This document shows positions 1-64,000 of a DNA stretch of 64,000 nucleotides, piece by piece. How positions within the stretch are numbered: the stretch's first letter is position 1; every line of letters begins with the position of its first letter. Position numbers and translations under genes: made by a program. Source of the stretch: Prochlorococcus marinus XMU1405. GTDB taxonomy: Bacteria > Cyanobacteriota > Cyanobacteriia > PCC-6307 > Cyanobiaceae. The notes under the pieces are model-generated. The model searched no databases, was not told where the DNA came from, and saw only the letters and a list, made by a program, of their open reading frames with translations. The stretch spans positions 470,174-534,173 of the forward strand of contig NZ_JAAORF010000001.1 of NCBI RefSeq assembly GCF_017696275.1. Reading direction: 5' to 3'.

Positions 1-157
1 TGGCAAGCGATTTGATTGGTGTTTCTGCTCCGTAGTACTCAACACTTACTCTGTCTAACAAGGAAGCATTGGCTCTTCCTGTCCTAATTGTATTAAAGTT
101 TCTTTGTGTGGCTTCAATACTTTTATTCATATTTTCTTGAATTTCTTTTTCTTTCAT
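1..157 (-). CDS. frr: ribosome recycling factor, partial (N-terminal part)
   Basis: The reverse strand from ATG at 157 reads [20 protein letters not shown] and continues with the family's [21 protein letters not shown] motif region. The frame runs off the left edge after 52 codons, so about two thirds of the protein lies outside the window. Frr works with EF-G to split post-termination ribosomes. It lies 22 bases downstream of pyrH on the same strand, the usual bacterial pyrH-frr order, so the two are probably co-transcribed. Confidence 0.93.
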
Positions 158-179
158 AATTAAAAAAATTAAATGACTT

Positions 180-884
180 TTAACTAATTAAAGAGCCTAT
201 TGGCTCACCAGCAACAGCTTTAGAAATGTTCCCTTTTTTGAATATATCAAAAACCATAATTGGGATATTATTATCTTTGCAAAGTGCAATCGCAGTACTG
301 TCCATTACTGCAATTTCATCACTAAGAACTTGTTGATAACTGAGAGAGGAATACTTTCTTGCATCTTTAAATTGATTTGGATCACGATCGTATACCCCAT
401 CAACTTTAGTAGCCTTCATAACAACTTCAGCGTTTATCTCTGCTGCCCTCAAGGCTGCCGTAGTATCAGTTGTAAAAAATGGATTTCCGCATCCACCTCC
501 GAAGACTACAACTCTACCTTTTTCTAGGTGCCTCATTGCTCTTCTTCTGATGTAGGGTTCGGCAATTTCCTGCATTTCGATTGCTGTTTGCACTCTGGTT
601 GCAACTCCAACTCTCTCAAGACCATCTTGAAGTGAAATTGCGTTCATTACTGTTGCTAGCATCCCTACATAATCAGCCGTAGCGCGATCCATTCCGTCTG
701 CAGATCCTTTAAGCCCTCTAAAAATGTTTCCACCACCAACAACTATTGCAAGTTGTACATTATTTTCGACTACTTTTGAAACATCCTCTGCAATTGACTG
801 AACTATAGCAGGATCAATACCATAAGGTTTTTCACCCATTAGTGCTTCACCACTAAGTTTTAAGAGAACTCTTTTGTAATTCAT
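180..884 (-). CDS. pyrH: UMP kinase
   Basis: This 234-residue protein belongs to the amino-acid-kinase fold of bacterial UMP kinases, which phosphorylate UMP to UDP with ATP in pyrimidine synthesis. The sequence shows KLSGEAL near residue 8, the glycine loop [10 protein letters not shown] around 48-57, the UMP-binding stretch [17 protein letters not shown] and the [12 protein letters not shown] segment. The length is typical. The start is an ATG at 884, and frr follows closely on the same strand. Confidence 0.97.
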
Positions 885-1012
885 TCAATAATTGTACTTT
901 TAAGACATTAGCAAGTAAATGCACCAAATTTATTTTTTGTTCAGATATTGCTTGCGTCTTTAAACATTTCTAAACCTGCCTAAATAAAAATCTAAATAAT
1001 AATTTACTTCAA

Positions 1013-1705
1013 CTAAAATTCAACACACTTTTGTGCTTTTATTCCTTGTTCTTTAAATGGATGTCTTATTAGTTTCATTTCTGTAACTAGATCAGCGTAA
1101 TTGATAATTGAATCAGATGCTCCCCTTCCAGTTAAAACAATATGATTTTTTCTATTATTTAAGCTTTTTAAAAAAGTGATTATTTCTTTGGGTGCAAGAT
1201 ATCCAAGTTTTGTCGCAATATTAATTTCATCAAGAATGATAAGTTTATAAGATTCGTTTTGTATGTATTTTTTGGCTAGTTGCCAAGCCTCTTGAACTAA
1301 TTTTTCATCTCTTATTCTGTCTTGTGTTTCCCAAGTAAATCCCTCTCCTAATGAATGCCAAGATATCTTTGAAGAAAAGTTTTTAAGTGCTTTTTCTTCT
1401 CCAGTGGTCCAGCCTCCTTTGATAAATTGAATTATTGCTACTTTATAGCCATGACCTATCGTCCTTAAAGCCATACCTAAAGATGCAGTTGTCTTGCCCT
1501 TGCCATTTCCTGTAAAAACAATCAATAATCCTTTTTTTATTTTTCTAATTTGTAGTCTTTCGGCTTGGATATCTTTTCTTTGCTGCATTCTTTTTTTATA
1601 TGAGTTCTCATCGATATCCGGTGATAATTTACCTCCCATTCCAATTTTATTTGCTTGATTATCGAGGTTAAATATTTTCTTGGAAGATGAAGGTTTTTTT
1701 TGCAT
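1013..1705 (-). CDS. cobO: cob(I)alamin adenosyltransferase, CobO/BtuR type
   Basis: This 230-residue protein has a P-loop GNGKGKTT at residues 66-73 and a Walker-B-like LIILDEIN near 155. Both are characteristic of CobO/BtuR enzymes, which adenosylate cobalt in cobalamin or in corrinoid precursors. The roughly 55-residue lysine- and arginine-rich N-terminal extension before the P-loop is common in this family. ATG start at 1705. It lies between pyrH and the recombinase gene, all on the minus strand, with no sign of a shared pathway. Prochlorococcus makes its own (pseudo)cobalamin, which fits. Confidence 0.93.
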   Translation of the reverse strand: MQKKPSSSKKIFNLDNQANKIGMGGKLSPDIDENSYKKRMQQRKDIQAERLQIRKIKKGLLIVFTGNGKGKTTASLGMALRTIGHGYKVAIIQFIKGGWTTGEEKALKNFSSKISWHSLGEGFTWETQDRIRDEKLVQEAWQLAKKYIQNESYKLIILDEINIATKLGYLAPKEIITFLKSLNNRKNHIVLTGRGASDSIINYADLVTEMKLIRHPFKEQGIKAQKCVEF

Positions 1706-1738
1706 ATGACTTTTTTTTTATTTAATTATTATAAATCT

Positions 1739-2908
1739 TTAAATATTTTTAACTCTTTTAACTTTTAAAAGTGCATTATTTACTGCCTGTTGTTGATCTC
1801 TTTTAGTAATCCAGTGGTGATAAGTTTGAGTATGTAAACTAACCGAATGTCCCATCATTCTAGCAGCAACAGTATCAGGTAAATCATAAAAAATTGTTCT
1901 AACTGCCCAAGCATGCCTTAGATCATAGGGTTTTATTGGTAAAGAGTAACGCTTAAACTGATCTGTAATTTTTTTCCCAATATTCTGTAAGGTTGTAATT
2001 TTAAGGTCTCTATTAATATTTGGTAGAAGTTCTGGATTTTCACCAAGTTTTAATAAGTCGAACTTTTCCACCCATTCAGGATGAAATGGCCAAACTTGAT
2101 GTTCCCCAGTTTTAGTAGTAGGTAAAACTCTAATAATTTTGTCCCCAAAATTAGTCAGAGAACTTAAATCACAAAAAAATACTTCATGATTCCTTAATCC
2201 ATATGTGGCCATCAGACCAAAAACAAATTTCCAAGACTTGTTTGGTATCTTTTCCCACAGTTTTTCTATTAATTCGTCTTTAGGTAGATCCCTAAATCCT
2301 GCTTTGTTCAGACCATATCCTTTAGAATTTAATTTCCAATCTTCTGGTAGTTTAATTTCTAAAAACTTAGCCAAAACACTTAAAGACGTAGCGCATTGTT
2401 TCCTACTTCTGGTACCTTCCTTATAACTTTCAAGTGTTTTTTGAAATATTTTTTCTAAAGCTTCATTCTCATATTCATTGTAAATGTTTAGGATTCTTTT
2501 CATATATGGTTTGTAAGAACTTCTCCAAGTAGTTTTTCTAGTGCTGGTTCGAAAATCACTTTTATTTTCTTTAAAAAAAAATTCCTCAAATTGATTTAAT
2601 CTTTTTGGAAATTCAAACCCATGTTTTATTTCCTTTTTATAGGGCTTGCTTATCCAATTAATCCAATCAAATTGATTCAATTCCAATTGCAAATTGATTA
2701 ATTGTAATTTTTTTTTGGCCTCCTCTAATCCAGAAATATCAGCCTTTAAACCAAGAGATATTCTTTGGATTTTAAAGTTGTTGTTATCTTCTTTGGAGGG
2801 AAGTGAACCACGAATATTTAATTTCTCTCCTCTTTTCTCAATTTTAAGCTTGCTGCCTTGAGTAGCAAATTTATCATTGACATTATTAATTTCCTGAATT
2901 ACGTTCAT
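1739..2908 (-). CDS. tyrosine recombinase / phage-integrase family protein
   Basis: The C-terminal half of this 389-residue protein shows the tyrosine-recombinase catalytic set: R239 (ATYGLRNHE), R331 in the DLRHAW box, H354 (MMGHS) and the nucleophile Y363 (TQTYHHW). The usual first histidine of box II is a tyrosine here (PYDLRH, Y328). The N-terminal half is lysine-rich and carries a SAM-like DNA-binding region (about 105-190). It is longer than XerC/XerD (about 300 residues). No phage genes, tRNA or obvious direct-repeat attachment site flank it. It may be a domesticated chromosomal recombinase rather than part of an active element. The start ATG faces divergent hemH. Confidence 0.85.
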   Translation of the reverse strand: MNVIQEINNVNDKFATQGSKLKIEKRGEKLNIRGSLPSKEDNNNFKIQRISLGLKADISGLEEAKKKLQLINLQLELNQFDWINWISKPYKKEIKHGFEFPKRLNQFEEFFFKENKSDFRTSTRKTTWRSSYKPYMKRILNIYNEYENEALEKIFQKTLESYKEGTRSRKQCATSLSVLAKFLEIKLPEDWKLNSKGYGLNKAGFRDLPKDELIEKLWEKIPNKSWKFVFGLMATYGLRNHEVFFCDLSSLTNFGDKIIRVLPTTKTGEHQVWPFHPEWVEKFDLLKLGENPELLPNINRDLKITTLQNIGKKITDQFKRYSLPIKPYDLRHAWAVRTIFYDLPDTVAARMMGHSVSLHTQTYHHWITKRDQQQAVNNALLKVKRVKNI

Positions 2909-2973
2909 TTACTTATATAATTGACCATATGATGACGTTTTTAATGTTGATTTTCAATCTTCATAAATTTTAA

Positions 2974-4149
2974 ATGGATAAAATAGGCGTCTTACTAATG
3001 AATTTAGGAGGGCCTGAACGCATTACTGATGTAGGCCCATTCTTATACAATCTTTTTTCTGATCCAGAAATTATCAGGACACCTTTTCCTGTTTTTCAAA
3101 AGCCCCTAGCTTGGTTAATTAGTACGCTGAGGAGTACTACTTCACAACAGGCTTACCTTTCTATAGGTGGAGGTTCACCTATCAGAAGGATAACTGAACA
3201 ACAAGCAAGAGAATTACAATCTAACTTAAGGAACAAGGGATTTAATGCTACTACTTACATCGCTATGAGGTATTGGCATCCTTTTACCGAATCAGCAATT
3301 GCTGATATGAAGGCAGATGGCATAGATCAAGTTGTTGTAATACCCTTGTATCCACATTTTTCGATAAGTACTAGTGGTTCGAGCTTTAGGGAATTAAAAA
3401 AATTGCGAGATTCTGATGAGGAATTTAAGAAGGTTCCAATGAGATGTGTAAGGAGTTGGTTTAGTCAATCAGGTTACTTAAAGTCTATGGTTGAATTAAT
3501 TTCTGAACAAATTTCACTTTGTGAATCACCTTCAAAAGCCCATATATTTTTCACTGCTCATGGAGTTCCTAAGAGTTACGTAGAGGAAGCTGGAGACCCT
3601 TACAAACAACAAATTGAAGATTGTTCTTTATTAATTATTAATGAGCTGGAAAAATGTTTAGGGCATGGTAACCCTCATACACTTTCTTATCAAAGTAGAG
3701 TTGGTCCTGTTGAATGGTTGAAGCCTTATACAGAAGAAGTGTTGGCGGATCTTGGAAGGTCAAATGTTAATGATCTGATTGTGGTCCCTATAAGTTTCGT
3801 TGGAGAGCATATCGAAACATTGCAAGAAATTGATATTGAATATAAAGAAATTGCTGAAAAAGCTGGTATTAAAAACTTTCGGAGAGTAAGGGCTTTAAAT
3901 ACTCATCCTACTTTTATTGAAGGACTTAGTGATCTAGTGATTTCCTGCTTGGAAGGACCTCTTGTTAATATAGAAGAGGCTTCACAGTTGCCTGAAAAAG
4001 TTAAACTATATCCCCAAGAGAAGTGGCAATGGGGTTGGAATAATAGTTCAGAAGTGTGGAACGGAAGGGTTGCAATGATTATATTTCTTGTGCTTTTTAT
4101 TGAACTTATTTCAGGTTCTGGACCTCTACATAAATTAGGTATTTTATAA
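2974..4149 (+). CDS. hemH: ferrochelatase with C-terminal light-harvesting-like segment
   Basis: This enzyme inserts Fe2+ into protoporphyrin IX to make haem. The 391 residues begin with the family motif [11 protein letters not shown]. They contain the catalytic-region ITSAHGVP equivalent ([19 protein letters not shown]) and the conserved [14 protein letters not shown] near the C-terminal end of the catalytic domain. The last 40 residues add a hydrophobic helix preceded by EVWNGRVAM, a chlorophyll a/b-binding (CAB/HLIP-like) motif. This tail is known from cyanobacterial and plastid type II ferrochelatases. It probably anchors the enzyme in the thylakoid membrane. ATG start, 65 bases from the divergent recombinase gene. 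Confidence 0.97.
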
Positions 4150-4285
4150 AGAACAATTGAAATTTATTTGTTTATTTTTAATTTATTAAAAGATTTTTTT
4201 GAATGCATTTCTGACATTACATTTCTAAATGAGGCAAAAGTATTTAATTAAGTTTAATATTTATAGTAAGTATTGAATTTCTTTA

Positions 4286-6049
4286 GTGACTCTTACTTCG
4301 AGATCCTTTTCAAAGGGTAGTTCAAAACATGAAAATCCAGTTTGGATAACTGGTGCAGATGCATTAATGGATTCTTTAAAAATTCATGGAGTAAAAGTCA
4401 TATTTGGATATCCAGGGGGGGCCATACTACCAATATATGACGCTGTTCATAAGGCAGAAAATGAAGGTTGGTTGAAGCATTATATGGTTAGGCATGAACA
4501 AGGTGGTTCACATGCGGCTGATGGATATGCAAGATCTACTGGTGAAGTAGGAGTATGTTTTGGGACCTCAGGCCCAGGTGCAACAAATTTGGTAACTGGA
4601 ATTGCCACTGCGCAAATGGATTCAGTCCCCCTAGTTGTAGTTACAGGTCAAGTCCCAAGACCTGCTATAGGGACAGACGCTTTTCAAGAAACTGATATTT
4701 TTGGCATAACTCTTCCAATAGTGAAACATTCATGGGTAATAAGAGATCCTTCAGATATCGCGAAAGTAGTTTCTGAAGCTTTTTTTATTGCCTCATCTGG
4801 AAGGCCTGGCCCTGTTTTAATTGATATACCCAAAGATGTAGGTCAGGAGTTCTTTAATTACCAAAGAGTTTTGCCTGGTGAGATTATTCCTAAAGGATTT
4901 AAAAGGAATGGAGAAATTAACGATTGCGATATCAATAAAGCAATTAAATTAATAGAAGATTCTGAAAGACCCCTTCTATACGTAGGAGGTGGGGCAATAT
5001 CTTCTGGAGCTCATGATGAAATAAGAACTTTGGCAAAGAATTATCAAATACCAGTTACTACAACCTTAATGGGTAAAGGAGCTTTTGATGAAAAAGACAA
5101 TTTATCAGTAGGAATGTTAGGAATGCATGGAACTGCTTACGCAAACTTTGCTGTTACAGAATGCGATCTTTTAATTGCTATTGGAGCTAGATTCGATGAT
5201 CGGGTAACGGGGAAATTAGATACTTTTGCACCTAATGCAAAGGTAATTCATATAGATATTGATCCAGCAGAAGTTAATAAAAATAGACGCGTAGATGTTG
5301 CAATTGTCTCTGACGTTTCGAAAGCCGTTCGCAAAATTAATCAAAAATTTCTGAATAACAAATTTAGTTGTCGGACGAAGAACTGGTTAGAAAAAATTGC
5401 TTTTTGGAAAAATAAACACCCTTTATATGACCCGCCTAAAGAAGGAGAAATTTATCCTCAGGAAGTTCTTTTGAAAGTTAGGGAACTTTCACCAGAAGCT
5501 TATGTAACTACAGATGTAGGTCAACATCAGATGTGGGCTGCACAATATTTAAGAAATTCTCCAAGAAAATGGATTAGTAGTGCAGGCTTAGGAACTATGG
5601 GTTTTGGATTGCCAGCAGCAATTGGAGTGAAAGCAGCTTTACCTAATTCAGATGTAATTTGCATTGCAGGAGATGCAAGCGTTTTAATGAATATTCAAGA
5701 ATTAGGAACTTTGTCTCAATATGGATTAAATGTAAAGTTGATCATCATTAATAATCGCTGGCAAGGGATGGTAAGGCAATGGCAGGAGAGTTTCTACGAT
5801 GAAAGATATTCCTCCTCTGATATGAGTTGTGGCGAACCTGATTTTGTAAAACTTGCTGAGTCTTTTGGAGTTAAAGGATACCAAATTTCTGATAGAAAAC
5901 AATTACAGAATGAATTAAAAAATGGGCTTGATCATGACGGCCCTGCCTTGATTAATATCCTTGTTAGAAGAGGTGAAAATTGTTATCCAATGGTTCCTCC
6001 TGGTAAGAGTAATGCTCAAATGGTTGGATATGTTAATTGTGAAGACTAA
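4286..6049 (+). CDS. ilvB: acetolactate synthase, large (catalytic) subunit
   Basis: This thiamine-diphosphate enzyme condenses pyruvate (with pyruvate or 2-ketobutyrate) in the first shared step of branched-chain amino-acid synthesis. Its 587 residues show the three expected parts: N-terminal TPP-binding PYR domain with the catalytic glutamate in [15 protein letters not shown], central FAD-linked domain with [12 protein letters not shown], and C-terminal PP domain with the metal-binding [14 protein letters not shown]. The best start is GTG at 4286, since the family N-terminus ([16 protein letters not shown]) follows about 20 residues later. The small subunit ilvH is not in the window. Confidence 0.97.
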
Positions 6050-6115
6050 TTTTTTATAATTCATCATTTTAAAAAATTAACTCTAAGATAATTTAAAAAC
6101 TTAGATATTTTTGAA

Positions 6116-6463
6116 TTGAAAAAAATTATCAAAATTTTTATAGTCTGCTTGATTGTTCTTAATCCTGTAATAGTTAACTCGGCTGAAATTCTTCAAATTA
6201 AGAGTTCAAATACTATTTTGGTGGGGGATCAAAATAGGAATCTAACTATTGGATTATTTTGTATAGATGTAAATGAAAGTGATGAGCTTGAAGCAACTAA
6301 TTTACTTAAAAGTGAATTCCCAAGGGGAACCAAAGTGAAAATAAAACCTTTTGGTTTCAAAGAGAATGTTTTGTTAGCCAAAGTTTTTAATATTAAGGGA
6401 AGTAAGGAGATGACTGAATTATTAGTCGCTAAAGACCTAACTAGTGAAGTTTGTACAAGTTAA
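6116..6463 (+). CDS. small exported protein, degenerate SNase-like fold (tentative)
   Basis: Residues 1-22 form a signal peptide (lysine-rich start, hydrophobic core, NSA cleavage site). The mature part of about 92 residues follows the layout of a staphylococcal-nuclease domain: an IKSSNTILV strand, IGLFCIDV in place of the VRLxGIDxPE motif, an EATNLLKSEF helix, GTKVKIKPF, and ELLVAKDLTSEVC at the end. The catalytic arginines are absent, so nuclease activity is unlikely. This is inference from pattern only. The start is TTG at 6116, and the protein is tail-to-tail with the YfiH-like gene. Confidence 0.7.
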   Translation: MKKIIKIFIVCLIVLNPVIVNSAEILQIKSSNTILVGDQNRNLTIGLFCIDVNESDELEATNLLKSEFPRGTKVKIKPFGFKENVLLAKVFNIKGSKEMTELLVAKDLTSEVCTS

Positions 6464-7252
6464 CTATCTCTTTGAACAAATAAAATTCCATTGTCTTGAG
6501 ATTGTTTTGTTCCTTCTCCAGGAATTAAATTCATTTTTGAATTTGTATGTGCATAAATTTGAGATGTCTATATTTGTATTAGGAATATTCTCATTTAAAA
6601 GTTGTCTATAGGCAGATTTTTTGAGATCAAGTTGATTTAAGTTTTGCTCTTTAAAAGGATTTGAATCACTAAAACAAAGAATATTTTCAGTTTTAGTCAA
6701 ATTGACAGTTATGTCTTTGTTTTCGACTTTTCTATAAAATTCTCTTAGTGTCATTTTATCAACTAGATAATGTTCCTTAGAAATCGCTGGACCTATTGCA
6801 ACAAGTAAATCATCTCTAGATGTCCCAAAGTTATCGAAAATTTTAACCATATTTTTTATTATTTTTTTTTCTAAACCTTTTCTTCCACAATGCAAGGTCG
6901 CTACATTTTTTGTCCCTTTATCTGCAAAAAATATTGGCATACAATCAGCTGTGTAAACCCATAAGTTTTGATTGCATTTATTACCAACAAGACCATCTGC
7001 ATCACTCTTAATCCCTTCTTCAGAATGAGATCCAAAAATAATCACGTTACTGTGAATTTGCTTGGGAACACAATTTATATAATTTTTATTAAAGTAATTC
7101 CCTAATAATTGAAGAAATTTCTCAGAGCTTGACTTCGTAAAAAATGCATGTTTGAAATTATTTTGACTAAGGATAGGTGATGAGTAATACTCAAATTTTT
7201 TGTTTTGAATAAAAATTTCAGCTTTTGAGAAAGCTATTTCTTTGTAAGGAAT
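6464..7252 (-). CDS. YfiH/DUF152 multicopper-oxidase-like protein (laccase domain), probable ATT start
   Basis: This YfiH family includes bacterial and mammalian proteins with purine-nucleoside phosphorylase/adenosine deaminase-like or polyphenol-oxidase activity. Visible motifs are TADCMPIFF, THE metal-site stretch ATLHCGRKGL and AIGPAISKEHYLV. The first ATG/GTG/TTG in frame is the GTG at 7045. The frame nevertheless stays open to 7282 and encodes conserved family features upstream (FKHAFFTKSSS, and KQIHS just before the GTG). A clean AGGAG lies at 7265-7261, followed after 8 bases by ATT at 7252, which gives 262 residues, a normal family length. I therefore place the start at this rare ATT. 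If that is wrong, a sequence error or another non-standard codon is needed. It is the third gene of the S1-like/Tab2 group. Confidence 0.8.
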   Translation of the reverse strand: MPYKEIAFSKAEIFIQNKKFEYYSSPILSQNNFKHAFFTKSSSEKFLQLLGNYFNKNYINCVPKQIHSNVIIFGSHSEEGIKSDADGLVGNKCNQNLWVYTADCMPIFFADKGTKNVATLHCGRKGLEKKIIKNMVKIFDNFGTSRDDLLVAIGPAISKEHYLVDKMTLREFYRKVENKDITVNLTKTENILCFSDSNPFKEQNLNQLDLKKSAYRQLLNENIPNTNIDISNLCTYKFKNEFNSWRRNKTISRQWNFICSKR

Positions 7253-7274
7253 AGTTCTTGCTCCTAAACTTAAT

Positions 7275-8180
7275 TTATGAAATTAATTCAATATCTCTCA
7301 AGATCCAGAATCCTGCAAATTTTTCGATGTATGGCGTTGACTGTATGGCAATAAATTGATAACCAAAAGAATTTTTTTTATTCTCTAAAAACTTTGTACT
7401 CAAAATTTTTGCATCTTTCTCTGGCAAATCAGTTACCAGCCACTTATCGTCTTCTGAAGCTTCAAGTATGAGTTGGTTCTTACTAATGACTAATTTAACA
7501 GGTTCTAAACAACTGAACCATGCAGAAAGTGCTAAAGATCTATCTTTGCTAAAAAGTCTTAATCCTGGAACTAAGTAATTATCATCTAAATCTTTCTGAA
7601 TTGGGAAAATATTTCCAAATTCCATAGGCCAATTTTCTGCTGATTTTAATTCGCCAATTGATATTTCAGAGATAGTTAAAGCATCACCCCTTACTGCTTC
7701 TGGTAGAGGTGTAGGAGAGCTTTCAATTTTAGAAGTAAAAGTTGGAGCTAATACACCTTTTACATAACCTTTTTCCTTGGGATAAATCTCTTTTTCAAGA
7801 AATTCGATTCTATCTAATAAATCATAAGTTCTCCTACTTACGAGAGCCTCAATACTTACGGCCTCCAAAGATTTCTTAATGATCGATTTCATTGACGACC
7901 TCCAGAACCGAACTATCGAAGGTTTCTCCCACCCTAGTTTTTTTGCTTCACTTATTGCTTCATTTAGTGACTTTGTAAGCCATACTGAATTGACTTCATT
8001 GGCAGGGCATTTTTTATTCCAAAGAAAAATATCTTCTGTCTTATAACTTCTTGTAGAACAAATAATTAACTCCCACCTTTTTTTTCCATTTAATTCAATA
8101 ATTGGTCTTGAGTAAAAGTCTAATTCCCAATCTGAAATCTTTAACTTAAGACTTGACTCCATTTTTTTATTGATGTTCAT
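7275..8180 (-). CDS. Tab2/Atab2-like RNA-binding protein (DUF1092)
   Basis: These 301 residues match the cyanobacterial relatives of Tab2 (Chlamydomonas) and ATAB2 (Arabidopsis), which bind the psaB leader and promote its translation. Recognisable stretches are WELDFYSRPIIELNGKKRWELIIC at the N-terminus, PSIVRFWRSSM in the middle and the terminal GFWILRDIELI. The start ATG overlaps the stop of the upstream S1-domain gene by 4 bases (8177-8180), so they are translationally coupled. Two RNA-binding proteins in one operon suggest a role in photosystem mRNA translation. That role in Prochlorococcus is inferred. Confidence 0.85.
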   Translation of the reverse strand: MNINKKMESSLKLKISDWELDFYSRPIIELNGKKRWELIICSTRSYKTEDIFLWNKKCPANEVNSVWLTKSLNEAISEAKKLGWEKPSIVRFWRSSMKSIIKKSLEAVSIEALVSRRTYDLLDRIEFLEKEIYPKEKGYVKGVLAPTFTSKIESSPTPLPEAVRGDALTISEISIGELKSAENWPMEFGNIFPIQKDLDDNYLVPGLRLFSKDRSLALSAWFSCLEPVKLVISKNQLILEASEDDKWLVTDLPEKDAKILSTKFLENKKNSFGYQFIAIQSTPYIEKFAGFWILRDIELIS

Positions 8181-9391
8181 TTATCTTGTTCTTTTTTATC
8201 GAAGAGTGCTTTAGTTTTTAGTGCTCTCTCTGTGGCTTCTTGCATAACTTTTTGCTTATCAATAATTAATTCTCCCGCAGAGTTTTCAAGGAGTGCTGTA
8301 TTGAGACCAATGCGCCCTTTTTCGAGGTCAATTTCAGATATTAATGCTTTAATGATTTCCCCTTCTCTAAAAACTTCTCTTAAAGAACGAATCGATCCAT
8401 TTGTTAGTGAGGATTGATGAAGAAGCCCACTAGCTCCACCTAATTCTATAAAGAAGCCATATGGTTTTACAGCTAAAACTTCTCCTTCAATTAATTGTCC
8501 TAATTTTAGACTTGTAAGTTTAGAGACTAATGATGCTTTCTTTTCAGAGAGAACTAATTTTCTGGATTCTGGATTCACCTCAAGAAAAGCTACTTTTAGA
8601 GTTTTGCCAACAATAGATTGATAATCTTGACCATCTTCAAGTTGGGATCTTGGGATAAATCCTCTTAATCCATCTACATCGCAAGTAAGCCCACCTCTAT
8701 TAAATCCATTAATTAAAACGTTAATTAATTCTCCATTTTTTGCGAAACTTGATACTTTCTCCCAACTTTGCCTGAGAATTAGTGCCCGAGCGCTCACCGT
8801 TACCATCCCATCAGCATTTTGTTCTTTGATAACCAAAACTTCCATTTCAAGGCCTATAGAAAACTTCTCTTTAAAGTTAGTTATGACGCCTAGCCCACAT
8901 TCTTTTTTGGGCATATAACCAGGTGCTTTCCCACCAATGTCAATATATAATCCATCACTTTCGATTGCTATAACCTTTCCTGTAATTGTCTCTCCTGTAG
9001 CCCCAATTGGCTCATTTGCATTTAAAGCCTCCAAAAAAGCACTTTCATCAAAATCAAATTCATCAACTGTTCTTTCTAATTGAAAATCTGTGATTTGCTC
9101 AGAAAAATTAAGCGGTCTATTTAAGTCTTGTTGAGAAATATCAAATGTTTTAGTGTTTTCATTATTGTCCTCATTTTCTTTTACTGAGTCATCTTTAGTT
9201 ATTTGAGGTTTGATTGCAATATTTTCTTTTCTAATCTCTTCTTGAGAGTTGGGATGCTCATTTTGTATATCTTGAGATTTTTTTTGAATATCTTTCTTGC
9301 TTATGTGAAGTACCTGAAGAGGTTTTTTAAAATCTTTTTTATTGCCCTTTGGTTGGATATTATTTTGGGCATTTTTATTACTGACTCCCAT
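8177..9391 (-). CDS. S1-domain RNA-binding protein, ribosomal protein S1 paralogue
   Basis: This 404-residue protein has a charged, low-complexity N-terminal region of about 130 residues, then three S1/OB-fold repeats. They are recognisable by GETITGKVIAIESDGLYIDIGGKAPGYMP (about 136-165), ELINVLINGFNRGGLTCDVDGLRGFIPRSQ (about 220-250) and GQLIEGEVLAVKPYGFFIELGGASGLLH (about 297-325). Prochlorococcus also has a separate canonical S1, so this is probably the second homologue (annotated rps1b in relatives). It heads the operon with the Tab2-like gene. ATG start. Confidence 0.9.
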   Translation of the reverse strand: MGVSNKNAQNNIQPKGNKKDFKKPLQVLHISKKDIQKKSQDIQNEHPNSQEEIRKENIAIKPQITKDDSVKENEDNNENTKTFDISQQDLNRPLNFSEQITDFQLERTVDEFDFDESAFLEALNANEPIGATGETITGKVIAIESDGLYIDIGGKAPGYMPKKECGLGVITNFKEKFSIGLEMEVLVIKEQNADGMVTVSARALILRQSWEKVSSFAKNGELINVLINGFNRGGLTCDVDGLRGFIPRSQLEDGQDYQSIVGKTLKVAFLEVNPESRKLVLSEKKASLVSKLTSLKLGQLIEGEVLAVKPYGFFIELGGASGLLHQSSLTNGSIRSLREVFREGEIIKALISEIDLEKGRIGLNTALLENSAGELIIDKQKVMQEATERALKTKALFDKKEQDK

Positions 9392-9457
9392 TGTAGGTAA
9401 AATAAGAATAACTAATTATTAACATACTCTAAATGTTAGTACTCAAAATTAAAATTA

Positions 9458-10252
9458 ATGAACTTTAAACCAATACCTAATAAATTTGAATATTTAAATT
9501 GGCAAGAGATTGAAAGTGTTGCAAAAGATAAAAGATCAACAGTGATTTGGCCATTCGGCGCTGTTGAGCAACATGGGCCGCACTTGCCCCTTGCTACAGA
9601 TAGTATTTTTGTTGATGAAATCATTAGCGAAGTTTTTAAATTATTATCTCCTAAAGTTCCATTAAAAAAACTTCCAACTCAATACATTGGGTTTTCACCA
9701 GAACATAGGGGTTTTGCTGGGACAATTTCACTTTCCTCAGATTTAATAACCTCAATGATTAAGGAAGTGGGAGGTCAATTATCTGAAATGGGTTTTAAAA
9801 GATTGATATTGATTAATGGACATGGAGGTCAAATCTCACTACTAAATACAGCGGCAAGAGAACTGAGGAGTTTCGCTCCTGGGATGGCAGTTTTTCCTTG
9901 TTTCTTATGGAGTGGTGTTAATGGATTAAGTGAATTGTTAACAAAAACTGAGATCGAGGATGGGCTTCATGCCTCTTTAGCTGAAACAAGTTTGATGCTG
10001 GCTTTGAAACCAGAATTAGTAGGTGATGAACGCCCAAATGAGGGTTATAAATTAGAGATCCCTGAAGGTTGGAGTCTAGAGGGCAATGCGCCTACTGCTT
10101 GGCTTACTGACGACTTCAGTAAATCAGGTGTTATTGGCGATAGTAGAGGAGCAAATGAGTCTTTAGGAAAAAATTTAAAGGAATTATTGATTAATCATTG
10201 GTTCAAATTGATTATGAATCTGATGCAATCAGATTGGCCAAACAATTCTTAA
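9458..10252 (+). CDS. creatininase family (creatinine amidohydrolase-like) metallohydrolase
   Basis: The 264 residues show the metal-binding motifs of the creatininase/MftE/ArfB superfamily: PFGAVEQHGPHLPLATDS near residue 32, NGHGGQ around 120 and EDGLHASLAETSLML (glutamate and histidine ligands) around 167. The true substrate is unknown. Cyanobacterial members are not known to use creatinine. MftE- or riboflavin/F420-type amide hydrolysis is an alternative. ATG start. It lies directly upstream of the alkane-biosynthesis pair but has its own spacing (over 80 bases). Confidence 0.9.
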   Translation: MNFKPIPNKFEYLNWQEIESVAKDKRSTVIWPFGAVEQHGPHLPLATDSIFVDEIISEVFKLLSPKVPLKKLPTQYIGFSPEHRGFAGTISLSSDLITSMIKEVGGQLSEMGFKRLILINGHGGQISLLNTAARELRSFAPGMAVFPCFLWSGVNGLSELLTKTEIEDGLHASLAETSLMLALKPELVGDERPNEGYKLEIPEGWSLEGNAPTAWLTDDFSKSGVIGDSRGANESLGKNLKELLINHWFKLIMNLMQSDWPNNS

Positions 10253-10318
10253 ATAAGTTTAAGTAAAAAATGTGACTTTACAATTGAAACTATTTTCATG
10301 ATATTTAAATAAACCCTC

Positions 10319-10324
10319 TATAAT
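10319..10324 (+). promoter_or_regulatory. probable -10 element of the ado promoter
   Basis: A perfect TATAAT lies 40 bases before the second possible ado start. No convincing -35 hexamer is seen at the usual distance. Initiation about 7 bases downstream (near 10331) would leave only six leader bases before the first ATG at 10337. This favours the ATG at 10364. Confidence 0.4.
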
Positions 10325-10363
10325 AATGTAATATTCATGCATAATGAGCTAAAGATTACTGAC

Positions 10364-11092
10364 ATGCAAACTCTAGAATCAAATAAAAAAACTGTTGAAG
10401 AATCGACTAACCCGATTTCTTTAGATTTACCCGACTTCACTACAGATTCTTATAAGGATGCATACAGCAGAATAAATGCAATTGTTATAGAGGGAGAGCA
10501 AGAGGCTCATGATAATTACATTTCAATAGCAACTTTAATTCCAAATGAGTTAGAGGAGTTAACTAAATTGGCGAGAATGGAAATGAAGCATAAAAAAGGC
10601 TTTACTGCATGTGGAAGAAATTTAGGTGTAGTAGCTGATATGGAATTTGCTAAAAAATTCTTTTCTAAATTACATGGTAATTTTCAAGTTGCTCTTGAAA
10701 AAGGAAATTTAACAACATGTCTTTTAATACAAGCCATCTTAATTGAAGCATTTGCTATTTCTGCTTATAACGTCTACATAAGAGTTGCTGATCCTTTTGC
10801 AAAAAAAATAACAGAGGGAGTGGTTAAAGATGAATACCTTCATTTAAATTATGGTCAAGAGTGGCTTAAAGAGAATCTATCTACTTGTAAAGAGGAATTA
10901 ATGGAAGCTAATAAGGTTAATCTTCCGTTAATTAAAAAGATGTTAGATGAAGTAGCAGATGACGCATCAGTTTTAGCTATGGACAGAGAAGAATTAATGG
11001 AAGAATTTATGATTGCTTATCAAGATACATTGATGGAAATAGGTCTAGATAATAGAGAAATTGCAAGAATGGCTATGGCAGCTATCGTCTAA
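10364..11092 (+). CDS. ado: aldehyde-deformylating oxygenase (cyanobacterial alkane synthase)
   Basis: This ferritin-like di-iron enzyme converts fatty aldehydes (C16/C18) to alkanes plus formate. The metal ligands are visible in three motif groups: GEQEAHDNY, ARMEMKHKKGF (E and H), and ILIEAFAISAY with KDEYLHLNYG (E and H). Counting from ATG 10364 (MQTLESNKK) gives 242 residues, matching the start I remember for the MED4 protein. The in-frame ATG at 10337 would add nine residues but sits almost on the predicted transcription start. The next gene, acyl-ACP reductase, supplies the aldehyde. Confidence 0.96.
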   Translation: MQTLESNKKTVEESTNPISLDLPDFTTDSYKDAYSRINAIVIEGEQEAHDNYISIATLIPNELEELTKLARMEMKHKKGFTACGRNLGVVADMEFAKKFFSKLHGNFQVALEKGNLTTCLLIQAILIEAFAISAYNVYIRVADPFAKKITEGVVKDEYLHLNYGQEWLKENLSTCKEELMEANKVNLPLIKKMLDEVADDASVLAMDREELMEEFMIAYQDTLMEIGLDNREIARMAMAAIV

Positions 11093-11200
11093 TTACATTT
11101 CTAATTAATTAAGACTTTTAATAATTAATCAATCCTATTTAAGTAGTTACCTCTGTGCTATTGTTCATAACATTGTATAGAAACCATTTATAAATTTTAA

Positions 11201-12241
11201 ATGTTTGGGTTAATAGGCCACTCAACCAGTTTTGAAGATGCAAAAAGAAAAGCTTCGATGCTAGGCTTTGATCATATTGCTGATGGCGACTTAGATGTTT
11301 GGTGTACTGCTCCTCCTCAGCTTGTTGAAAATGTAGAAGTTAAGAGTGCTACTGGAATATCTATTGAAGGTTCTTATATTGATTCGTGCTTTGTTCCTGA
11401 AATGCTTTCTAGATTTAAAACGGCTAGAAGAAAAGTACTAAATGCTATGGAACTAGCTCAGAAAAAAGGGATTAACATTACCGCTTTAGGAGGATTTACT
11501 TCTATAATTTTTGAGAATTTTAATCTTCTACAGCATAAACAAATTAGAAATACTTCATTAGAGTGGGAAAGGTTTACTACTGGCAATACTCATACCGCCT
11601 GGGTTATTTGTAAGCAACTAGAAATAAATGCGCCTCGCATTGGGATAGACCTTAAAAAAGCAACTGTTGCTGTAATTGGAGCTACAGGCGATATTGGTAG
11701 TGCTGTTTGTAGATGGCTTATCAATAAAACTGGGATTTCAGAACTTCTTATGGTAGCAAGACAACAAGAACCACTAGCACTGTTACAAAAAGAATTAGAT
11801 GGTGGAACCGTAACAAGCTTAAATGAGGCATTGCCTCAGGCGGATATTGTTGTATGGGTTGCAAGTATGCCTAAAACCATTGGAATTGATACAGATAACT
11901 TAAAAAAACCATGTTTAATGATTGATGGCGGATACCCCAAAAATCTTGATGAGAAATTTCAGGGTGAAAATATTCATGTTTTAAAAGGAGGTATAGTAGA
12001 GTTTTTCAATGATATTGGTTGGAATATGATGGAACTTGCAGAAATGCGAAACCCTCAGCGAGAGATGTTTGCTTGCTTTGCAGAAGCTATGATTTTAGAA
12101 TTTGAAAAGTGTCATACAAACTTTAGTTGGGGAAGAAATAATATTTCCCTTGAAAAGATGGAGTTTATTGGAGCAGCATCTTTAAAGCATGGTTTTTCTG
12201 CAATTGGACTTGATAAGCAGCCTAACGTATTAACTGTTTAA
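11201..12241 (+). CDS. aar: long-chain acyl-[acyl-carrier-protein] reductase
   Basis: This 346-residue protein reduces acyl-ACP to fatty aldehyde with NADPH, feeding Ado. An N-terminal part ([18 protein letters not shown]) is followed by a Rossmann domain with [18 protein letters not shown] around 165-183. The catalytic-cysteine region [14 protein letters not shown] lies near 281-294. The ado-aar pair is the hallmark two-gene alkane module of cyanobacteria. The 109-base gap upstream may hold its own promoter. Only three bases separate it from accA, so aar and accA are probably co-transcribed. Confidence 0.96.
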
Positions 12242-12244
12242 ATT

Positions 12245-13252
12245 ATGGCTAAACGTTACCTCCTTGATTTTGAAAAACCTCTTGTTGAACTTGAGAAGCA
12301 GATAGAGCAAATTAAAGAATTAGCTCGAGATTCAGAAGTTGATGTTAGTCAACAGCTTCTGCAACTTGAAACCTTAGCTGCAAGGAGAAGAGAAGAAATA
12401 TTTAAATCTCTCACCCCTGCTCAAAAGATTCAGGTAGCTAGACATCCTCAAAGACCTAGTACTTTGGATTTTGTTCAAATGTTTTGTGATGACTGGATAG
12501 AATTACATGGAGACAGAAATGGTGGCGATGATATGGCACTTATTGGGGGGATAGGTTCGATAAATAATAGACCAGTATTGATGTTAGGGCATCAGAAAGG
12601 AAGGGACACAAAAGAAAATGTAGTAAGAAACTTTGGTATGGCAAAACCAGGAGGTTACAGAAAAGCTCTTAGATTAATGCAGCATGCAAATAGATTTTCT
12701 TTGCCAATTCTTACATTTATTGACACTCCTGGAGCTTATGCTGGTTTAAAAGCTGAAGAGCAAGGTCAAGGTGAAGCGATTGCAAGAAACCTTCGAGAGA
12801 TGTTTGGATTTAAAGTTCCAATTGTGGCTACTGTCATTGGAGAAGGAGGTTCTGGAGGAGCACTTGGAATAGGTGTTGCCGATAGGTTACTAATGTTTGA
12901 ACACAGTGTTTATACAGTTGCTAGTCCAGAAGCATGTGCATCAATTTTGTGGAGAGATGCTGCGAAGGCGCCAGAAGCAGCATCAGCACTTAAAATCACA
13001 GGTAAAGATTTACTTAAATTAGGTATAATAGACGAGGTATTATCAGAACCTTCTGGTGGGAATAATTGGGCTCCTTTAGATGCTGGCAACACACTAAAAG
13101 AGGCTATCGAGAAACACCTTAACGCTTTACTGCAAATGCCTAAAGAAGAATTGATTGAGGAAAGATACAAAAAATTTAGGGTTTTAGGTAAATTTATCGA
13201 AGCAAATAATATTGAAGAGATTTATAGTGAAATCCCCCCAAAAACTGAATAA
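12245..13252 (+). CDS. accA: acetyl-CoA carboxylase carboxyltransferase, alpha subunit
   Basis: AccA pairs with AccD to transfer CO2 from biotin to acetyl-CoA, giving malonyl-CoA for fatty-acid synthesis. The 335 residues open with the typical [17 protein letters not shown] coiled-coil start. They continue with [25 protein letters not shown], the oxyanion-hole segments [26 protein letters not shown] and [16 protein letters not shown]. The length is normal. The ATG lies 3 bases after the aar stop, which links fatty-acid initiation with fatty aldehyde production in one transcript. Confidence 0.97.
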
Positions 13253-13253
13253 C

Positions 13254-13961
13254 TTGAAACTAGCTTTTATAACAGGTGCTACGAAAGGTATTGGTAGATC
13301 CACCGCAATTACTTTTGCCAATGCTGGCTGGGATTTAATTTTACTCTCCAGGAATATGGATTTAATGGAGAAACTAAAGAGCGAACTGTTGACCACTAAA
13401 TCAAAAATTAACCTAGTAAAATGTGATTTATCTAATCCTCTAGAAATAGAGCATTGTGTTAATGAGGCAATTGAGAAGTATGGGTGCCCTTCAGTATTGA
13501 TAAATAATGCCGGCTGCGCATTTAATGGCCTTTTAGCTGAAATGGAATTAGGTCAATGGGAACAAACTATTCAAATAAACCTCACAAGTGTTTTTCAAAT
13601 TTGTAGTTTAATAATTCCTGAAATGAGAAAACATGGTGGTTTAGTTATTAATGTCAGTAGTCATGCCTCTTATAATGCATTTCCCCAATGGGGAGCTTAT
13701 TGTGTTTCAAAATCTGCACTAGCTATGTTTACTAAATGCCTTAGGGAGGAGGAGAGGTCTAATTCAATAAGAGCATGCACAATAACGCTTGGTTCAGTAA
13801 ATACTCCTCTTTGGGACTCCGAATCAATAAATTCTGATTTTGATAGAACTTCTATGCTCTCCTCAAAAGAGGTATCAGAAACTATTCTCTACATGGCTCA
13901 AAAACCTGAATCACAATTGATCGAAGACTTGACTTTGATGCCTTCTGGCGGAGCCTTTTAA
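13254..13961 (+). CDS. short-chain dehydrogenase/reductase (SDR family)
   Basis: A classical SDR: cofactor motif TGATKGIG near the N-terminus, NNAG (LINNAGCAF), catalytic serine in NVSSHASY, and YCVSK as the Tyr-x-x-x-Lys pair. Specificity cannot be read from sequence. Relatives include 3-oxoacyl-ACP reductases and unclassified dehydrogenases. An ATG at 13212 inside accA is in frame, but the Rossmann strand begins at KLAFITGATKG. The TTG at 13254, one base after the accA stop, gives a normal SDR start and about 235 residues. Probably the last gene of the aar-accA transcript. Confidence 0.9.
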   Translation: MKLAFITGATKGIGRSTAITFANAGWDLILLSRNMDLMEKLKSELLTTKSKINLVKCDLSNPLEIEHCVNEAIEKYGCPSVLINNAGCAFNGLLAEMELGQWEQTIQINLTSVFQICSLIIPEMRKHGGLVINVSSHASYNAFPQWGAYCVSKSALAMFTKCLREEERSNSIRACTITLGSVNTPLWDSESINSDFDRTSMLSSKEVSETILYMAQKPESQLIEDLTLMPSGGAF

Positions 13962-13966
13962 ACATT

Positions 13967-14004
13967 CTGTTTATCTGATTGATCTTAAAACAGTGATTTT
14001 TTTT
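13967..14004 (+). terminator. possible rho-independent terminator after the accA-SDR unit
   Basis: CTGTTT (13967-13972) can pair with AAACAG (13988-13993) across a 15-base loop that can itself pair ATC with GAT. TGA and then eight T residues (13997-14004) follow. It begins six bases after the SDR stop codon. The stem is short and AT-rich, so confidence is modest. Confidence 0.4.
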
Positions 14005-14114
14005 AGTGCTATTTGAGCCCGATTAAACAAGAGAATGTGATATAGTATATGAGCAATTAAGCTTTTGGAAGATACAGTTAATTAAGTTGCATACAATTTT
14101 CTGTTTAGAATTTT

Positions 14115-14855
14115 ATGACCTCTACATTACCCAACGATAATATTAGAAACTTTGACGACCAGATTACTAATAAACTAATTTCTGAAATTATAAGAGACAG
14201 AATTAAGAGTTCTGGTACAAGATTTAGTGCTAACGATAATATTTCTGATTTTATAAATCCTGGTGAATTAGAAATTTTAGAAAAAGAAATAGCCTCAAGA
14301 GTTAAAGACTTACTAAAGTCCCTCGTAATTGATGTTGAGAATGATCATAATACTCAAGAAACTGCTGAAAGAGTATCAAAAATGTATCTAAATGAAGTTT
14401 TTAAAGGTAGATATCATGAACAACCTAAAGTTACAAGTTTCCCAAATGACAAGAATCTTGATGAAATTTATACAGTTGGTCCAATTTCGGTCAGATCTGC
14501 ATGTTCACATCACCTAGTTCCAATTCTAGGAGAATGTTGGATAGGTATAAAACCTGGAAATAAAGTCATAGGACTTTCAAAATTTGCGAGAGTTGCTGAT
14601 TGGGTTTTTTCCAGACCTCATATTCAGGAAGAAGCTGTAATGATCCTTGCAGATGAAATTGAAAAACTTTGCGAACCTAAAGGTTTAGGCATTATTGTAA
14701 AGGCCCAACATTATTGTATGAAGTGGAGGGGAGTCAAAGAACCAAATACAAGCATGATTAATTCTGTGGTGAGAGGCGATTTTAGACACGATTTAAGTTT
14801 GAAACAAGAATTTTTTGAGCTTGTAAAACAGCAGTCAGCTACTAATAATTACTAA
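14115..14855 (+). CDS. folE: GTP cyclohydrolase I
   Basis: FolE opens GTP to 7,8-dihydroneopterin triphosphate, the first step of folate and pterin synthesis. The 246 residues contain the signature SACSHHLVPILGECWIGIKPG with the zinc ligands (Cys, His) and KAQHYCMKWRGVKEPNTSM with the second zinc cysteine. A variable N-terminal region of about 55 residues precedes the domain. The 3' end overlaps trpF on the other strand by 4 bases. A 153-base gap upstream carries the putative terminator of the previous unit and an AT-rich promoter region. Confidence 0.96.
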   Translation: MTSTLPNDNIRNFDDQITNKLISEIIRDRIKSSGTRFSANDNISDFINPGELEILEKEIASRVKDLLKSLVIDVENDHNTQETAERVSKMYLNEVFKGRYHEQPKVTSFPNDKNLDEIYTVGPISVRSACSHHLVPILGECWIGIKPGNKVIGLSKFARVADWVFSRPHIQEEAVMILADEIEKLCEPKGLGIIVKAQHYCMKWRGVKEPNTSMINSVVRGDFRHDLSLKQEFFELVKQQSATNNY

Positions 14856-15508
14856 TTTCTTTTTAAAAATTTTAAAAGACCCTCTGTTTTATTAATATCT
14901 TTTAAACCCGGAGATATCTCAATACTACTTGAAATATCTAATCCGTCTGGTTTGACTTCAGTAAGGATTTCATCAATCCATTCAATTGATATCCCACCTG
15001 CTAACCACCAAGGTTTACTAAATTGCAGATTCTTTAGATAAATAGAGTTTATTTTTTTCCCTGAACCTCCATAAGTTTCTTTGTTCCAAGAGTCGAGTAG
15101 TATCGCGTCTACAAAATCCTCAAAAGGTTTAATTTTATCGATATCTTTTTTCGTTTTTATTCTGAAAGCCTTCCATAGGCCAATATTTGGAATTTTTTTC
15201 CTTATTTCTTTGCAATAATCAATATCTTCATCTCCATGTAATTGAATGATAGTTTCACTTGGGTGTCCTAAGAAATTTTTAATAATTAAGTCTATTGGAC
15301 AATTTTGTACAACAGATACCCTCTCGATTTTTGGATACAACCTTTCTAAGGTTGTAAAAATATTTTTCTTAATTTCAGCTGATACATATCTTGGTGACTC
15401 TTCCACTGAAATAATACCTATAGCATGCGCTCCTAATTTTGCGACTTGCAAAGCTTGTTCTGCTGACGTTAGGCCACAAATTTTAATTAAAGTATTACTC
15501 TTGGGCAT
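14852..15508 (-). CDS. trpF: phosphoribosylanthranilate isomerase
   Basis: This (beta/alpha)8 enzyme performs the Amadori rearrangement of phosphoribosylanthranilate in tryptophan synthesis. The 218 residues begin LIKICGLTSAEQALQVAKLGAHAIGII, with the catalytic cysteine in KICG. They contain IIQLHGDED, the catalytic aspartate region DAILLDSW and the phosphate-binding LAGGIS and GLDISSSIE. It stands alone, away from trpA at 45581, as is usual for the scattered trp genes of cyanobacteria. ATG start at 15508. Confidence 0.95.
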   Translation of the reverse strand: MPKSNTLIKICGLTSAEQALQVAKLGAHAIGIISVEESPRYVSAEIKKNIFTTLERLYPKIERVSVVQNCPIDLIIKNFLGHPSETIIQLHGDEDIDYCKEIRKKIPNIGLWKAFRIKTKKDIDKIKPFEDFVDAILLDSWNKETYGGSGKKINSIYLKNLQFSKPWWLAGGISIEWIDEILTEVKPDGLDISSSIEISPGLKDINKTEGLLKFLKRN

Positions 15509-15563
15509 ATAATTGGCCTGTATGTAAGATTAATATTATTGCTAAATATAGCGGAGATTATTT

Positions 15564-16787
15564 TTGAGAAGTTGGCAAATTTTTAAAATATGGGGAATTC
15601 CCTTTAAAGTACATCCTTATTGGTTTGCTATTCTCTTTTTATTCTCATGGAGTATAAGAAATCAGGTTAATTTAACTTCAGGTGATATTTATAGTATTAA
15701 AGAATCTTGGATTATAGGATTTTTAACTTCTTTTTTCTTATTATCTTCAATTATTTTTCATGAGGTTTTTCATACGCTTGTTTCACTTAATCAGGGGGTA
15801 AAAATAAAAAAAATTACTTTTTATTTTTTAGGAGCAATTTTACAAATAGATAAGTATTGTCAAACTGCTTTAGGTAATATAAAAATTGCAATTGTTAGAC
15901 CTCTTTTATGTTTCGCTACAGCATCTATCTTACTTTTAATTAGTAATAACAGTGCATCTCAGGAACAAATAGCAGTTAATGTAATTTCAAGAGTAGGTAT
16001 ATTTAATTTATTCTTAGGCTTCTTAAATTTGATTCCAATTGGTTCTTTAGATGGAGGGAATTTATTAAAAAGTATTATTTGGCATTTCTCAGGGAGTAAA
16101 AATAAAGGAAGAAATTTCCTCAATAAAGTAAATTTATTATTATCTTTTTTTGTTTTATTTTTTGGGATAATTTGTTTATTTAGATTTAACTTTTACTTTG
16201 GTTTTATTTTTTCTTTTTTGGGCTTGTTTGGAATTAATTCTTCAAAATCTGAAAGTCAATTTTTTAAAATTGAAAACATACTTAAATTTAGTAAAGTTTC
16301 TGAGATCAAATTAAAACCTTTGAGGAAAATTGAATACGATTCGAATTTCTCAGAATTTAATAAGTTAATAAAAAATAAGAAGGATACATCGGATAAATAT
16401 TTTTTTGTTACGAATAATGGTAGATGGACCGGTTTTGTTGATGAGAATATCTTAAAGACTGTTTCCTTAAAAAAATGGGAACGGAACTTTGTTGGAGATT
16501 TTAAGAAACCAATCGATAGTTTTGAAAGTGTATCTTATAACGATAAATTATGGAGAACTGTAGAAAGACTTGAAGAAACAAATGAAGGTTTTTTATTGGT
16601 TCTCAATGCTGCAGATATCCCTTTGGGGATAATTGATAGGTCAAAAATTGGAAACTTTGTGTTGAATAGATTAGGTTTTAATTTGCCTTCAGATATTGTT
16701 GACAAATTAAACTTTAAAAATAATTATCCCCTAGGAATTGAATTGCCGAGAATAATTAATTCAATGAAGCAGAAAGGAGATCTTTAA
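15564..16787 (+). CDS. M50-family intramembrane metalloprotease (site-2 protease-like)
   Basis: These 407 residues carry several membrane segments in the first 220. HEVFH (zinc-binding HExxH) sits in the membrane helix around residue 66, and the second motif LDGGNLL (IPIGSLDGGN) is near 163. The C-terminal half (about 240-400) is soluble and resembles a CBS-domain pair, the layout of family M50B proteases with regulatory CBS modules. It probably cleaves a membrane substrate such as an anti-sigma factor. The substrate is unknown. The start is TTG at 15564, 55 bases from divergent trpF. Confidence 0.9.
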   Translation: MRSWQIFKIWGIPFKVHPYWFAILFLFSWSIRNQVNLTSGDIYSIKESWIIGFLTSFFLLSSIIFHEVFHTLVSLNQGVKIKKITFYFLGAILQIDKYCQTALGNIKIAIVRPLLCFATASILLLISNNSASQEQIAVNVISRVGIFNLFLGFLNLIPIGSLDGGNLLKSIIWHFSGSKNKGRNFLNKVNLLLSFFVLFFGIICLFRFNFYFGFIFSFLGLFGINSSKSESQFFKIENILKFSKVSEIKLKPLRKIEYDSNFSEFNKLIKNKKDTSDKYFFVTNNGRWTGFVDENILKTVSLKKWERNFVGDFKKPIDSFESVSYNDKLWRTVERLEETNEGFLLVLNAADIPLGIIDRSKIGNFVLNRLGFNLPSDIVDKLNFKNNYPLGIELPRIINSMKQKGDL

Positions 16788-16809
16788 TAATTCTTGTAAT
16801 TAAAATTTT

Positions 16810-17538
16810 CTATTTTTTATTATCTATTGCAATATTTTTAAAATTTATATTTGATTTATTTTTCAGGAATGAATTTCTCAAATGTTGAACTATTTCATCA
16901 TTTGTTAGTTTTAAATTTACTTTTGGTGGAGCTTCTTCTTTGAATAATTTGAACCACAAATCTCTTGAAGGATTTGTTTGAATTTCTCCATGTTGAAGGA
17001 ATGCTCCTTTTTTACGAAATTGAGCACTACCTATTCTCTTAAACCCATCCTGATCAACTAAATCGGAAATTAATGAAGTCCCAAAACAATTTGTTTTAAT
17101 ACTTGATTTTCGTGAATTTCCATACTGTAAGTTGAGGCCTAATTCTCTAAAACTTTTAATTAACCAATTATTAACCATTTCATAACTAAAGACTTTATAG
17201 TAAGTTTTTTTAAATGTTAATGCATATGTTATGCCTCCTGAATGCAGAACAGCTCCCCCTCCTGAGGGACGTCTAACAATATTAATTTCCCCATTTGATA
17301 ATAAATTTTTCCAATGAAGAGGAATTTCCTTTTGGTGATAGCCAATTGAAAGCCAATCCCCAGTCCAATAGTAGAACCTCAATGTGAGAATTATTTCAGG
17401 ATTCGAAATTGTCTGATCTAAAGAATTTAAATCTAATGCCATTTGATCAAATCCAGGTAAATTATTTGTTGAAAAAATTAAAGCCTGATTTTCAATTCCC
17501 AAAATTAACTTTGCAGGTTTATTTATGATAATTTTCAA
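16810..17538 (-). CDS. lipoate/biotin-protein ligase A family protein
   Basis: These 242 residues contain the BPL/LplA/LipB signature [19 protein letters not shown] (around 92-110) and a lysine-rich mid-section with the [17 protein letters not shown] stretch typical of LplA/LipM-type transferases. It could attach lipoate or octanoate to the E2/GcvH proteins or belong to the octanoyltransferase branch. The sequence does not decide this. ATG start at 17538. It faces the small M50-family gene tail-to-tail and is divergent from psaM. Confidence 0.88.
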
Positions 17539-17639
17539 TAAATTTTTTCTTTCAATTTGTTAATTACGTAACATCATTTTGTAATAGTGTTTCAAATCTT
17601 CTCTTTTCGGTGGAGAATATAGAAAATAATTTTTTTACC

Positions 17640-17744
17640 ATGGAGCCAACTCAAACAATAAATCTTATTGCATTAAGTCTCATAGTTGTTATGCATGCAG
17701 GAGTTTTAGCATTAAGACTAGGAATTAGTTTAGGTAGGAACTAA
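17640..17744 (+). CDS. psaM: photosystem I subunit XII (PsaM)
   Basis: A 34-residue frame starting at ATG 17640. It encodes a single membrane helix ([25 protein letters not shown]) with the short polar ends expected of PsaM, the smallest PSI subunit, which lies near the trimer interface. In relatives, psaM also sits near por and the chl genes. A hairpin (ACTGAAT, 6-base loop, ATTCAGT, 17790-17809) follows 45 bases after the stop, with no T-run on this strand. PsaI is an alternative by size but lacks this sequence pattern. Confidence 0.85.
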
Positions 17745-17829
17745 AGTCTATTAGAAAATTTAAAATTTATAAGGTAAAAATAAAGTAAGACTGAATTGAT
17801 TTATTCAGTAAAAAAATCAAGTACTTAAT

Positions 17830-18177
17830 TTGTCAAAATCTTTTTATAAAAATAGTATTTTCTACAAAAAATATTTAGGGGATGTATTTGTAAAAAGACA
17901 ACAGAAAGAGGATAATTTTGTATCTTTGATTTTTTTAATTATAAAAATTAGCTTTTCCCTTTTAGCAATAATAAGCCTGATTAAGCTTGGCTATAGTTCT
18001 AAAGTAAGGTTGAACAGATTAAGGGAAATTGAAGAATCATTTTTATACGAAAAATACAGATTTAATTTATTAACAGATAAGTTTGATGATTTATTCTCTT
18101 CTGAAGGTGAGCAAAGATTTATGAAGGATCAGGATCAAATGATTTCTCGGGACATTATCAGAGTAATATGGCGTTGA
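17830..18177 (+). CDS. conserved hypothetical protein with one membrane segment
   Basis: I do not recognise a family. The 115 residues have a basic N-terminus (about 1-30), a hydrophobic segment FVSLIFLIIKISFSLLAIISLIKLGY (about 30-56), then a charged helix likely to form a coiled coil (RLNRLREIEESFLYEKYRFNLLTDKFDDLF). They end in RDIIRVIWR. That topology is seen in small cyanobacterial proteins with a septum- or thylakoid-associated coiled coil. The start is TTG at 17830. It lies between psaM and por on the same strand. Confidence 0.75.
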   Translation: MSKSFYKNSIFYKKYLGDVFVKRQQKEDNFVSLIFLIIKISFSLLAIISLIKLGYSSKVRLNRLREIEESFLYEKYRFNLLTDKFDDLFSSEGEQRFMKDQDQMISRDIIRVIWR

Positions 18178-18225
18178 TAAGGATGATCATGAATCATTCA
18201 ACTTATCATTTTTTAATTAACTTTT

Positions 18226-19236
18226 TTGCTAGTGAGTAAGAACATTAAGGGTTTGGTCCTAATAACAGGAACAACTTCAGGAGTTGGATTAAATACTCTA
18301 AAACCTCTATTAAGATTTGGATGGGAGGTTATAGCAGTTAATCGATCAAATAAAAGAGCTATAAAAATAGCTGATGAATCCTTGACAAAAGAGGAATTTA
18401 AAAATGTTCACTTTATAGAAATAGATCTTTCTAACTTGGATGATGTGAGAAAAGGTTGCGATGAAATATTAGAAAGATTTAAGAAGCCAATAAATTCTCT
18501 TATTTGTAATGCAGCAGTTTATAAACCGAGACTAAAGAAACCTGAAAGGTCTGCTCAGGGGTTTGAAAACTCTATGGCAGTAAATCATTTTGGGCATTTT
18601 CTTATGATAAACCTACTTATGGAAAATATTTTATCTTCTCAAAGAGAAATTGTTTTAAATGGCAAATCAACTGTATTCAAGCCAAGAATTACAGTATTAG
18701 GAACTGTTACGGCTAATTATTCAGAACTTGGAGGAAGGATCCCCATTCCTGCCCCAGCTGATTTGGGAGATTTAGCAGGATTCAAAAATGGTTTTTTATC
18801 TCCCATAAGTATGGCGAATGGAAAGAAATTTAAACCTGGTAAGGCTTATAAGGATAGTAAACTTTGCAATATGGTGACTGTTCAGGAATTATCAAAAAGA
18901 TATCCTGCAGAAAAGATTATTGTTAATTCTCTATATCCTGGATGTGTTGCTGATACAAAACTTTTTAGAGATACACCTTGGTTATTTAGATTCCTTTTCC
19001 CGATATTTCAAAAATTCATAACAAAAGGATATGTTTCACAAAGACAGGCAGGAGAGAGGGTAGCTCAAGTGGCAACTTATAAAGAATTTGCTAAACCATC
19101 AGTCCATTGGAGCTGGGGAAATCGTCAGAAAACTGGCAGAAAAGCTTTTTCTCAAAAATTGTCAAAAAGAATAATTGATACGAAGACCTCTCAACAAACT
19201 TATGATTTAACAAGCCAATTGGTTGGATTAAATTAA
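18226..19236 (+). CDS. por: light-dependent protochlorophyllide oxidoreductase
   Basis: This SDR-family enzyme reduces protochlorophyllide with NADPH and light. The 336 residues show TGTTSGVG for cofactor binding, the ICNAAVY segment, the catalytic YKDSK (Tyr-Lys) in GKAYKDSKLCN, and SLYPGCVADTKLFRDTPWLFR typical of LPOR. Possible starts are TTG at 18226 and GTG at 18232, differing by two residues. It is convergent with chlL, so light-dependent and light-independent routes to chlorophyllide are adjacent. Confidence 0.96.
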   Translation: MLVSKNIKGLVLITGTTSGVGLNTLKPLLRFGWEVIAVNRSNKRAIKIADESLTKEEFKNVHFIEIDLSNLDDVRKGCDEILERFKKPINSLICNAAVYKPRLKKPERSAQGFENSMAVNHFGHFLMINLLMENILSSQREIVLNGKSTVFKPRITVLGTVTANYSELGGRIPIPAPADLGDLAGFKNGFLSPISMANGKKFKPGKAYKDSKLCNMVTVQELSKRYPAEKIIVNSLYPGCVADTKLFRDTPWLFRFLFPIFQKFITKGYVSQRQAGERVAQVATYKEFAKPSVHWSWGNRQKTGRKAFSQKLSKRIIDTKTSQQTYDLTSQLVGLN

Positions 19237-19242
19237 GTTAGA

Positions 19243-20130
<888 letters not shown>

Positions 20131-20321
20131 TTAAAGCTTTAAAACACATTATTATTTATATTCTTGCAGTGTAAATACACATGAAATATGTTTCTAAACA
20201 AATATGTATTCAATTGTATTAAAAGCGGGAAATATGTTCTTATAACTACATTTTTAAAATTTAATCTATTAAGTTATGAGTGAAAATACTCATGGCTAAA
20301 TTAAAATTTATTAGTAAAAAA

Positions 20322-21893
20322 TTAACTAAAATATGCTTTGGCATCGTAAAGAGTTTCATCGCTTATCTCTGGAATTCCTCTTAAGATTGCATATTTTTCG
20401 GTATTTGTTTTAACTTTGCCTCTTACAAAAAACGGAACTTTTGTTAATTCAGCTCTACCTGATTCAGTCCAAATAATGCCCTCTTTAGGATTATTCTCCT
20501 TTTTTTCGTCAGAATTTAAAAATTCCTTTGTGTTTGTCGCTGTATGTCCTAAATGGCTTTGATGACCGTCGACAAACTCAAAGTCATGTTTAAACATATC
20601 GATAAGATGCTCTTCTAATCCCATCATTAAGGGATGTACCCAATCATCAAAAATCACATTTGCTCCTTCCCATCCCATTTGTGGGCTATATCTTGCAGGA
20701 ACATCTTGAACATGCATTGGTGTGCTTATTACTGAACATGGAATGCCAAGTCTCTTGGCACTGTGCCTTTCCATTTGAGTCCCTAAAACTAATTCAGGTG
20801 CGGCTTTTTTCATTGCATCTTCTACTTCTAAATAGTTATTAGTAATTAAAGCTTTTACATTTAGTTCTTTCGCTGTTGCTCTTACTTGTCTTGCCATTTC
20901 CCTGCTGTATGTCCCAAGACCAACTACTTCAAAACCCAATTCTTCCTTAGCAATTTTGGCTGCTGCAATTGCATGTGTTCCATCACCAAAAATAAAAACT
21001 CTTTTGCCAGTTAGATAATTTGAATCAACTGATTTTGAGTACCAAGGAAGTTTTGATTTATTTTCTAATTCTTTTTTATTCGTCAAAGGAAGATCTAATT
21101 TTTTATGAACTTCATTTATAAATTCAATTGTATTTTTTATTCCAATTGGAATAGTGTTTGTATATTCCATTCCAAAGTTCCGTTTAAGCCATTCACATGA
21201 TGCTTCCGCAATTTCTGGATAAAGACAAATATTTATTTCAGCATCAATTAGTCTTTCAATATCGTCTGGACTAGCGCCTAATGGAGCAACTACGTTTGTA
21301 TCTATTCCTTGCTCCGAAAGTATGCGTTGAATTTCGATTACATCATCTCTGCATCTAAATCCTAGTAATGAAGGGCCAAGTATATTAACTTTTGGTCTAC
21401 GACATAATGCCTTCCATCTTAGAGGATTTATTTTTTCTGAAGAACTTACTTTCTCTTTTAAAAGAGTTCTTGTTAATTGATAAAAAGTTTCTGATGCCCC
21501 CCAATTTTCTTTCTTGCTGTAAGCAGGTAATTCAAGATTAACAATCGGCATATCAAACCCCATCCCTTTTGCAAGTGCTCCAGGTTGGTCTTGGATAAGT
21601 TCTGCTGTACAACTTTCTCCGACTAAAAGAGTTTTGGGTTTGAATCGTTCAACGGCTTCCTTAATATTTTTCTTCACTAATTCTGCTGTATCGCCTCCAA
21701 GGTCTCTAGCTTGAAAAGTTGTATAAGTTACTGGAGGCCTTTGACCCCTTCTCTCGATCATTGTAAAGAGAAGATCCGCATATGTATCTCCTTGGGGGGC
21801 ATGAAGCACATAATGAATGTCTTTCATTGACGAGGCAATTCTCATAGCACCAACATGAGGTGGTCCTTCGTACGTCCAAAGAGTTAATTCCAT
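20322..21893 (-). CDS. chlB: light-independent protochlorophyllide reductase, subunit ChlB
   Basis: ChlB forms the catalytic heterotetramer with ChlN and provides the aspartate ligand of the bridging 4Fe-4S cluster. The 523 residues begin [20 protein letters not shown], the standard ChlB start. They contain [19 protein letters not shown]-like sequence near 95 and [33 protein letters not shown] near 385, and end in the C-terminal domain common to the family ([20 protein letters not shown] equivalent). chlN lies 5 bases upstream, so the two are co-transcribed and the subunits made together. Confidence 0.97.
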
Positions 21894-21898
21894 AGTTT

Positions 21899-23164
<1,266 letters not shown>

Positions 23165-23313
23165 TCAAGAGCTTATATTTCAAGCTTGCATAAACTTTTT
23201 AATTTAAGAAAGTAATTAATAAGTTCTCTTACAAAATGAACACATTTAAAAAACTTATATGAATGTTTAAATACTTAAATGGGAATTATGAAAAAAAACT
23301 TTTTGGACGTATT

Positions 23314-23682
23314 TTAATTTCTGTAGAAGGAATTTCCTTGACTTGTTTTTGAGATTTTCCATACATTTCTAGCTATTTTCGTTGCTAATAATCCTGCTCT
23401 TTCTAACTTTGATTTTCCGGGCTTTGCTCCAATTAAAGCTGTAACTTCTGAAGTAGTTAAAGGTGCTCCAGTATTTATAGCTAATTGCGTTAACTCCAAC
23501 CTATCTCTAAGGTTCTTAAGATTTACCTTCTCGATTTTATCTTCTTCTAACCAACTAAAAGATGGATCTTTCTGAGATAATTTTTGCATCAAGCTTAGGC
23601 TGACTAATCCAAGAGTTTGATCAGGAGTTAATTCTTTTTCAGTGCCAGAAACATTTGGTTCTTTTTTTTGAGAAGTTCCCAT
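23314..23682 (-). CDS. conserved hypothetical protein
   Basis: No recognised family. The 122 residues have a polar, disordered N-terminus of about 20 residues, then helices (LTPDQTLGLVSLSLMQKLSQ, LKNLRDRLELTQLAI) and a C-terminal segment PLTTSEVTALIGAKPGKSKLERAGLLATKIARNVWKI. The C-terminal part could be a small helix-turn-helix-like DNA-binding region, but that is a guess. It lies between chlN and divergent csoS1D and may be co-expressed with either. ATG start at 23682. Confidence 0.75.
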   Translation of the reverse strand: MGTSQKKEPNVSGTEKELTPDQTLGLVSLSLMQKLSQKDPSFSWLEEDKIEKVNLKNLRDRLELTQLAINTGAPLTTSEVTALIGAKPGKSKLERAGLLATKIARNVWKISKTSQGNSFYRN

Positions 23683-23779
23683 AAAAATGCATATCTTTTA
23701 CTTGAAGTTATCGTTTTGTGGGAAGCATGCAAGTAAATTTAATGGAAAAAATGAACCATTATCCGTTATAGTCGCGTGA

Positions 23780-24550
23780 ATGGAACCAACTTCTAGTTTA
23801 AACAGAGGGGAACGAAAGAAAGGGAGTTCTCTTGTCACAGGATCTGAGGTGCAATCTCAGGCTAGTGGTGCAAGCTGTTTTATTACAACTGACTCAGAAA
23901 AGTCTTTGGTATCCAGACAAGCAAGTCAAGTAGAACAAATTGAGTTAAGAACATATGTTTTTTTAGATTCTCTTCAGCCTCAATTGGCTGCATATATGGG
24001 AACTGTTAGTAGAGGTTTTTTACCAATCCCTGGAGATTCTTGCCTATGGATGGAAGTTTCACCTGGGATGGCCGTGCATAGAGTCACTGATATTGCCTTA
24101 AAGGCTAGCAATGTAAGACTTGGACAGATGATCGTTGAAAGAGCATTTGGTTCTCTTGCCCTTTACCATAAAGATCAAAGTACTGTTTTGCATTCCGGGG
24201 ATGTTGTTCTAGATGCTATTGGTAGTGAAGTTAGAAAAAGAACCAAACCTTCAACAAGTTGGACAGAAGTGATTCGAGCTATTACTCCAGATCATGCTGT
24301 TTTAATAAATAGACAAAACAGGAGTGGATCAATGATTCAATCTGGGATGAGTATGTTTATATTAGAAACTGAACCAGCTGGTTATGTTTTAAAAGCAGCT
24401 AATGAAGCTGAAAAGGCATCTAATATAACTGTTGTTGATGTTAAGGCAGTTGGAGCTTTTGGTAGATTAACTCTCGCCGGGAAAGAAGGGGATGTAGAAG
24501 AGGCTGCAGCAGCTGCTATAAGAGCAATTGATGAAATTTCGAATTATTGA
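23780..24550 (+). CDS. csoS1D: tandem-BMC carboxysome shell protein CsoS1D
   Basis: CsoS1D trimers mimic hexamers and form a gated, wide-pore tile of the alpha-carboxysome shell. The 256 residues contain a disordered N-terminal region of about 50 residues and two bacterial-microcompartment domains in tandem. The first ends near [21 protein letters not shown], the second runs through [24 protein letters not shown] to [15 protein letters not shown]. The first structure of this protein came from Prochlorococcus MED4. It stands upstream of the main cso operon with rdgB between on the other strand. ATG start. Confidence 0.94.
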
Positions 24551-24557
24551 GAATTTT

Positions 24558-25142
24558 TTAATTTAAACCAATTTCTTTTTTTAGATAAGGTGACATAATT
24601 TTTGCAGCTTTACCTCTACTACCTAATTTATTTAATTGTGATTGTGAGAGCTCACCGTAAACACAGTTAGCCTCTTTTACCCAAAAAATAGATTCGAATT
24701 CCCCATTTGGATATTTGGGGTTCTTAAGAATTTCTCCCCAGCATATTCCTGTTGTATCTTTAACTAAGTTTCCTAAGGGATCGCACAAAACCATACAACT
24801 TATAAATCTTGCACTCCTATAAGGGCTTTCAGAAAGTTCATTAATTAATTTTTTAATTTTCTCATCATTATTTTTGGCATATCGAGCAGAATAAATTCCT
24901 GGCCGACCATCTAAAACATCTACTTCAAGACCCGAGTCATCAGCTAATGCCCAAGTTTTAGTCTCTAAAGCAGCTGCTTTTGCTTTTAGAAGTGCATTCT
25001 CAAAATATGTGTTTCCAGTCTCTTCAACATTTAAATATTCTGGTTGCTTCTCAACCCTTAAAGACAAAACATCAAGCATTTCCGAAATTTCAGAAACTTT
25101 ATTTTTGTTGCCACTCGCAATAGTTAGAACTGGAAGGTTCAA
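24558..25142 (-). CDS. rdgB: XTP/dITP diphosphatase (RdgB/HAM1 family)
   Basis: This house-cleaning enzyme hydrolyses non-canonical purine triphosphates (dITP, XTP) to the monophosphates. The 194 residues show the substrate-binding start LTIASGNKNKVSEISEML, the catalytic-region TWALADDSGLEVDVLDGRPGIYSARYA, and the C-terminal NKLGSRGKAAKI. The start is TTG at 25142. The long non-coding region upstream (25143-25469) could supply a structured leader of about 105 bases, described separately. It sits between csoS1D and csoS1 in opposite orientation. Confidence 0.94.
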   Translation of the reverse strand: MNLPVLTIASGNKNKVSEISEMLDVLSLRVEKQPEYLNVEETGNTYFENALLKAKAAALETKTWALADDSGLEVDVLDGRPGIYSARYAKNNDEKIKKLINELSESPYRSARFISCMVLCDPLGNLVKDTTGICWGEILKNPKYPNGEFESIFWVKEANCVYGELSQSQLNKLGSRGKAAKIMSPYLKKEIGLN

Positions 25143-25189
25143 AATAACTAATAAATTTATTGTGAGTAATATCTTACTTTAAAGCTTGA

Positions 25190-25247
25190 TACGGAGACAG
25201 GAAAGGTTGAACATTCCACACCTGTGTAGACAGGGCCTGCCTCGTAC
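25190..25247 (-). ncRNA. candidate structured RNA: antisense to the csoS1 leader, or rdgB 5' leader element
   Basis: A patch of about 53% GC (hand count over 25190-25246) sits in very AT-rich DNA. On the minus strand, TACGAGGCAGG (25246-25236) pairs with CCTGTCTCCGTA (25201-25190), with one bulge and one G-U pair. On the plus strand the same place is an A-C mismatch, so the minus strand folds better. Inside is the hairpin CCTGT-CTAC-ACAGG (25234-25221). The remaining loop carries TGTGGAATGTTCAA (25220-25207), exactly complementary to 25438-25451 in the csoS1 leader. A weak promoter (TTGTGT, 17 bases, TATGTT at 25259-25254) would start RNA near 25247. No terminator was found. It could equally be the rdgB leader. 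Confidence 0.35.
25207..25220 (+). repeat. 14-base direct repeat, copy 1 (TTGAACATTCCACA)
   Basis: An identical 14-mer occurs at 25438-25451, 231 bases downstream. This copy lies in the unpaired part of the candidate RNA. Chance recurrence of a 14-mer within a few hundred bases is unlikely even in AT-rich DNA. Confidence 0.9.
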
Positions 25248-25345
25248 GGAAATAACATAATGTAAATTTTTTCTTAACACAACAGTATGTTTTGATGCAC
25301 TAACTAATTTGCATAAGTATTGACATATCAATAGTACCAAGGGTG

Positions 25346-25360
25346 ATAAGTTTAACTTAT
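25346..25360 (+). promoter_or_regulatory. palindromic operator candidate (LysR-type T-N11-A)
   Basis: ATAAGTTTAACTTAT is a perfect inverted repeat with seven-base arms and one central base. It contains T-N11-A, the core layout of LysR-type regulator sites. A second palindrome with a similar half-site (ACTTATAAGT) is at 25406-25415. It lies about 110 bases before csoS1, where an RbcR/CbbR-type activator would be expected to bind. The identity of the regulator is inference. Confidence 0.4.
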
Positions 25361-25405
25361 GAATGATAGAAAAAACATTAATGGAGATTTTGTCGAAAAC
25401 GCTTG

Positions 25406-25415
25406 ACTTATAAGT
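25406..25415 (+). promoter_or_regulatory. second palindrome ACTTATAAGT near csoS1 promoter region
   Basis: Ten-base perfect palindrome that includes TATAAG, usable as a -10 element, about 55 bases before the csoS1 start. It may be promoter, operator or both. It shares the ACTTAT half-site with 25346-25360. Confidence 0.3.
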
Positions 25416-25437
25416 ACTTAATGAAGCATTCTTCGAA

Positions 25438-25451
25438 TTGAACATTCCACA
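25438..25451 (+). repeat. 14-base direct repeat, copy 2, in the csoS1 leader
   Basis: Second copy of TTGAACATTCCACA. It ends 18 bases before the csoS1 ATG, in the region covered by an initiating ribosome. The reverse complement of the first copy is the loop of the candidate minus-strand RNA, so the two could pair over 14 bases. Confidence 0.9.
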
Positions 25452-25469
25452 TTTAGTATTTAGTAGACA

Positions 25470-25781
25470 ATGGCTACAGAAACAATGGGTATCGCTCTCG
25501 GCATGATCGAGACACGCGGACTTGTACCTGCAATCGAAGCAGCAGACGCAATGACAAAGGCAGCAGAAGTTCGCCTTATTGGTCGTGAATTCGTTGGTGG
25601 CGGTTATGTCACAGTATTAGTTAGAGGCGAAACAGGAGCAGTTAACGCAGCTGTAAGAGCTGGTGCTGACGCTTGTGAAAGAGTTGGTGACGGTTTAGTT
25701 GCAGCTCACATTATTGCTCGTCCTCATAGAGAAGTTGAACCTGCTCTAGGTAACGGTGAATTTCTTGGTCAAAAGGACTAA
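25470..25781 (+). CDS. csoS1: major carboxysome shell hexamer CsoS1
   Basis: This BMC-domain protein of 103 residues tiles the facets of the alpha-carboxysome shell. It starts MATETMGIALGMIETRGLVPAIEAADAM, with the BMC core VRLIGREFVGGGYVTVLVRGETGAVNAAVRAG and the C-terminal HIIARPHREVEPAL. It is the first gene of the carboxysome operon and the only single-domain csoS1 in the window, whereas other alpha-cyanobacteria and proteobacteria have several. No clear Shine-Dalgarno sequence is seen, so leader structure or pairing may matter for expression. Confidence 0.97.
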   Translation: MATETMGIALGMIETRGLVPAIEAADAMTKAAEVRLIGREFVGGGYVTVLVRGETGAVNAAVRAGADACERVGDGLVAAHIIARPHREVEPALGNGEFLGQKD

Positions 25782-25789
25782 TTAAGTAA

Positions 25790-25811
25790 TGCAAGATTTA
25801 TAAATTTTGCA
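25790..25811 (+). promoter_or_regulatory. inverted repeat between csoS1 and cbbL
   Basis: TGCAAGATTTA followed directly by TAAATTTTGCA forms an 11-base-arm inverted repeat (one G-U in RNA) beginning nine bases after the csoS1 stop. As RNA it makes a hairpin with a tight AT loop. No T-run follows, so it is more likely a processing or 3'-end-stabilising element than a terminator. Confidence 0.5.
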
Positions 25812-25850
25812 CAATAATTATTTTCCCTACACAGACCTAAATTTATCCTT

Positions 25851-27266
25851 ATGAGTAAGAAGTATGACGCAGGGGTAAAGGAGTACAGAGATACCTACTG
25901 GACTCCAGAATATGTTCCCCTAGACACCGATTTACTAGCCTGTTTCAAATGTACAGGTCAGGAAGGTGTTCCAAGAGAAGAAGTTGCAGCAGCTGTTGCC
26001 GCTGAATCTTCAACAGGTACTTGGTCAACAGTTTGGTCCGAGTTACTTACAGACTTAGAATTTTATAAAGGACGTTGTTATCGAATCGAAGACGTTCCTG
26101 GAGATCCTGAAGCTTTCTATGCTTTTATTGCATATCCTTTAGATCTTTTTGAAGAAGGCTCAATTACAAACGTATTAACATCTCTTGTAGGAAACGTTTT
26201 TGGATTTAAAGCTCTAAGACATCTACGTCTAGAAGATATTAGATTCCCAATTGCTTTCATTAAAACTTGCGGTGGTCCACCAAACGGAATCGTAGTTGAA
26301 AGAGATCGACTTAACAAATACGGAAGACCTCTTCTTGGTTGTACCATCAAACCTAAATTAGGATTATCTGGTAAAAACTATGGTCGAGTTGTATATGAAT
26401 GTCTTAGAGGCGGTCTTGATTTAACGAAGGATGATGAGAATATAAATTCTCAACCATTCCAACGTTGGAGAGAAAGATTTGAGTTTGTTGCAGAAGCAGT
26501 TAAGCTTGCTCAGCGGGAAACTGGAGAAGTTAAAGGTCATTATCTAAATTGTACTGCTAACACTCCTGAAGAACTCTATGAAAGAGCTGAATTTGCGAAA
26601 GAGCTAGATATGCCAATCATCATGCATGATTATATAACTGGTGGTTTTACTGCAAATACTGGATTAGCTAATTGGTGTCGTAAAAATGGCATGCTTCTGC
26701 ATATTCACAGAGCTATGCATGCTGTTATTGATAGACATCCAAAGCATGGTATTCACTTCAGAGTTCTTGCAAAATGTTTGAGACTTTCTGGAGGAGACCA
26801 ATTACATACTGGAACCGTTGTTGGAAAACTAGAAGGTGATCGTCAAACAACTCTTGGTTATATTGACAACTTAAGAGAGTCATTTGTTCCTGAAGATAGA
26901 TCAAGAGGTAACTTCTTTGATCAAGATTGGGGTTCAATGCCTGGAGTATTTGCAGTCGCATCAGGTGGTATCCACGTTTGGCATATGCCTGCACTTCTAG
27001 CGATCTTTGGGGATGATTCCTGCCTTCAGTTCGGTGGTGGAACACATGGTCACCCATGGGGTTCAGCTGCTGGAGCTGCAGCTAACAGAGTTGCATTAGA
27101 AGCTTGTGTAAAAGCTCGTAATGCTGGTCGCGAAATCGAAAAAGAGAGTAGAGACATTCTCATGGAAGCTGCTAAGCATAGTCCTGAATTAGCTATTGCT
27201 CTAGAAACTTGGAAGGAAATTAAGTTTGAGTTTGACACTGTCGACAAACTTGATGTTCAGGGTTAA
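25851..27266 (+). CDS. cbbL: Rubisco large subunit, form IA
   Basis: The 471-residue catalytic subunit fixes CO2 on ribulose bisphosphate inside the carboxysome. The active-site lysine segment [16 protein letters not shown], the carbamylated lysine motif [17 protein letters not shown] and loop 6 ([12 protein letters not shown]) are all intact. The N-terminus [21 protein letters not shown] is the short form IA type found with cso operons. It follows csoS1 by 69 bases and precedes cbbS by 89 bases that contain two hairpins. ATG start. Confidence 0.99.
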
Positions 27267-27282
27267 CTCAAGTTTCGAAATC

Positions 27283-27301
27283 GAGGAGATTTATTCTCCT
27301 C
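27283..27301 (+). promoter_or_regulatory. hairpin after cbbL (GAGGAGA/TCTCCTC)
   Basis: Seven-base-pair GC-containing stem (27283-27289 with 27295-27301) around a TTTAT loop, starting 16 bases after the cbbL stop. No T-run follows. Position in the cbbL-cbbS spacer suggests an mRNA stability or processing element. Confidence 0.5.
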
Positions 27302-27315
27302 AGACTTATTAAAAT

Positions 27316-27329
27316 CTCGTTTTTACGAG
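27316..27329 (+). promoter_or_regulatory. second hairpin in the cbbL-cbbS spacer
   Basis: CTCGT, loop TTTT, ACGAG: a compact five-pair stem with a UUUU tetraloop, 14 bases after the first hairpin and 26 bases before the cbbS ATG. Likely works together with the hairpin at 27283-27301. Confidence 0.4.
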
Positions 27330-27355
27330 TACTTTCATTCACATTTTGATTAATT

Positions 27356-27697
27356 ATGCCTTTCCAGAGCACAGTAAGCGACTATCAAACAGTTGCAACC
27401 CTGGAAACATTCGGTTTTTTACCACCGATGACCCAGGAAGAAATATATGACCAAATTGCGTACATAATTGCTCAAGGTTGGAGTCCAGTTATTGAGCATG
27501 TTCATCCAAGTGGATGTATGCAAACTTATTGGTCTTATTGGAAACTCCCATTCTTTGGGGAAAAAGATCTTAACTTGATCGTGAGCGAATTAGAGGCATG
27601 CCATAGAGCATACCCTGATCATCATGTAAGAATCATCGGATACGATGCTTACACTCAAAGTCAAGGAACAGCTTTTGTAGTTTTCCAAGGACGTTAA
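27356..27697 (+). CDS. cbbS: Rubisco small subunit
   Basis: The 113 residues of CbbS cap the L8S8 holoenzyme. The typical start FQSTVSDYQTVATLETFGFLPPMTQEEIYDQI is present, as are the conserved YWTMWKLP-like segment YWSYWKLPFFGEKD and the C-terminal FVVFQGR. Form IA small subunits are bound by CsoS2 N-terminal repeats at the L-S interface. A strong terminator-like hairpin follows 22 bases after the stop and may limit transcription into csoS2. Confidence 0.98.
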   Translation: MPFQSTVSDYQTVATLETFGFLPPMTQEEIYDQIAYIIAQGWSPVIEHVHPSGCMQTYWSYWKLPFFGEKDLNLIVSELEACHRAYPDHHVRIIGYDAYTQSQGTAFVVFQGR

Positions 27698-27719
27698 AGC
27701 TACTTTTCGTAGTTAATAT

Positions 27720-27752
27720 CTTTCTCCAAAAAAATTTTTGGAGAAAGTTTTT
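27720..27752 (+). terminator. strong intrinsic-terminator-like hairpin between cbbS and csoS2 (attenuator)
   Basis: CTTTCTCCAAAAA (27720-27732) pairs perfectly with TTTTTGGAGAAAG (27735-27747), 13 pairs around a two-base AA gap (realistically 12 pairs with a 4-base loop). Five T residues follow (27748-27752). It lies in the middle of the operon, 36 bases before csoS2. Partial termination here would keep Rubisco transcript above shell-protein transcript. Confidence 0.75.
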
Positions 27753-27787
27753 CAAAAGTCTTTTTAAAGAATTTAAACTTGAAGATC

Positions 27788-30082
27788 ATGTCAAAAAAAA
27801 CCAGTAGAGAGATTGCACTTGAAAGAAGAAAGGCGATGAGTGATAGCGGTAAAAAAGCTGCTGCTTATTCTTCAACTACCAAAGATAGAGTTCGATCTTC
27901 TCAAGATATACAGATTTCTGGGACTCAGTCTTCTCCTAATAATCATAATATTTCTAAACCAGCTACAAAACATATTCCAAAAACTCAGGTAAACATAAAT
28001 TCTTCAACAACTTTATCTAGTAAAGAGTTAGTAATAGAGAGAAGAAAAGCAATGTCTACCCACGGGAAATCAGCTATAACTTCATCCGATAGAACCCGTA
28101 CTGATGTTAAAAAAGAAAGTCCTTTAACCGCAGTTAAACCAACTATAAGTAAAAATCAAGAAATTCAGGATTCAACTAGTACAGAATCTAAGTCCTTAAA
28201 ACCCAACGTTAAGAGAAGAATTAATCAGAAGAGAAAGCCTATTACTAATACAAGTAGAGATATTGTTTTGGCGAGAAGAGAAGCTCAATCTAAACATGGT
28301 AAATCTGCAACTAAACAAAATACTAGTGCCGCTTCATTAGCTAGAAGGGGAGACCCAGATTTAAGTAGTAGAGAAATTTCTCAGAGAGTGAGAGAGCTAA
28401 GAAGTAAAACTGGTGCCACAGGCAAAAAAGGTAATGGTAAATGTAGACCATGTGGTCCAAACAAAAATGGTGCCAAACAAAATATTGCAGATGCTAGCTG
28501 GAAAGTTGGTAAAAGTGAAACTGATTCAGGTCAAATAGTTACTGGAACTCAAGCTAATAGATCTGTAAAAACTACAGGTAATGAAGCAAGTACATGCAGA
28601 ACTGTAACTGGTACCCAATATATGGGAGCAGAAGTTACTGATCAATTTTGTCAAGATAGACCAAGTTATAAACAGCCACTTAGATCTACTGTTACCTCTA
28701 CAACATCAGGTAATAAAGTAACTGGAAATGAAGTTGGTAGATCTGATAGGGTCACAGGCGATGAGCCAGGAACGTGTAAAAACCTTACAGGTACTGAATA
28801 TGTATCTTCTAATCAATCGCAGAAGTATTGTGGTGATGTCCCAAGAAATCCTTCCAAGGTTAAACACAGCACTACAACCGATGGATTAAAAGTATCTGGA
28901 TCACTACCTGGTAGATCCACCCTAGTTACTGGAGATGAATCAGGTTCTGGACATCAATTAACTGGAGATCAATATCTTGGCTCTGAGCCAAATCCAAAAG
29001 GTAAAGCATTTGAAAAAGTAGGCAGTTACAACACTCTTAATGGGAATAATGTAACTGGTACAGGGGTTGGAAGATCAGACCATATGACAGGTAATGAACA
29101 TGGGAGTTGTAAGAATGTAACTGGCGATGAGTACATAGGATCTCAACAATATGAGAAGTTTTGCGGTTCAAAACCAAAACCAGAAGCTAGAAAAGTAGGT
29201 TTAAGCCTTTCTTCAAAGTCAAATTTAATAAGCGGCACTATGACAGGAAGATCAGAAATAGTAACTGGAGATGAACCAGGTTCATGCAAAGTGTTAACAG
29301 GAACACCATACGCAGGCTTAGATCAGATTAATGAAAATTGTAGTACTGAGATTTCAGAAGATATGAAATCCCGAGCAACAGTTAATTCTGGAAATAATTC
29401 AAATGCCAGACTTACAGGACAGCAACCAGGAATTGGCGGAGTAATGACAGGTGCTAAGAAAGGTGCTTGTAAAAATCTAACAGGGACTCCCTATGTTGGT
29501 GGAGATCAGCTCTCACAAGCTTGTGATAATCCTGCACATGATGCGGCTTATGCGAATCCGGAAAAGTCGGCAGGTAACTCTTGGAAGGAATTCTCTGTTA
29601 AATCACCATCAAGAGATAAATATTCTGAAAAAAATACTCAAGGTGTTACGGGTAATGAATATGAAAATGGTTCAAAGGTAACAGGACCTTTTGATATGGC
29701 AGTTGACAAGGTCACTGGCACTGAAAAATTTAGATTTGAACCGAATAAAAATATTACTTATAAACAAAAAATGGAAATTGAAGAGGTAGACCGTGCTGCA
29801 AAGACACCAGAAAAAAGAGTCGCATCAAGGATTACTGGAGAAGGACAATCAGTAGGAAACGTAACTGGTGATGATTGGGATCGCGGTGATAAGGTAACAG
29901 GCACAGAGGGAGCTTCTTCTAGAAAGCGAAATCCATCAAGAGCAGGATTCATGAGCGCAATGCCCCCTATGGAAGTTAAAAGGAATGAGGAAACAGAAAA
30001 ACCAGATTTCTTGATAACTGGATCTAGTGGAAATACTCGTGAAGGACAACTTGTTACCTTTTCAGGCGGTGCAAGAGGTTAA
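27788..30082 (+). CDS. csoS2: carboxysome assembly scaffold CsoS2
   Basis: This 764-residue intrinsically disordered protein links Rubisco to the shell. Four basic N-terminal repeats are visible (SREIALERRKAMSDSGK, SKELVIERRKAMSTHGK, SRDIVLARREAQSKHGK, SSREISQRVRELRSKTG), which bind Rubisco. Six or more middle repeats of the VTGxE..GTCKNLTGTEY..C type follow from about 240 to 620, then a C-terminal domain ending FSGGARG that contacts the shell. The in-frame TTG at 27779 is less likely than ATG 27788. I see no obvious -1 slippery site, consistent with Prochlorococcus making only the full-length form. Confidence 0.97.
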   Translation: MSKKTSREIALERRKAMSDSGKKAAAYSSTTKDRVRSSQDIQISGTQSSPNNHNISKPATKHIPKTQVNINSSTTLSSKELVIERRKAMSTHGKSAITSSDRTRTDVKKESPLTAVKPTISKNQEIQDSTSTESKSLKPNVKRRINQKRKPITNTSRDIVLARREAQSKHGKSATKQNTSAASLARRGDPDLSSREISQRVRELRSKTGATGKKGNGKCRPCGPNKNGAKQNIADASWKVGKSETDSGQIVTGTQANRSVKTTGNEASTCRTVTGTQYMGAEVTDQFCQDRPSYKQPLRSTVTSTTSGNKVTGNEVGRSDRVTGDEPGTCKNLTGTEYVSSNQSQKYCGDVPRNPSKVKHSTTTDGLKVSGSLPGRSTLVTGDESGSGHQLTGDQYLGSEPNPKGKAFEKVGSYNTLNGNNVTGTGVGRSDHMTGNEHGSCKNVTGDEYIGSQQYEKFCGSKPKPEARKVGLSLSSKSNLISGTMTGRSEIVTGDEPGSCKVLTGTPYAGLDQINENCSTEISEDMKSRATVNSGNNSNARLTGQQPGIGGVMTGAKKGACKNLTGTPYVGGDQLSQACDNPAHDAAYANPEKSAGNSWKEFSVKSPSRDKYSEKNTQGVTGNEYENGSKVTGPFDMAVDKVTGTEKFRFEPNKNITYKQKMEIEEVDRAAKTPEKRVASRITGEGQSVGNVTGDDWDRGDKVTGTEGASSRKRNPSRAGFMSAMPPMEVKRNEETEKPDFLITGSSGNTREGQLVTFSGGARG

Positions 30083-30089
30083 GTAAATA

Positions 30090-31619
30090 ATGCCTTTAAG
30101 AGGACTGGCTAAAGCCAAGAATTTCACATTGGGGCCAACCGCTCCAATGAAAACCTTTACTGAAAATATACATATACAAACTAAAGAATCAAATAATTTC
30201 CGAAATTCTGGAAAGTCTCATAAATTAACCAATAATATTCAAAATGAAAATCTATTTAGGTATGAAAGCAAAATAAAAAGTGATTTTGACGAAATTGTTC
30301 CAACTCTCAAGGAAATTGCTCGAATCCAACATCACGAAGATTTTATAAATAAGGCTCAGAAAATATCAAGAAAAAATTTGGGAATAGATTTACCTCTCCA
30401 TGTATTAGATAAATCTTGGGTTAAACCTCTTGATATGAGAGCTTTATATGCATGGTGTGCTTTCAAACAGCACAAGAAACTTAGCGACAATTTTTTTAAC
30501 AATGATCCACTTGAAGGTGCTGCTGGAAGTAGGGATGCGGAAGATTTTGAAAAATTTCTCTTAGATTGTGGAATACATTTACTTGATATAACTCCTTGTT
30601 CAGATGGAAGGTTAGCTCATTCAGTTGCTTATGTAATGAGAATACCTTTTAGTTCAGTAAGGAGAAGATCCCATGCTGGAGCACTGTTTGATATTGAAAA
30701 TACCGTTAATCGATGGGTAAAAACTGAACATAAAAGATATAGAGAGAATGTTCCTAATGAAGCTCATAAAGATACCAGGTACTTAAAAGTTGTAACTTAT
30801 CATTTTAGTTCAGTAGATCCTTTACATCAGGGATGCGCAGCTCATGGCAGTAATGACGAGTTAGCTGCAGCTGAAGGTAGAAATAAATTATATGCTTTCA
30901 AAGAGGCTGTAGAGAATAGCTTTTGCTGCGGAGCTTCTGTGGATTTGATGTTAATTGGACTTGATACAGACACTGATTCATTAAAAATACATTTATCAAA
31001 TAGCGATGGCGGTATAGATTTAGAAAAAACTATTTCTACATTAGAAATTTATAATTCAACAATAAATTTTTCGAAAGAGGATGCGGAAAGAGAAATTTGC
31101 CAGACAATTTCTAAGCAATCTTCAAAAGATAAACTCAGTGGACTGGAAAAATTTACATATAAATTAATTGTCAATAATATTTCTCAAATTGATTATGTTA
31201 AGAGTTTTCATAATGGTTCATATGAAGATATTGGACATGCAGAGAGGTTTATTGGAGTAGGTATAGGTTTCAAAGAAGTACATCTCAGAAATTTAACTTA
31301 TTTTGCTCATTTAGATACAGTCGAAGAAGGGGCTCCGGATTTAGATGTTGGAGTAAAGATTTTTACTGGATTAAATGTTTCTCAAGATCTACCTATTCCG
31401 GTAGTAATAAGATTTGATTACTCTGGAAAAGTACCTGGCGCAAAAGAGAGGGCAATAAATGATTGTGTAAGAGTTAATAATGCGATATCAATTAGATATA
31501 AAAATTTAGTTGATCAAGGTTTGTTACATACTTGCTCTACTATTAGAGATAGGGACAAAATTCATTCCGCCCAAATTATTGGAATGTCTTTAGATAAAAA
31601 AACAGAGGAGGCTCACTAA
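30090..31619 (+). CDS. csoSCA: carboxysomal carbonic anhydrase CsoSCA (CsoS3)
   Basis: This epsilon/beta-class carbonic anhydrase converts HCO3- to CO2 next to Rubisco. The 509 residues have a disordered N-terminal region of about 60 residues that in other species binds Rubisco. The zinc-site motifs follow: CSDGRLAHSVAY (Cys, Asp-Arg pair) and HFSSVDPLHQGCAAHGSND (His, Cys). A degenerate second half of the enzyme completes the protein. It starts 7 bases after the csoS2 stop and ends 2 bases before csoS4A, so translation is tightly coupled. Confidence 0.96.
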   Translation: MPLRGLAKAKNFTLGPTAPMKTFTENIHIQTKESNNFRNSGKSHKLTNNIQNENLFRYESKIKSDFDEIVPTLKEIARIQHHEDFINKAQKISRKNLGIDLPLHVLDKSWVKPLDMRALYAWCAFKQHKKLSDNFFNNDPLEGAAGSRDAEDFEKFLLDCGIHLLDITPCSDGRLAHSVAYVMRIPFSSVRRRSHAGALFDIENTVNRWVKTEHKRYRENVPNEAHKDTRYLKVVTYHFSSVDPLHQGCAAHGSNDELAAAEGRNKLYAFKEAVENSFCCGASVDLMLIGLDTDTDSLKIHLSNSDGGIDLEKTISTLEIYNSTINFSKEDAEREICQTISKQSSKDKLSGLEKFTYKLIVNNISQIDYVKSFHNGSYEDIGHAERFIGVGIGFKEVHLRNLTYFAHLDTVEEGAPDLDVGVKIFTGLNVSQDLPIPVVIRFDYSGKVPGAKERAINDCVRVNNAISIRYKNLVDQGLLHTCSTIRDRDKIHSAQIIGMSLDKKTEEAH

Positions 31620-31621
31620 TT

Positions 31622-31873
31622 ATGTTAATTTGCAAGGTTGTAAAACCACTTGTTTCTACCAATAGGATTCCTGGTTTTGAACATAAACATCTGCAGGTTG
31701 TATTAGATGGTTCTTCTAATAAAGTTGCAGTTGATGCTGTTGGCTGTAAGCCAGGAGATTGGGTTATTTGTGTCGGAAGTTCTGCTGCTAGAGAAGCTGC
31801 GGGAAGTAAATCTTATCCAAGCGATTTAACGATTGTTGGAATTATTGATCATTGGGATCCTAACAAGTCATAA
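31622..31873 (+). CDS. csoS4A: carboxysome pentameric vertex protein CsoS4A
   Basis: This 83-residue protein of the EutN/CcmL fold caps the icosahedral vertices as pentamers. It starts MLICKVVKPLVSTNRIPGFEHKHLQVV, with the core VDAVGCKPGDWVICVGSSAAREAAG and DLTIVGIIDHWD at the end. The ATG is 2 bases after the csoSCA stop. The paralogue csoS4B follows after 17 bases. Confidence 0.96.
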   Translation: MLICKVVKPLVSTNRIPGFEHKHLQVVLDGSSNKVAVDAVGCKPGDWVICVGSSAAREAAGSKSYPSDLTIVGIIDHWDPNKS

Positions 31874-31890
31874 AAAGGAGGATATAAATT

Positions 31891-32139
31891 GTGGAAATTA
31901 TGAAGGTATTAGGAAGGATGGTATGCACTCAAAGAGTCCCTGGCTTAGGTCATATGAATTTACGAATTTTAGAAAATAATAAAGGAAAGAAATTAGTTGC
32001 TGTTGATCCTGTTGGAGCTAGAGAAGGTAACTGGGTTTTTACTGCTAGTGGCTCTGCCGCTAGATTTGCATGCCCTAATCCAGAAGTTCAAACCGATTTA
32101 ACAATTGGCGGGATTATTGATTATTGGGAGAGTGACTAA
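31891..32139 (+). CDS. csoS4B: carboxysome pentameric vertex protein CsoS4B
   Basis: This 82-residue second EutN/CcmL-fold vertex protein has MKVLGRMVCTQRVPGLGHMNLRIL, VDPVGAREGNWVFTASGSAAR and DLTIGGIIDYWES. Two starts are possible: GTG at 31891 and ATG at 31900. The Shine-Dalgarno AAGGAGG at 31875-31881 lies 9 bases before the GTG and 18 before the ATG, which favours the GTG. It is the last structural shell gene of the operon. Confidence 0.96.
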   Translation: MEIMKVLGRMVCTQRVPGLGHMNLRILENNKGKKLVAVDPVGAREGNWVFTASGSAARFACPNPEVQTDLTIGGIIDYWESD

Positions 32140-32213
32140 AAATTTTATCTCCAAAAATTTATTGAGAAACTTTGTTGAAGGTATAGTGTAATTAGTCTTG
32201 AATAAAGAATGTA

Positions 32214-32453
32214 ATGTGGAAAGAAAGAGAATCACCTTCGAGGATTGAAAAAAGATTTGAATTTGATCAATACTCAAAAATTAGTAAATTCATGGGTGAA
32301 ATTGAGAAATTATGTAAAGAAAGGGATATCTATCCCAATATCAGCTTCGGAAAGAATTTTGTAAGTCTTTCAATATTTTTAGACGATAAAGAAATATCAG
32401 ATAAAGAAAAAGACTTTTCAATGGATATTGATAAATTTTATCTAGAAGATTAG
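32214..32453 (+). CDS. acRAF: alpha-carboxysome Rubisco assembly factor (pterin dehydratase-like)
   Basis: The 79 residues match the small pterin-4a-carbinolamine dehydratase-like protein encoded after csoS4B in alpha-cyanobacteria: RIEKRFEFDQYSKISKFMGEIEKLCKERDIYPNISFGKNFVSLSIF. Known members help Rubisco folding/assembly and have lost dehydratase activity. The histidines needed for dehydratase catalysis (HHP motif) are not present here. ATG start 74 bases after csoS4B. Confidence 0.85.
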   Translation: MWKERESPSRIEKRFEFDQYSKISKFMGEIEKLCKERDIYPNISFGKNFVSLSIFLDDKEISDKEKDFSMDIDKFYLED

Positions 32454-32458
32454 TTTTT

Positions 32459-32686
32459 TTAATAATTATTTGGCTTTGCAATATCTCTTTTGATTAAAGC
32501 CATTAAATATGTTGGTGCTTTATATCTGCCAGGCAGACATCTATTTAAAGTTTCAAGATGACTCCAACACACTGTCTTTTCAATATCTTTAACTGAGTTT
32601 CCTTTTAAAATTAATAGTCTAAGAGCTTTGCAAAATAAAGGATAACCTGCTTCTAGTTCATCTATATTAAGCTTTGCTGCTGACAT
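32459..32686 (-). CDS. conserved small protein, possibly DUF3136
   Basis: These 75 residues look like a cyanobacterial family of unknown function (possibly DUF3136). The visible features are LNIDELEAGYPLFCKALRLLILKG, TVCWSHLETLNRCLPGRYKAP and YLMALIKRDI. They have no membrane segment and are mostly helical, with three cysteines. It is tail-to-tail with acRAF and marks the end of the carboxysome region. ATG start at 32686. Confidence 0.7.
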   Translation of the reverse strand: MSAAKLNIDELEAGYPLFCKALRLLILKGNSVKDIEKTVCWSHLETLNRCLPGRYKAPTYLMALIKRDIAKPNNY

Positions 32687-32771
32687 AAATCAAAGATGAA
32701 TTATCAACTAATAATCTATACAACTATGGTGCACAATTGGTTCATATTTCAAATTTCTCAATAATTAGAAA

Positions 32772-33164
32772 TTAATCTAGAAATGCGACGCAATCTATTT
32801 CAACTAAAACTCCTTTTGGTAGAGATGAAACTTCCACACAGGCTCTTGCTGGGGGATTCTCTATATTAAAAAAATCACTATATATTTTATTGACAATTTG
32901 AAAATTACTTAAGTCAGTTAAGTAAATAGTTGTTTTTATTACATCCTCTATTTTTGCTCCACCAGCTTTAAGAACTTCTGCGAGATTTTTTAAAACTTGA
33001 ATAGTTTCCTTCTCTATATCGCCTAAACATGTTATTTCATTTAAAGCTGGGTCTATAGCAATTTGACCAGAACAATAGATAAAATCCCCAGCTTTTATAG
33101 CTTGATTATAAGGTCCTACTGGATCTGGAGCATTTGATGTTTTAATTACTTGTTTGGGGGACAT
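32772..33164 (-). CDS. ridA: RidA/YjgF family reactive-intermediate deaminase
   Basis: RidA hydrolyses reactive enamine/imine intermediates released by PLP enzymes. The 130 residues contain APDPVGPYNQAIKAGDFIYCSGQIAIDP at the N-terminus. The conserved RACVEVSSLPKGVLVEIDCVAFL, with the substrate-binding arginine, closes the protein. Length is typical of the trimeric family. It follows the glyoxalase II gene with 24 bases between them. Confidence 0.95.
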   Translation of the reverse strand: MSPKQVIKTSNAPDPVGPYNQAIKAGDFIYCSGQIAIDPALNEITCLGDIEKETIQVLKNLAEVLKAGGAKIEDVIKTTIYLTDLSNFQIVNKIYSDFFNIENPPARACVEVSSLPKGVLVEIDCVAFLD

Positions 33165-33188
33165 TTGTTTAAGAAGATACCTATCTAT

Positions 33189-33929
33189 TTAAACCCATAA
33201 ATCTTTATTTTCTCTTAAAAAAGTAAATTCTTCTAAATTTTTTGCTCTTAAGAAAAGGTTTATTTTCATCTCTTCATCAAGTAAAAATGGAATTGTCAAT
33301 TCATTAAGAGAATGTTTTTTTTCAACTTCCGAAAGTTTATTTTTTATATCTTGATCTTTAGGTTTCAGATTTAATGCCCACAATATATTTGACTTTGTAT
33401 ATTCATGCGCACAATATATGTGAGTATTTTTAGGTAAAGATTTGATTCGTTCTAGTGAAGAATACATTTGTTGATAAGTTCCTTCAAAAATTCTTCCACA
33501 GCCTCCAGAAAATAATGTGTCACCAATAAAAAGAACAGGGTTTTCACCTTTCAAAAAGAAGGCAATATGTGAGCTTGTATGTCCCAATACTTCAATTATT
33601 TTTACTTCTTCATCTAAAATATTTAAAGTTTCTCCATCTTCTACAGATACATTTTGAAATGGTATGCGCTTTTTTTCTTTGGAGGAGGCAATAACCTTTA
33701 CATTCGGCCATCTTTTAATAAGGGACTTCGTTCCTCCAATATGGTCTGAATGATGATGAGTTTGCAAAATAGCTTCTAAGTGAAAATTGTTTTCATTTAT
33801 ATATTTAACAACTGGTTCGTGAACAGATGGATCTACAACTACAACGGATTTATCTTTTACCCACAACCAAATAACGTTATCACTCAAAACTCTAAGTCCG
33901 ATTATATTTCGAGCTTTATTAAATTCCAT
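33189..33929 (-). CDS. gloB: hydroxyacylglutathione hydrolase (glyoxalase II)
   Basis: This metallo-beta-lactamase-fold enzyme hydrolyses S-lactoylglutathione. The binuclear metal motif [10 protein letters not shown], then [25 protein letters not shown] and CAHEYT(K) are all present. An in-frame ATG lies farther upstream (34100), inside hisG. The family N-terminus matches the ATG at 33929 ([18 protein letters not shown]), which gives 246 residues and leaves 40 bases to divergent hisG. Part of a small glutathione-linked set together with the GST and glutathione reductase further on. Confidence 0.94.
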
Positions 33930-33969
33930 TGTTAACTTAGAATGAAGAATCCTTGGAAGAAATTGATCT

Positions 33970-34608
33970 ATGTTCACTATAGCTTTACCAAAGGGAGCTC
34001 TGTTAAAAGATTCAATTTCAACTTTTAAAAGAGCTGGGCTAGATTTCTCTGACGCGTTAGACGAAAATAATAGATCATTAACCTTTGAATCAAATTGCAA
34101 ACGGGCTAAAGCTCTATTAGTAAGAAATGGAGATGTTCCTGTTTATGTAAGTTATGGTCAGGCTGATTTGGGTATTGTTGGGTATGACGTTTTACGAGAA
34201 TCTGAATTAAAAGTTGCAAAGTTATTAGATTTAGGATTTGGGGGTTGTCATATGTCGTTAGCGGTTAAGAAAAATAGTAATTATTCAAAACCAACAGATC
34301 TTCCAGCGAATTGTAAAGTAGCTAGTAAATTTATAAAAACAGCAAGATCTTATTTTGAAGAATTAAATATTCCTGTAGAGATAGTTCATTTGACAGGTTC
34401 AGTCGAGCTTGGTCCTATTACAGGTATGGCAGAGGCAATAGTTGATTTGGTGGCAACAGGAAAGACTCTGAAAGAGAATGGTTTAATTAAAATAGATGAT
34501 CTTTTCTACTCGACTGCAAGACTAATTGGAAATCCTTTATCTATGAGGTTAGATGATAATCATCTCAGAGATACAATTTTATCAATAGAATCAAAAAATG
34601 CTTTATAG
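33970..34608 (+). CDS. hisG: ATP phosphoribosyltransferase, short form
   Basis: HisG makes phosphoribosyl-ATP in the first step of histidine synthesis. The 212 residues show [33 protein letters not shown] and [30 protein letters not shown]. It lacks the C-terminal regulatory domain, so it is the short type that needs HisZ, which is not in the window. ATG start, 40 bases from divergent gloB. The ABC exporter starts 12 bases after its stop. Confidence 0.96.
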
Positions 34609-34620
34609 AAGATTAGCTAA

Positions 34621-36417
34621 ATGTTTTTTAAAGATTTTAGAAGGATTAAAAAGTTAGGTAAATATTTAACTAAAGATAAAAAAACAATCTATTTAATTTT
34701 AATAGTTTTGTTACCTGTTTCTTTCTCTGGAGCTATTCAACCATTATTACTTGGTCAAGCAATTACTATTCTCAAGAACGAAAATACCGATGTTTGGCTA
34801 AGTAAAACTTACTTTGGGCAGTCAATAAATGCCATAATATTAACTTTATTTATAACAGTTCTATTTAGATTAGTTCTACAGGGATACCAAACTTACAACA
34901 TCCAAGCAGTGGGACAACGTTTGACAGCAAGAATAAGAAGAGAACTTTTTGATCATTCAATATCTTTATCTCTTAGGTATCACGACAAAATGCCTGTAGG
35001 GAAATTATTAACTAGATTAACAAATGATGTTGATGCTTTAGCCGAGGTTTTTGGGAGTGGTGCAGTTGGAGTCATTGCTGACTTCGTCAGTTTGATAGTA
35101 ATTTCTTTGACAATGCTGTCAATTGATAGAGGACTTGCAATTTTATTACTTCTAACTCAAATCCCAGTATCATATTTTATTATTTGGCTTCAAAAACGTT
35201 ATAGAAGAGCCAATTATCAAGTAAGAGAAGAATTGTCTCAACTCAACTCTGATTTTCAAGAGAATCTTCAAGGTTTAGAAGTCGTTCAGATGTTCAGAAG
35301 AGAGGCTTTCAATAGCAAGAAATTTTCCAATACTGGAATTGCTTATAAGAAAGCAGTAAATGGAACAATATTTTATGACAGCAGTATTTCGGCATTTATA
35401 GAATGGATTTCTCTTGCAGCAGTTTCCTTGGTTTTAGCAGTTGGAGGATATTTTGTAACTTCTGGAAATATTGGTTTAGGAACATTAACAACTTTTATAT
35501 TATATTCCCAAAGACTTTTTGAACCTCTAAGACAGCTTGCAGAAAGATTTACTCAGATACAAGGAGGTTTAACAGCTGTAGAAAGAATAAATGAATTACT
35601 GGATGAAGAAATACAGATTAAGGACTCAATTTCCGCAAAACATTTTTTAGAAAATGCAAAAAATTTAAATAAGAAATTTAATGGCAAAATTGAGTTCAGG
35701 AATGTAAATTTTTTCTATAACGAAGGAGAACACATCATAAAGAATTTATCTTTCATAATCAATCCAGGAGAGCATGTGGCTTTTGTAGGGCCAACTGGTT
35801 CAGGTAAGACTACGATAATAAGACTATTAAGTAGATTGTATGAACCTCAATCTGGCCAAATTTTAATTGATGATATAGATATAAAAGACATTCCTATTGC
35901 AACTCTTAGAAATATGTTGGGGGTAGTTTTGCAAGATACCTTTATCTTTAGTGGAAACGTCGCAGATAATTTGAAACTAAATTCGAATATAGATAATTTT
36001 GAATTAGAAAATCTCTGTAAAGAATTAGGGTTAGATAATTTGTTGAAAAAGTTACCTGAAGGTTTGAACACCTCACTAAGAGAAAGAGGGGGGAATCTCT
36101 CTTCTGGTGAGAGACAACTTCTTTCAGTAGCTAGAGTAGCGATTAGAAATCCTGTTGTATTAATAATGGACGAAGCAACAGCGTTTATGGATCCCTCTAC
36201 AGAGGCTACGTTGCAGAAAGATCTTGAGAGAATTCTGTCAAAAAGAACAGCATTAGTAATAGCTCACAGATTAGCAACTATTGAAAGTTCTGATAAGATT
36301 TTAGTCTTAAAAGGGGGTTCATTAGTTGAAGAGGGAACACATAGTGAATTAAGGATGAAAAAGGGTTTATATTTTCAACTCTCTGAGCTTCAACAAAAAG
36401 GATTTGCAAATTTTTAA
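34621..36417 (+). CDS. ABC exporter, multidrug/lipid type (half-transporter)
   Basis: A fused membrane and ATPase half-transporter of 598 residues. Six transmembrane segments lie in the first 320. The ATPase domain carries Walker A GPTGSGKTT (about 393-401), signature LSSGERQL, Walker B VVLIMDEAT and the switch histidine in IAHRL. It probably works as a homodimer. Substrate cannot be assigned; MsbA-like lipid or multidrug export is typical. Its stop overlaps the start of the next gene by 1 base. Confidence 0.95.
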   Translation: MFFKDFRRIKKLGKYLTKDKKTIYLILIVLLPVSFSGAIQPLLLGQAITILKNENTDVWLSKTYFGQSINAIILTLFITVLFRLVLQGYQTYNIQAVGQRLTARIRRELFDHSISLSLRYHDKMPVGKLLTRLTNDVDALAEVFGSGAVGVIADFVSLIVISLTMLSIDRGLAILLLLTQIPVSYFIIWLQKRYRRANYQVREELSQLNSDFQENLQGLEVVQMFRREAFNSKKFSNTGIAYKKAVNGTIFYDSSISAFIEWISLAAVSLVLAVGGYFVTSGNIGLGTLTTFILYSQRLFEPLRQLAERFTQIQGGLTAVERINELLDEEIQIKDSISAKHFLENAKNLNKKFNGKIEFRNVNFFYNEGEHIIKNLSFIINPGEHVAFVGPTGSGKTTIIRLLSRLYEPQSGQILIDDIDIKDIPIATLRNMLGVVLQDTFIFSGNVADNLKLNSNIDNFELENLCKELGLDNLLKKLPEGLNTSLRERGGNLSSGERQLLSVARVAIRNPVVLIMDEATAFMDPSTEATLQKDLERILSKRTALVIAHRLATIESSDKILVLKGGSLVEEGTHSELRMKKGLYFQLSELQQKGFANF

Positions 36418-36947
36418 TGATTTTTAGAAACCAAGGATCTTTAATAAAAAAATCAAACAGCATATCAATGGATGTGCTAATAGATCTATATGGTTTAAAT
36501 TCTTATGAGTTTACTCAAACAAATAAAAAAGAAATATTTGTATGTAGTAAAAATAAAGATCTAGATCTAATAGAACTAGATCAACTTTTGCAAACTGTTG
36601 GATGGAGCAGAAGACCTATAAGGAGGGTAAAAAGAGCTTTGGATTTCAGTATTTTGGTGGTTGGTTTATGGCGTCATGATAATAAATTCCCCAGACTAGT
36701 AGGATTTGCAAGATGTACTGGAGATGGAATTCTAGAAGCAACAGTTTGGGATGTGGCTATTAACCCTGTCTACCAAGGAATTGGATTGGGGAAAGAGTTA
36801 ATGAAATATGTCCTAAAAGAATTGAAAAATATTGGAATTTCTAAAGTAACCCTTTTTGCTGATGCTGAAGTGGTGTCATTTTACAAAAGACAAGGTTGGA
36901 TATTAGAACCTAAAGGCTCTAAATGTGCTTTTTGGTATGCAAATTAA
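36417..36947 (+). CDS. GNAT-family N-acetyltransferase
   Basis: A 176-residue protein whose second half shows the GNAT acetyl-CoA loop: VWDVAINPVYQGIGLGKELMKYVLKELK (QGIGLG), then ISKVTLFADAEVVSFYKRQGWI. The first 75 residues form the variable N-terminal arm. The substrate is unknown. Cyanobacterial homologues include plastid-type acetyltransferases related to Ycf52/GNAT (NSI-like). It starts within the stop of the ABC gene (TAATG) and is coupled to it. Confidence 0.9.
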   Translation: MIFRNQGSLIKKSNSISMDVLIDLYGLNSYEFTQTNKKEIFVCSKNKDLDLIELDQLLQTVGWSRRPIRRVKRALDFSILVVGLWRHDNKFPRLVGFARCTGDGILEATVWDVAINPVYQGIGLGKELMKYVLKELKNIGISKVTLFADAEVVSFYKRQGWILEPKGSKCAFWYAN

Positions 36948-37630
36948 TCATTTTTATAGTAGTCAGAATATATAGATTTTAACGATTCGCCTTTTAACCA
37001 TCTTCTCCTAAAGTGCCAGTTCTTAATTGCTTGGATAAAAATATTAGTTCTTTCCCATTTCCTTGAACTTATAAAAATAGGTAAATTTAATTGTTTTAAA
37101 TTTTTTTTTTGGTTTAATCTCCTTAAAAAATCTACATCTTCCATCAAAGGTATCTTTCTAAAACCATTATTCTTAAAATAGGCAGTTCTATGAATTATTA
37201 AACCTTGATCACCATACGGTTGTTTAAAAAATTTACTTCTAAAATTCACGAGAATTTCGAGGACTCTATAAATTATCTTTTTGTGATTAATTTTGAATTC
37301 AAAATAGTAAATACTATTCTTGTTTCCATTCAAAAATGAATTTATTTTTTTAAACCAATCATTAGTTAATCTTGTGTCCGCATGTAAAAATATGAGCCAC
37401 TCTCCTTTTGAATTTTTAGCTCCAATATCTAATTGTAAACCTCGATTCCTTTCTTTGGATAAAAATACTTTCGCTCCATAAATATTTGCTATATCAAGCG
37501 TTTTATCTTCACTTCCACAATCAACAATTATGATTTCACCCTCTTTCTGCATACTTGACAAGTCTGAAAGCAATAATGGTAAATTATTAGCCTCATTAAT
37601 AGTTGGAATGATAATTGAGATTTTTGACAA
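36944..37630 (-). CDS. glycosyltransferase family 2, TIGR04283-type
   Basis: These 228 residues show the GT-A start ISIIIPTINEANNLPLLLSDLSS, the aspartate motif EIIIVDCGSEDKTLDIA, LIFLHADTRLTNDW and MEDVDFLRRLNQK. This matches the TIGR04283 family (selenodomain-associated transferase 2). The next gene is its usual partner. Acceptor and donor are not known. Its 3' end overlaps the convergent GNAT gene by 4 bases. Confidence 0.9.
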   Translation of the reverse strand: MSKISIIIPTINEANNLPLLLSDLSSMQKEGEIIIVDCGSEDKTLDIANIYGAKVFLSKERNRGLQLDIGAKNSKGEWLIFLHADTRLTNDWFKKINSFLNGNKNSIYYFEFKINHKKIIYRVLEILVNFRSKFFKQPYGDQGLIIHRTAYFKNNGFRKIPLMEDVDFLRRLNQKKNLKQLNLPIFISSRKWERTNIFIQAIKNWHFRRRWLKGESLKSIYSDYYKND

Positions 37631-37635
37631 GTCGA

Positions 37636-38271
37636 TTACTTCCTATTTTCAATATCAATAATTGTATCTATATCTATTTTTTTATCTAAAAACTTATATT
37701 TTAATTTTGTAGAAGCGAAATTATCAATTGTATTTTGAAGAACATTTTCTGTCCCCCACTTTATGTTTATAAAAGGTAAATATATATGCGACGACATTAT
37801 TTTTTTTGATAAACCAATAAGCCAATATCCACCATCATTAGATGGTCCTAAAATAAGATCATTTTGTTGAAGCTCTTTTAGAGTATTCAATAAATCTTGA
37901 TGGCATAAATCTGGAAGGTCAGTACCAATAAAAATAATATTTTTGATCTTATGTCTTGCACAAAATTTTTTGTTGATAATTATTTGCCGTTTCATTTTTT
38001 CTCCCAAGCAGCCCTTCCCCTGTAAATTAAATTTTTTAATGCCTAACTCTCTAGTCCATCTTCTGCAATTACCTAACCCCAAACCAGATATAGCAATAGA
38101 AATATCAATTAGTTGATTTTCTTGGAGAGATTTTGCGACTGAAATAGTGTGTTTGGTCATTACACTTTGAACCTTTGCAGAATTACTTTTACCTATATCT
38201 TTAGATAATCTTGTTTTGCATCTACCAAAACCATGCCATTTTGCCATGATAATAAGTAATGCTTTATCCAA
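37636..38271 (-). CDS. DUF2064/TIGR04282 nucleotidyl-/glycosyltransferase-like protein
   Basis: The pair partner of the preceding glycosyltransferase. The core has LIIMAKWHGFGRCKTRLSKDIG, IFIGTDLPDL, LGPSNDGGYWLIGL and FINIKWGTENVLQNT, as in the MobA-like TIGR04282 family. The frame stays open upstream to ATG 38406, adding about 45 basic, AT-rich residues. That extension would leave only 28 bases before divergent dnaA. TTG 38271 (LDKALLIIMAK) gives a normal family length of 211 residues and leaves room for the dnaA promoter, so I prefer it. The ATG start is possible. Confidence 0.8.
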   Translation of the reverse strand: MDKALLIIMAKWHGFGRCKTRLSKDIGKSNSAKVQSVMTKHTISVAKSLQENQLIDISIAISGLGLGNCRRWTRELGIKKFNLQGKGCLGEKMKRQIIINKKFCARHKIKNIIFIGTDLPDLCHQDLLNTLKELQQNDLILGPSNDGGYWLIGLSKKIMSSHIYLPFINIKWGTENVLQNTIDNFASTKLKYKFLDKKIDIDTIIDIENRK

Positions 38272-38434
38272 TAATTTATGCCGTTTTATAATAATTATAT
38301 GCCTTAAAAAAATTTTTTTTCTTATAAATTTGTATGATGCTTTGTTAAGTAATTTTAAATTTGTCGTGATCTTGTGATTTCCTAATGGCCAATTAGTAAA
38401 TTCCAACTAGATTAATAATCTAGAGAAAAAAATT

Positions 38435-39826
38435 TTGCAAGCAATTAATCCTATTTGGGCGGAAGTTCAACAATCACTTCAAAAAAGTTTAAGTAAGCCT
38501 TCATTTGAGACATGGATAAGGCCTGCTAAATTTAACTGTTTTGAAAATGGCTTATTAACCTTAATTGCTCCAAATACATTTTCCAGTGATTGGTTAAGAA
38601 AGAATTATTGTCAAACTATCGAAAAGGCTGCAAAAGAAATATGCGGCCATGATGTAAAAGTTGTTTTTAAATCTGAAGAAAATATTAGTAGCGATTCAAC
38701 AAATAAAGAGAACCTAGATGAACAGATCGTGAGTCATAAGACAAAATCATTTCATAATAGTCAAGATATTTCTTCAAAAAATAGATCTAAAAATCCCAAC
38801 GGTCTAAATTTGCGCTACGTCTTTAAAAGATTTGTTGTAGGTCCAAATAGTAGGTTAGCTCATGCCGCGGCTTTGGCAGTTGCCGAATCACCTGGGAGAG
38901 AATTTAATCCATTATTTATTTGTGGTGGAGTAGGTCTTGGTAAAACTCATTTAATGCAAGCAATAGGGCATTATCGAGTAGAGATAGATCCAGAAGCAAA
39001 AGTTAAATATGTATCTACAGAGACTTTTACTAATGATGTTATTAGTGGTATTAGAAGAGATGGAATGACAGCTATTCGAGATAAATATAGAAATGTAGAT
39101 TTGATTTTAATAGACGATATACAGTTCTTAGAAGGCAAAGAGTATACGCAGGAAGAATTCTTCCATACTTTTAACGCTCTTCACGAATCAGGCAGTCAAA
39201 TAGTTATTGCAAGTGATAGACCCCCAAATCAATTATCGGGAATTCAAGAGAGATTAATTTCTAGGTTCTCAATGGGTATGACCGCAGATATTCAACCCCC
39301 TGACCTTGAGACAAGGACAGCCATCCTTCAAAAGAAGGCAGAACAAGAGATGATGAGTCTTCCAAGAGATTTAATTCAATTTATAGCAGGAAGATTCACT
39401 TCGAATATTCGAGAATTGGAGGGAGCATTTACAAGAGCTGTCGCATTTGCATCAATAACTGGCTTGCCAATGACAGTCCAATCAATTGCTCCAATGCTTG
39501 ATCCAAATAGTGTTGGAGTAGTTGTTACTCCAAAACAAGTTATTAATAAAGTTTCAGATTTCTTTAAAGTTTCTACCGATGAATTGATTAGTTCAAGTAG
39601 GAGAAAACCAGTAAGTCAAGCTAGGCAAATAGGCATGTATCTTATGCGACATGGTACTGATCTAAGCCTACCAAGAATTGGAGATGAGTTTGGGGGCAAA
39701 GATCATACAACAGTTATGTATGCTATTGAACAAGTTGAAAAGAAATTGTCTATTGATCCTAATGTTGCAAGTCAAGTTCAAAAAATAAGGGATTTACTGC
39801 AAATAGATTCAAGAAAAAATTTATAG
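38435..39826 (+). CDS. dnaA: chromosomal replication initiator protein DnaA
   Basis: The 463 residues contain the N-terminal domain I, a short variable domain II (polar, about 90-120), the AAA+ domain with Walker [17 protein letters not shown] and Walker [15 protein letters not shown], and the C-terminal DNA-binding helix-turn-helix with signature [17 protein letters not shown]. The best start is TTG at 38435. No cluster of DnaA boxes or obvious oriC was found around the gene, and cyanobacterial dnaA is often not at the origin. Confidence 0.97.
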
Positions 39827-39834
39827 TTTTTTTG

Positions 39835-41064
39835 TTAACTAGAAATAAAATTTTTAGGATCTTGATCATATCTGTGCCTAAAAGGTATCTTATCTATTTC
39901 ATTAATATCACTAAGCGATTCAATTTTATTTAATGATTGTCTTAATAACCTTGCTGAAATAATTGGCATATCTCTTGGAACTGAGATTCTATTTTTTAAG
40001 TATCTTAAAGATATTCCTGAAAGTTTTTTAGGGATTAATACTTCACCTTTGACCATATGGGTTAAAGCTGATCTCAATGATTCCTCAAAGGATTCTTTAT
40101 TGTATGGGTTTACTTTTAGTAAATTATCTTTGTGCTTTATCACTCTTTTAAGAGCAATTTTAGCGTAATATTTTGAATCATAATTTTTATTTAATTCATA
40201 ATTTCCTAGACCCTCACCAGTATCTACTAGCTTAGAGAAAGTAATCTGTTTTTCATTGCTTTCTTTATAACATCCTCCCATTTGTGGGGGTAAATCATGA
40301 GAGTGAGTATGAAAATCTCCTTGAGTGCCTCTATAAGCACTTGTCCCTTCAAAAAGAGTAAGCCAATTATCTACATGACGGTAATAAGATCTTAAATTAA
40401 ACCCTTTATAATAAGTAAGTGATGCATTCATTCTCTCCATATAGGGTATAAAAATTATATCTCCAACACCAGGCTCTATATCACCTGTATTAGATACTGA
40501 TGGATCAACAAAACCTGATTTTGATCTAGTTAAGATTTCATCGAGTTTAGAAATGGATTCTTTAAATCTTTTTTTTCTAAAAGAGTTATCTAGAAAATTA
40601 TAGCTTTCACGGCATAGCCAATTACACCAGGATCTGAAAATTTCTCTTTCTAAGTCTCGAATTTTGATAAGGTGACTAGATGTAATAAAAGATCCAAGTG
40701 CTCCAAATTCATTTTCTAGAAAAGCTATGATATTGTCACTTTCAGTTATAACTTGCCCTTTAAATTCAATTGCAGGTAATTTCCCCGATCTGACTTTTTC
40801 AAGGAACCATTTTTCTTTTTGGCCGTAGCAAAACATATTAATTTTCTTGACTCTGTATGGAATTTTCTTAAATTCAAGCCATAACCATATCTTCTGACAG
40901 TAAGGACACCAAGAATGCCTATCCCTATAGAAGGTAACTAATACATCATTTTCACTATGTCCAAATAATCTTAAATTTGCGTAGGAATTATTTATACCAT
41001 GGACTCTATCCAGATCTTCAACTTCAAATTTATTTAAATCATCCCATGTCAAAATCCCATTCAT
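39835..41064 (-). CDS. glutathione S-transferase-like protein with long C-terminal extension
   Basis: These 409 residues have a GST N-terminal thioredoxin-like domain (DRHSWCPYCQKIWLWLEFKKIPYRVKKI, residues about 48-75) with a CPYC redox motif. A GST-C-like domain runs to about 250. The last 160 residues are unusual and include GTQGDFHTHSHDLPPQMGGCYKES. CPYC suggests glutaredoxin- or omega-class-like thiol chemistry rather than tyrosine/serine GST chemistry. It is divergent from glutathione reductase. Confidence 0.88.
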   Translation of the reverse strand: MNGILTWDDLNKFEVEDLDRVHGINNSYANLRLFGHSENDVLVTFYRDRHSWCPYCQKIWLWLEFKKIPYRVKKINMFCYGQKEKWFLEKVRSGKLPAIEFKGQVITESDNIIAFLENEFGALGSFITSSHLIKIRDLEREIFRSWCNWLCRESYNFLDNSFRKKRFKESISKLDEILTRSKSGFVDPSVSNTGDIEPGVGDIIFIPYMERMNASLTYYKGFNLRSYYRHVDNWLTLFEGTSAYRGTQGDFHTHSHDLPPQMGGCYKESNEKQITFSKLVDTGEGLGNYELNKNYDSKYYAKIALKRVIKHKDNLLKVNPYNKESFEESLRSALTHMVKGEVLIPKKLSGISLRYLKNRISVPRDMPIISARLLRQSLNKIESLSDINEIDKIPFRHRYDQDPKNFISS

Positions 41065-41116
41065 TATTTGAATTAAAGCTATAAACTAACGTTATAATAA
41101 TTGATTAAAAAAAGTC

Positions 41117-42481
41117 TTGGAATTTGAATTTGATTTAATTGTTGTTGGCGCTGGATCTGGGGGACTCGCGGCGGCTAAACGTGCGGCTAGTTATGGAGCA
41201 AAGGTCGCAATCATAGAAGCAAATCAAATAGGAGGAACTTGTGTGATAAGGGGATGTGTGCCTAAGAAATTAATGGTTTATGCAGCTAAAAGTAAAAAAA
41301 ATATGGATTCTTCTGAAGGATATGGATTAAAAAATGAAGGTATTAATTTTGAATCAAATGTTTTGTTGAAGAATGTTAGAGAGGAGGTTTCTAGATTAAG
41401 TAATTTACATAGAAATTCTTTAAAAAACTTGAATATAACTATTTTTGAAGGCTTAGGAAGATTTATTACTCAAAATGAATTAGAAATTATTTGTTCAAAA
41501 ACAAAGAAAATTAAAAACAAAGTAAGTTCAAAAAAAATTCTTATTTCAGTTGGAGGTAAACCAAAGAAATTAAATATTCCTGGGGTAAATTTGGCATGGA
41601 CTAGTGATGATATTTTTGAATTAGAAAAATTTCCTAAATCAATATTAATTGTAGGAGGTGGATATATTGCCTGTGAATTTGCTTCTATTTTCAGAAATTT
41701 AGGTACTGAAGTAACTCAATTAATTAGAGGTCAACATTTACTTAATGGTTTTGATGAGGATCTTTCTTCATGCCTAGAGGAATCACCTACTTTTACTGAA
41801 ATCAATATAATCCCCAATACTCAATTAAATTCTATCAAAAAAGTAAATGGAAATTTGGAATCTACCCTAGACTCGGGAGATAAACTCCTAACTGATAATA
41901 TCCTTATTGCTACAGGAAGAGAACCAAATCTTTTGCCTTTAAATTTAGATTTTTTAAATCTAAAGATGGATGGCCAATATTTAGATGTCAATGAACTTAA
42001 TCAAACAAGCAACTCAAATATTTTTGCAGTTGGCGATATCATAAATAAGCCAAACTTAACTCCAGTAGCAATAGAACAAGGGAGAGTTTTTTCGGATAAT
42101 TTTTTTAATGACCAAAAAAGAAAAGTAAATTATGAATATATCCCTAAGGCCGTTTTTACTATTCCAGAAATTTCAACAGTTGGCTTAAGTGAGAAAAGAG
42201 CTAAAGAGATTTACTCTGGAAAAAATATAAAAATTTTCAAATGCAAATTTACCCCTATGTCTAATACCTTTAAAGAGAATAAATCAAAATGTATGTTGAA
42301 GATTGTAGTTCATAAGCTAACTGACAAAGTCCTAGGATGTCATATGTTTGGAGAAACATCGTCTGAGATTATTCAAATGGCATCAATTTCATTAAATGCA
42401 GGGATAACAAAAAAAGACTTTGATTTTACTATGGCTTTGCACCCAACTATCTCAGAAGAATTTGTGACTATGTATGGATAA
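41117..42481 (+). CDS. gor: glutathione reductase
   Basis: This flavoprotein disulfide reductase regenerates GSH with NADPH. The 454 residues show the FAD motif GAGSGGLAAAKRAASYGA, the redox disulfide GGTCVIRGCVPKK, the NAD(P)-binding GGGYIACEFASIF and the second FAD motif NIFAVGDI, with the active-site HPTISEE at the C-terminus. Start is TTG at 41117 (LEFEFDLIVVGAG). Next to the GST gene and convergent with the cation exchanger. Confidence 0.96.
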   Translation: MEFEFDLIVVGAGSGGLAAAKRAASYGAKVAIIEANQIGGTCVIRGCVPKKLMVYAAKSKKNMDSSEGYGLKNEGINFESNVLLKNVREEVSRLSNLHRNSLKNLNITIFEGLGRFITQNELEIICSKTKKIKNKVSSKKILISVGGKPKKLNIPGVNLAWTSDDIFELEKFPKSILIVGGGYIACEFASIFRNLGTEVTQLIRGQHLLNGFDEDLSSCLEESPTFTEINIIPNTQLNSIKKVNGNLESTLDSGDKLLTDNILIATGREPNLLPLNLDFLNLKMDGQYLDVNELNQTSNSNIFAVGDIINKPNLTPVAIEQGRVFSDNFFNDQKRKVNYEYIPKAVFTIPEISTVGLSEKRAKEIYSGKNIKIFKCKFTPMSNTFKENKSKCMLKIVVHKLTDKVLGCHMFGETSSEIIQMASISLNAGITKKDFDFTMALHPTISEEFVTMYG

Positions 42482-42483
42482 AA

Positions 42484-43563
42484 TTATGAATTAGAAAATT
42501 TTAATTTTTCTTGAACAATCAGAAATACTATAAGTAATGCAAAGTAAATAAATAAACCTATCCTTAATTCAGAAAGGAAGTCAAATTTATTCAGGAAAAG
42601 TATCTTATCGAGAATGTAGAAAATATAAAGATTAAGCAAAATAAATCCTTCAATTCTTGTAATTTTCCCTTTGCTCCAGAAAATTGGTAAGCATGCAAAG
42701 GTAGTTAAAACCATAAAAGGTAAGTCAACTTTTATTAGACTCTCTTCAATTACTAAACCTTTAAATCCAGAAAAAATACTGCAACTTCCAAGGATTAAAA
42801 GTTGATTGAGTAAATTACTTCCTATTACATTCCCAATTGCAAGATCTGTTTTGCCTTTAAATGCAGCAATTATTGAAGTTACTAATTCTGGTAAAGATGT
42901 CCCAGTTGCGACGATAGTTAAACCAATAATAATTTCATTTACACCCAAAAGAGTAGCGAGCGTTTGAGAACCATTTACTAAAATATTTGAACCAAAGCTT
43001 AAAAGAAATATTCCCAATATTAACTTTAGTAAAATATTCATTTTCCCTTTATAGTTATCTTTTAATTCTTCTATCTCTGGTTCAGCATCTTTTGTCTCCT
43101 CTCCTTTTTCATTGATGGTATTGATTTCCCATATTGTATTTAAGATTAAACAAAAAATTAGAAATATCCCTGCTTGCAATGTTAATAATCCTGTTGATGA
43201 CATAGCCCAAACTGCACAAGAAATTGCCATTAAAAGAGGCACATCTCTTCTTACTATTCTGCTTTTTACTTTAAGAGGCGTTATCAATGAGCTTATGCCC
43301 AAAACAACGAGAACATTAAAAATATTGCTTCCAATTACATTGCTTGCCGCAAGCGAATCACTGCCTTTTAAAATTGAACTCAAACTTACCAACAACTCAG
43401 GAGAGCTTGTTCCAAGAGAAACAACTGTCAAACCAATTACTATTTGAGGTATTCCTAAAATTAAAGATAAAAATATGGCACCTTGAATAAAGAACTCTCC
43501 TCCAGCAAAAAGTAGAACTATGCCTAAAAATATTTCTATTATTGGAAATAAAAAATCACTCAT
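42484..43563 (-). CDS. CaCA-family Na+/Ca2+-type cation exchanger
   Basis: A 359-residue membrane protein with about ten helices in two inverted halves. Each half carries the alpha-repeat: VVSLGTSSPELLVSLSS in the first and TIVATGTSLPELVTSIIAAFKG in the second, the GTS-PE motif of the CaCA superfamily (YrbG-like). An acidic loop EEIE... separates the halves. Likely exchanges Ca2+ with Na+ or H+. Its 3' end is 2 bases from gor. Confidence 0.93.
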   Translation of the reverse strand: MSDFLFPIIEIFLGIVLLFAGGEFFIQGAIFLSLILGIPQIVIGLTVVSLGTSSPELLVSLSSILKGSDSLAASNVIGSNIFNVLVVLGISSLITPLKVKSRIVRRDVPLLMAISCAVWAMSSTGLLTLQAGIFLIFCLILNTIWEINTINEKGEETKDAEPEIEELKDNYKGKMNILLKLILGIFLLSFGSNILVNGSQTLATLLGVNEIIIGLTIVATGTSLPELVTSIIAAFKGKTDLAIGNVIGSNLLNQLLILGSCSIFSGFKGLVIEESLIKVDLPFMVLTTFACLPIFWSKGKITRIEGFILLNLYIFYILDKILFLNKFDFLSELRIGLFIYFALLIVFLIVQEKLKFSNS

Positions 43564-43681
43564 ATTTAGGATTTAATTTAGATAATAAAAATTTTCATAA
43601 TTGGTTAATAACTATCCTCAAATATCTATAATTTATTGTCAATTTTAATTTGCTGTTAAAATTGATTAAATAGAAAAAATT

Positions 43682-44731
43682 TTGAAGACTTTAAACATAA
43701 TAAAACCTGATGATTGGCATTTACATTTAAGAGAAGGTCTTGTATTAAAAAATATCATTCATTTTACTTCCAAATATTTTGGAAGAGCCATTGTTATGCC
43801 AAATACTAAAAGTCCCATAACATCAATCAATAGCGCTATTTCTTATAAGAAATCTATTGTTGAAGCGCTCCCAGAAAGTTCTAAGTTTGAACCATTAATG
43901 ACAATTTATCTTACAGATGACACTGATAAAGGGGAACTAATTAATGGTTTTAAAAAAAATGTTTTTTTTGCAGCAAAATTATATCCTGCTAATGCCACAA
44001 CAAATTCCAGTCATGGAGTTAGGAAAATAGAAAATCTATATAGGATTTTTGAATTAATGCAAGATTCTGGAATGCCTCTTTTAATTCATGGGGAAGTGAC
44101 TGATTCTGAAGTAGATGTATTCGATAGAGAAGAAGTTTTTATAGATAAAGAACTTTCTCAAATAACCAAAAGATTTCCAAAATTAAAAATCGTTCTAGAA
44201 CATATAACCACCTCTTACGCAGTGGATTTTGTGCAAGAAAATAATATTGGGGCTACTATTACTCCGCATCATTTGCATATAAATAGAAATGCAATGTTTT
44301 TTGGAGGCTTAAATAGTGATTTTTACTGCTTACCAGTTGCTAAGAGGGAAAATAATAGACTCGCTTTAAGGAGAGCGGCAACAAGTGGGAAAAAATGTTT
44401 TTTCTTGGGGACTGACTCTGCTCCACACCTTAGGAAGTGGAAGGCTTTTTGTGGATGTGCAGGCATTTTTAATTCGCCAGTAGCAATAGAAAGCTACTTA
44501 ACAGTTTTTGAAGAGGAGGATGCTCTAGACAATTTTGAGAACTTTGCAAGTTTGAATGGCCCTAATTTTTATAATGTCCCACCAAATAAAGAAAAATTAA
44601 AATTAGTTTCTAGACCTCACAAAATCAAAGAATATATTGATGTTGTTGAAGAAAAAAATATTGTCGGACAAATAAAACCATTTCATGCAGGTGAAACTTT
44701 ACAATGGCAAGTAGAAGGAATAGTAAATTAA
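43682..44731 (+). CDS. pyrC: dihydroorotase
   Basis: The 349 residues match the E. coli type (class II) dihydroorotase, which closes carbamoyl-aspartate to dihydroorotate. Metal ligands are seen in PDDWHLHLREG (HxH), the carbamylated lysine segment AKLYPANATTNSSHGV, IHGEVTD and ITPHHLHINRNAM. The catalytic aspartate is in LGTDSAPH. The start is TTG at 43682. An inverted repeat right at the stop codon may form its terminator. Confidence 0.96.
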   Translation: MKTLNIIKPDDWHLHLREGLVLKNIIHFTSKYFGRAIVMPNTKSPITSINSAISYKKSIVEALPESSKFEPLMTIYLTDDTDKGELINGFKKNVFFAAKLYPANATTNSSHGVRKIENLYRIFELMQDSGMPLLIHGEVTDSEVDVFDREEVFIDKELSQITKRFPKLKIVLEHITTSYAVDFVQENNIGATITPHHLHINRNAMFFGGLNSDFYCLPVAKRENNRLALRRAATSGKKCFFLGTDSAPHLRKWKAFCGCAGIFNSPVAIESYLTVFEEEDALDNFENFASLNGPNFYNVPPNKEKLKLVSRPHKIKEYIDVVEEKNIVGQIKPFHAGETLQWQVEGIVN

Positions 44732-44779
44732 AAAATTGGATTTAATCTCACAATTAAAAGTGTAAATATTCCAATTTTT
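44731..44779 (+). terminator. weak terminator-like inverted repeat after pyrC
   Basis: AAAAATTGGA (44731-44740) is the reverse complement of TCCAATTTTT (44770-44779), with a 29-base loop that contains a further CAC/GTG pairing. The right arm supplies a T-run. It ends 51 bases before the tRNA gene, so it would separate the two transcripts. Confidence 0.4.
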
Positions 44780-44830
44780 CTTGGTTAAATGGGTTACTTT
44801 CAGCTACGATTAGAAAGCGCAAATTCCTTT

Positions 44831-44916
44831 GGGAGTGTGGCGGAATTGGTAGACGCGCCGGACTTAAAATCCGTCGAGCGATTTAGCTCGTGGGGGTTCA
44901 AGTCCCCCCACTCCCA
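44831..44916 (+). tRNA. trnL-UAA: tRNA-Leu (anticodon UAA)
   Basis: An 86-base class II tRNA. Acceptor arm GGGAGTG/CACTCCC is followed by A (discriminator). The loop CTTAAAA carries anticodon TAA at 44865-44867. A long variable arm (CGAGCGATTTAGCTCG) and T-loop GTTCAAG in a GGGGG/CCCCC-rich stem complete it. CCA is not encoded. There is no group I intron in the anticodon, unlike many other cyanobacteria. Confidence 0.97.
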
Positions 44917-44993
44917 TTATTTAATTATTTATTTTAGTTCTGACGATAACTTCCAATAGTTGTTATGTTTTAACTAGGCAAACATAAATTAAA

Positions 44994-45227
44994 ATGGAAA
45001 GTTTTTTCAATAATTCATTCGCTACTTTAATTGCTTATATCGGAATTATTTCTACCTATTTATTGGTTATCCCATTGTTACTATTTTACTGGATGAATAA
45101 TAGATGGAATATTATGGGCAAATTTGAAAGATTAGGAATTTATGGCCTTGTATTTCTTTTCTTTCCTGGTTTAATTTTATTTTCTCCATTTTTAAATCTC
45201 AGACTAAAAGGAAGTGGTAAAGGGTAA
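44994..45227 (+). CDS. ndhL: NDH-1 subunit L
   Basis: The 77 residues with two transmembrane helices ([23 protein letters not shown] and [20 protein letters not shown]) match NdhL of the cyanobacterial NAD(P)H:plastoquinone complex, needed for cyclic electron flow and CO2 uptake forms. The [19 protein letters not shown] loop is typical. ATG start 77 bases after the tRNA. The DUF3007 gene follows in 4 bases, as in other cyanobacteria. Confidence 0.93.
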
Positions 45228-45231
45228 ATAA

Positions 45232-45552
45232 TTGACTAAAGGAAAAGTTATACAAATAGGTTTATTTATTTCATTAATAGGATTAATTAGTTATAAATTT
45301 GCACCGCAAATTGGTATCGATAATTTTACAGCCACTACTCTATCAAGTTGTATTTTGATTTTGATTGTTATTACTTGGGTAACATCTTATGTTTATAGAG
45401 TTGTAAATGGAAAAATGACTTTTATGGAACAAAGGAAGCGTTATAGAAAAGAGTATGAAAAAGTTGTTAATGATAAACTAGAAACTAAATTCAACTCATT
45501 GCCAAAGGAAGAGCAGCAAAAACTTATGGAAGATTTAGAGAAAAATCCATAA
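45232..45552 (+). CDS. DUF3007-family membrane protein
   Basis: 106 residues: two membrane helices at the N-terminus (IQIGLFISLIGLISYKFAP; TLSSCILILIVITWVTSYVYRVV), then a soluble charged tail (TFMEQRKRYRKEYEKVVNDKLE...KLMEDLEKNP). It matches DUF3007, often found beside ndhL. The start is TTG at 45232, 4 bases after ndhL, so it is co-translated. Role unknown; an NDH-1 assembly or thylakoid role is plausible from linkage. Confidence 0.85.
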   Translation: MTKGKVIQIGLFISLIGLISYKFAPQIGIDNFTATTLSSCILILIVITWVTSYVYRVVNGKMTFMEQRKRYRKEYEKVVNDKLETKFNSLPKEEQQKLMEDLEKNP

Positions 45553-45580
45553 ATTTTTCATAGAAAAATATCTAAAAATT

Positions 45581-46423
45581 ATGAAAGATAACAAAATGCA
45601 AATTACTAAAAATGAATCTTTATCTAAGGTAGATGAGATGTTTTGTGAGTTAAAAAATAAAAAAAAATTTGCTTTAATGCCTTTTATAATGGCTGGGGAT
45701 CCCAATATTGAAATAACGTCTGAGATCTTATTAAAGTTACAAGAAAATGGAGCTGACCTTATTGAATTAGGTATCCCGTATAGTGATCCACTTGCAGATG
45801 GACCTGTTATTCAAGTCGCGGCCTCTCGCGCCTTAAAGTCAGGAACTAGCTTAAGAAAAGTAATTAAACTTTTAGAGTCTTTAAAAGGTAAATTAAATAT
45901 CCCCATCATCCTTTTTTCTTACTTGAACCCATTACTATGTTTTGGCTTTGAAAGGTTTTGTGAGATGGCATCTGATGCTGGAGTTTCTGGACTAATAGTT
46001 CCTGACCTCCCTTTGGAAGAAGCTTATAAATTTTCTAAAATAGTTAGTAACTATTCTATGGACTTAATTTTATTGGTAGCGCCAACTACTCCTTTTGAAA
46101 GAATGAAACAAATATCAAATCATACAAAAGGCTTTACTTATTTAGTAAGTGTTACAGGTGTCACTGGTGAGAGAAACAAAATGGAAAATAGAGTAGAAAA
46201 TCTAATTGCTAAATTAAAAGATGTAAATAGCAATCCAATTGCTGTTGGTTTTGGAATATCAACTCCAGAACATGTTAATAAAGTTCGTGAGTGGGGAGCA
46301 GATGGAGTAATTATTGGGAGTGCATTTGTAAAACGAATCTCGAGCTCAAGAGAAAAAGATGTTGTCGATCATGTTGGCGAATTTTGTAAAGAAATGCGTT
46401 TAGCTGCTGATCAAAAAAAATAA
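45581..46423 (+). CDS. trpA: tryptophan synthase, alpha subunit
   Basis: TrpA cleaves indole-3-glycerol phosphate and channels indole to TrpB. The 280 residues show the catalytic glutamate and aspartate in ADLIELGIPYSDPLADGPVIQ, FGFERFCE, GLIVPDLPLEEA, and SVTGVTGER plus GFGISTPEH for phosphate binding. It stands apart from other trp genes. ATG start 28 bases after the DUF3007 gene; these may form one transcript. Confidence 0.97.
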   Translation: MKDNKMQITKNESLSKVDEMFCELKNKKKFALMPFIMAGDPNIEITSEILLKLQENGADLIELGIPYSDPLADGPVIQVAASRALKSGTSLRKVIKLLESLKGKLNIPIILFSYLNPLLCFGFERFCEMASDAGVSGLIVPDLPLEEAYKFSKIVSNYSMDLILLVAPTTPFERMKQISNHTKGFTYLVSVTGVTGERNKMENRVENLIAKLKDVNSNPIAVGFGISTPEHVNKVREWGADGVIIGSAFVKRISSSREKDVVDHVGEFCKEMRLAADQKK

Positions 46424-46504
46424 ATACAAAGATAATTAATTAATTAAAAGAATTATTTATAGAAATTAATAAAAAATGTTATTACCAATTTATTGTTGTT
46501 GTCT

Positions 46505-46861
46505 TTAAGGTTCTTCTGTAGGTAATAATCTGATTTGTTTTCTTCCGAGCTTAATTTCGAATTCATCACCTGCTTTTAAATCAAGAAGTGCTGTATATGC
46601 TTTCCCAATTAGAAGATTTCCATTGCCTTGAACTGTAGCAATATAACTAAGTTTTCTTCCACCTTTTCCAATACCTGCGACTCCAGAATCACCAAGATTA
46701 ACCCCTTTTGCTTCTAAAAGTGCTTCATAAAATGCGGTAAAGTTTAAGCGTTCACCTCCGTTTTTCTTAGTGGAAACATATCCACAGGCGCGAACTAGGT
46801 CAGATTTGCTAACATCACCAAGTTCTTTAACTTTTGCAAGGAGATCGCTACCAGTTAGCAT
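46505..46861 (-). CDS. cyAbrB-family transcription regulator
   Basis: The 118 residues match the cyanobacterial AbrB-like regulators (cyAbrB): N-terminal LTGSDLLAKVKELGDVSKSDLVRACGYV, the FYEALLEAKGVNL segment and a C-terminal AbrB DNA-binding part (KAYTALLDLKAGDEFEIKLGRKQIRLLP). Known homologues control nitrogen, carbon uptake and redox genes. Prochlorococcus usually has few regulators, so its targets deserve attention. ATG start at 46861; divergent from the YciI-like gene. Confidence 0.93.
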   Translation of the reverse strand: MLTGSDLLAKVKELGDVSKSDLVRACGYVSTKKNGGERLNFTAFYEALLEAKGVNLGDSGVAGIGKGGRKLSYIATVQGNGNLLIGKAYTALLDLKAGDEFEIKLGRKQIRLLPTEEP

Positions 46862-46958
46862 GATTAATTAAAAGAAAGTTGTATTAAATAACATAGCAAT
46901 CTGCGTGTAAAATATGCAATTATTAAGTATCTATTAATTCTATTATTTATATTTAAAA

Positions 46959-47228
46959 ATGGAAAAGTTTGTAGTTTTTGGACGGTACTGTGAAGATGCA
47001 ATTATTAAAAGGGAACCATTTCGAGAACAACATCTTAAGAGACTTAAAAACTTAAAAGATAGCGATATTTTAGTTACATTAGGGCCAACAAAATGTACCA
47101 AATATTTGTTTGGAATTTTTAATGCTAATGATGTAAACGAGTTGAAAGATCTTATTGAGGAGGATATATATTGGGAAAAAGGTATATGGATTAATTATGA
47201 TATTTATCCCTGGATTCAAGCATTTTAA
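46959..47228 (+). CDS. YciI-like (YCII domain) protein
   Basis: The 89 residues fit the dimeric alpha/beta YCII fold: KFVVFGRYCEDAIIKREPFREQHLKRLKNLKDSDILVTLGPTK, with the conserved arginine-histidine pair in FREQHLKRL, and AFNDVNELKDLIEEDIYWEKG-like sequence. Enzymatic role unknown. ATG start at 46959, 98 bases from divergent cyAbrB. A 194-base AT-rich gap without any gene follows. Confidence 0.82.
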   Translation: MEKFVVFGRYCEDAIIKREPFREQHLKRLKNLKDSDILVTLGPTKCTKYLFGIFNANDVNELKDLIEEDIYWEKGIWINYDIYPWIQAF

Positions 47229-47422
47229 ATATGATTTAAGAAAAAATTTAGTAATTATTAACTATTTATTTAAAGGATTAATTTAACTTAAAAATACATA
47301 TTATTTTTGCTTTAAAAATTCAATTATTTATCTTATTTGGGAGTTAAAACGATATTTATTTAAACGTTAGTTTTAAGAGGTTATATCATTTTTAATTAAA
47401 AATATATTTTTTTAAATAATAT

Positions 47423-47743
47423 TTATTTACTAGTATCTTGATTTATCTGGTTTACTAATGAGTCGATATCTAATTGATTATATGGTGGTGTTTGTTTTGT
47501 TTCTAGATAATCGTTCTTGATATTGTTTAACCATTTTTGCTCAATCTTTATAAGATTTTTTGCAATGTTGAACATGCCGCCTTTTTTATATAATTCTTTC
47601 ATTTTGAGAATAATCTCGGAGGTTCTACTCGATTTAATATTTAATTCATTTGCTAAGTCTTTTTGGGTAAATCCATGCGTTTTTAACCAATCTTTAATGA
47701 AGGAGACGAGTTCTTTTTCTTCCTGTATAGATAATTTACTCAT
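47423..47743 (-). CDS. small helix-turn-helix protein
   Basis: A 106-residue protein with an XRE-like helix-turn-helix: LVSFIKDWLKTHGFTQKDLANELNIKSSRTSEIILKM (residues about 12-48). The remainder is charged and helical. It is a likely DNA-binding regulator. The start codon overlaps by contact with the DUF1232 gene stop (the two genes are adjacent with no gap), so they are co-transcribed. Function unknown. Confidence 0.8.
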   Translation of the reverse strand: MSKLSIQEEKELVSFIKDWLKTHGFTQKDLANELNIKSSRTSEIILKMKELYKKGGMFNIAKNLIKIEQKWLNNIKNDYLETKQTPPYNQLDIDSLVNQINQDTSK

Positions 47744-48112
47744 TCAATAAAAAGGAAATAACTTATTAAGCTTATTCTCTGCTCTTGCTCTTATTGAAGG
47801 AGTCATGTATTTGCTCCATATACTGAGTACTGCTGTGAGGGCTACAAAATCATCGCTAAAACCAACTAAAGGCATAAAGTCAGGGAAAAGATCAAATGGC
47901 ATAATCAAATATGCTAGAGCAGCCATTAATGAAACTCTCACTTGTGCAGGTGTATAAGGATCTAAAGCCATCTCCAAAACTTCTAAGGCAGGCTTGGCAA
48001 TTGTTCTTCCCGCTTTAATAAGAATCTTGATAATGATATTTTCATCAAATGTTGAACTTTCTAAAACTTCAGCATCATAGATTTTTTCTTGAGTTTTGTA
48101 ATTCTCCTTCAT
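47744..48112 (-). CDS. DUF1232 (YkvA-like) membrane protein
   Basis: 122 residues with the DUF1232 core: YTPAQVRVSLMAALAYLIMPFDLFPDFMPLVGFSDDFVALTAVLSIW, including the PxDLFPDFxPxxGFxDD signature in a helical hairpin membrane segment. The N-terminus (about 35 residues) is polar. Function unknown; homologues are common in bacteria. It stands directly upstream of the helix-turn-helix gene in one transcript. Confidence 0.87.
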   Translation of the reverse strand: MKENYKTQEKIYDAEVLESSTFDENIIIKILIKAGRTIAKPALEVLEMALDPYTPAQVRVSLMAALAYLIMPFDLFPDFMPLVGFSDDFVALTAVLSIWSKYMTPSIRARAENKLNKLFPFY

Positions 48113-48153
48113 CCTTATAAATAAATGAAATTTAGATATTCTTAATGGAATTT

Positions 48154-49077
48154 TTAGCTAATACTATCAACTAATCCATTCTGTATTCCTGCTTTTCTAA
48201 GTTTTCTTAAAGCACGTTGAACAACTTGTCGGCAATATTCCCTGCTACAACTCATATGTCTCGCAACTTCAGCTAAAGTTCTCCATTCATTTGAGCCGTC
48301 TAAACCAAATCTTAAGCTTACTATCTTTCTTTCTTTCTCAGTTAAATTTGCTTTATCTAATAACTTCCAAGCCGAAGCTGTCCTTTCGGCTAATTCGGCT
48401 AATTCCATTGGGGGAGTTTGATCACTTGGAAGAATATCAACTAACTCGGAAGGATCTGATTTTGATTTAACAGTACCTTGGAGACTAACAGTGATGCTTC
48501 TCAATTCACAAGAAAGGAGTTCTTCAATTTCCTCTTTGGTTATTTTCATTTCTTCAGCTAGCTCATCACTAGTAGGTGGAATACCCTTAAGTTGCATAAG
48601 CTTTGATTTTGCTGATCTTAGTTTTGTAAGCTTTTCATTAATGTTAACAGGGATCCTTATCGTTCTACTTTGAGTTGACAATGCTCTATTTAAACCTTGC
48701 CTAATCCACCAATAAGCATAGGTGGAAAATCTATGTCCTCTAGACGGATCATATTTTTCTACGGCCCTTGTAAGACCTAATGTACCCTCCTGAATTAAGT
48801 CTAGTAATTCTAATCCTTTCCCTTGGTATCTCTTGGCTAGGTTGACAACTAGTCTTAGGTTGGCTGTTATCATCTCGTTTTTAGCTTTTTCACCAATTTT
48901 TATCTTTTTTCTCTCAGCTTCGGAGTATTCACAAGCGGGGCCTTTCCCTCCTGCCTCTTGACATCTATTAACAAGTACTACCATTTCTTGGACTTTTCTG
49001 CCCATTGTGAGTTCTCTTTCGGGAGTCAAAAGTTGATGACGACCTATTTCACCAAGAAAATCGCTTAATGAACTCAC
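48154..49077 (-). CDS. sigma-70 family sigma factor, group 2 (RpoD-like)
   Basis: These 307 residues contain region 1.2, 2.1-2.4 (AKRYQGKGLELLDLIQEGTLGLTRAVEKYDPSRGHRFSTYAYWWIRQGLNRAL), region 3 and region 4 (LTEKERKIVSLRFGLDG plus the helix-turn-helix WRTLAEVARHMSCSREYCRQVVQRALRKLR). It is shorter than the primary factor and lacks a long region 1.1, so it is a dispensable group 2 sigma. The start is GTG at 49077. The upstream 161 bases contain an AT-only tandem repeat. Confidence 0.93.
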   Translation of the reverse strand: MSSLSDFLGEIGRHQLLTPERELTMGRKVQEMVVLVNRCQEAGGKGPACEYSEAERKKIKIGEKAKNEMITANLRLVVNLAKRYQGKGLELLDLIQEGTLGLTRAVEKYDPSRGHRFSTYAYWWIRQGLNRALSTQSRTIRIPVNINEKLTKLRSAKSKLMQLKGIPPTSDELAEEMKITKEEIEELLSCELRSITVSLQGTVKSKSDPSELVDILPSDQTPPMELAELAERTASAWKLLDKANLTEKERKIVSLRFGLDGSNEWRTLAEVARHMSCSREYCRQVVQRALRKLRKAGIQNGLVDSIS

Positions 49078-49138
49078 GATTTACCTCATTGTTGATATAT
49101 TTAACTTATAGTTAATTCAGTAATAAGCCATACATGTA

Positions 49139-49170
49139 ATAATTAATTAATAATTAATTAATAATTATTA
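49139..49170. repeat. AT-only tandem repeat, 11-base period
   Basis: Unit AATAATTAATT occurs about 2.9 times in a row upstream of the sigma factor gene (its start is at 49077, minus strand). A period of 11 bases is near one DNA turn, so the tract could be intrinsically curved. Simple AT drift is the alternative. Confidence 0.8.
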
Positions 49171-49238
49171 ATTAGTTAATTAACATTATTTTTTAAAATT
49201 TCTAAGGTAAAAAATTTAAAATTATAAATTTTAATTAT

Positions 49239-49898
49239 TTAATTTTTTCTTCTTGATTCTAGAACCGCAAGTACATCTCTCCACTCAACCCCTTTATGCA
49301 TAAGGGCTACTTGCAGATGATAAATTAAATCAGCAGCTTCATTTGAGATTGAATTTTTATCTTTATCTTTGCAAGCCATTATAAATTCTGCAGATTCCTC
49401 TCCTATTTTTTTCAAAATAGTATTACTACCTTTTGTTAATAAATGATTTGTGTAACTTTTTTTTGATGGATTTATTGATCTTTCGTTAATTGTATTGAAT
49501 AATTCAGAGCAAATATTTGAGAAGGGAGTTGTTTTTTTCTCTTTTTTATCACTTTGATTAATTTTGATTTCGTTGAAAAAACAACTTTTTTCCCCAGTGT
49601 GACATGCGCCTGAACCATTTTGTTCAATCAAAAGGATAAGTGCATCATTATCGCAGTCGAATCTTATCTCCTTAAGTATTTGGGTACTTCCACTTGTAGC
49701 TCCTTTTCTCCAAATTTCGGATCTTGATCTACTCCAATAATGAACGTTTTTGGTTTCAAGTGTAATTGTCAAAGATTCTTTGTTCATCCAAGCAAGCATA
49801 AGAATTGATCCGTCAAGCCAATCTTGTGCTATTGCAGGGATTAATCCATAATTATCAAAGCGTAGATCCTCTATCGAAAAATTAGTTGAATAAGTCAT
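49239..49898 (-). CDS. hisI: bifunctional phosphoribosyl-AMP cyclohydrolase / phosphoribosyl-ATP pyrophosphatase
   Basis: HisIE performs steps two and three of histidine synthesis. The first half (about 1-115) is the cyclohydrolase (AWMNKESLTITLETKNVHYWSRSRSEIWRKGATSG, FDCDNDALILLIEQNGSGACHTG). The second half (about 120-219) is the MazG-type pyrophosphatase (LKKIGEESAEFIMACKDKDKNSISNEAADLIYHLQVAL). Both sets of active-site residues look intact. It lies 61 bases from the divergent QueD-like gene. Confidence 0.96.
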   Translation of the reverse strand: MTYSTNFSIEDLRFDNYGLIPAIAQDWLDGSILMLAWMNKESLTITLETKNVHYWSRSRSEIWRKGATSGSTQILKEIRFDCDNDALILLIEQNGSGACHTGEKSCFFNEIKINQSDKKEKKTTPFSNICSELFNTINERSINPSKKSYTNHLLTKGSNTILKKIGEESAEFIMACKDKDKNSISNEAADLIYHLQVALMHKGVEWRDVLAVLESRRKN

Positions 49899-49961
49899 TA
49901 TGTTCGTTATGTTAAATCCTCCTCAATGTGTTTTATTAAAAATTATCCTAACAGTTAATTG

Positions 49962-50432
49962 ATGTATATTCATTCTCTGAAATTTTCATGCAGCAAAAGT
50001 TATGAGGATTTTCCCTGTTCACATAGGCAATGGCGCCATGAAGGCCACTGCAGATTTGTGCATGGATATTCAAGATCATTCACCTTTTGGTTCACTGCAA
50101 AAAAATTAGACCTAAATGGTTTTGTTGTCGATTTTTCAAGTCTAAAGCCCCTAGAAAATAGACTAAAGGAGCAATTTGACCATACTTTTCTAATAAATAA
50201 AGATGACCCTTTGCTGAATTACTGGGAAAAATTACATGACTTAGATGCTTTAGATCTGAGAATTATGGATAATGTGGGAATGGAGTTCACCTCTGAATTA
50301 ATTTGGAGATGGGCTAATGAATACTTGCAGGATAAGGATAAGGGCAGAACATGTTGTTGGAAAACAGAATCAAAAGAAAATAAATCGAATAAAGCAAGTT
50401 ATGAGGAAATTCCTGATTGGTTCAAATCTTAG
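49962..50432 (+). CDS. 6-pyruvoyl tetrahydropterin / 6-carboxytetrahydropterin synthase-like protein (QueD family)
   Basis: The 156 residues resemble the T-fold PTPS/QueD enzymes: HRQWRHEGHCRFVHGYSRSFTFWF followed by LDLNGFVVDFSSLKPLENRLKEQFDHTFLI. In QueD the zinc is held by HxGH-type histidines in the motif CxxxHGHxY. Here HGH reads HGY, so one zinc ligand appears replaced, while CRFVHG is present. ATG at 49962 (TTG 49959 is an alternative). Activity is uncertain. Confidence 0.8.
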   Translation: MYIHSLKFSCSKSYEDFPCSHRQWRHEGHCRFVHGYSRSFTFWFTAKKLDLNGFVVDFSSLKPLENRLKEQFDHTFLINKDDPLLNYWEKLHDLDALDLRIMDNVGMEFTSELIWRWANEYLQDKDKGRTCCWKTESKENKSNKASYEEIPDWFKS

Positions 50433-50480
50433 ATTAAAGTTGTTAATTTTAAAGTCATATAGGATTCTTTAATTAGATAT

Positions 50481-52787
50481 TTAATCAACATTTATCTTCC
50501 CATTAATCAGATAAATATTAATCTCGTCTTTATTAAGGTAATGATTATTCAATATATTATTTGAAATTTTTGTCTCAATTTGTTTTTGAATAATTCTTTT
50601 TAAAGGCCTTGCACCATAGGTATGATCGAAACTATTTTCGACAAGTTGGTTAATTGCTTCATCCGTAATTTTGAATTTTAAGTTTTTTTTGTTAAGTCTT
50701 TTTTCTAAATGTTGAAGCTGGATTTTTGCAATTTCTTTTATGTCATTTAATTCTAAATTATTAAAAATAACTATTTCATCAAGTCGATTTAAAAACTCAG
50801 GCTTGAAAAATTTTTTTATTTCATTATCTACAACTTTTTTAATTTCATTTGTATCTTCTTTTCTAACTGATAAATCATTTATTGATTGACTTCCTAAATT
50901 ACTTGTGAGAACAATGATTGAATTTTTGAAATTGATTGTACGACCTTGACCATCAGTAATGATTCCATCATCAAGAACCTGTAAGAGAATATCTAAAATA
51001 TCTTTGTGAGCTTTCTCTATTTCATCTAGGAGTATTAATGAATAAGGATTTTTGCGTACAGCTTCAGTTAGTTGACCGCCTGATTCGAAACCTAAATATC
51101 CAGGAGGCGCCCCTATAATTTTGCTCACTGAATGCTTTTCCATATATTCAGACATATCCAGTCTTGTAATTGAAGAATTTGAATCGAATATAATTTTTGC
51201 TGTCACTTTACTCAGCTCTGTTTTCCCAACACCAGTTGGACCTAAAAAGAGGAAACTAGCTAATGGCTTGTTTGGATCATTTAAACCAGTCCTTGATCTC
51301 TTAATAGAATCTGCCACAGCTCTAATTGCGCTATCTTGACCAATGATTTTTTCTTTAAGGATCGACTCTAGGCTTAAAAGCTTATCTTTTTCTGACTGGT
51401 TTAAGTTTTGAACTGGAATTGAGGTCCACTTTGAGACAACTTCTGCAATATCATCAAAAGTCACCTCTTGCCTTAAAAGACTTGTCTCTCCATTTTTTTG
51501 AGAATTTACAAGGGATTTACTTTTTTCTTTCAAATTTTTCTGTAATGAATTTAAAGTCCCAAATTCCAATTCTGCTGCTTTATTGAGATCAAAACTCCTT
51601 TTGGCTTGATCTATTTGTAATTGGATGGATTCAATTTCTTCTTTTATGGTGCTAATCTCATTAATTTCATCTTTTTCTTTTTTCCATTGAGCTCCTAATT
51701 CTTCCTGTCTATCTTTAAGTGAAATAAGTTCATTATTGATTTTTTTTAATCTCTCTATAGAAAAATCATCTGTTTCTCTTTTTAAAGATAATTTTTCCAT
51801 CTCAAGCTGAAGAACTTTTCGATCAATTTCATCAATTTCTTCAGGTTTTGAAGTTATGACCATATTTAATCTTGAGGCTGCTTCATCGATTAAATCTATT
51901 GCTTTGTCAGGAAGAAATCTATCGTTAATATATCTTTCGCTAAGGGTTGCAGCTGCAACCAAAGCATTATCACTAATTCTCACACTATGATGAACTTCAT
52001 ATCTTTCTCTCAATCCTCTTAATATTGATACAGTATCATCTATTGAAGGAGCCTCAATTTTTATTTTCTGAAATCTTCTTTCTAGAGCAGGATCTTTTTC
52101 TATATTTTGTTTATGTTCATTAATCGTTGTAGCACCAATACATCTAAGTTCTCCTCTCGCAAGCATTGGTTTTAATAGGTTGCTTGCATCTAAAGAACCT
52201 CCGCTTGCACCAGCTCCAACAACTGTATGAATTTCATCAATAAAAAGAATGATCTTACCATCCGATTCTTTCACTTTCTTTAGGACATTTTTTATTCTTT
52301 CTTCAAATTCTCCACGATATTTTGCCCCAGCTAAAAGTGAACCCATATCTAATGAAATTAATTGCCTATCTTTTAACGCAGAAGGTACATCTCCATTAAT
52401 AATTCTTTGAGCCAACCCTTCTACAATGGCCGTTTTACCAACCCCAGGTTCTCCAATAAGAACCGGATTATTTTTTGTTCTTCTACTCAATATTTGAATT
52501 GTCCTTCTAATTTCTTCATCCCTACCAATAACTGGGTCTAAGACACCATCCCTTGCTGAATGGGTTAGATCAATACCATATTTATCTAAAGACTCATTAG
52601 AAGTATTAAGGTCATTTTTTACTGCTGGATCTGACTTCATTTTCTTTATAGTTTCAAGAAATTCTGGAATACCTTTTTTATTAAAAATTTGAAATCCATA
52701 TTTACCATCATAAGTGAAACCGTAAACTAAATGTTCTGTTGATATCACTACATCATTTAAAGTATTTTTAATATCATTCGATTTCAA
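50481..52787 (-). CDS. clpB: ClpB-type disaggregase lacking the start of its N-terminal domain
   Basis: The 768 residues contain both AAA+ modules, with Walker [10 protein letters not shown] at 112-120 and GPTGVGKTE at 516-524. A long coiled-coil M domain (about 320-435), pore and ClpB C-terminal features are also present. The usual length is about 860. Only the second half of the Clp_N domain remains here ([23 protein letters not shown]). The first half is found as a separate fragment upstream (52893-53057), in the same frame but separated by five stops. The start is TTG at 52787 with no clear Shine-Dalgarno. It may be a second ClpB paralogue that is losing its N domain. Confidence 0.9.
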
Positions 52788-52892
52788 AAATATTTTGTAA
52801 GAGTATCACAAATATATAAATTATCTCGTTAATCTTTCATTCTTGCCTTCGATTCAGTGAAGACATTATTTCGTTCTAAATCTTTTTAATAT

Positions 52893-53057
52893 TTACATTA
52901 TTTTTTTAGATTTTTTTGTAAGGCTGTCTTCTTTTATAAGAGCCAATAATAAATTATCAGAGTCTACGTTCTGTTGATGATTTTTATAAGAAATTTCTTT
53001 GGCCAAAATAAAACAGTTCCAAGCAGAATTTTCAAATTCGCTTGGAACTATTTTCAT
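52893..53057 (-). pseudogene. fragment of the ClpB N-terminal domain (first Clp_N repeat)
   Basis: A 54-codon frame from ATG 53057 to TAA 52893 reads as the first repeat of Clp_N: FENSAWNCFILAKEISYKN... then QQNVDSDNLLLALIKEDSLTK, matching the family pattern FTexAWexi..A.e.A......v..eHLLlALl. It lies in frame with clpB, with the stops TAA, TAA, TGA, TAA, TGA between 52895 and 52806. Between 52893 and 52806 the DNA no longer resembles any Clp_N. The 16-pair hairpin at 53015-53049 falls inside it. It could be translated as a separate short peptide or be a relic. Confidence 0.65.
53015..53049 (-). terminator. strong hairpin: probable petE transcription terminator overlapping the clpB fragment
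   Basis: On the minus strand AGTTCCAAGC-GAATTT pairs with AAATTC-T-GCTTGGAACT: ten plus six base pairs with a single-base bulge and a tiny loop, followed by GTTTTATTTT. It lies 75 bases after the petE stop (53125). It also codes for residues of the first Clp_N helix. It can act as terminator in the minus direction and would block ribosome access to the fragment's start if transcribed. Confidence 0.7.
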
Positions 53058-53124
53058 CAATCAAAATTTGGGTATGAACGAAATAAATATTAAGTCAAAA
53101 AGGGAGTTTAACTATTTAGAAGAT

Positions 53125-53475
53125 TTATTCAACAATAACTTTTCCTACCATTCCAGCGCCTCTGTGTGGCTCGCAATAATAATCATAAGTTCCAGCAGTA
53201 TCAAATGTTTCTTCCCAAGACTCTCCTGGAGCAAAAGCTAGGTCCGCATGACTTAATTCCTCATGCCCATCAAAAACAGCATTGTGAGGGGCAAGTTTAT
53301 TATTGACGAATTTAACTGTATCACCAGCACTAATGGTTACTGTACTTGGTTCAAATGCAAGCATTCCAGCATCTGTTCCAAGTTTTACTTCAACAGTCTT
53401 AGCTGAAACTGATGAAATACCTATACCTAGAGTTAAAACTATTGCAAATAACCCTGCAAAGATTGAACGTAACAT
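53125..53475 (-). CDS. petE: plastocyanin
   Basis: This blue copper protein carries electrons from cytochrome b6f to PSI in the thylakoid lumen. The 116 residues begin with a signal peptide ([17 protein letters not shown]). The mature part shows copper ligands in LAPHNAVF (His) and [14 protein letters not shown] (Cys, His, Met). A separate promoter upstream and the strong hairpin downstream suggest a single-gene transcript. ATG start at 53475. Confidence 0.98.
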
Positions 53476-53534
53476 AATAAAAATTTGCTTATATATATAT
53501 ATTACAAGGCTTTGGGAACCTAACTGCGAGAATT

Positions 53535-54518
53535 TTAATTGTTATTACAGCTTGGTAACTTTGATAACCTTAAAATATCATTCAGTGACTTGGCATAACT
53601 TTTAAGTTTAAAAGTCTCAGGATTAGTGATGGGTACATGATTAAAGTCATACTTTTTGATACTGAAGCTATCCCAAGGAGTAGTTTGGATGGGGAGAATT
53701 CTTAATAATATTTTTAGAATTTTTTTTGTAAGCGGTATCGCAAAGAATCTCCTCATATTATGTTTCTTTAAAAGTGTAATTATGGCATCATCAATTGAAA
53801 TGAATTTTTGACCTAGCACAAATTTTCTAAAGCCTTTGTATTGCTCTTTTTTATGATTTTTAATTAGAAACCCGCAAATCTGGGCGATATCATTTGCATG
53901 TATAAAGTGAAATTTAGAATCGAGTTTTAAAAATCTTGCTAACCAAAGCCATTTCCCAATTTCTTTCAATCCACTAGTTAAATAACTCACAGGATATTTA
54001 CTTTTTTTTCCAAGATTCCCTCCAAACACCAAGGTAGGAAAAACAGCGAATGTTTTTTCTGCAAATGAGCTTTCTCTAAGTCTGTAGAAACATTCATATT
54101 TTGTTTGAATGTATTCTGTTCCATAAATCAATGATTCCCTCATTAATTTTGTTTGGGTATCAAGAATACTAGCTGTTGAAAAATAAATAATCTTTTCTAA
54201 CTTTTCAATATCAAGCATTTCTAGTAATTCTTCAAAAGCTTTAATATTTACTTCATAGGCTCTTTTGGGATCTCCCCAAGCTGTAGCAGTATGTATTAGG
54301 TAATTAATTTGACTAATTTCGTTTTTATACCTATTTGATTCCCTGATATCGCACACCATTAACTTAACTTTTTTATTTTCTTGAACAGAAATTGGTAACT
54401 TACTTTTGTCTCTTACCATCAGATAAAGCCTGAATTTTGTGTTTTTCAAAAACCAATCAACTAAATATTGGCCAACACATCCATTAGCGCCTGTTATTAA
54501 TAAGTTTTTATATCCCAA
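53535..54518 (-). CDS. NAD-dependent epimerase/dehydratase-type (extended SDR)
   Basis: The 327 residues begin with the Rossmann motif [18 protein letters not shown], followed by [11 protein letters not shown] YxxxK-like [11 protein letters not shown], with the preceding FSTAS, forms the catalytic region. The C-terminal half is lysine-rich and divergent from well-known epimerases. Substrate is unknown; sugar-nucleotide or dihydroflavonol-type substrates are possible. It lies 8 bases after hemE on the same strand, so the two are probably co-transcribed. Confidence 0.85.
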
Positions 54519-54526
54519 GACTTTGA

Positions 54527-55567
54527 CTAGTAAGTGAGTTTTTTTCCATGTTCAAAAAATGTTTGAGCATTGTCTTCTGGAGTCCCAGGTAAAATCCCAT
54601 GACCCAAATTAAGAATATATTTCCTGTCTTTAATTTTATTGAAAGTATTATCTATCCTTTCTTTTATTGATTCTTTGTTGCCGAATAAAATGCCAGGGTC
54701 AACATTACCTTGAATTCCTATCCCACTAGGGATTCTTTTGCAAGCCTCTTCAATATCTACTGTCCAGTCTAATGAGATTATATCTACACCAGTTTTTGCC
54801 ATTCTTTCTATGACACCAGCACTTCCTGAAATGTAAAGAATTATTGGTGTTTCAGGGTAGTCTGCTTTTACAATTTCAACAACTTTTTTTTGATACGGCC
54901 CAGCAAAGATATCGTAATCTTTTGGGCTTAGTTGGCCTGCCCATGAATCAAAAATTTGTACTACTTGCGCTCCAGATTTTATTTGGTATTTAAGATATTC
55001 ACCAATAGATTTTGCAAAATGATCAAGAAGTTTATGAAGTAAATCTGGTTCATTAAAAGCCATTGATTTTATTAAAGAATAATTTTTACTGCTTTTACCT
55101 TCAACTACATATGCAGCAAGAGTCCAAGGTGCGCCAACGAAACCTAAAACTGTTGCCTCATTATTTACATCTTTTTTTAGTGAAGAAAGAACTTGCCCAA
55201 CAAAACTTAAACTCTCACTTGGATTTAATTCTTTTAAATTTTCTATCTGGTTAAGAGTTCTTATTGGGTCCTCAATAATTGGACCTTTACTTTCTATTAT
55301 TTCAAAATTTATGCCCATCCCTGGAAGAGGTGTGAGAATATCTGAAAAAAGGATCACACCATCCGGTTTGAAAGCATGAAAGGGCTGCATTGAAATCTCA
55401 TATGATAGTTCTGGATTCTCAGACCTCTCTCTAAAGCTTGGGTAACGCTCCCTTAAATCTCTATAAATTTTCATATATCTTCCTGCTTGCCTCATCATCC
55501 ATACTGGAGGCCTATTTACTTTTTTACCTAATGCGGCAGAAAGTAGTAGCGGTAAGTTTTGACCCAT
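54527..55567 (-). CDS. hemE: uroporphyrinogen decarboxylase
   Basis: HemE removes four acetate carboxyls from uroporphyrinogen III to give coproporphyrinogen III, shared by haem and chlorophyll. The 346 residues show [13 protein letters not shown] (substrate arginines), [12 protein letters not shown], the signature [16 protein letters not shown], and [14 protein letters not shown] at the end. ATG start at 55567. Gene order hemE-epimerase-petE is on the minus strand. Confidence 0.98.
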
Positions 55568-55684
55568 TTTTCAATTCGATATTTTTAAAAAAAATTAAAA
55601 TCCAACTTAAAAATCTTACAATGTAAAGCAGAGCAAAAGCGTTATATGAACATTTATATGAAGAACTTAGTTAAATGAGCCTTC

Positions 55685-57949
55685 TTATTTTTTTGATTGA
55701 TGTTTGAAGATACTAACGCTTAATGGAGGCAAAGCTAGTTCTAGAGCATTTTGATAATCATGAATATTGTAATTTATAGTTTCTTTACCACCCATATTTC
55801 CTTTGTTACTGCCCCCGTATCTAGAGCCATCTGAATTAAATATTTCTTTATAGTATCCTTCCAAAGGAACACCTACTTTGTAGGATTCATGAGTATTAGG
55901 TGTAAAGTTAGCAATAACAACAAGCCACTCATTGGTATCGTTTTCTCTTCTCATGAAACTTATAACCGAATTAGATTTGTCATTACAATCAATCCATTGA
56001 AATCCATAAGGATCAAAGTCATTTTTCCATAATGCAGGTTCATTTTTATAAAGTGCGTTTAGGTCATCAACCAAGTTTCTGATACCTTTATGAGGCTCAA
56101 ATTCTAGTAACTCCCATTGCAGATCATCCCAAACATTCCATTCTTGTCTTTGCCCAAATTCCATTCCCATAAATATCGTTTTTTTACCAGGGTGGGTCCA
56201 CATATAAGTTAGTAAAGCTCGAGTATTTGCATATTTCTTCCAGTCATCGCCAGGCATTTTATGCAAAAGATGACTTTTCCCATGGACAACCTCATCATGA
56301 CTAAGTGCAAGCATAAAGTTCTCTGTATAGTTATATGTTATTGAGAAAGTCACACTATTTTGATGAAATTGCCTAAACCAAGGATCTATTTCAAAATAAT
56401 CGAGCATATCGTGCATCCATCCCATATTCCATTTCAAGTTAAACCCTAATCCTCCCATGTCAGTTGGTTTGGTTACCATTGGCCAAGTTGTTGATTCTTC
56501 AGCGATAGAAAGTGCTCCTGGGAAATGTTGGAAGAGTACATGATTAGCCTGTTGAAGAAATTTAACGGCTTCTATATTTTCATTACCACCATTTTCATTG
56601 GGTATCCATTCTCCATCTGGACGAAGATAATCTCTGTAAAGCATTGAAGCTACAGCATCTACTCTTATGCCATCAATATGAAACTCTTCAAACCAATAAA
56701 CGAGGTTGGCTACTAAGAAATTTCTTACTTCGTTTCTACTGTAATTAAATATTAGGGTTCCCCATTCTTTGTGTTCACCTATGCGTGAATCTCCATGTTC
56801 ATAAAGATGACAACCATCAAAAAATGCTAAACCATGCTTATCTTTTGGGAAATGACCAGGCACCCAATCAAGAATTACGCCTAAGCCCTCTTCATGACAT
56901 TTATTAACAAATTCTCTAAATTCATTTGGGGTACCAAATCTACTCGTTGGTGCATACCAGCCTGTAACTTGGTATCCCCATGAACCATCGAAAGGATGTT
57001 CAGATATTGGCATTAGTTCAATATGAGTAAATCCTCTCTCTTTTACGTAAGGGATGAGTTTCTCGGTTAATTCTGGATAAGTTAATAATCTTGTTCCAGG
57101 TTTTAAATCGGCAGCAGGCACTGGGGCTCTTGGTTTACCATTGTCCTCAAGATATTTATTATCTGTTGATTCATGGAGCCAACTTCCTAAATGCATTTCA
57201 TAAACTGAAATTGGCTTGTTAATTTGACTAGAAGAATCTCTATTTGAAATCCAAGAACTATCATTCCAATTAAAGTTTTTCAATTTTGAAACTATTGAAC
57301 CATTCTGAGGTCTGATTTCATGAAGGAAACCATATGGATCAGCTTTCTCATAAATATGACCTTGTTGTGTTCTTATTTCGTATTTATATGTGTCGCCCTC
57401 CTGCATTGTTGGCATGAATAGTTCCCAAATTCCCCCTAATCTTTTTTGCATTGGATGATGTCTTCCATCCCAAGAATTTATATCTCCAATTATCGAGATT
57501 GATTTTGCATTTGGAGCCCAAATGCAAAACATGACTCCTTTTTGATTCTTTTCTTCAATGAGATGTGCTCCCATTTTTTCCCATACATGATGATGATTAC
57601 CTTCTGCAAAAAGATGTCTATCAACTTCTCCCATCCACTCTTCTCTAAAGGACCAAGGGTCATGTTGTGTATGAGTGATCCCTCCACGTGAAATATTTAT
57701 TTCGTAATTATAATTTGGATTTTCAGGCAGGATAGCTTCAAAAAGCCATTTATGGTTTATGCTTTCCGCTTTATAGGTATTGTTTTTAAATTTTATTTTA
57801 ACTTCGTCAGCTTCAGGCATCCATACCCTTATTACCCATTGTTCTTCATAAAAATGAGGGCCTAATATTTTTAATGGATTATCATTGCAACAATTTTCTA
57901 GGTTGATAGCTTCTGATTTAATCCAGTCTGCTTGAATTGTCTCGATCAT
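55685..57949 (-). CDS. glgB: 1,4-alpha-glucan branching enzyme
   Basis: A GH13 enzyme of 754 residues that introduces alpha-1,6 branches in glycogen. N-terminal CBM48-like domains come first ([44 protein letters not shown]). The catalytic barrel has [15 protein letters not shown] (nucleophile region), IAEESTTWP (acid/base region) and [12 protein letters not shown]. The C-terminal beta domain ends [13 protein letters not shown] start at 57949. It is followed on the same strand by hemE after 117 bases, likely as a separate transcript. Confidence 0.97.
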
Positions 57950-58001
57950 GACTGGTAGATATTAAGGATTTATAATATCAAATGATTAACCAAAAAAATA
58001 A

Positions 58002-59582
58002 TTATTTATAAAAAAAAGGGGTCATTTTCATAAATGTTCTTTTAAGGCCAAAACTAAGAGTAATAACTCTATGATTTGCTGAAGGGGCTCCAATATTTCC
58101 CTCCCCAAATCCAGGATTAACTCCAATAGCTGGATAAGCTGCTGCAGATATAGATAAGCGAAGCTTACTATCTTTAATCAAGCAAATATTTGTTGGTTGC
58201 ATTGTTATTTGATAAATGCATTCTTCACTTATTTTGGAGTTTTTAACCCTTAAGAATCCTGTTGAAAATTGATTCACCTTTTCATTATCTTCTTCAACTA
58301 GAGATAAAGAGAGGCAGATATCGAAATTGGGCTGATCACTTTTTACTTGGATTTCTAACGTGGGAACTCCTCTTAAATATTGATCTTCTTCAAAAGAATT
58401 GGTTTGAAAAACACCTACATCCAGGCGTTTATCAATAAAACCTCTATTAAACTTTCCTGGATTTGGACCTAAATGACCACCGTCAGATGGAGTAGGTCTC
58501 CATGGGTCATTAACAATTGTGAACCATCCTGATCCTTTTGAATTTATTGTCAGACTTCCATCTTCAATCTCTACATTTGCTGTGCCATCGCTTTTGAGTC
58601 CAAAAATAAATTCAGGGTGAAATTTATTATCTAATTCTTCCCATTTATTTAATGATATATTCCATATTTTTTTCTCTTCTTTAAAATTCTTCGAATTAAT
58701 TTTTTCATCTGATTTTAAATGTTTATCAAAAAAATTTAATAAAGATTCTTGTGAACCCTCCCACCAATTTAGATGTGTCGCATTCCCAATAATAATCTCT
58801 GGGCTCCCACCAGCTTCTTTAGATTTTTTATAAAGATCAAAGGCACCTTTTAAATGTGGATCCCAAAGTCCTCCAATAATTAACATAGGTTGTTTAATCC
58901 ATGTTGAAATTGGTTTAAATTCTTCAAATGGGCGAGCATTATTTAAATTTTTAAGCCATTCCAAAACAAAGCTATTAGGATCATATTTTTTTAAAGTATC
59001 AATTCCTTCCCTTAAATAACTTTTATTTTCTAAAGCTAATCTTATATTTTCCCACTCAAGCAATTTATTTTCTCTTTTCATTTTTAGTGCTGCGATTTGA
59101 AGTCCCCAAGCAATATTGTTATGCCACCAATATGCTCCTCCATCAGAGCACCAATGATCCTTAATATTCATCCCAGTCATTGCTGGAGATAAACAATCGG
59201 GCGGTTTTGAATTTAATTCACAAGTTAGTTGAGTAAATCCTTGATATGAAAAACCATATAAGCCAAGTTTTCCATTACATTCTTTTAGAGACCTTACCCA
59301 TTCATGTGTTTCTGAAGTGTCGCTAGCTTCTTGAGAAAAACCATTAAATACTCCTTCAGAAGAACCCATACCTCTAACATCTTGAATTATTACCATATAC
59401 CCTTTGGAAGCCCACCATTCTGGGTGATAATAGGTAATAGTTGAAGCTATTTCCCTGCCATATGGTTGTCTCATCAATAATGCAGGCCATGGCCCCTTAC
59501 TATTAGGTAACCAAATCCTGGATATAAGTCTTACTCCATCTCTAAGTAATAGAGACTTGTCAAAGCATCTTGAACCAGACAT
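58002..59582 (-). CDS. CocE/NonD-type X-Pro dipeptidyl-peptidase (S15) family hydrolase
   Basis: The 526 residues show an alpha/beta hydrolase: LLMRQPYGREIAST, QDVRGMGSSEG, the nucleophile elbow GFSYQGFTQ, LIIGGLWDPHLKGAFDLYK and NATHLNWW (catalytic histidine). A C-terminal jelly-roll domain (DLRLSISAAAYPAIGVNPG-type) is typical of CocE. Substrate unknown: peptide or ester. ATG start at 59582, 7 bases after a small exported protein. Confidence 0.92.
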   Translation of the reverse strand: MSGSRCFDKSLLLRDGVRLISRIWLPNSKGPWPALLMRQPYGREIASTITYYHPEWWASKGYMVIIQDVRGMGSSEGVFNGFSQEASDTSETHEWVRSLKECNGKLGLYGFSYQGFTQLTCELNSKPPDCLSPAMTGMNIKDHWCSDGGAYWWHNNIAWGLQIAALKMKRENKLLEWENIRLALENKSYLREGIDTLKKYDPNSFVLEWLKNLNNARPFEEFKPISTWIKQPMLIIGGLWDPHLKGAFDLYKKSKEAGGSPEIIIGNATHLNWWEGSQESLLNFFDKHLKSDEKINSKNFKEEKKIWNISLNKWEELDNKFHPEFIFGLKSDGTANVEIEDGSLTINSKGSGWFTIVNDPWRPTPSDGGHLGPNPGKFNRGFIDKRLDVGVFQTNSFEEDQYLRGVPTLEIQVKSDQPNFDICLSLSLVEEDNEKVNQFSTGFLRVKNSKISEECIYQITMQPTNICLIKDSKLRLSISAAAYPAIGVNPGFGEGNIGAPSANHRVITLSFGLKRTFMKMTPFFYK

Positions 59583-59589
59583 TTAGAAT

Positions 59590-59862
59590 TTAGATAATGT
59601 CTGGGCAGTGCAGCCCTATGACGTAAATAGAAAAGATCTCTGCGTTAACGGGAGTTAACTTTTTTTTGTTTGAAATATACTCAATAGCTTTATCTGAACT
59701 AGCTGAAATACCTTTTGAATTAAACTCTCTAAACTTATTACATAAATTCTTGGCTTCGTTTGGATTCTTTTTTACACTTTCCAATAAGTTAGATTGACTA
59801 AAAACAGGGCATAAAGAGTTGGAAAACAAAAATAACAAAAATAATAAAGGTTTCATTATCAC
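59590..59862 (-). CDS. small exported hypothetical protein
   Basis: The 90 residues begin with a signal peptide (KPLLFLLFLFSNSLCPVFS) and then a short helical, lysine-rich part with two cysteines (NLCNKF, LHCPD) that could form a disulfide. Not recognised. It is transcribed with the CocE-type gene (7-base gap). ATG start at 59862, or a second ATG two codons later. Confidence 0.7.
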   Translation of the reverse strand: MIMKPLLFLLFLFSNSLCPVFSQSNLLESVKKNPNEAKNLCNKFREFNSKGISASSDKAIEYISNKKKLTPVNAEIFSIYVIGLHCPDII

Positions 59863-59907
59863 TAACTTTTACTAAATTCTACATTAAAAAAAATTTTTAA
59901 CCAAGAT

Positions 59908-60315
59908 TTAAGTAGATTTGTCGATTTGACTAGCTTTTTTAATCCATTTTTTTAAGAGACTAAAAGTTGTATCTGTCTCATTTTTTATTCTAAGATTTCT
60001 TTCTAATCTACCAATTTTGCGTTCTAATTCGTAAGGAGTAGATAGTGATAATGATTTAATAGAAGATATACCGCAATGTAAAAGAAGATATGCTTGCGGT
60101 GGGGAAATTCCAATTTCTTTTTTAAAAATAGATATAGCTCTAATTTTTTTTAGATTATTCAACGTACATAGTGAAGATTTTCTTTGAATCTGATTTATAT
60201 CTTGGTCCGAAAGATTACTTAATTTTTCAAAGTCAGTTAGATTATTTTGAATAAAAAAAGATTTCTCATGTCTAAAATTAGTTGGCAAAAAATCTAAAAA
60301 GGTTTTACTTTCCAT
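59908..60315 (-). CDS. DUF4332-like helix-hairpin-helix protein
   Basis: A 135-residue helical protein with HhH-like stretches (LSNLSDQDINQIQRKSSLCTLNNLKKIRAISIFKK, then YLLLHCGISSIKSLSLSTPYELERKIGRLERNLRI), which resembles DUF4332. This domain suggests nucleic-acid or protein binding; function is unknown. It lies 10 bases after the Ycf51-like gene and is transcribed with it. ATG start at 60315. Confidence 0.7.
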   Translation of the reverse strand: MESKTFLDFLPTNFRHEKSFFIQNNLTDFEKLSNLSDQDINQIQRKSSLCTLNNLKKIRAISIFKKEIGISPPQAYLLLHCGISSIKSLSLSTPYELERKIGRLERNLRIKNETDTTFSLLKKWIKKASQIDKST

Positions 60316-60325
60316 TTTTAAAAGA

Positions 60326-60769
60326 CTAATTCATTGTGACATTTTTCTGAACTTCTCCTATAACCACTGGTTTACTCACACCATCTGAAATTCTTTCAAG
60401 TTTTCTTATCTTTATTTTTACATTCGCACCAGATCTGCTACCTTTCCTTAAGTTTTCCGATAATTGTTCTAAAGTTGGTTCAATAGATTCTTCTGGAAAG
60501 TCATCATCTGCTTTAGCGATAATCAAATCGAACCCATTGTCATAAACAATTGGAACATATTTTGCTCCTTCTATTACAACCTTTTCTGAGTAACTTTGTA
60601 TAAATGCCCAACTACTTAAAGAAAGCAATAATGAAAAGATAGTTGCTCCAATTATTCGAAATTTGAAACCAAAATTTAATATAAAAGCCGCTATTGTGCA
60701 AATGAAAAGAAATATTCCAAAGAATCCAAAAATTTTAGGTGTGTTCTCTAATAGTTCAAAAAAAGACAT
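60326..60769 (-). CDS. Ycf51-like (DUF2518) membrane protein
   Basis: The 147 residues start with two hydrophobic segments (IFGFFGIFLFICTIAAFILNFGF; IIGATIFSLLLSLSSWAFIQ), followed by a soluble domain (EGAKYVPIVYDNGFDLIIAKADDDFPEESIEPTLEQLSENLR). The pattern matches the plastid/cyanobacterial DUF2518/Ycf51 group. Function unknown. ATG start at 60769; divergent from the TamB-like gene with 64 bases between. Confidence 0.75.
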   Translation of the reverse strand: MSFFELLENTPKIFGFFGIFLFICTIAAFILNFGFKFRIIGATIFSLLLSLSSWAFIQSYSEKVVIEGAKYVPIVYDNGFDLIIAKADDDFPEESIEPTLEQLSENLRKGSRSGANVKIKIRKLERISDGVSKPVVIGEVQKNVTMN

Positions 60770-60833
60770 TTAGTGGCTTTGACCTGATTAATTTCTTATA
60801 TTTTGTAAGCCTACACTATTTTTGGGCTCTAAC

Positions 60834-63800
60834 TTGAAAAAAATTAGATCTCTAAATTTAAATACTAAGATACTTTTATTAGGGATGCTTTTACCCTTAG
60901 GTTTTTTAGGATCTTTTTTATTAAATAATTTTTTAAAAGAAACTTATACTTCTAGGAAATTAGAACTAGAAAAAAGTATTGAGAATCTTTTAGATAAAAA
61001 TGTTGATTTAGGTGATTATGTCGGGATTAGATTTCTAGGAATTTCATTCGGTAATTCAAAAATTAATGATAAAAAAAATATAGATTCTGAAATTACAGCC
61101 AAAAATGTATATGTGGGCATTATGCCTTTTAGATCTTTTTTAAAACAAAAATGGATTGTAAAAATAAGTCCTAAGAAAGTAGATATAAATATAGATAGAG
61201 ATTTTTTCAAAAGGGAGGAATCTTATAAAAATGATCGAATTACAAAAAAATCACAATCAAAGTATGAATTAAACTTTAACTTAAATAAATATTCAATTTT
61301 AAATTTTAAAAAATCAGGATTAAAAACAAAAGTAAAAGGTAACGTTATTTATAAGTCAAGAAATAGACAAATCATTGCAAATGTAAAATCAAATTTTGAT
61401 GAAAAGGGTTTTTTAAAATTAAAATTTAATACAAACTTAAATCAAGACTTTTTAAAGCTTGATTTATTTTCTAGTGGTTTAGATCTTGAGAATTCTGAAT
61501 ATATTATTGGGAATAGAAAAATTAGCTTTAAAAAGGGTACCTTTAAATCTAACTTTAAATTTAATAAATCATCAAAGCGTACATTTTGTGAAGGAAGTTT
61601 TACTTTTACTAAAGTAAAAATAAAACCAGAAGATTTCGAAGAGAATATAAATTCAGATTCAACTAGTTTTTTTTGTAAGGATAATAATTTAATTGGTAAT
61701 TCAGAAAAATTAAATTATGGAACTTTAACTTCGAATTTTAATCTAAATGTACCATTTAATAAAAGTTTAAATAATATTGATCTAAAAGGAAGTATTGGCT
61801 ACATTAATAGCCTCAATTCAGATATTAAATTATCGGGGACTATTCCCTATTGGTTTGATAAAAGAGGGATTAATTTTGGAGATATAGATACTAGTTTCAA
61901 AATAAATAGAACTCAATTATCTAATTTAAATATTTTCCGAAAAAATGATATAAGGGGTTTTATTACTGCTAAAGGACAATTAAAAGGAAAAATTACTGAT
62001 CCTGATATTTCTATAAATTTTAATGTTGATTATCCGCACTTTAAAGGTATCCGCATTAGAGAAACATGGGAGGGAGATATTAAAAATGAAAATAATGAAT
62101 TTCTGCTAAATATGAAAAATAAATATTCTCCAATACCTTCATTTCTTTCAATTAAGTTTGATTCCGATCTTAAATTAGATAATGCAAATTTTATAAGAGT
62201 TTTCAACTCAAATAAAGGGACTATAGGTATAGTCAAAAAGGACAATATTTATAACTGGCGAGCCGATAATTTTCCTCTTGATGAACTTGAATTATCTTTA
62301 AACAAAAATCAATTCGATAAAATTGATGGCATTATTAATGGTGAGGGATCAATTTCGTCAGACCAGTCCTACCTTGTTGGGCGTATTGCTTGGAGTTTAG
62401 GTAAATATGGAAATATTAATCTAGCCAATTCATTATTTGACTTCAACATCAAAAATAATTATTTTTATATAAATTCTTCATTTTATCCAATAGATGGGGG
62501 AGAAATTGAAGTTGTATATGATTCAAATAAAAATAATTTTATTAATTCTGAATTTACCAATGTAAGCACTAGTTGGACTATTCTTACCGCGATTGATATT
62601 TTTAACTTTGATAATAAAAAAGTTGTTCCCGTAAGTAAATCGAATACTTTGGGTGATTTGGAAATAAATAATGATAATAAATCCTTTAAAGAGAGAATCG
62701 ATTTTATAAATAACTTTATTGAAAATAATAATGTGCTAGAGGACAAATTTAATTTGCGAAAATATTTAAATAAATTCAGAAGTAGATATAACGGAAAACT
62801 TACTATTCAGGGCGATAGATCAGTAAATTACAAATTGAATGCAAAATTAAATGGCTATCTTGATGTAGCTAAAGATGACTACAAGAATAATAAAGAAGAA
62901 TTTTCTATTGATTTGGAAGGAGGATTATTAAAGGGTAATGGTTCTTTAAGAATAAATAATTTGCCATTAAGTGCTGCAAATATCTTTTTAAATAAACCAA
63001 GAGATTTTCTTGGAGGTTTAGATATGGATTTATTTTATGATCTTGATACAAGATCTTTCTCTAGCAAAATTTCTTCCAATAATTCATCAATTAAAAATAA
63101 TACAATAATATTTGAAAAAGGATTAGTTGAATTTGATAATTCTATTTTTGATATTGATTTTTCACTTCTAATAAATGATTCCGTAGTCCCAATTAATATT
63201 GAAGGCTCAATACCTATAAATAAATCAGATAACTTAGATCTAAGATTGATTGGGAATGGAAAATTTATTGAGTTAATAGATATTTTTGCTGATGAATACT
63301 TTACCTTTAAAAAAGGGGATGTGAATCTTAGAATGATTTTAAAAGGAACCTTAAATAAACCTCTATTAAATGGATTTGTCGCAATTAAAGATTCTGAAAT
63401 TGATTTTTATAGCAATATAATTAAAGATATTAATAGCTTGATAATTTTTGATTTTGATGCTTTAGAAATTAAAAACCTAGAAGCCAAGTCAGAAGATTCT
63501 GGAAATATTTTTATAGGTGGTTCTTTGCCTTTTTATAGTAGAAATTATTATCGCAAGTCAGAGATTAATTTGAGAGCAAATAAATTTAATATAAAGAAAG
63601 ATAATTTCAATTTTCTAATAGATTCAGATATAGATTTAAATGGATCATTTGAAAAGCCAGTTTTAGGAGGTAATTTATCTCTTAATAATGGTTATATTAA
63701 TTTTAATAGTACTAATCAAAACAATAAAACAGATACTAACATTGAAAGGAAAGTTCATACCAAAAATTGGCCAGAACTATATTGGAACAATAATAAGAAT

Positions 63801-64000
63801 ATTGAAATAATTTCAAATGAAACAATTTTAAATTCTGTTCTATTAGGAGAAACCTTGCCAAATTATTTGGAAAATTTGAGTTTTAATAATCTTAAATTAA
63901 AACTTGGACCAGATTTTAAACTTCAATATTCAGAAATAGTTCAAGCTCATTTAAAAACCAAATTAGACCTTTATATCAATGGGGGGGTGGGAAAAGATTT
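60834..64000 (+). CDS. TamB/DUF490-like outer-membrane biogenesis protein, partial (C-terminus outside window)
   Basis: From TTG 60834 the plus frame is open for at least 1055 codons, to the right edge of the window. An N-terminal membrane anchor (ILLLGMLLPLGFLGSFLLNNF) is followed by a very long run of short, repetitive beta-strand units rich in N, I, K and F, like the AsmA/TamB class that bridges inner and outer membranes. In cyanobacteria it probably works with Omp85/TamA or in lipid transport. The conserved TamB C-terminal domain lies beyond the window, so the assignment is by architecture. Confidence 0.85.
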   Translation, partial: MKKIRSLNLNTKILLLGMLLPLGFLGSFLLNNFLKETYTSRKLELEKSIENLLDKNVDLGDYVGIRFLGISFGNSKINDKKNIDSEITAKNVYVGIMPFRSFLKQKWIVKISPKKVDINIDRDFFKREESYKNDRITKKSQSKYELNFNLNKYSILNFKKSGLKTKVKGNVIYKSRNRQIIANVKSNFDEKGFLKLKFNTNLNQDFLKLDLFSSGLDLENSEYIIGNRKISFKKGTFKSNFKFNKSSKRTFCEGSFTFTKVKIKPEDFEENINSDSTSFFCKDNNLIGNSEKLNYGTLTSNFNLNVPFNKSLNNIDLKGSIGYINSLNSDIKLSGTIPYWFDKRGINFGDIDTSFKINRTQLSNLNIFRKNDIRGFITAKGQLKGKITDPDISINFNVDYPHFKGIRIRETWEGDIKNENNEFLLNMKNKYSPIPSFLSIKFDSDLKLDNANFIRVFNSNKGTIGIVKKDNIYNWRADNFPLDELELSLNKNQFDKIDGIINGEGSISSDQSYLVGRIAWSLGKYGNINLANSLFDFNIKNNYFYINSSFYPIDGGEIEVVYDSNKNNFINSEFTNVSTSWTILTAIDIFNFDNKKVVPVSKSNTLGDLEINNDNKSFKERIDFINNFIENNNVLEDKFNLRKYLNKFRSRYNGKLTIQGDRSVNYKLNAKLNGYLDVAKDDYKNNKEEFSIDLEGGLLKGNGSLRINNLPLSAANIFLNKPRDFLGGLDMDLFYDLDTRSFSSKISSNNSSIKNNTIIFEKGLVEFDNSIFDIDFSLLINDSVVPINIEGSIPINKSDNLDLRLIGNGKFIELIDIFADEYFTFKKGDVNLRMILKGTLNKPLLNGFVAIKDSEIDFYSNIIKDINSLIIFDFDALEIKNLEAKSEDSGNIFIGGSLPFYSRNYYRKSEINLRANKFNIKKDNFNFLIDSDIDLNGSFEKPVLGGNLSLNNGYINFNSTNQNNKTDTNIERKVHTKNWPELYWNNNKNIEIISNETILNSVLLGETLPNYLENLSFNNLKLKLGPDFKLQYSEIVQAHLKTKLDLYINGGVGKD

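Follow-up and report, generated by a model that had tools for sequence, protein, structure and literature searches.

The window analysed here, a 64,000-nucleotide stretch of the Prochlorococcus marinus XMU1405 genome, contains a gap of 327 nt that separates rdgB (24558-25142, minus strand) from csoS1 (25470-25781, plus strand), the latter of which precedes rbcL in the carboxysome/Rubisco cluster. Both gene names and the gap length had been given in an initial annotation of the sequence; the length is right and the names were confirmed by family models, csoS1 matching NCBIfam BMC_CsoS1 above the cut-off. Within the gap, and upstream of rdgB on the same strand, lies a GC-rich element of about 50 nt (25194-25243, minus strand), in which an outer stem encloses an inner hairpin and an exposed loop, GGAAUGUUC. 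The outer stem (stem I) joins GAGGCAGG (25236-25243) to CCUGUCUC (25194-25201) through 8 pairs, the inner hairpin (hairpin II, CCUGU-CUAC-ACAGG) occupies 25221-25234, and the loop, or seed, extends over 25207-25220 with its GGAAUGUUC core at 25217-25209, all on the minus strand. No Rfam 15 family matches the element at the gathering score, the best weak match being JA04 (E 5.1), and five loci of other genera likewise had no Rfam match at E<=1. A tRNA gene at 44831-44916 is the sole Rfam match at the gathering score in the whole window.

The loop is the exact complement of 25438-25451 (plus strand), 32 to 19 nt before the csoS1 ATG, and this 14-base complementarity had been correctly described from the outset. 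At the DNA level it appears as a direct repeat: TTGAACATTCCACA occurs exactly at 25207-25220 and 25438-25451, the two copies being 231 nt apart, with no other exact copy in the window. It is the longest direct repeat of the gap, and a repeat of equal length arose in 1 of 2000 mononucleotide shuffles; a search tolerating as many as 3 mismatches showed no enrichment in the window (10 matches, 11.4 expected). A 14-mer is also present in at least 120 stretches of viral sequence, a frequency that we disregarded since words this short can be expected to turn up there by chance alone. A coding role was similarly rejected, as the 88-aa minus-strand ORF at 25179-25445 is open between both copies in only 13 of 40 genus loci. 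Stem I enclosing the inner hairpin, as originally drawn, was recovered by folding, and the fold energy by itself is unremarkable for a single sequence (z -0.80 on the minus strand, -0.95 on the plus strand). The accompanying claim of a better fold on the minus strand holds for the 50-nt element alone (minus -14.4 vs plus -13.4) and fails over 119 nt, where the plus strand folds more stably (-22.4 vs -20.3); among 60 distinct elements, the minus strand is more stable in 33 and the plus strand in 26, with one tie. Because the single-sequence fold is not remarkable, comparison between genomes had to decide.

When examining the distribution of the element, we used a covariance model (R1) built from the 60 distinct elements. 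R1 matches the window at 25194-25243 with an E value of 8.7e-16 (G000:C1:495367-495416, minus strand), and across the family 190 of 300 genomes carry an R1 match, spread over 44 of 59 genera. Of 244 genomes drawn from the phylum, 22 gave a match, 19 of which belong to the same family and 3 to another family (E about 0.002); one of these three weak matches was examined and is an unrelated hairpin. The counts that matter are those based upon one genome per genus, because the first loci had been chosen for matching the element, and by this measure the element is located upstream of csoS1 in 40 of the 53 genera scored. A pattern scan found, among the matches listed, Prochlorococcus, Synechococcus, Cyanobium, Vulcanococcus, uncultured relatives, and one Spirochaetaceae record, which we take as a chance match. 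Contig G151:C17 (L122, L123) has the element together with csoS1 twice, close to either end and in opposite orientation, reflecting either an assembly artefact or a duplication.

It is evident from this family-wide comparison that the fold is conserved. In 66 distinct elements aligned to the model (alignment A3), 93.7% of 907 cells are paired and 13 of 14 pairs have changes on both sides, although A3 was fitted to the tested structure, which favours that structure. Covarying pairs in stem I, which the initial annotation had proposed to look for, are found throughout, with double changes in all 8 pairs, and hairpin II has them in 5 of 6 pairs, with 87.1% of its cells paired. The covariation score is 0.366, compared with 0.169 ± 0.010 for shuffled alignments (0 of 500) and no more than 0.111 when partners were slid. 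In several genera whole stems have been replaced (GAGGCAGG/CCTGTCTC, GCAACACG/CGTGTTGC, GGAACCGGC/GCCGGTTCC). On the plain alignment A1, made without structure fitting, RNAalifold recovered stem I only and did not recover hairpin II. Non-Watson-Crick cells, which count sequences rather than events, are predominantly G-U when read on the minus strand: 63 G-U vs 6 A-C over the 66 elements, 31 vs 2 within stem I, and 25 vs 2 in stem I of a hand-delimited, overlapping set of 60. It is this wobble pattern, not the fold energy, that tells the strand, and we therefore conclude that the predicted RNA is the minus strand, such that the covarying stems and the G-U bias bear out the minus-strand RNA that had been proposed. 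The initial annotation had also envisaged a two-fold switch through a CCTGTCT segment common to hairpin II and stem I. This part is not conserved, as CCTGTCT occurs in hairpin II of 17 of the 60 elements in A1 and 3 of the 66 in A3, all from the window genus.

Promoter-like sequences are similarly conserved on both sides of the gap. These and the contacts described below were compared in 42 genera with one locus each, comprised of the 40 scored genera with the element plus g30 and g45, which were represented by members that carry it; the script-delimited stem I is displaced in a few of the 42 rows (g16, g34, g40). On the minus strand, all 42 loci have TAnnnT at a distance of 3-12 nt upstream of stem I (shuffles 9.0 ± 2.6, highest 19), and TTG stands at a spacing of 16-18 nt from this -10 box in 26 of 42 (shuffles 0.8 ± 0.9, highest 4). 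The window counterpart is TTGTGT (25277-25282), 17 nt, and TATGTT (25254-25259), which predicts a start near 25247. The weak minus-strand promoter that had been suggested here is thus conserved across the 42 genera; a strict sigma-70 scan listed no minus-strand promoter at this site in the window. For csoS1, the predicted -35 box is TTGACT (25403-25408) and the -10 box, identified by comparing the 42 leaders, is CATTCT (25427-25432). TTGAC is present in 42 of 42 leaders, and CAnnnT followed by 7 nt and GAACATTCC in 40 of 42. This fixed layout places the target core (GAACATTCC, 25440-25448 in the window) at the predicted 5' end of a leader of about 30 nt. Between the two promoters sits a palindrome, ATAAG-N5-CTTAT (25346-25360), which is exact in 31 of the 42 genus representatives and a variant of up to 2 bases in the other 11, with its center 87-89 nt 5' of GAACATTCC in all 42. 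An RbcR motif has been reported at about 90 nt from the start site (PMC13249358), and the palindrome resembles it in both sequence and distance. Due to its location between the csoS1 and minus-strand promoters, this RbcR-like site might control both.

The first of two predicted contacts is that between the loop and GAACAUUCC at the predicted 5' end of the csoS1 mRNA. Loop core and target core agree at all nine positions in 41 of 42 genera, and at flank positions 10-15, 228 of 252 cells are pairable in the sense of a minus-strand RNA to a plus-strand mRNA, compared with 213.7 ± 2.3 for permuted partners (0 of 5000) and 217 with the sense reversed. True partners also have a lower duplex energy (-28.4 kcal/mol vs -26.2 ± 0.3 for permuted partners, 0 of 5000). 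These permutation tests, like those below and the joint-loss statistic, take no account of phylogeny. Folding predicts an open csoS1 target in the window (mean unpaired probability 0.88) and a loop that is open in part (0.61, with an opening cost of 2.1 kcal/mol), while the whole element against 25420-25500 yields -42.3 kcal/mol, compared with -22.8 ± 3.9 for shuffled sequences (0 of 1000). There are exceptions as well. The seed core is altered in 2 of 66 elements (L278 and L354; loop GAACAGTCC, target unchanged), and in L353 the element is present with an altered target (GAACAATCC). The core mismatches of all three are uncompensated, and flank mismatches also occur, for example in L352 and L361. 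Overall, comparison across the family supports the predicted pairing with the csoS1 leader.

The spacing between the two partners is variable. In all 11 loci that were re-read because csoS1 fell outside the first short stretch (L145-L155), the element lies 1605-2472 nt from csoS1 with both copies in place, and sbtA and/or sbtB lie in between in each of the three for which ORFs were listed. Since the complementarity is kept over such variable spacing, a fixed-spacing DNA device is unlikely. The intervening genes of these three larger-genome relatives are of the SbtA-type bicarbonate transporter and PII-like SbtB type (L145 3164-4555; L154 1076-2089; L155 4253-4534), with Pfam Sbt_1 matches in L145 and L154 and P-II matches in L145 and L155. 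The window gap is without SbtA-type or SbtB-type genes.

A second complementarity, which was absent from the initial annotation, lies between the inner hairpin and either the start codon or the Shine-Dalgarno sequence of csoS1, and it differs by lineage. In the window, UGUCUAC of hairpin II (25232-25226, minus strand) is complementary to GUAGACA immediately 5' of the AUG (GTAGACA, 25463-25469, plus strand), with a second-site duplex energy of -16.0 kcal/mol. Many marine-like genera (this and Cyanobium-like are labels coined in this analysis) have GCAUUGCC opposite GGCAAUG(G) over the start codon, whereas several Cyanobium-like genera have CCUGGAG opposite CUCCAGG(A) over the Shine-Dalgarno sequence. 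In g50 and g56, the start regions are unlike those of their relatives and the hairpin is altered to match. True partners average -14.05 kcal/mol, compared with -12.47 ± 0.27 for permuted partners (0 of 10000), and z falls below -1 against shuffled leaders in 33 of 42 genera. When corrected for composition, the permuted partners did as well in 0 of 10000 cases overall and 45 of 10000 among the 33 marine-like genera; when only the 8 Cyanobium-like genera are considered, true partners have no clear advantage over permuted ones (605 of 10000). Own-pair z values are -3.2 for the window genus, -3.7 for g56, and -2.4 for g50, while the own pair of g42 (-1.0) has no advantage over its relatives' pairs. 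The second contact would require that hairpin II open. Read on the plus strand, the element looks like the csoS1 leader minus its middle.

Loss of the element and of its target was scored by hand in 53 genera, each represented by one genome in which the csoS1 start could be read (6 of the 59 were not scorable). The element was counted as absent when 2.7 kb of upstream sequence, or whatever shorter stretch the locus offered, contained none. With the element present, the csoS1 core is intact in 40 of 40 genera; with the element absent, the core is decayed in 9 of 13 and intact in 4 of 13 (Fisher p 1.6e-7, kinship ignored). Borderline cases counted as present were g3 (5-bp stem by script; R1 E 4.9e-6), g34 (no match in the first R1 search, E 0.0027 in a later one), and g47 (loop with one change), whereas g51 (one-mismatch copy in a 5-bp stem) was counted as absent. 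The decayed csoS1 motifs (GAACTTCC/GAACTTCG, GAACCTCC, GGACCCTCC, GCAACATTTC, GAACATTCA, GAACCTTCC) differ from one another, which makes several independent losses likely. In both g30 and g45, the representative lacks element and motif together, while three other members of each have both. The core is kept without the element in g9, g18, g29, g49, and genome G237. According to the initial annotation, genomes that retain csoS1 without the element or the complementarity would count against its reading. The decayed motif in 9 of the 13 element-less genera supports a link between element and target; the other 4, which keep the motif, count against it.

Wherever rdgB could be placed, the element is beside it on the csoS1 side (42 of 42 loci). 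The two genes are parted in g35, g37, and g48, where a search of roughly 4.5 kb ahead of csoS1 found no rdgB; the element was seen neither next to csoS1 nor next to the rdgB copies examined. These three genera have GAACCTCC at csoS1, and a compensatory change of the seed core was considered for them and rejected, since a pattern search of the first 400 nt beside 5 of 6 rdgB-like matches (G184, G186, G197) found no element with a changed loop.

Comparison thus shows conservation of the predicted RNA fold and strand, of promoter-like sequences on both sides, and of complementarity at both contacts. Based upon these features, we consider it quite probable that a structured minus-strand RNA pairs with the csoS1 mRNA at two places and lowers csoS1 translation. 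The minus strand of about 25247-25194 would encode this RNA, its exposed loop would pair with the first 12-15 or so nucleotides of the roughly 30-nt csoS1 leader, and the inner hairpin would pair with the start-codon or Shine-Dalgarno region. Both contacts would cover the ribosome landing site, and less of the first protein of the carboxysome/Rubisco operon would be translated. That the RNA is made, that it contacts the csoS1 mRNA in cells, that it represses, and that it acts in trans, either on its own or as part of the rdgB mRNA, at its 5' end, is what we infer from this pattern. Given pairing, we lean toward repression of translation as its consequence, with protection of the mRNA 5' end next. 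As for the form of the RNA, no intrinsic terminator-like site was found in the two loci scanned (window 25000-25500 and L145 2650-3200), and the RNA may therefore derive from the rdgB transcript, by processing or as its leader. The element may be either a free small RNA or the rdgB leader.

The same pairing could have the opposite effect, namely to shield the csoS1 mRNA 5' end from 5'-end-dependent decay and raise its expression. Such protection would suit a target core that, in 40 of 42 loci, starts where the mRNA 5' end is predicted, and an antisense RNA has been described as a positive regulator of rbcL in Synechocystis (PMC6202907). However, the second contact on the start codon or Shine-Dalgarno sequence points to a translation block, and we regard protection as possible, though clearly the less likely outcome. 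Somewhat more doubtful is the scenario in which the element is the 5' end of the rdgB mRNA and rdgB is the regulated gene, with the abundant csoS1 mRNA pairing to the rdgB leader. This agrees with the terminator scans of two loci, neither of which found one ahead of rdgB, and with the short distance from the element to the rdgB start (46-115 nt in 36 of 42 loci). In the other 6, however, this distance is 137-620 nt, the lineage-wise match of hairpin II to the csoS1 start site would serve csoS1 control, and the csoS1 motif has decayed in most of the element-less genera (9/13). It is also conceivable, though very unlikely, that the two GAACATTCC copies are sites of one protein, on DNA or RNA, and not mutual partners. 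Such sites would account for the nearly invariant 9-nt core in both copies, the locking of the downstream copy to the promoter, and its persistence without the element in 4 of 13 genera. Yet covariation in the stems and the asymmetry of the wobble pairs are the signature of a minus-strand RNA, which would put the two GAACATTCC copies, as RNA, on opposite strands; moreover, flank changes obey G-U rules in one sense, and a second complementarity exists. A chance repeat in an AT-rich gap, for which the weak single-sequence fold (z only -0.8) might speak, is refuted by conservation of the element in 44 of 59 genera. Returning to two-site pairing with the csoS1 mRNA, a speculative extension, possible but unlikely, is that of an ancestral device of the whole family, in which the 5' end of the rdgB-side transcript, be it the rdgB leader or a small RNA preceding it, mirrors the csoS1 leader in contracted form and the nascent divergent transcripts would pair locally to set carboxysome output. 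The constant position of the element beside rdgB in 42 loci, and its apparent lack in the three genera with parted genes, would fit such a device.

Much of the carbon fixed in the ocean depends on the alpha-carboxysome operon of Prochlorococcus and Synechococcus, and the predicted element would probably control how much carbon-fixing machinery is made. A conserved RNA that is pairable with the csoS1 leader, with the exact bases to mutate, offers a direct handle on carboxysome/Rubisco tuning in organisms with few protein regulators. Its arrangement is reminiscent of IstR-1/tisB and OhsC/shoB, type I toxin systems in which divergently encoded, non-overlapping antisense small RNAs lie beside their targets. 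Like these, the element is divergent from and adjoins its target gene without overlap (25194-25247 vs a csoS1 leader from about 25440), has a short conserved complementarity to the target leader (a nine-base core in 41 of 42 genera), and, as judged from sequence conservation, has a promoter of its own. Unlike these, its target is a carboxysome shell gene before rbcL rather than a small toxin, its two contacts resemble a shortened copy of the target leader, it is spread across a whole family, and no intrinsic terminator of its own was found in the window or L145. A cis-antisense RNA would overlap its target on the opposite strand, whereas the element and its target site are separate.

RNA control of csoS1 has been suggested previously among the Yfr1/Yfr10/Yfr2 RNAs of Prochlorococcus, as a Yfr10 pull-down enriched csoS1 and csoS2 mRNA in MED4 (PMC6778093). 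In contrast to these RNAs, the element has no Rfam match, and the available text of that study names no RNA at this gap. RblR of Synechocystis resembles the proposed role of the element as an RNA controlling Rubisco expression, but RblR is described as fully complementary to its target gene rbcL, whereas the element does not overlap csoS1 (PMC6202907). Yfr28 beside ftsZ is likewise a small RNA gene adjoining a gene with a pairable leader, except that it overlaps an ftsZ leader and has been reported from high-light Prochlorococcus clades only (PMC7368042). csoS1 is not named in Table 1 of PMC2518516, and the words csoS1, ccmK, and carboxysome are absent from the available text of that paper; a word search of the available text of PMC2897979 had no match; and the main text of PMC7368042 lacks csoS1, carboxysome, rbcL, and rdgB. 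The supplementary tables of PMC7368042 hold 152 MED4 and 104 NATL2A candidate gaps, and the supplements of PMC5069720 hold 58 noncoding start sites of Synechococcus CC9605; the rdgB-csoS1 gap may be among the entries of either. The available text of a 2026 review of the CO2-concentrating mechanism discusses noncoding and antisense RNAs in general terms and names none for the alpha-carboxysome operon (PMC13249358).

In the whole genome, exact GAACATTCCAC has 4 occurrences. The fourth copy is inside an ABC-transporter-like ORF, where the other strand reads WNVQ, and we do not claim it as a target. Another copy precedes a sigma gene of the RpoD type (family confirmed) by about 290 nt, with a divergent long ORF on the other side, which we take for priA. 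We likewise do not claim this rpoD-side copy as a second target, since 3 of 12 more divergent genomes of the genus have GAACATTACAC and 0 of 14 rpoD loci of other genera have the exact core, with one-mismatch copies in L329. It is possibly a second target nevertheless, and it is kept in all 30 genus loci read (of 61 genomes matched). In L001 (1501-1511, minus strand), the copy before the RpoD-type sigma gene has 15 bases, GTTGAACATTCCACA, in common with the element.
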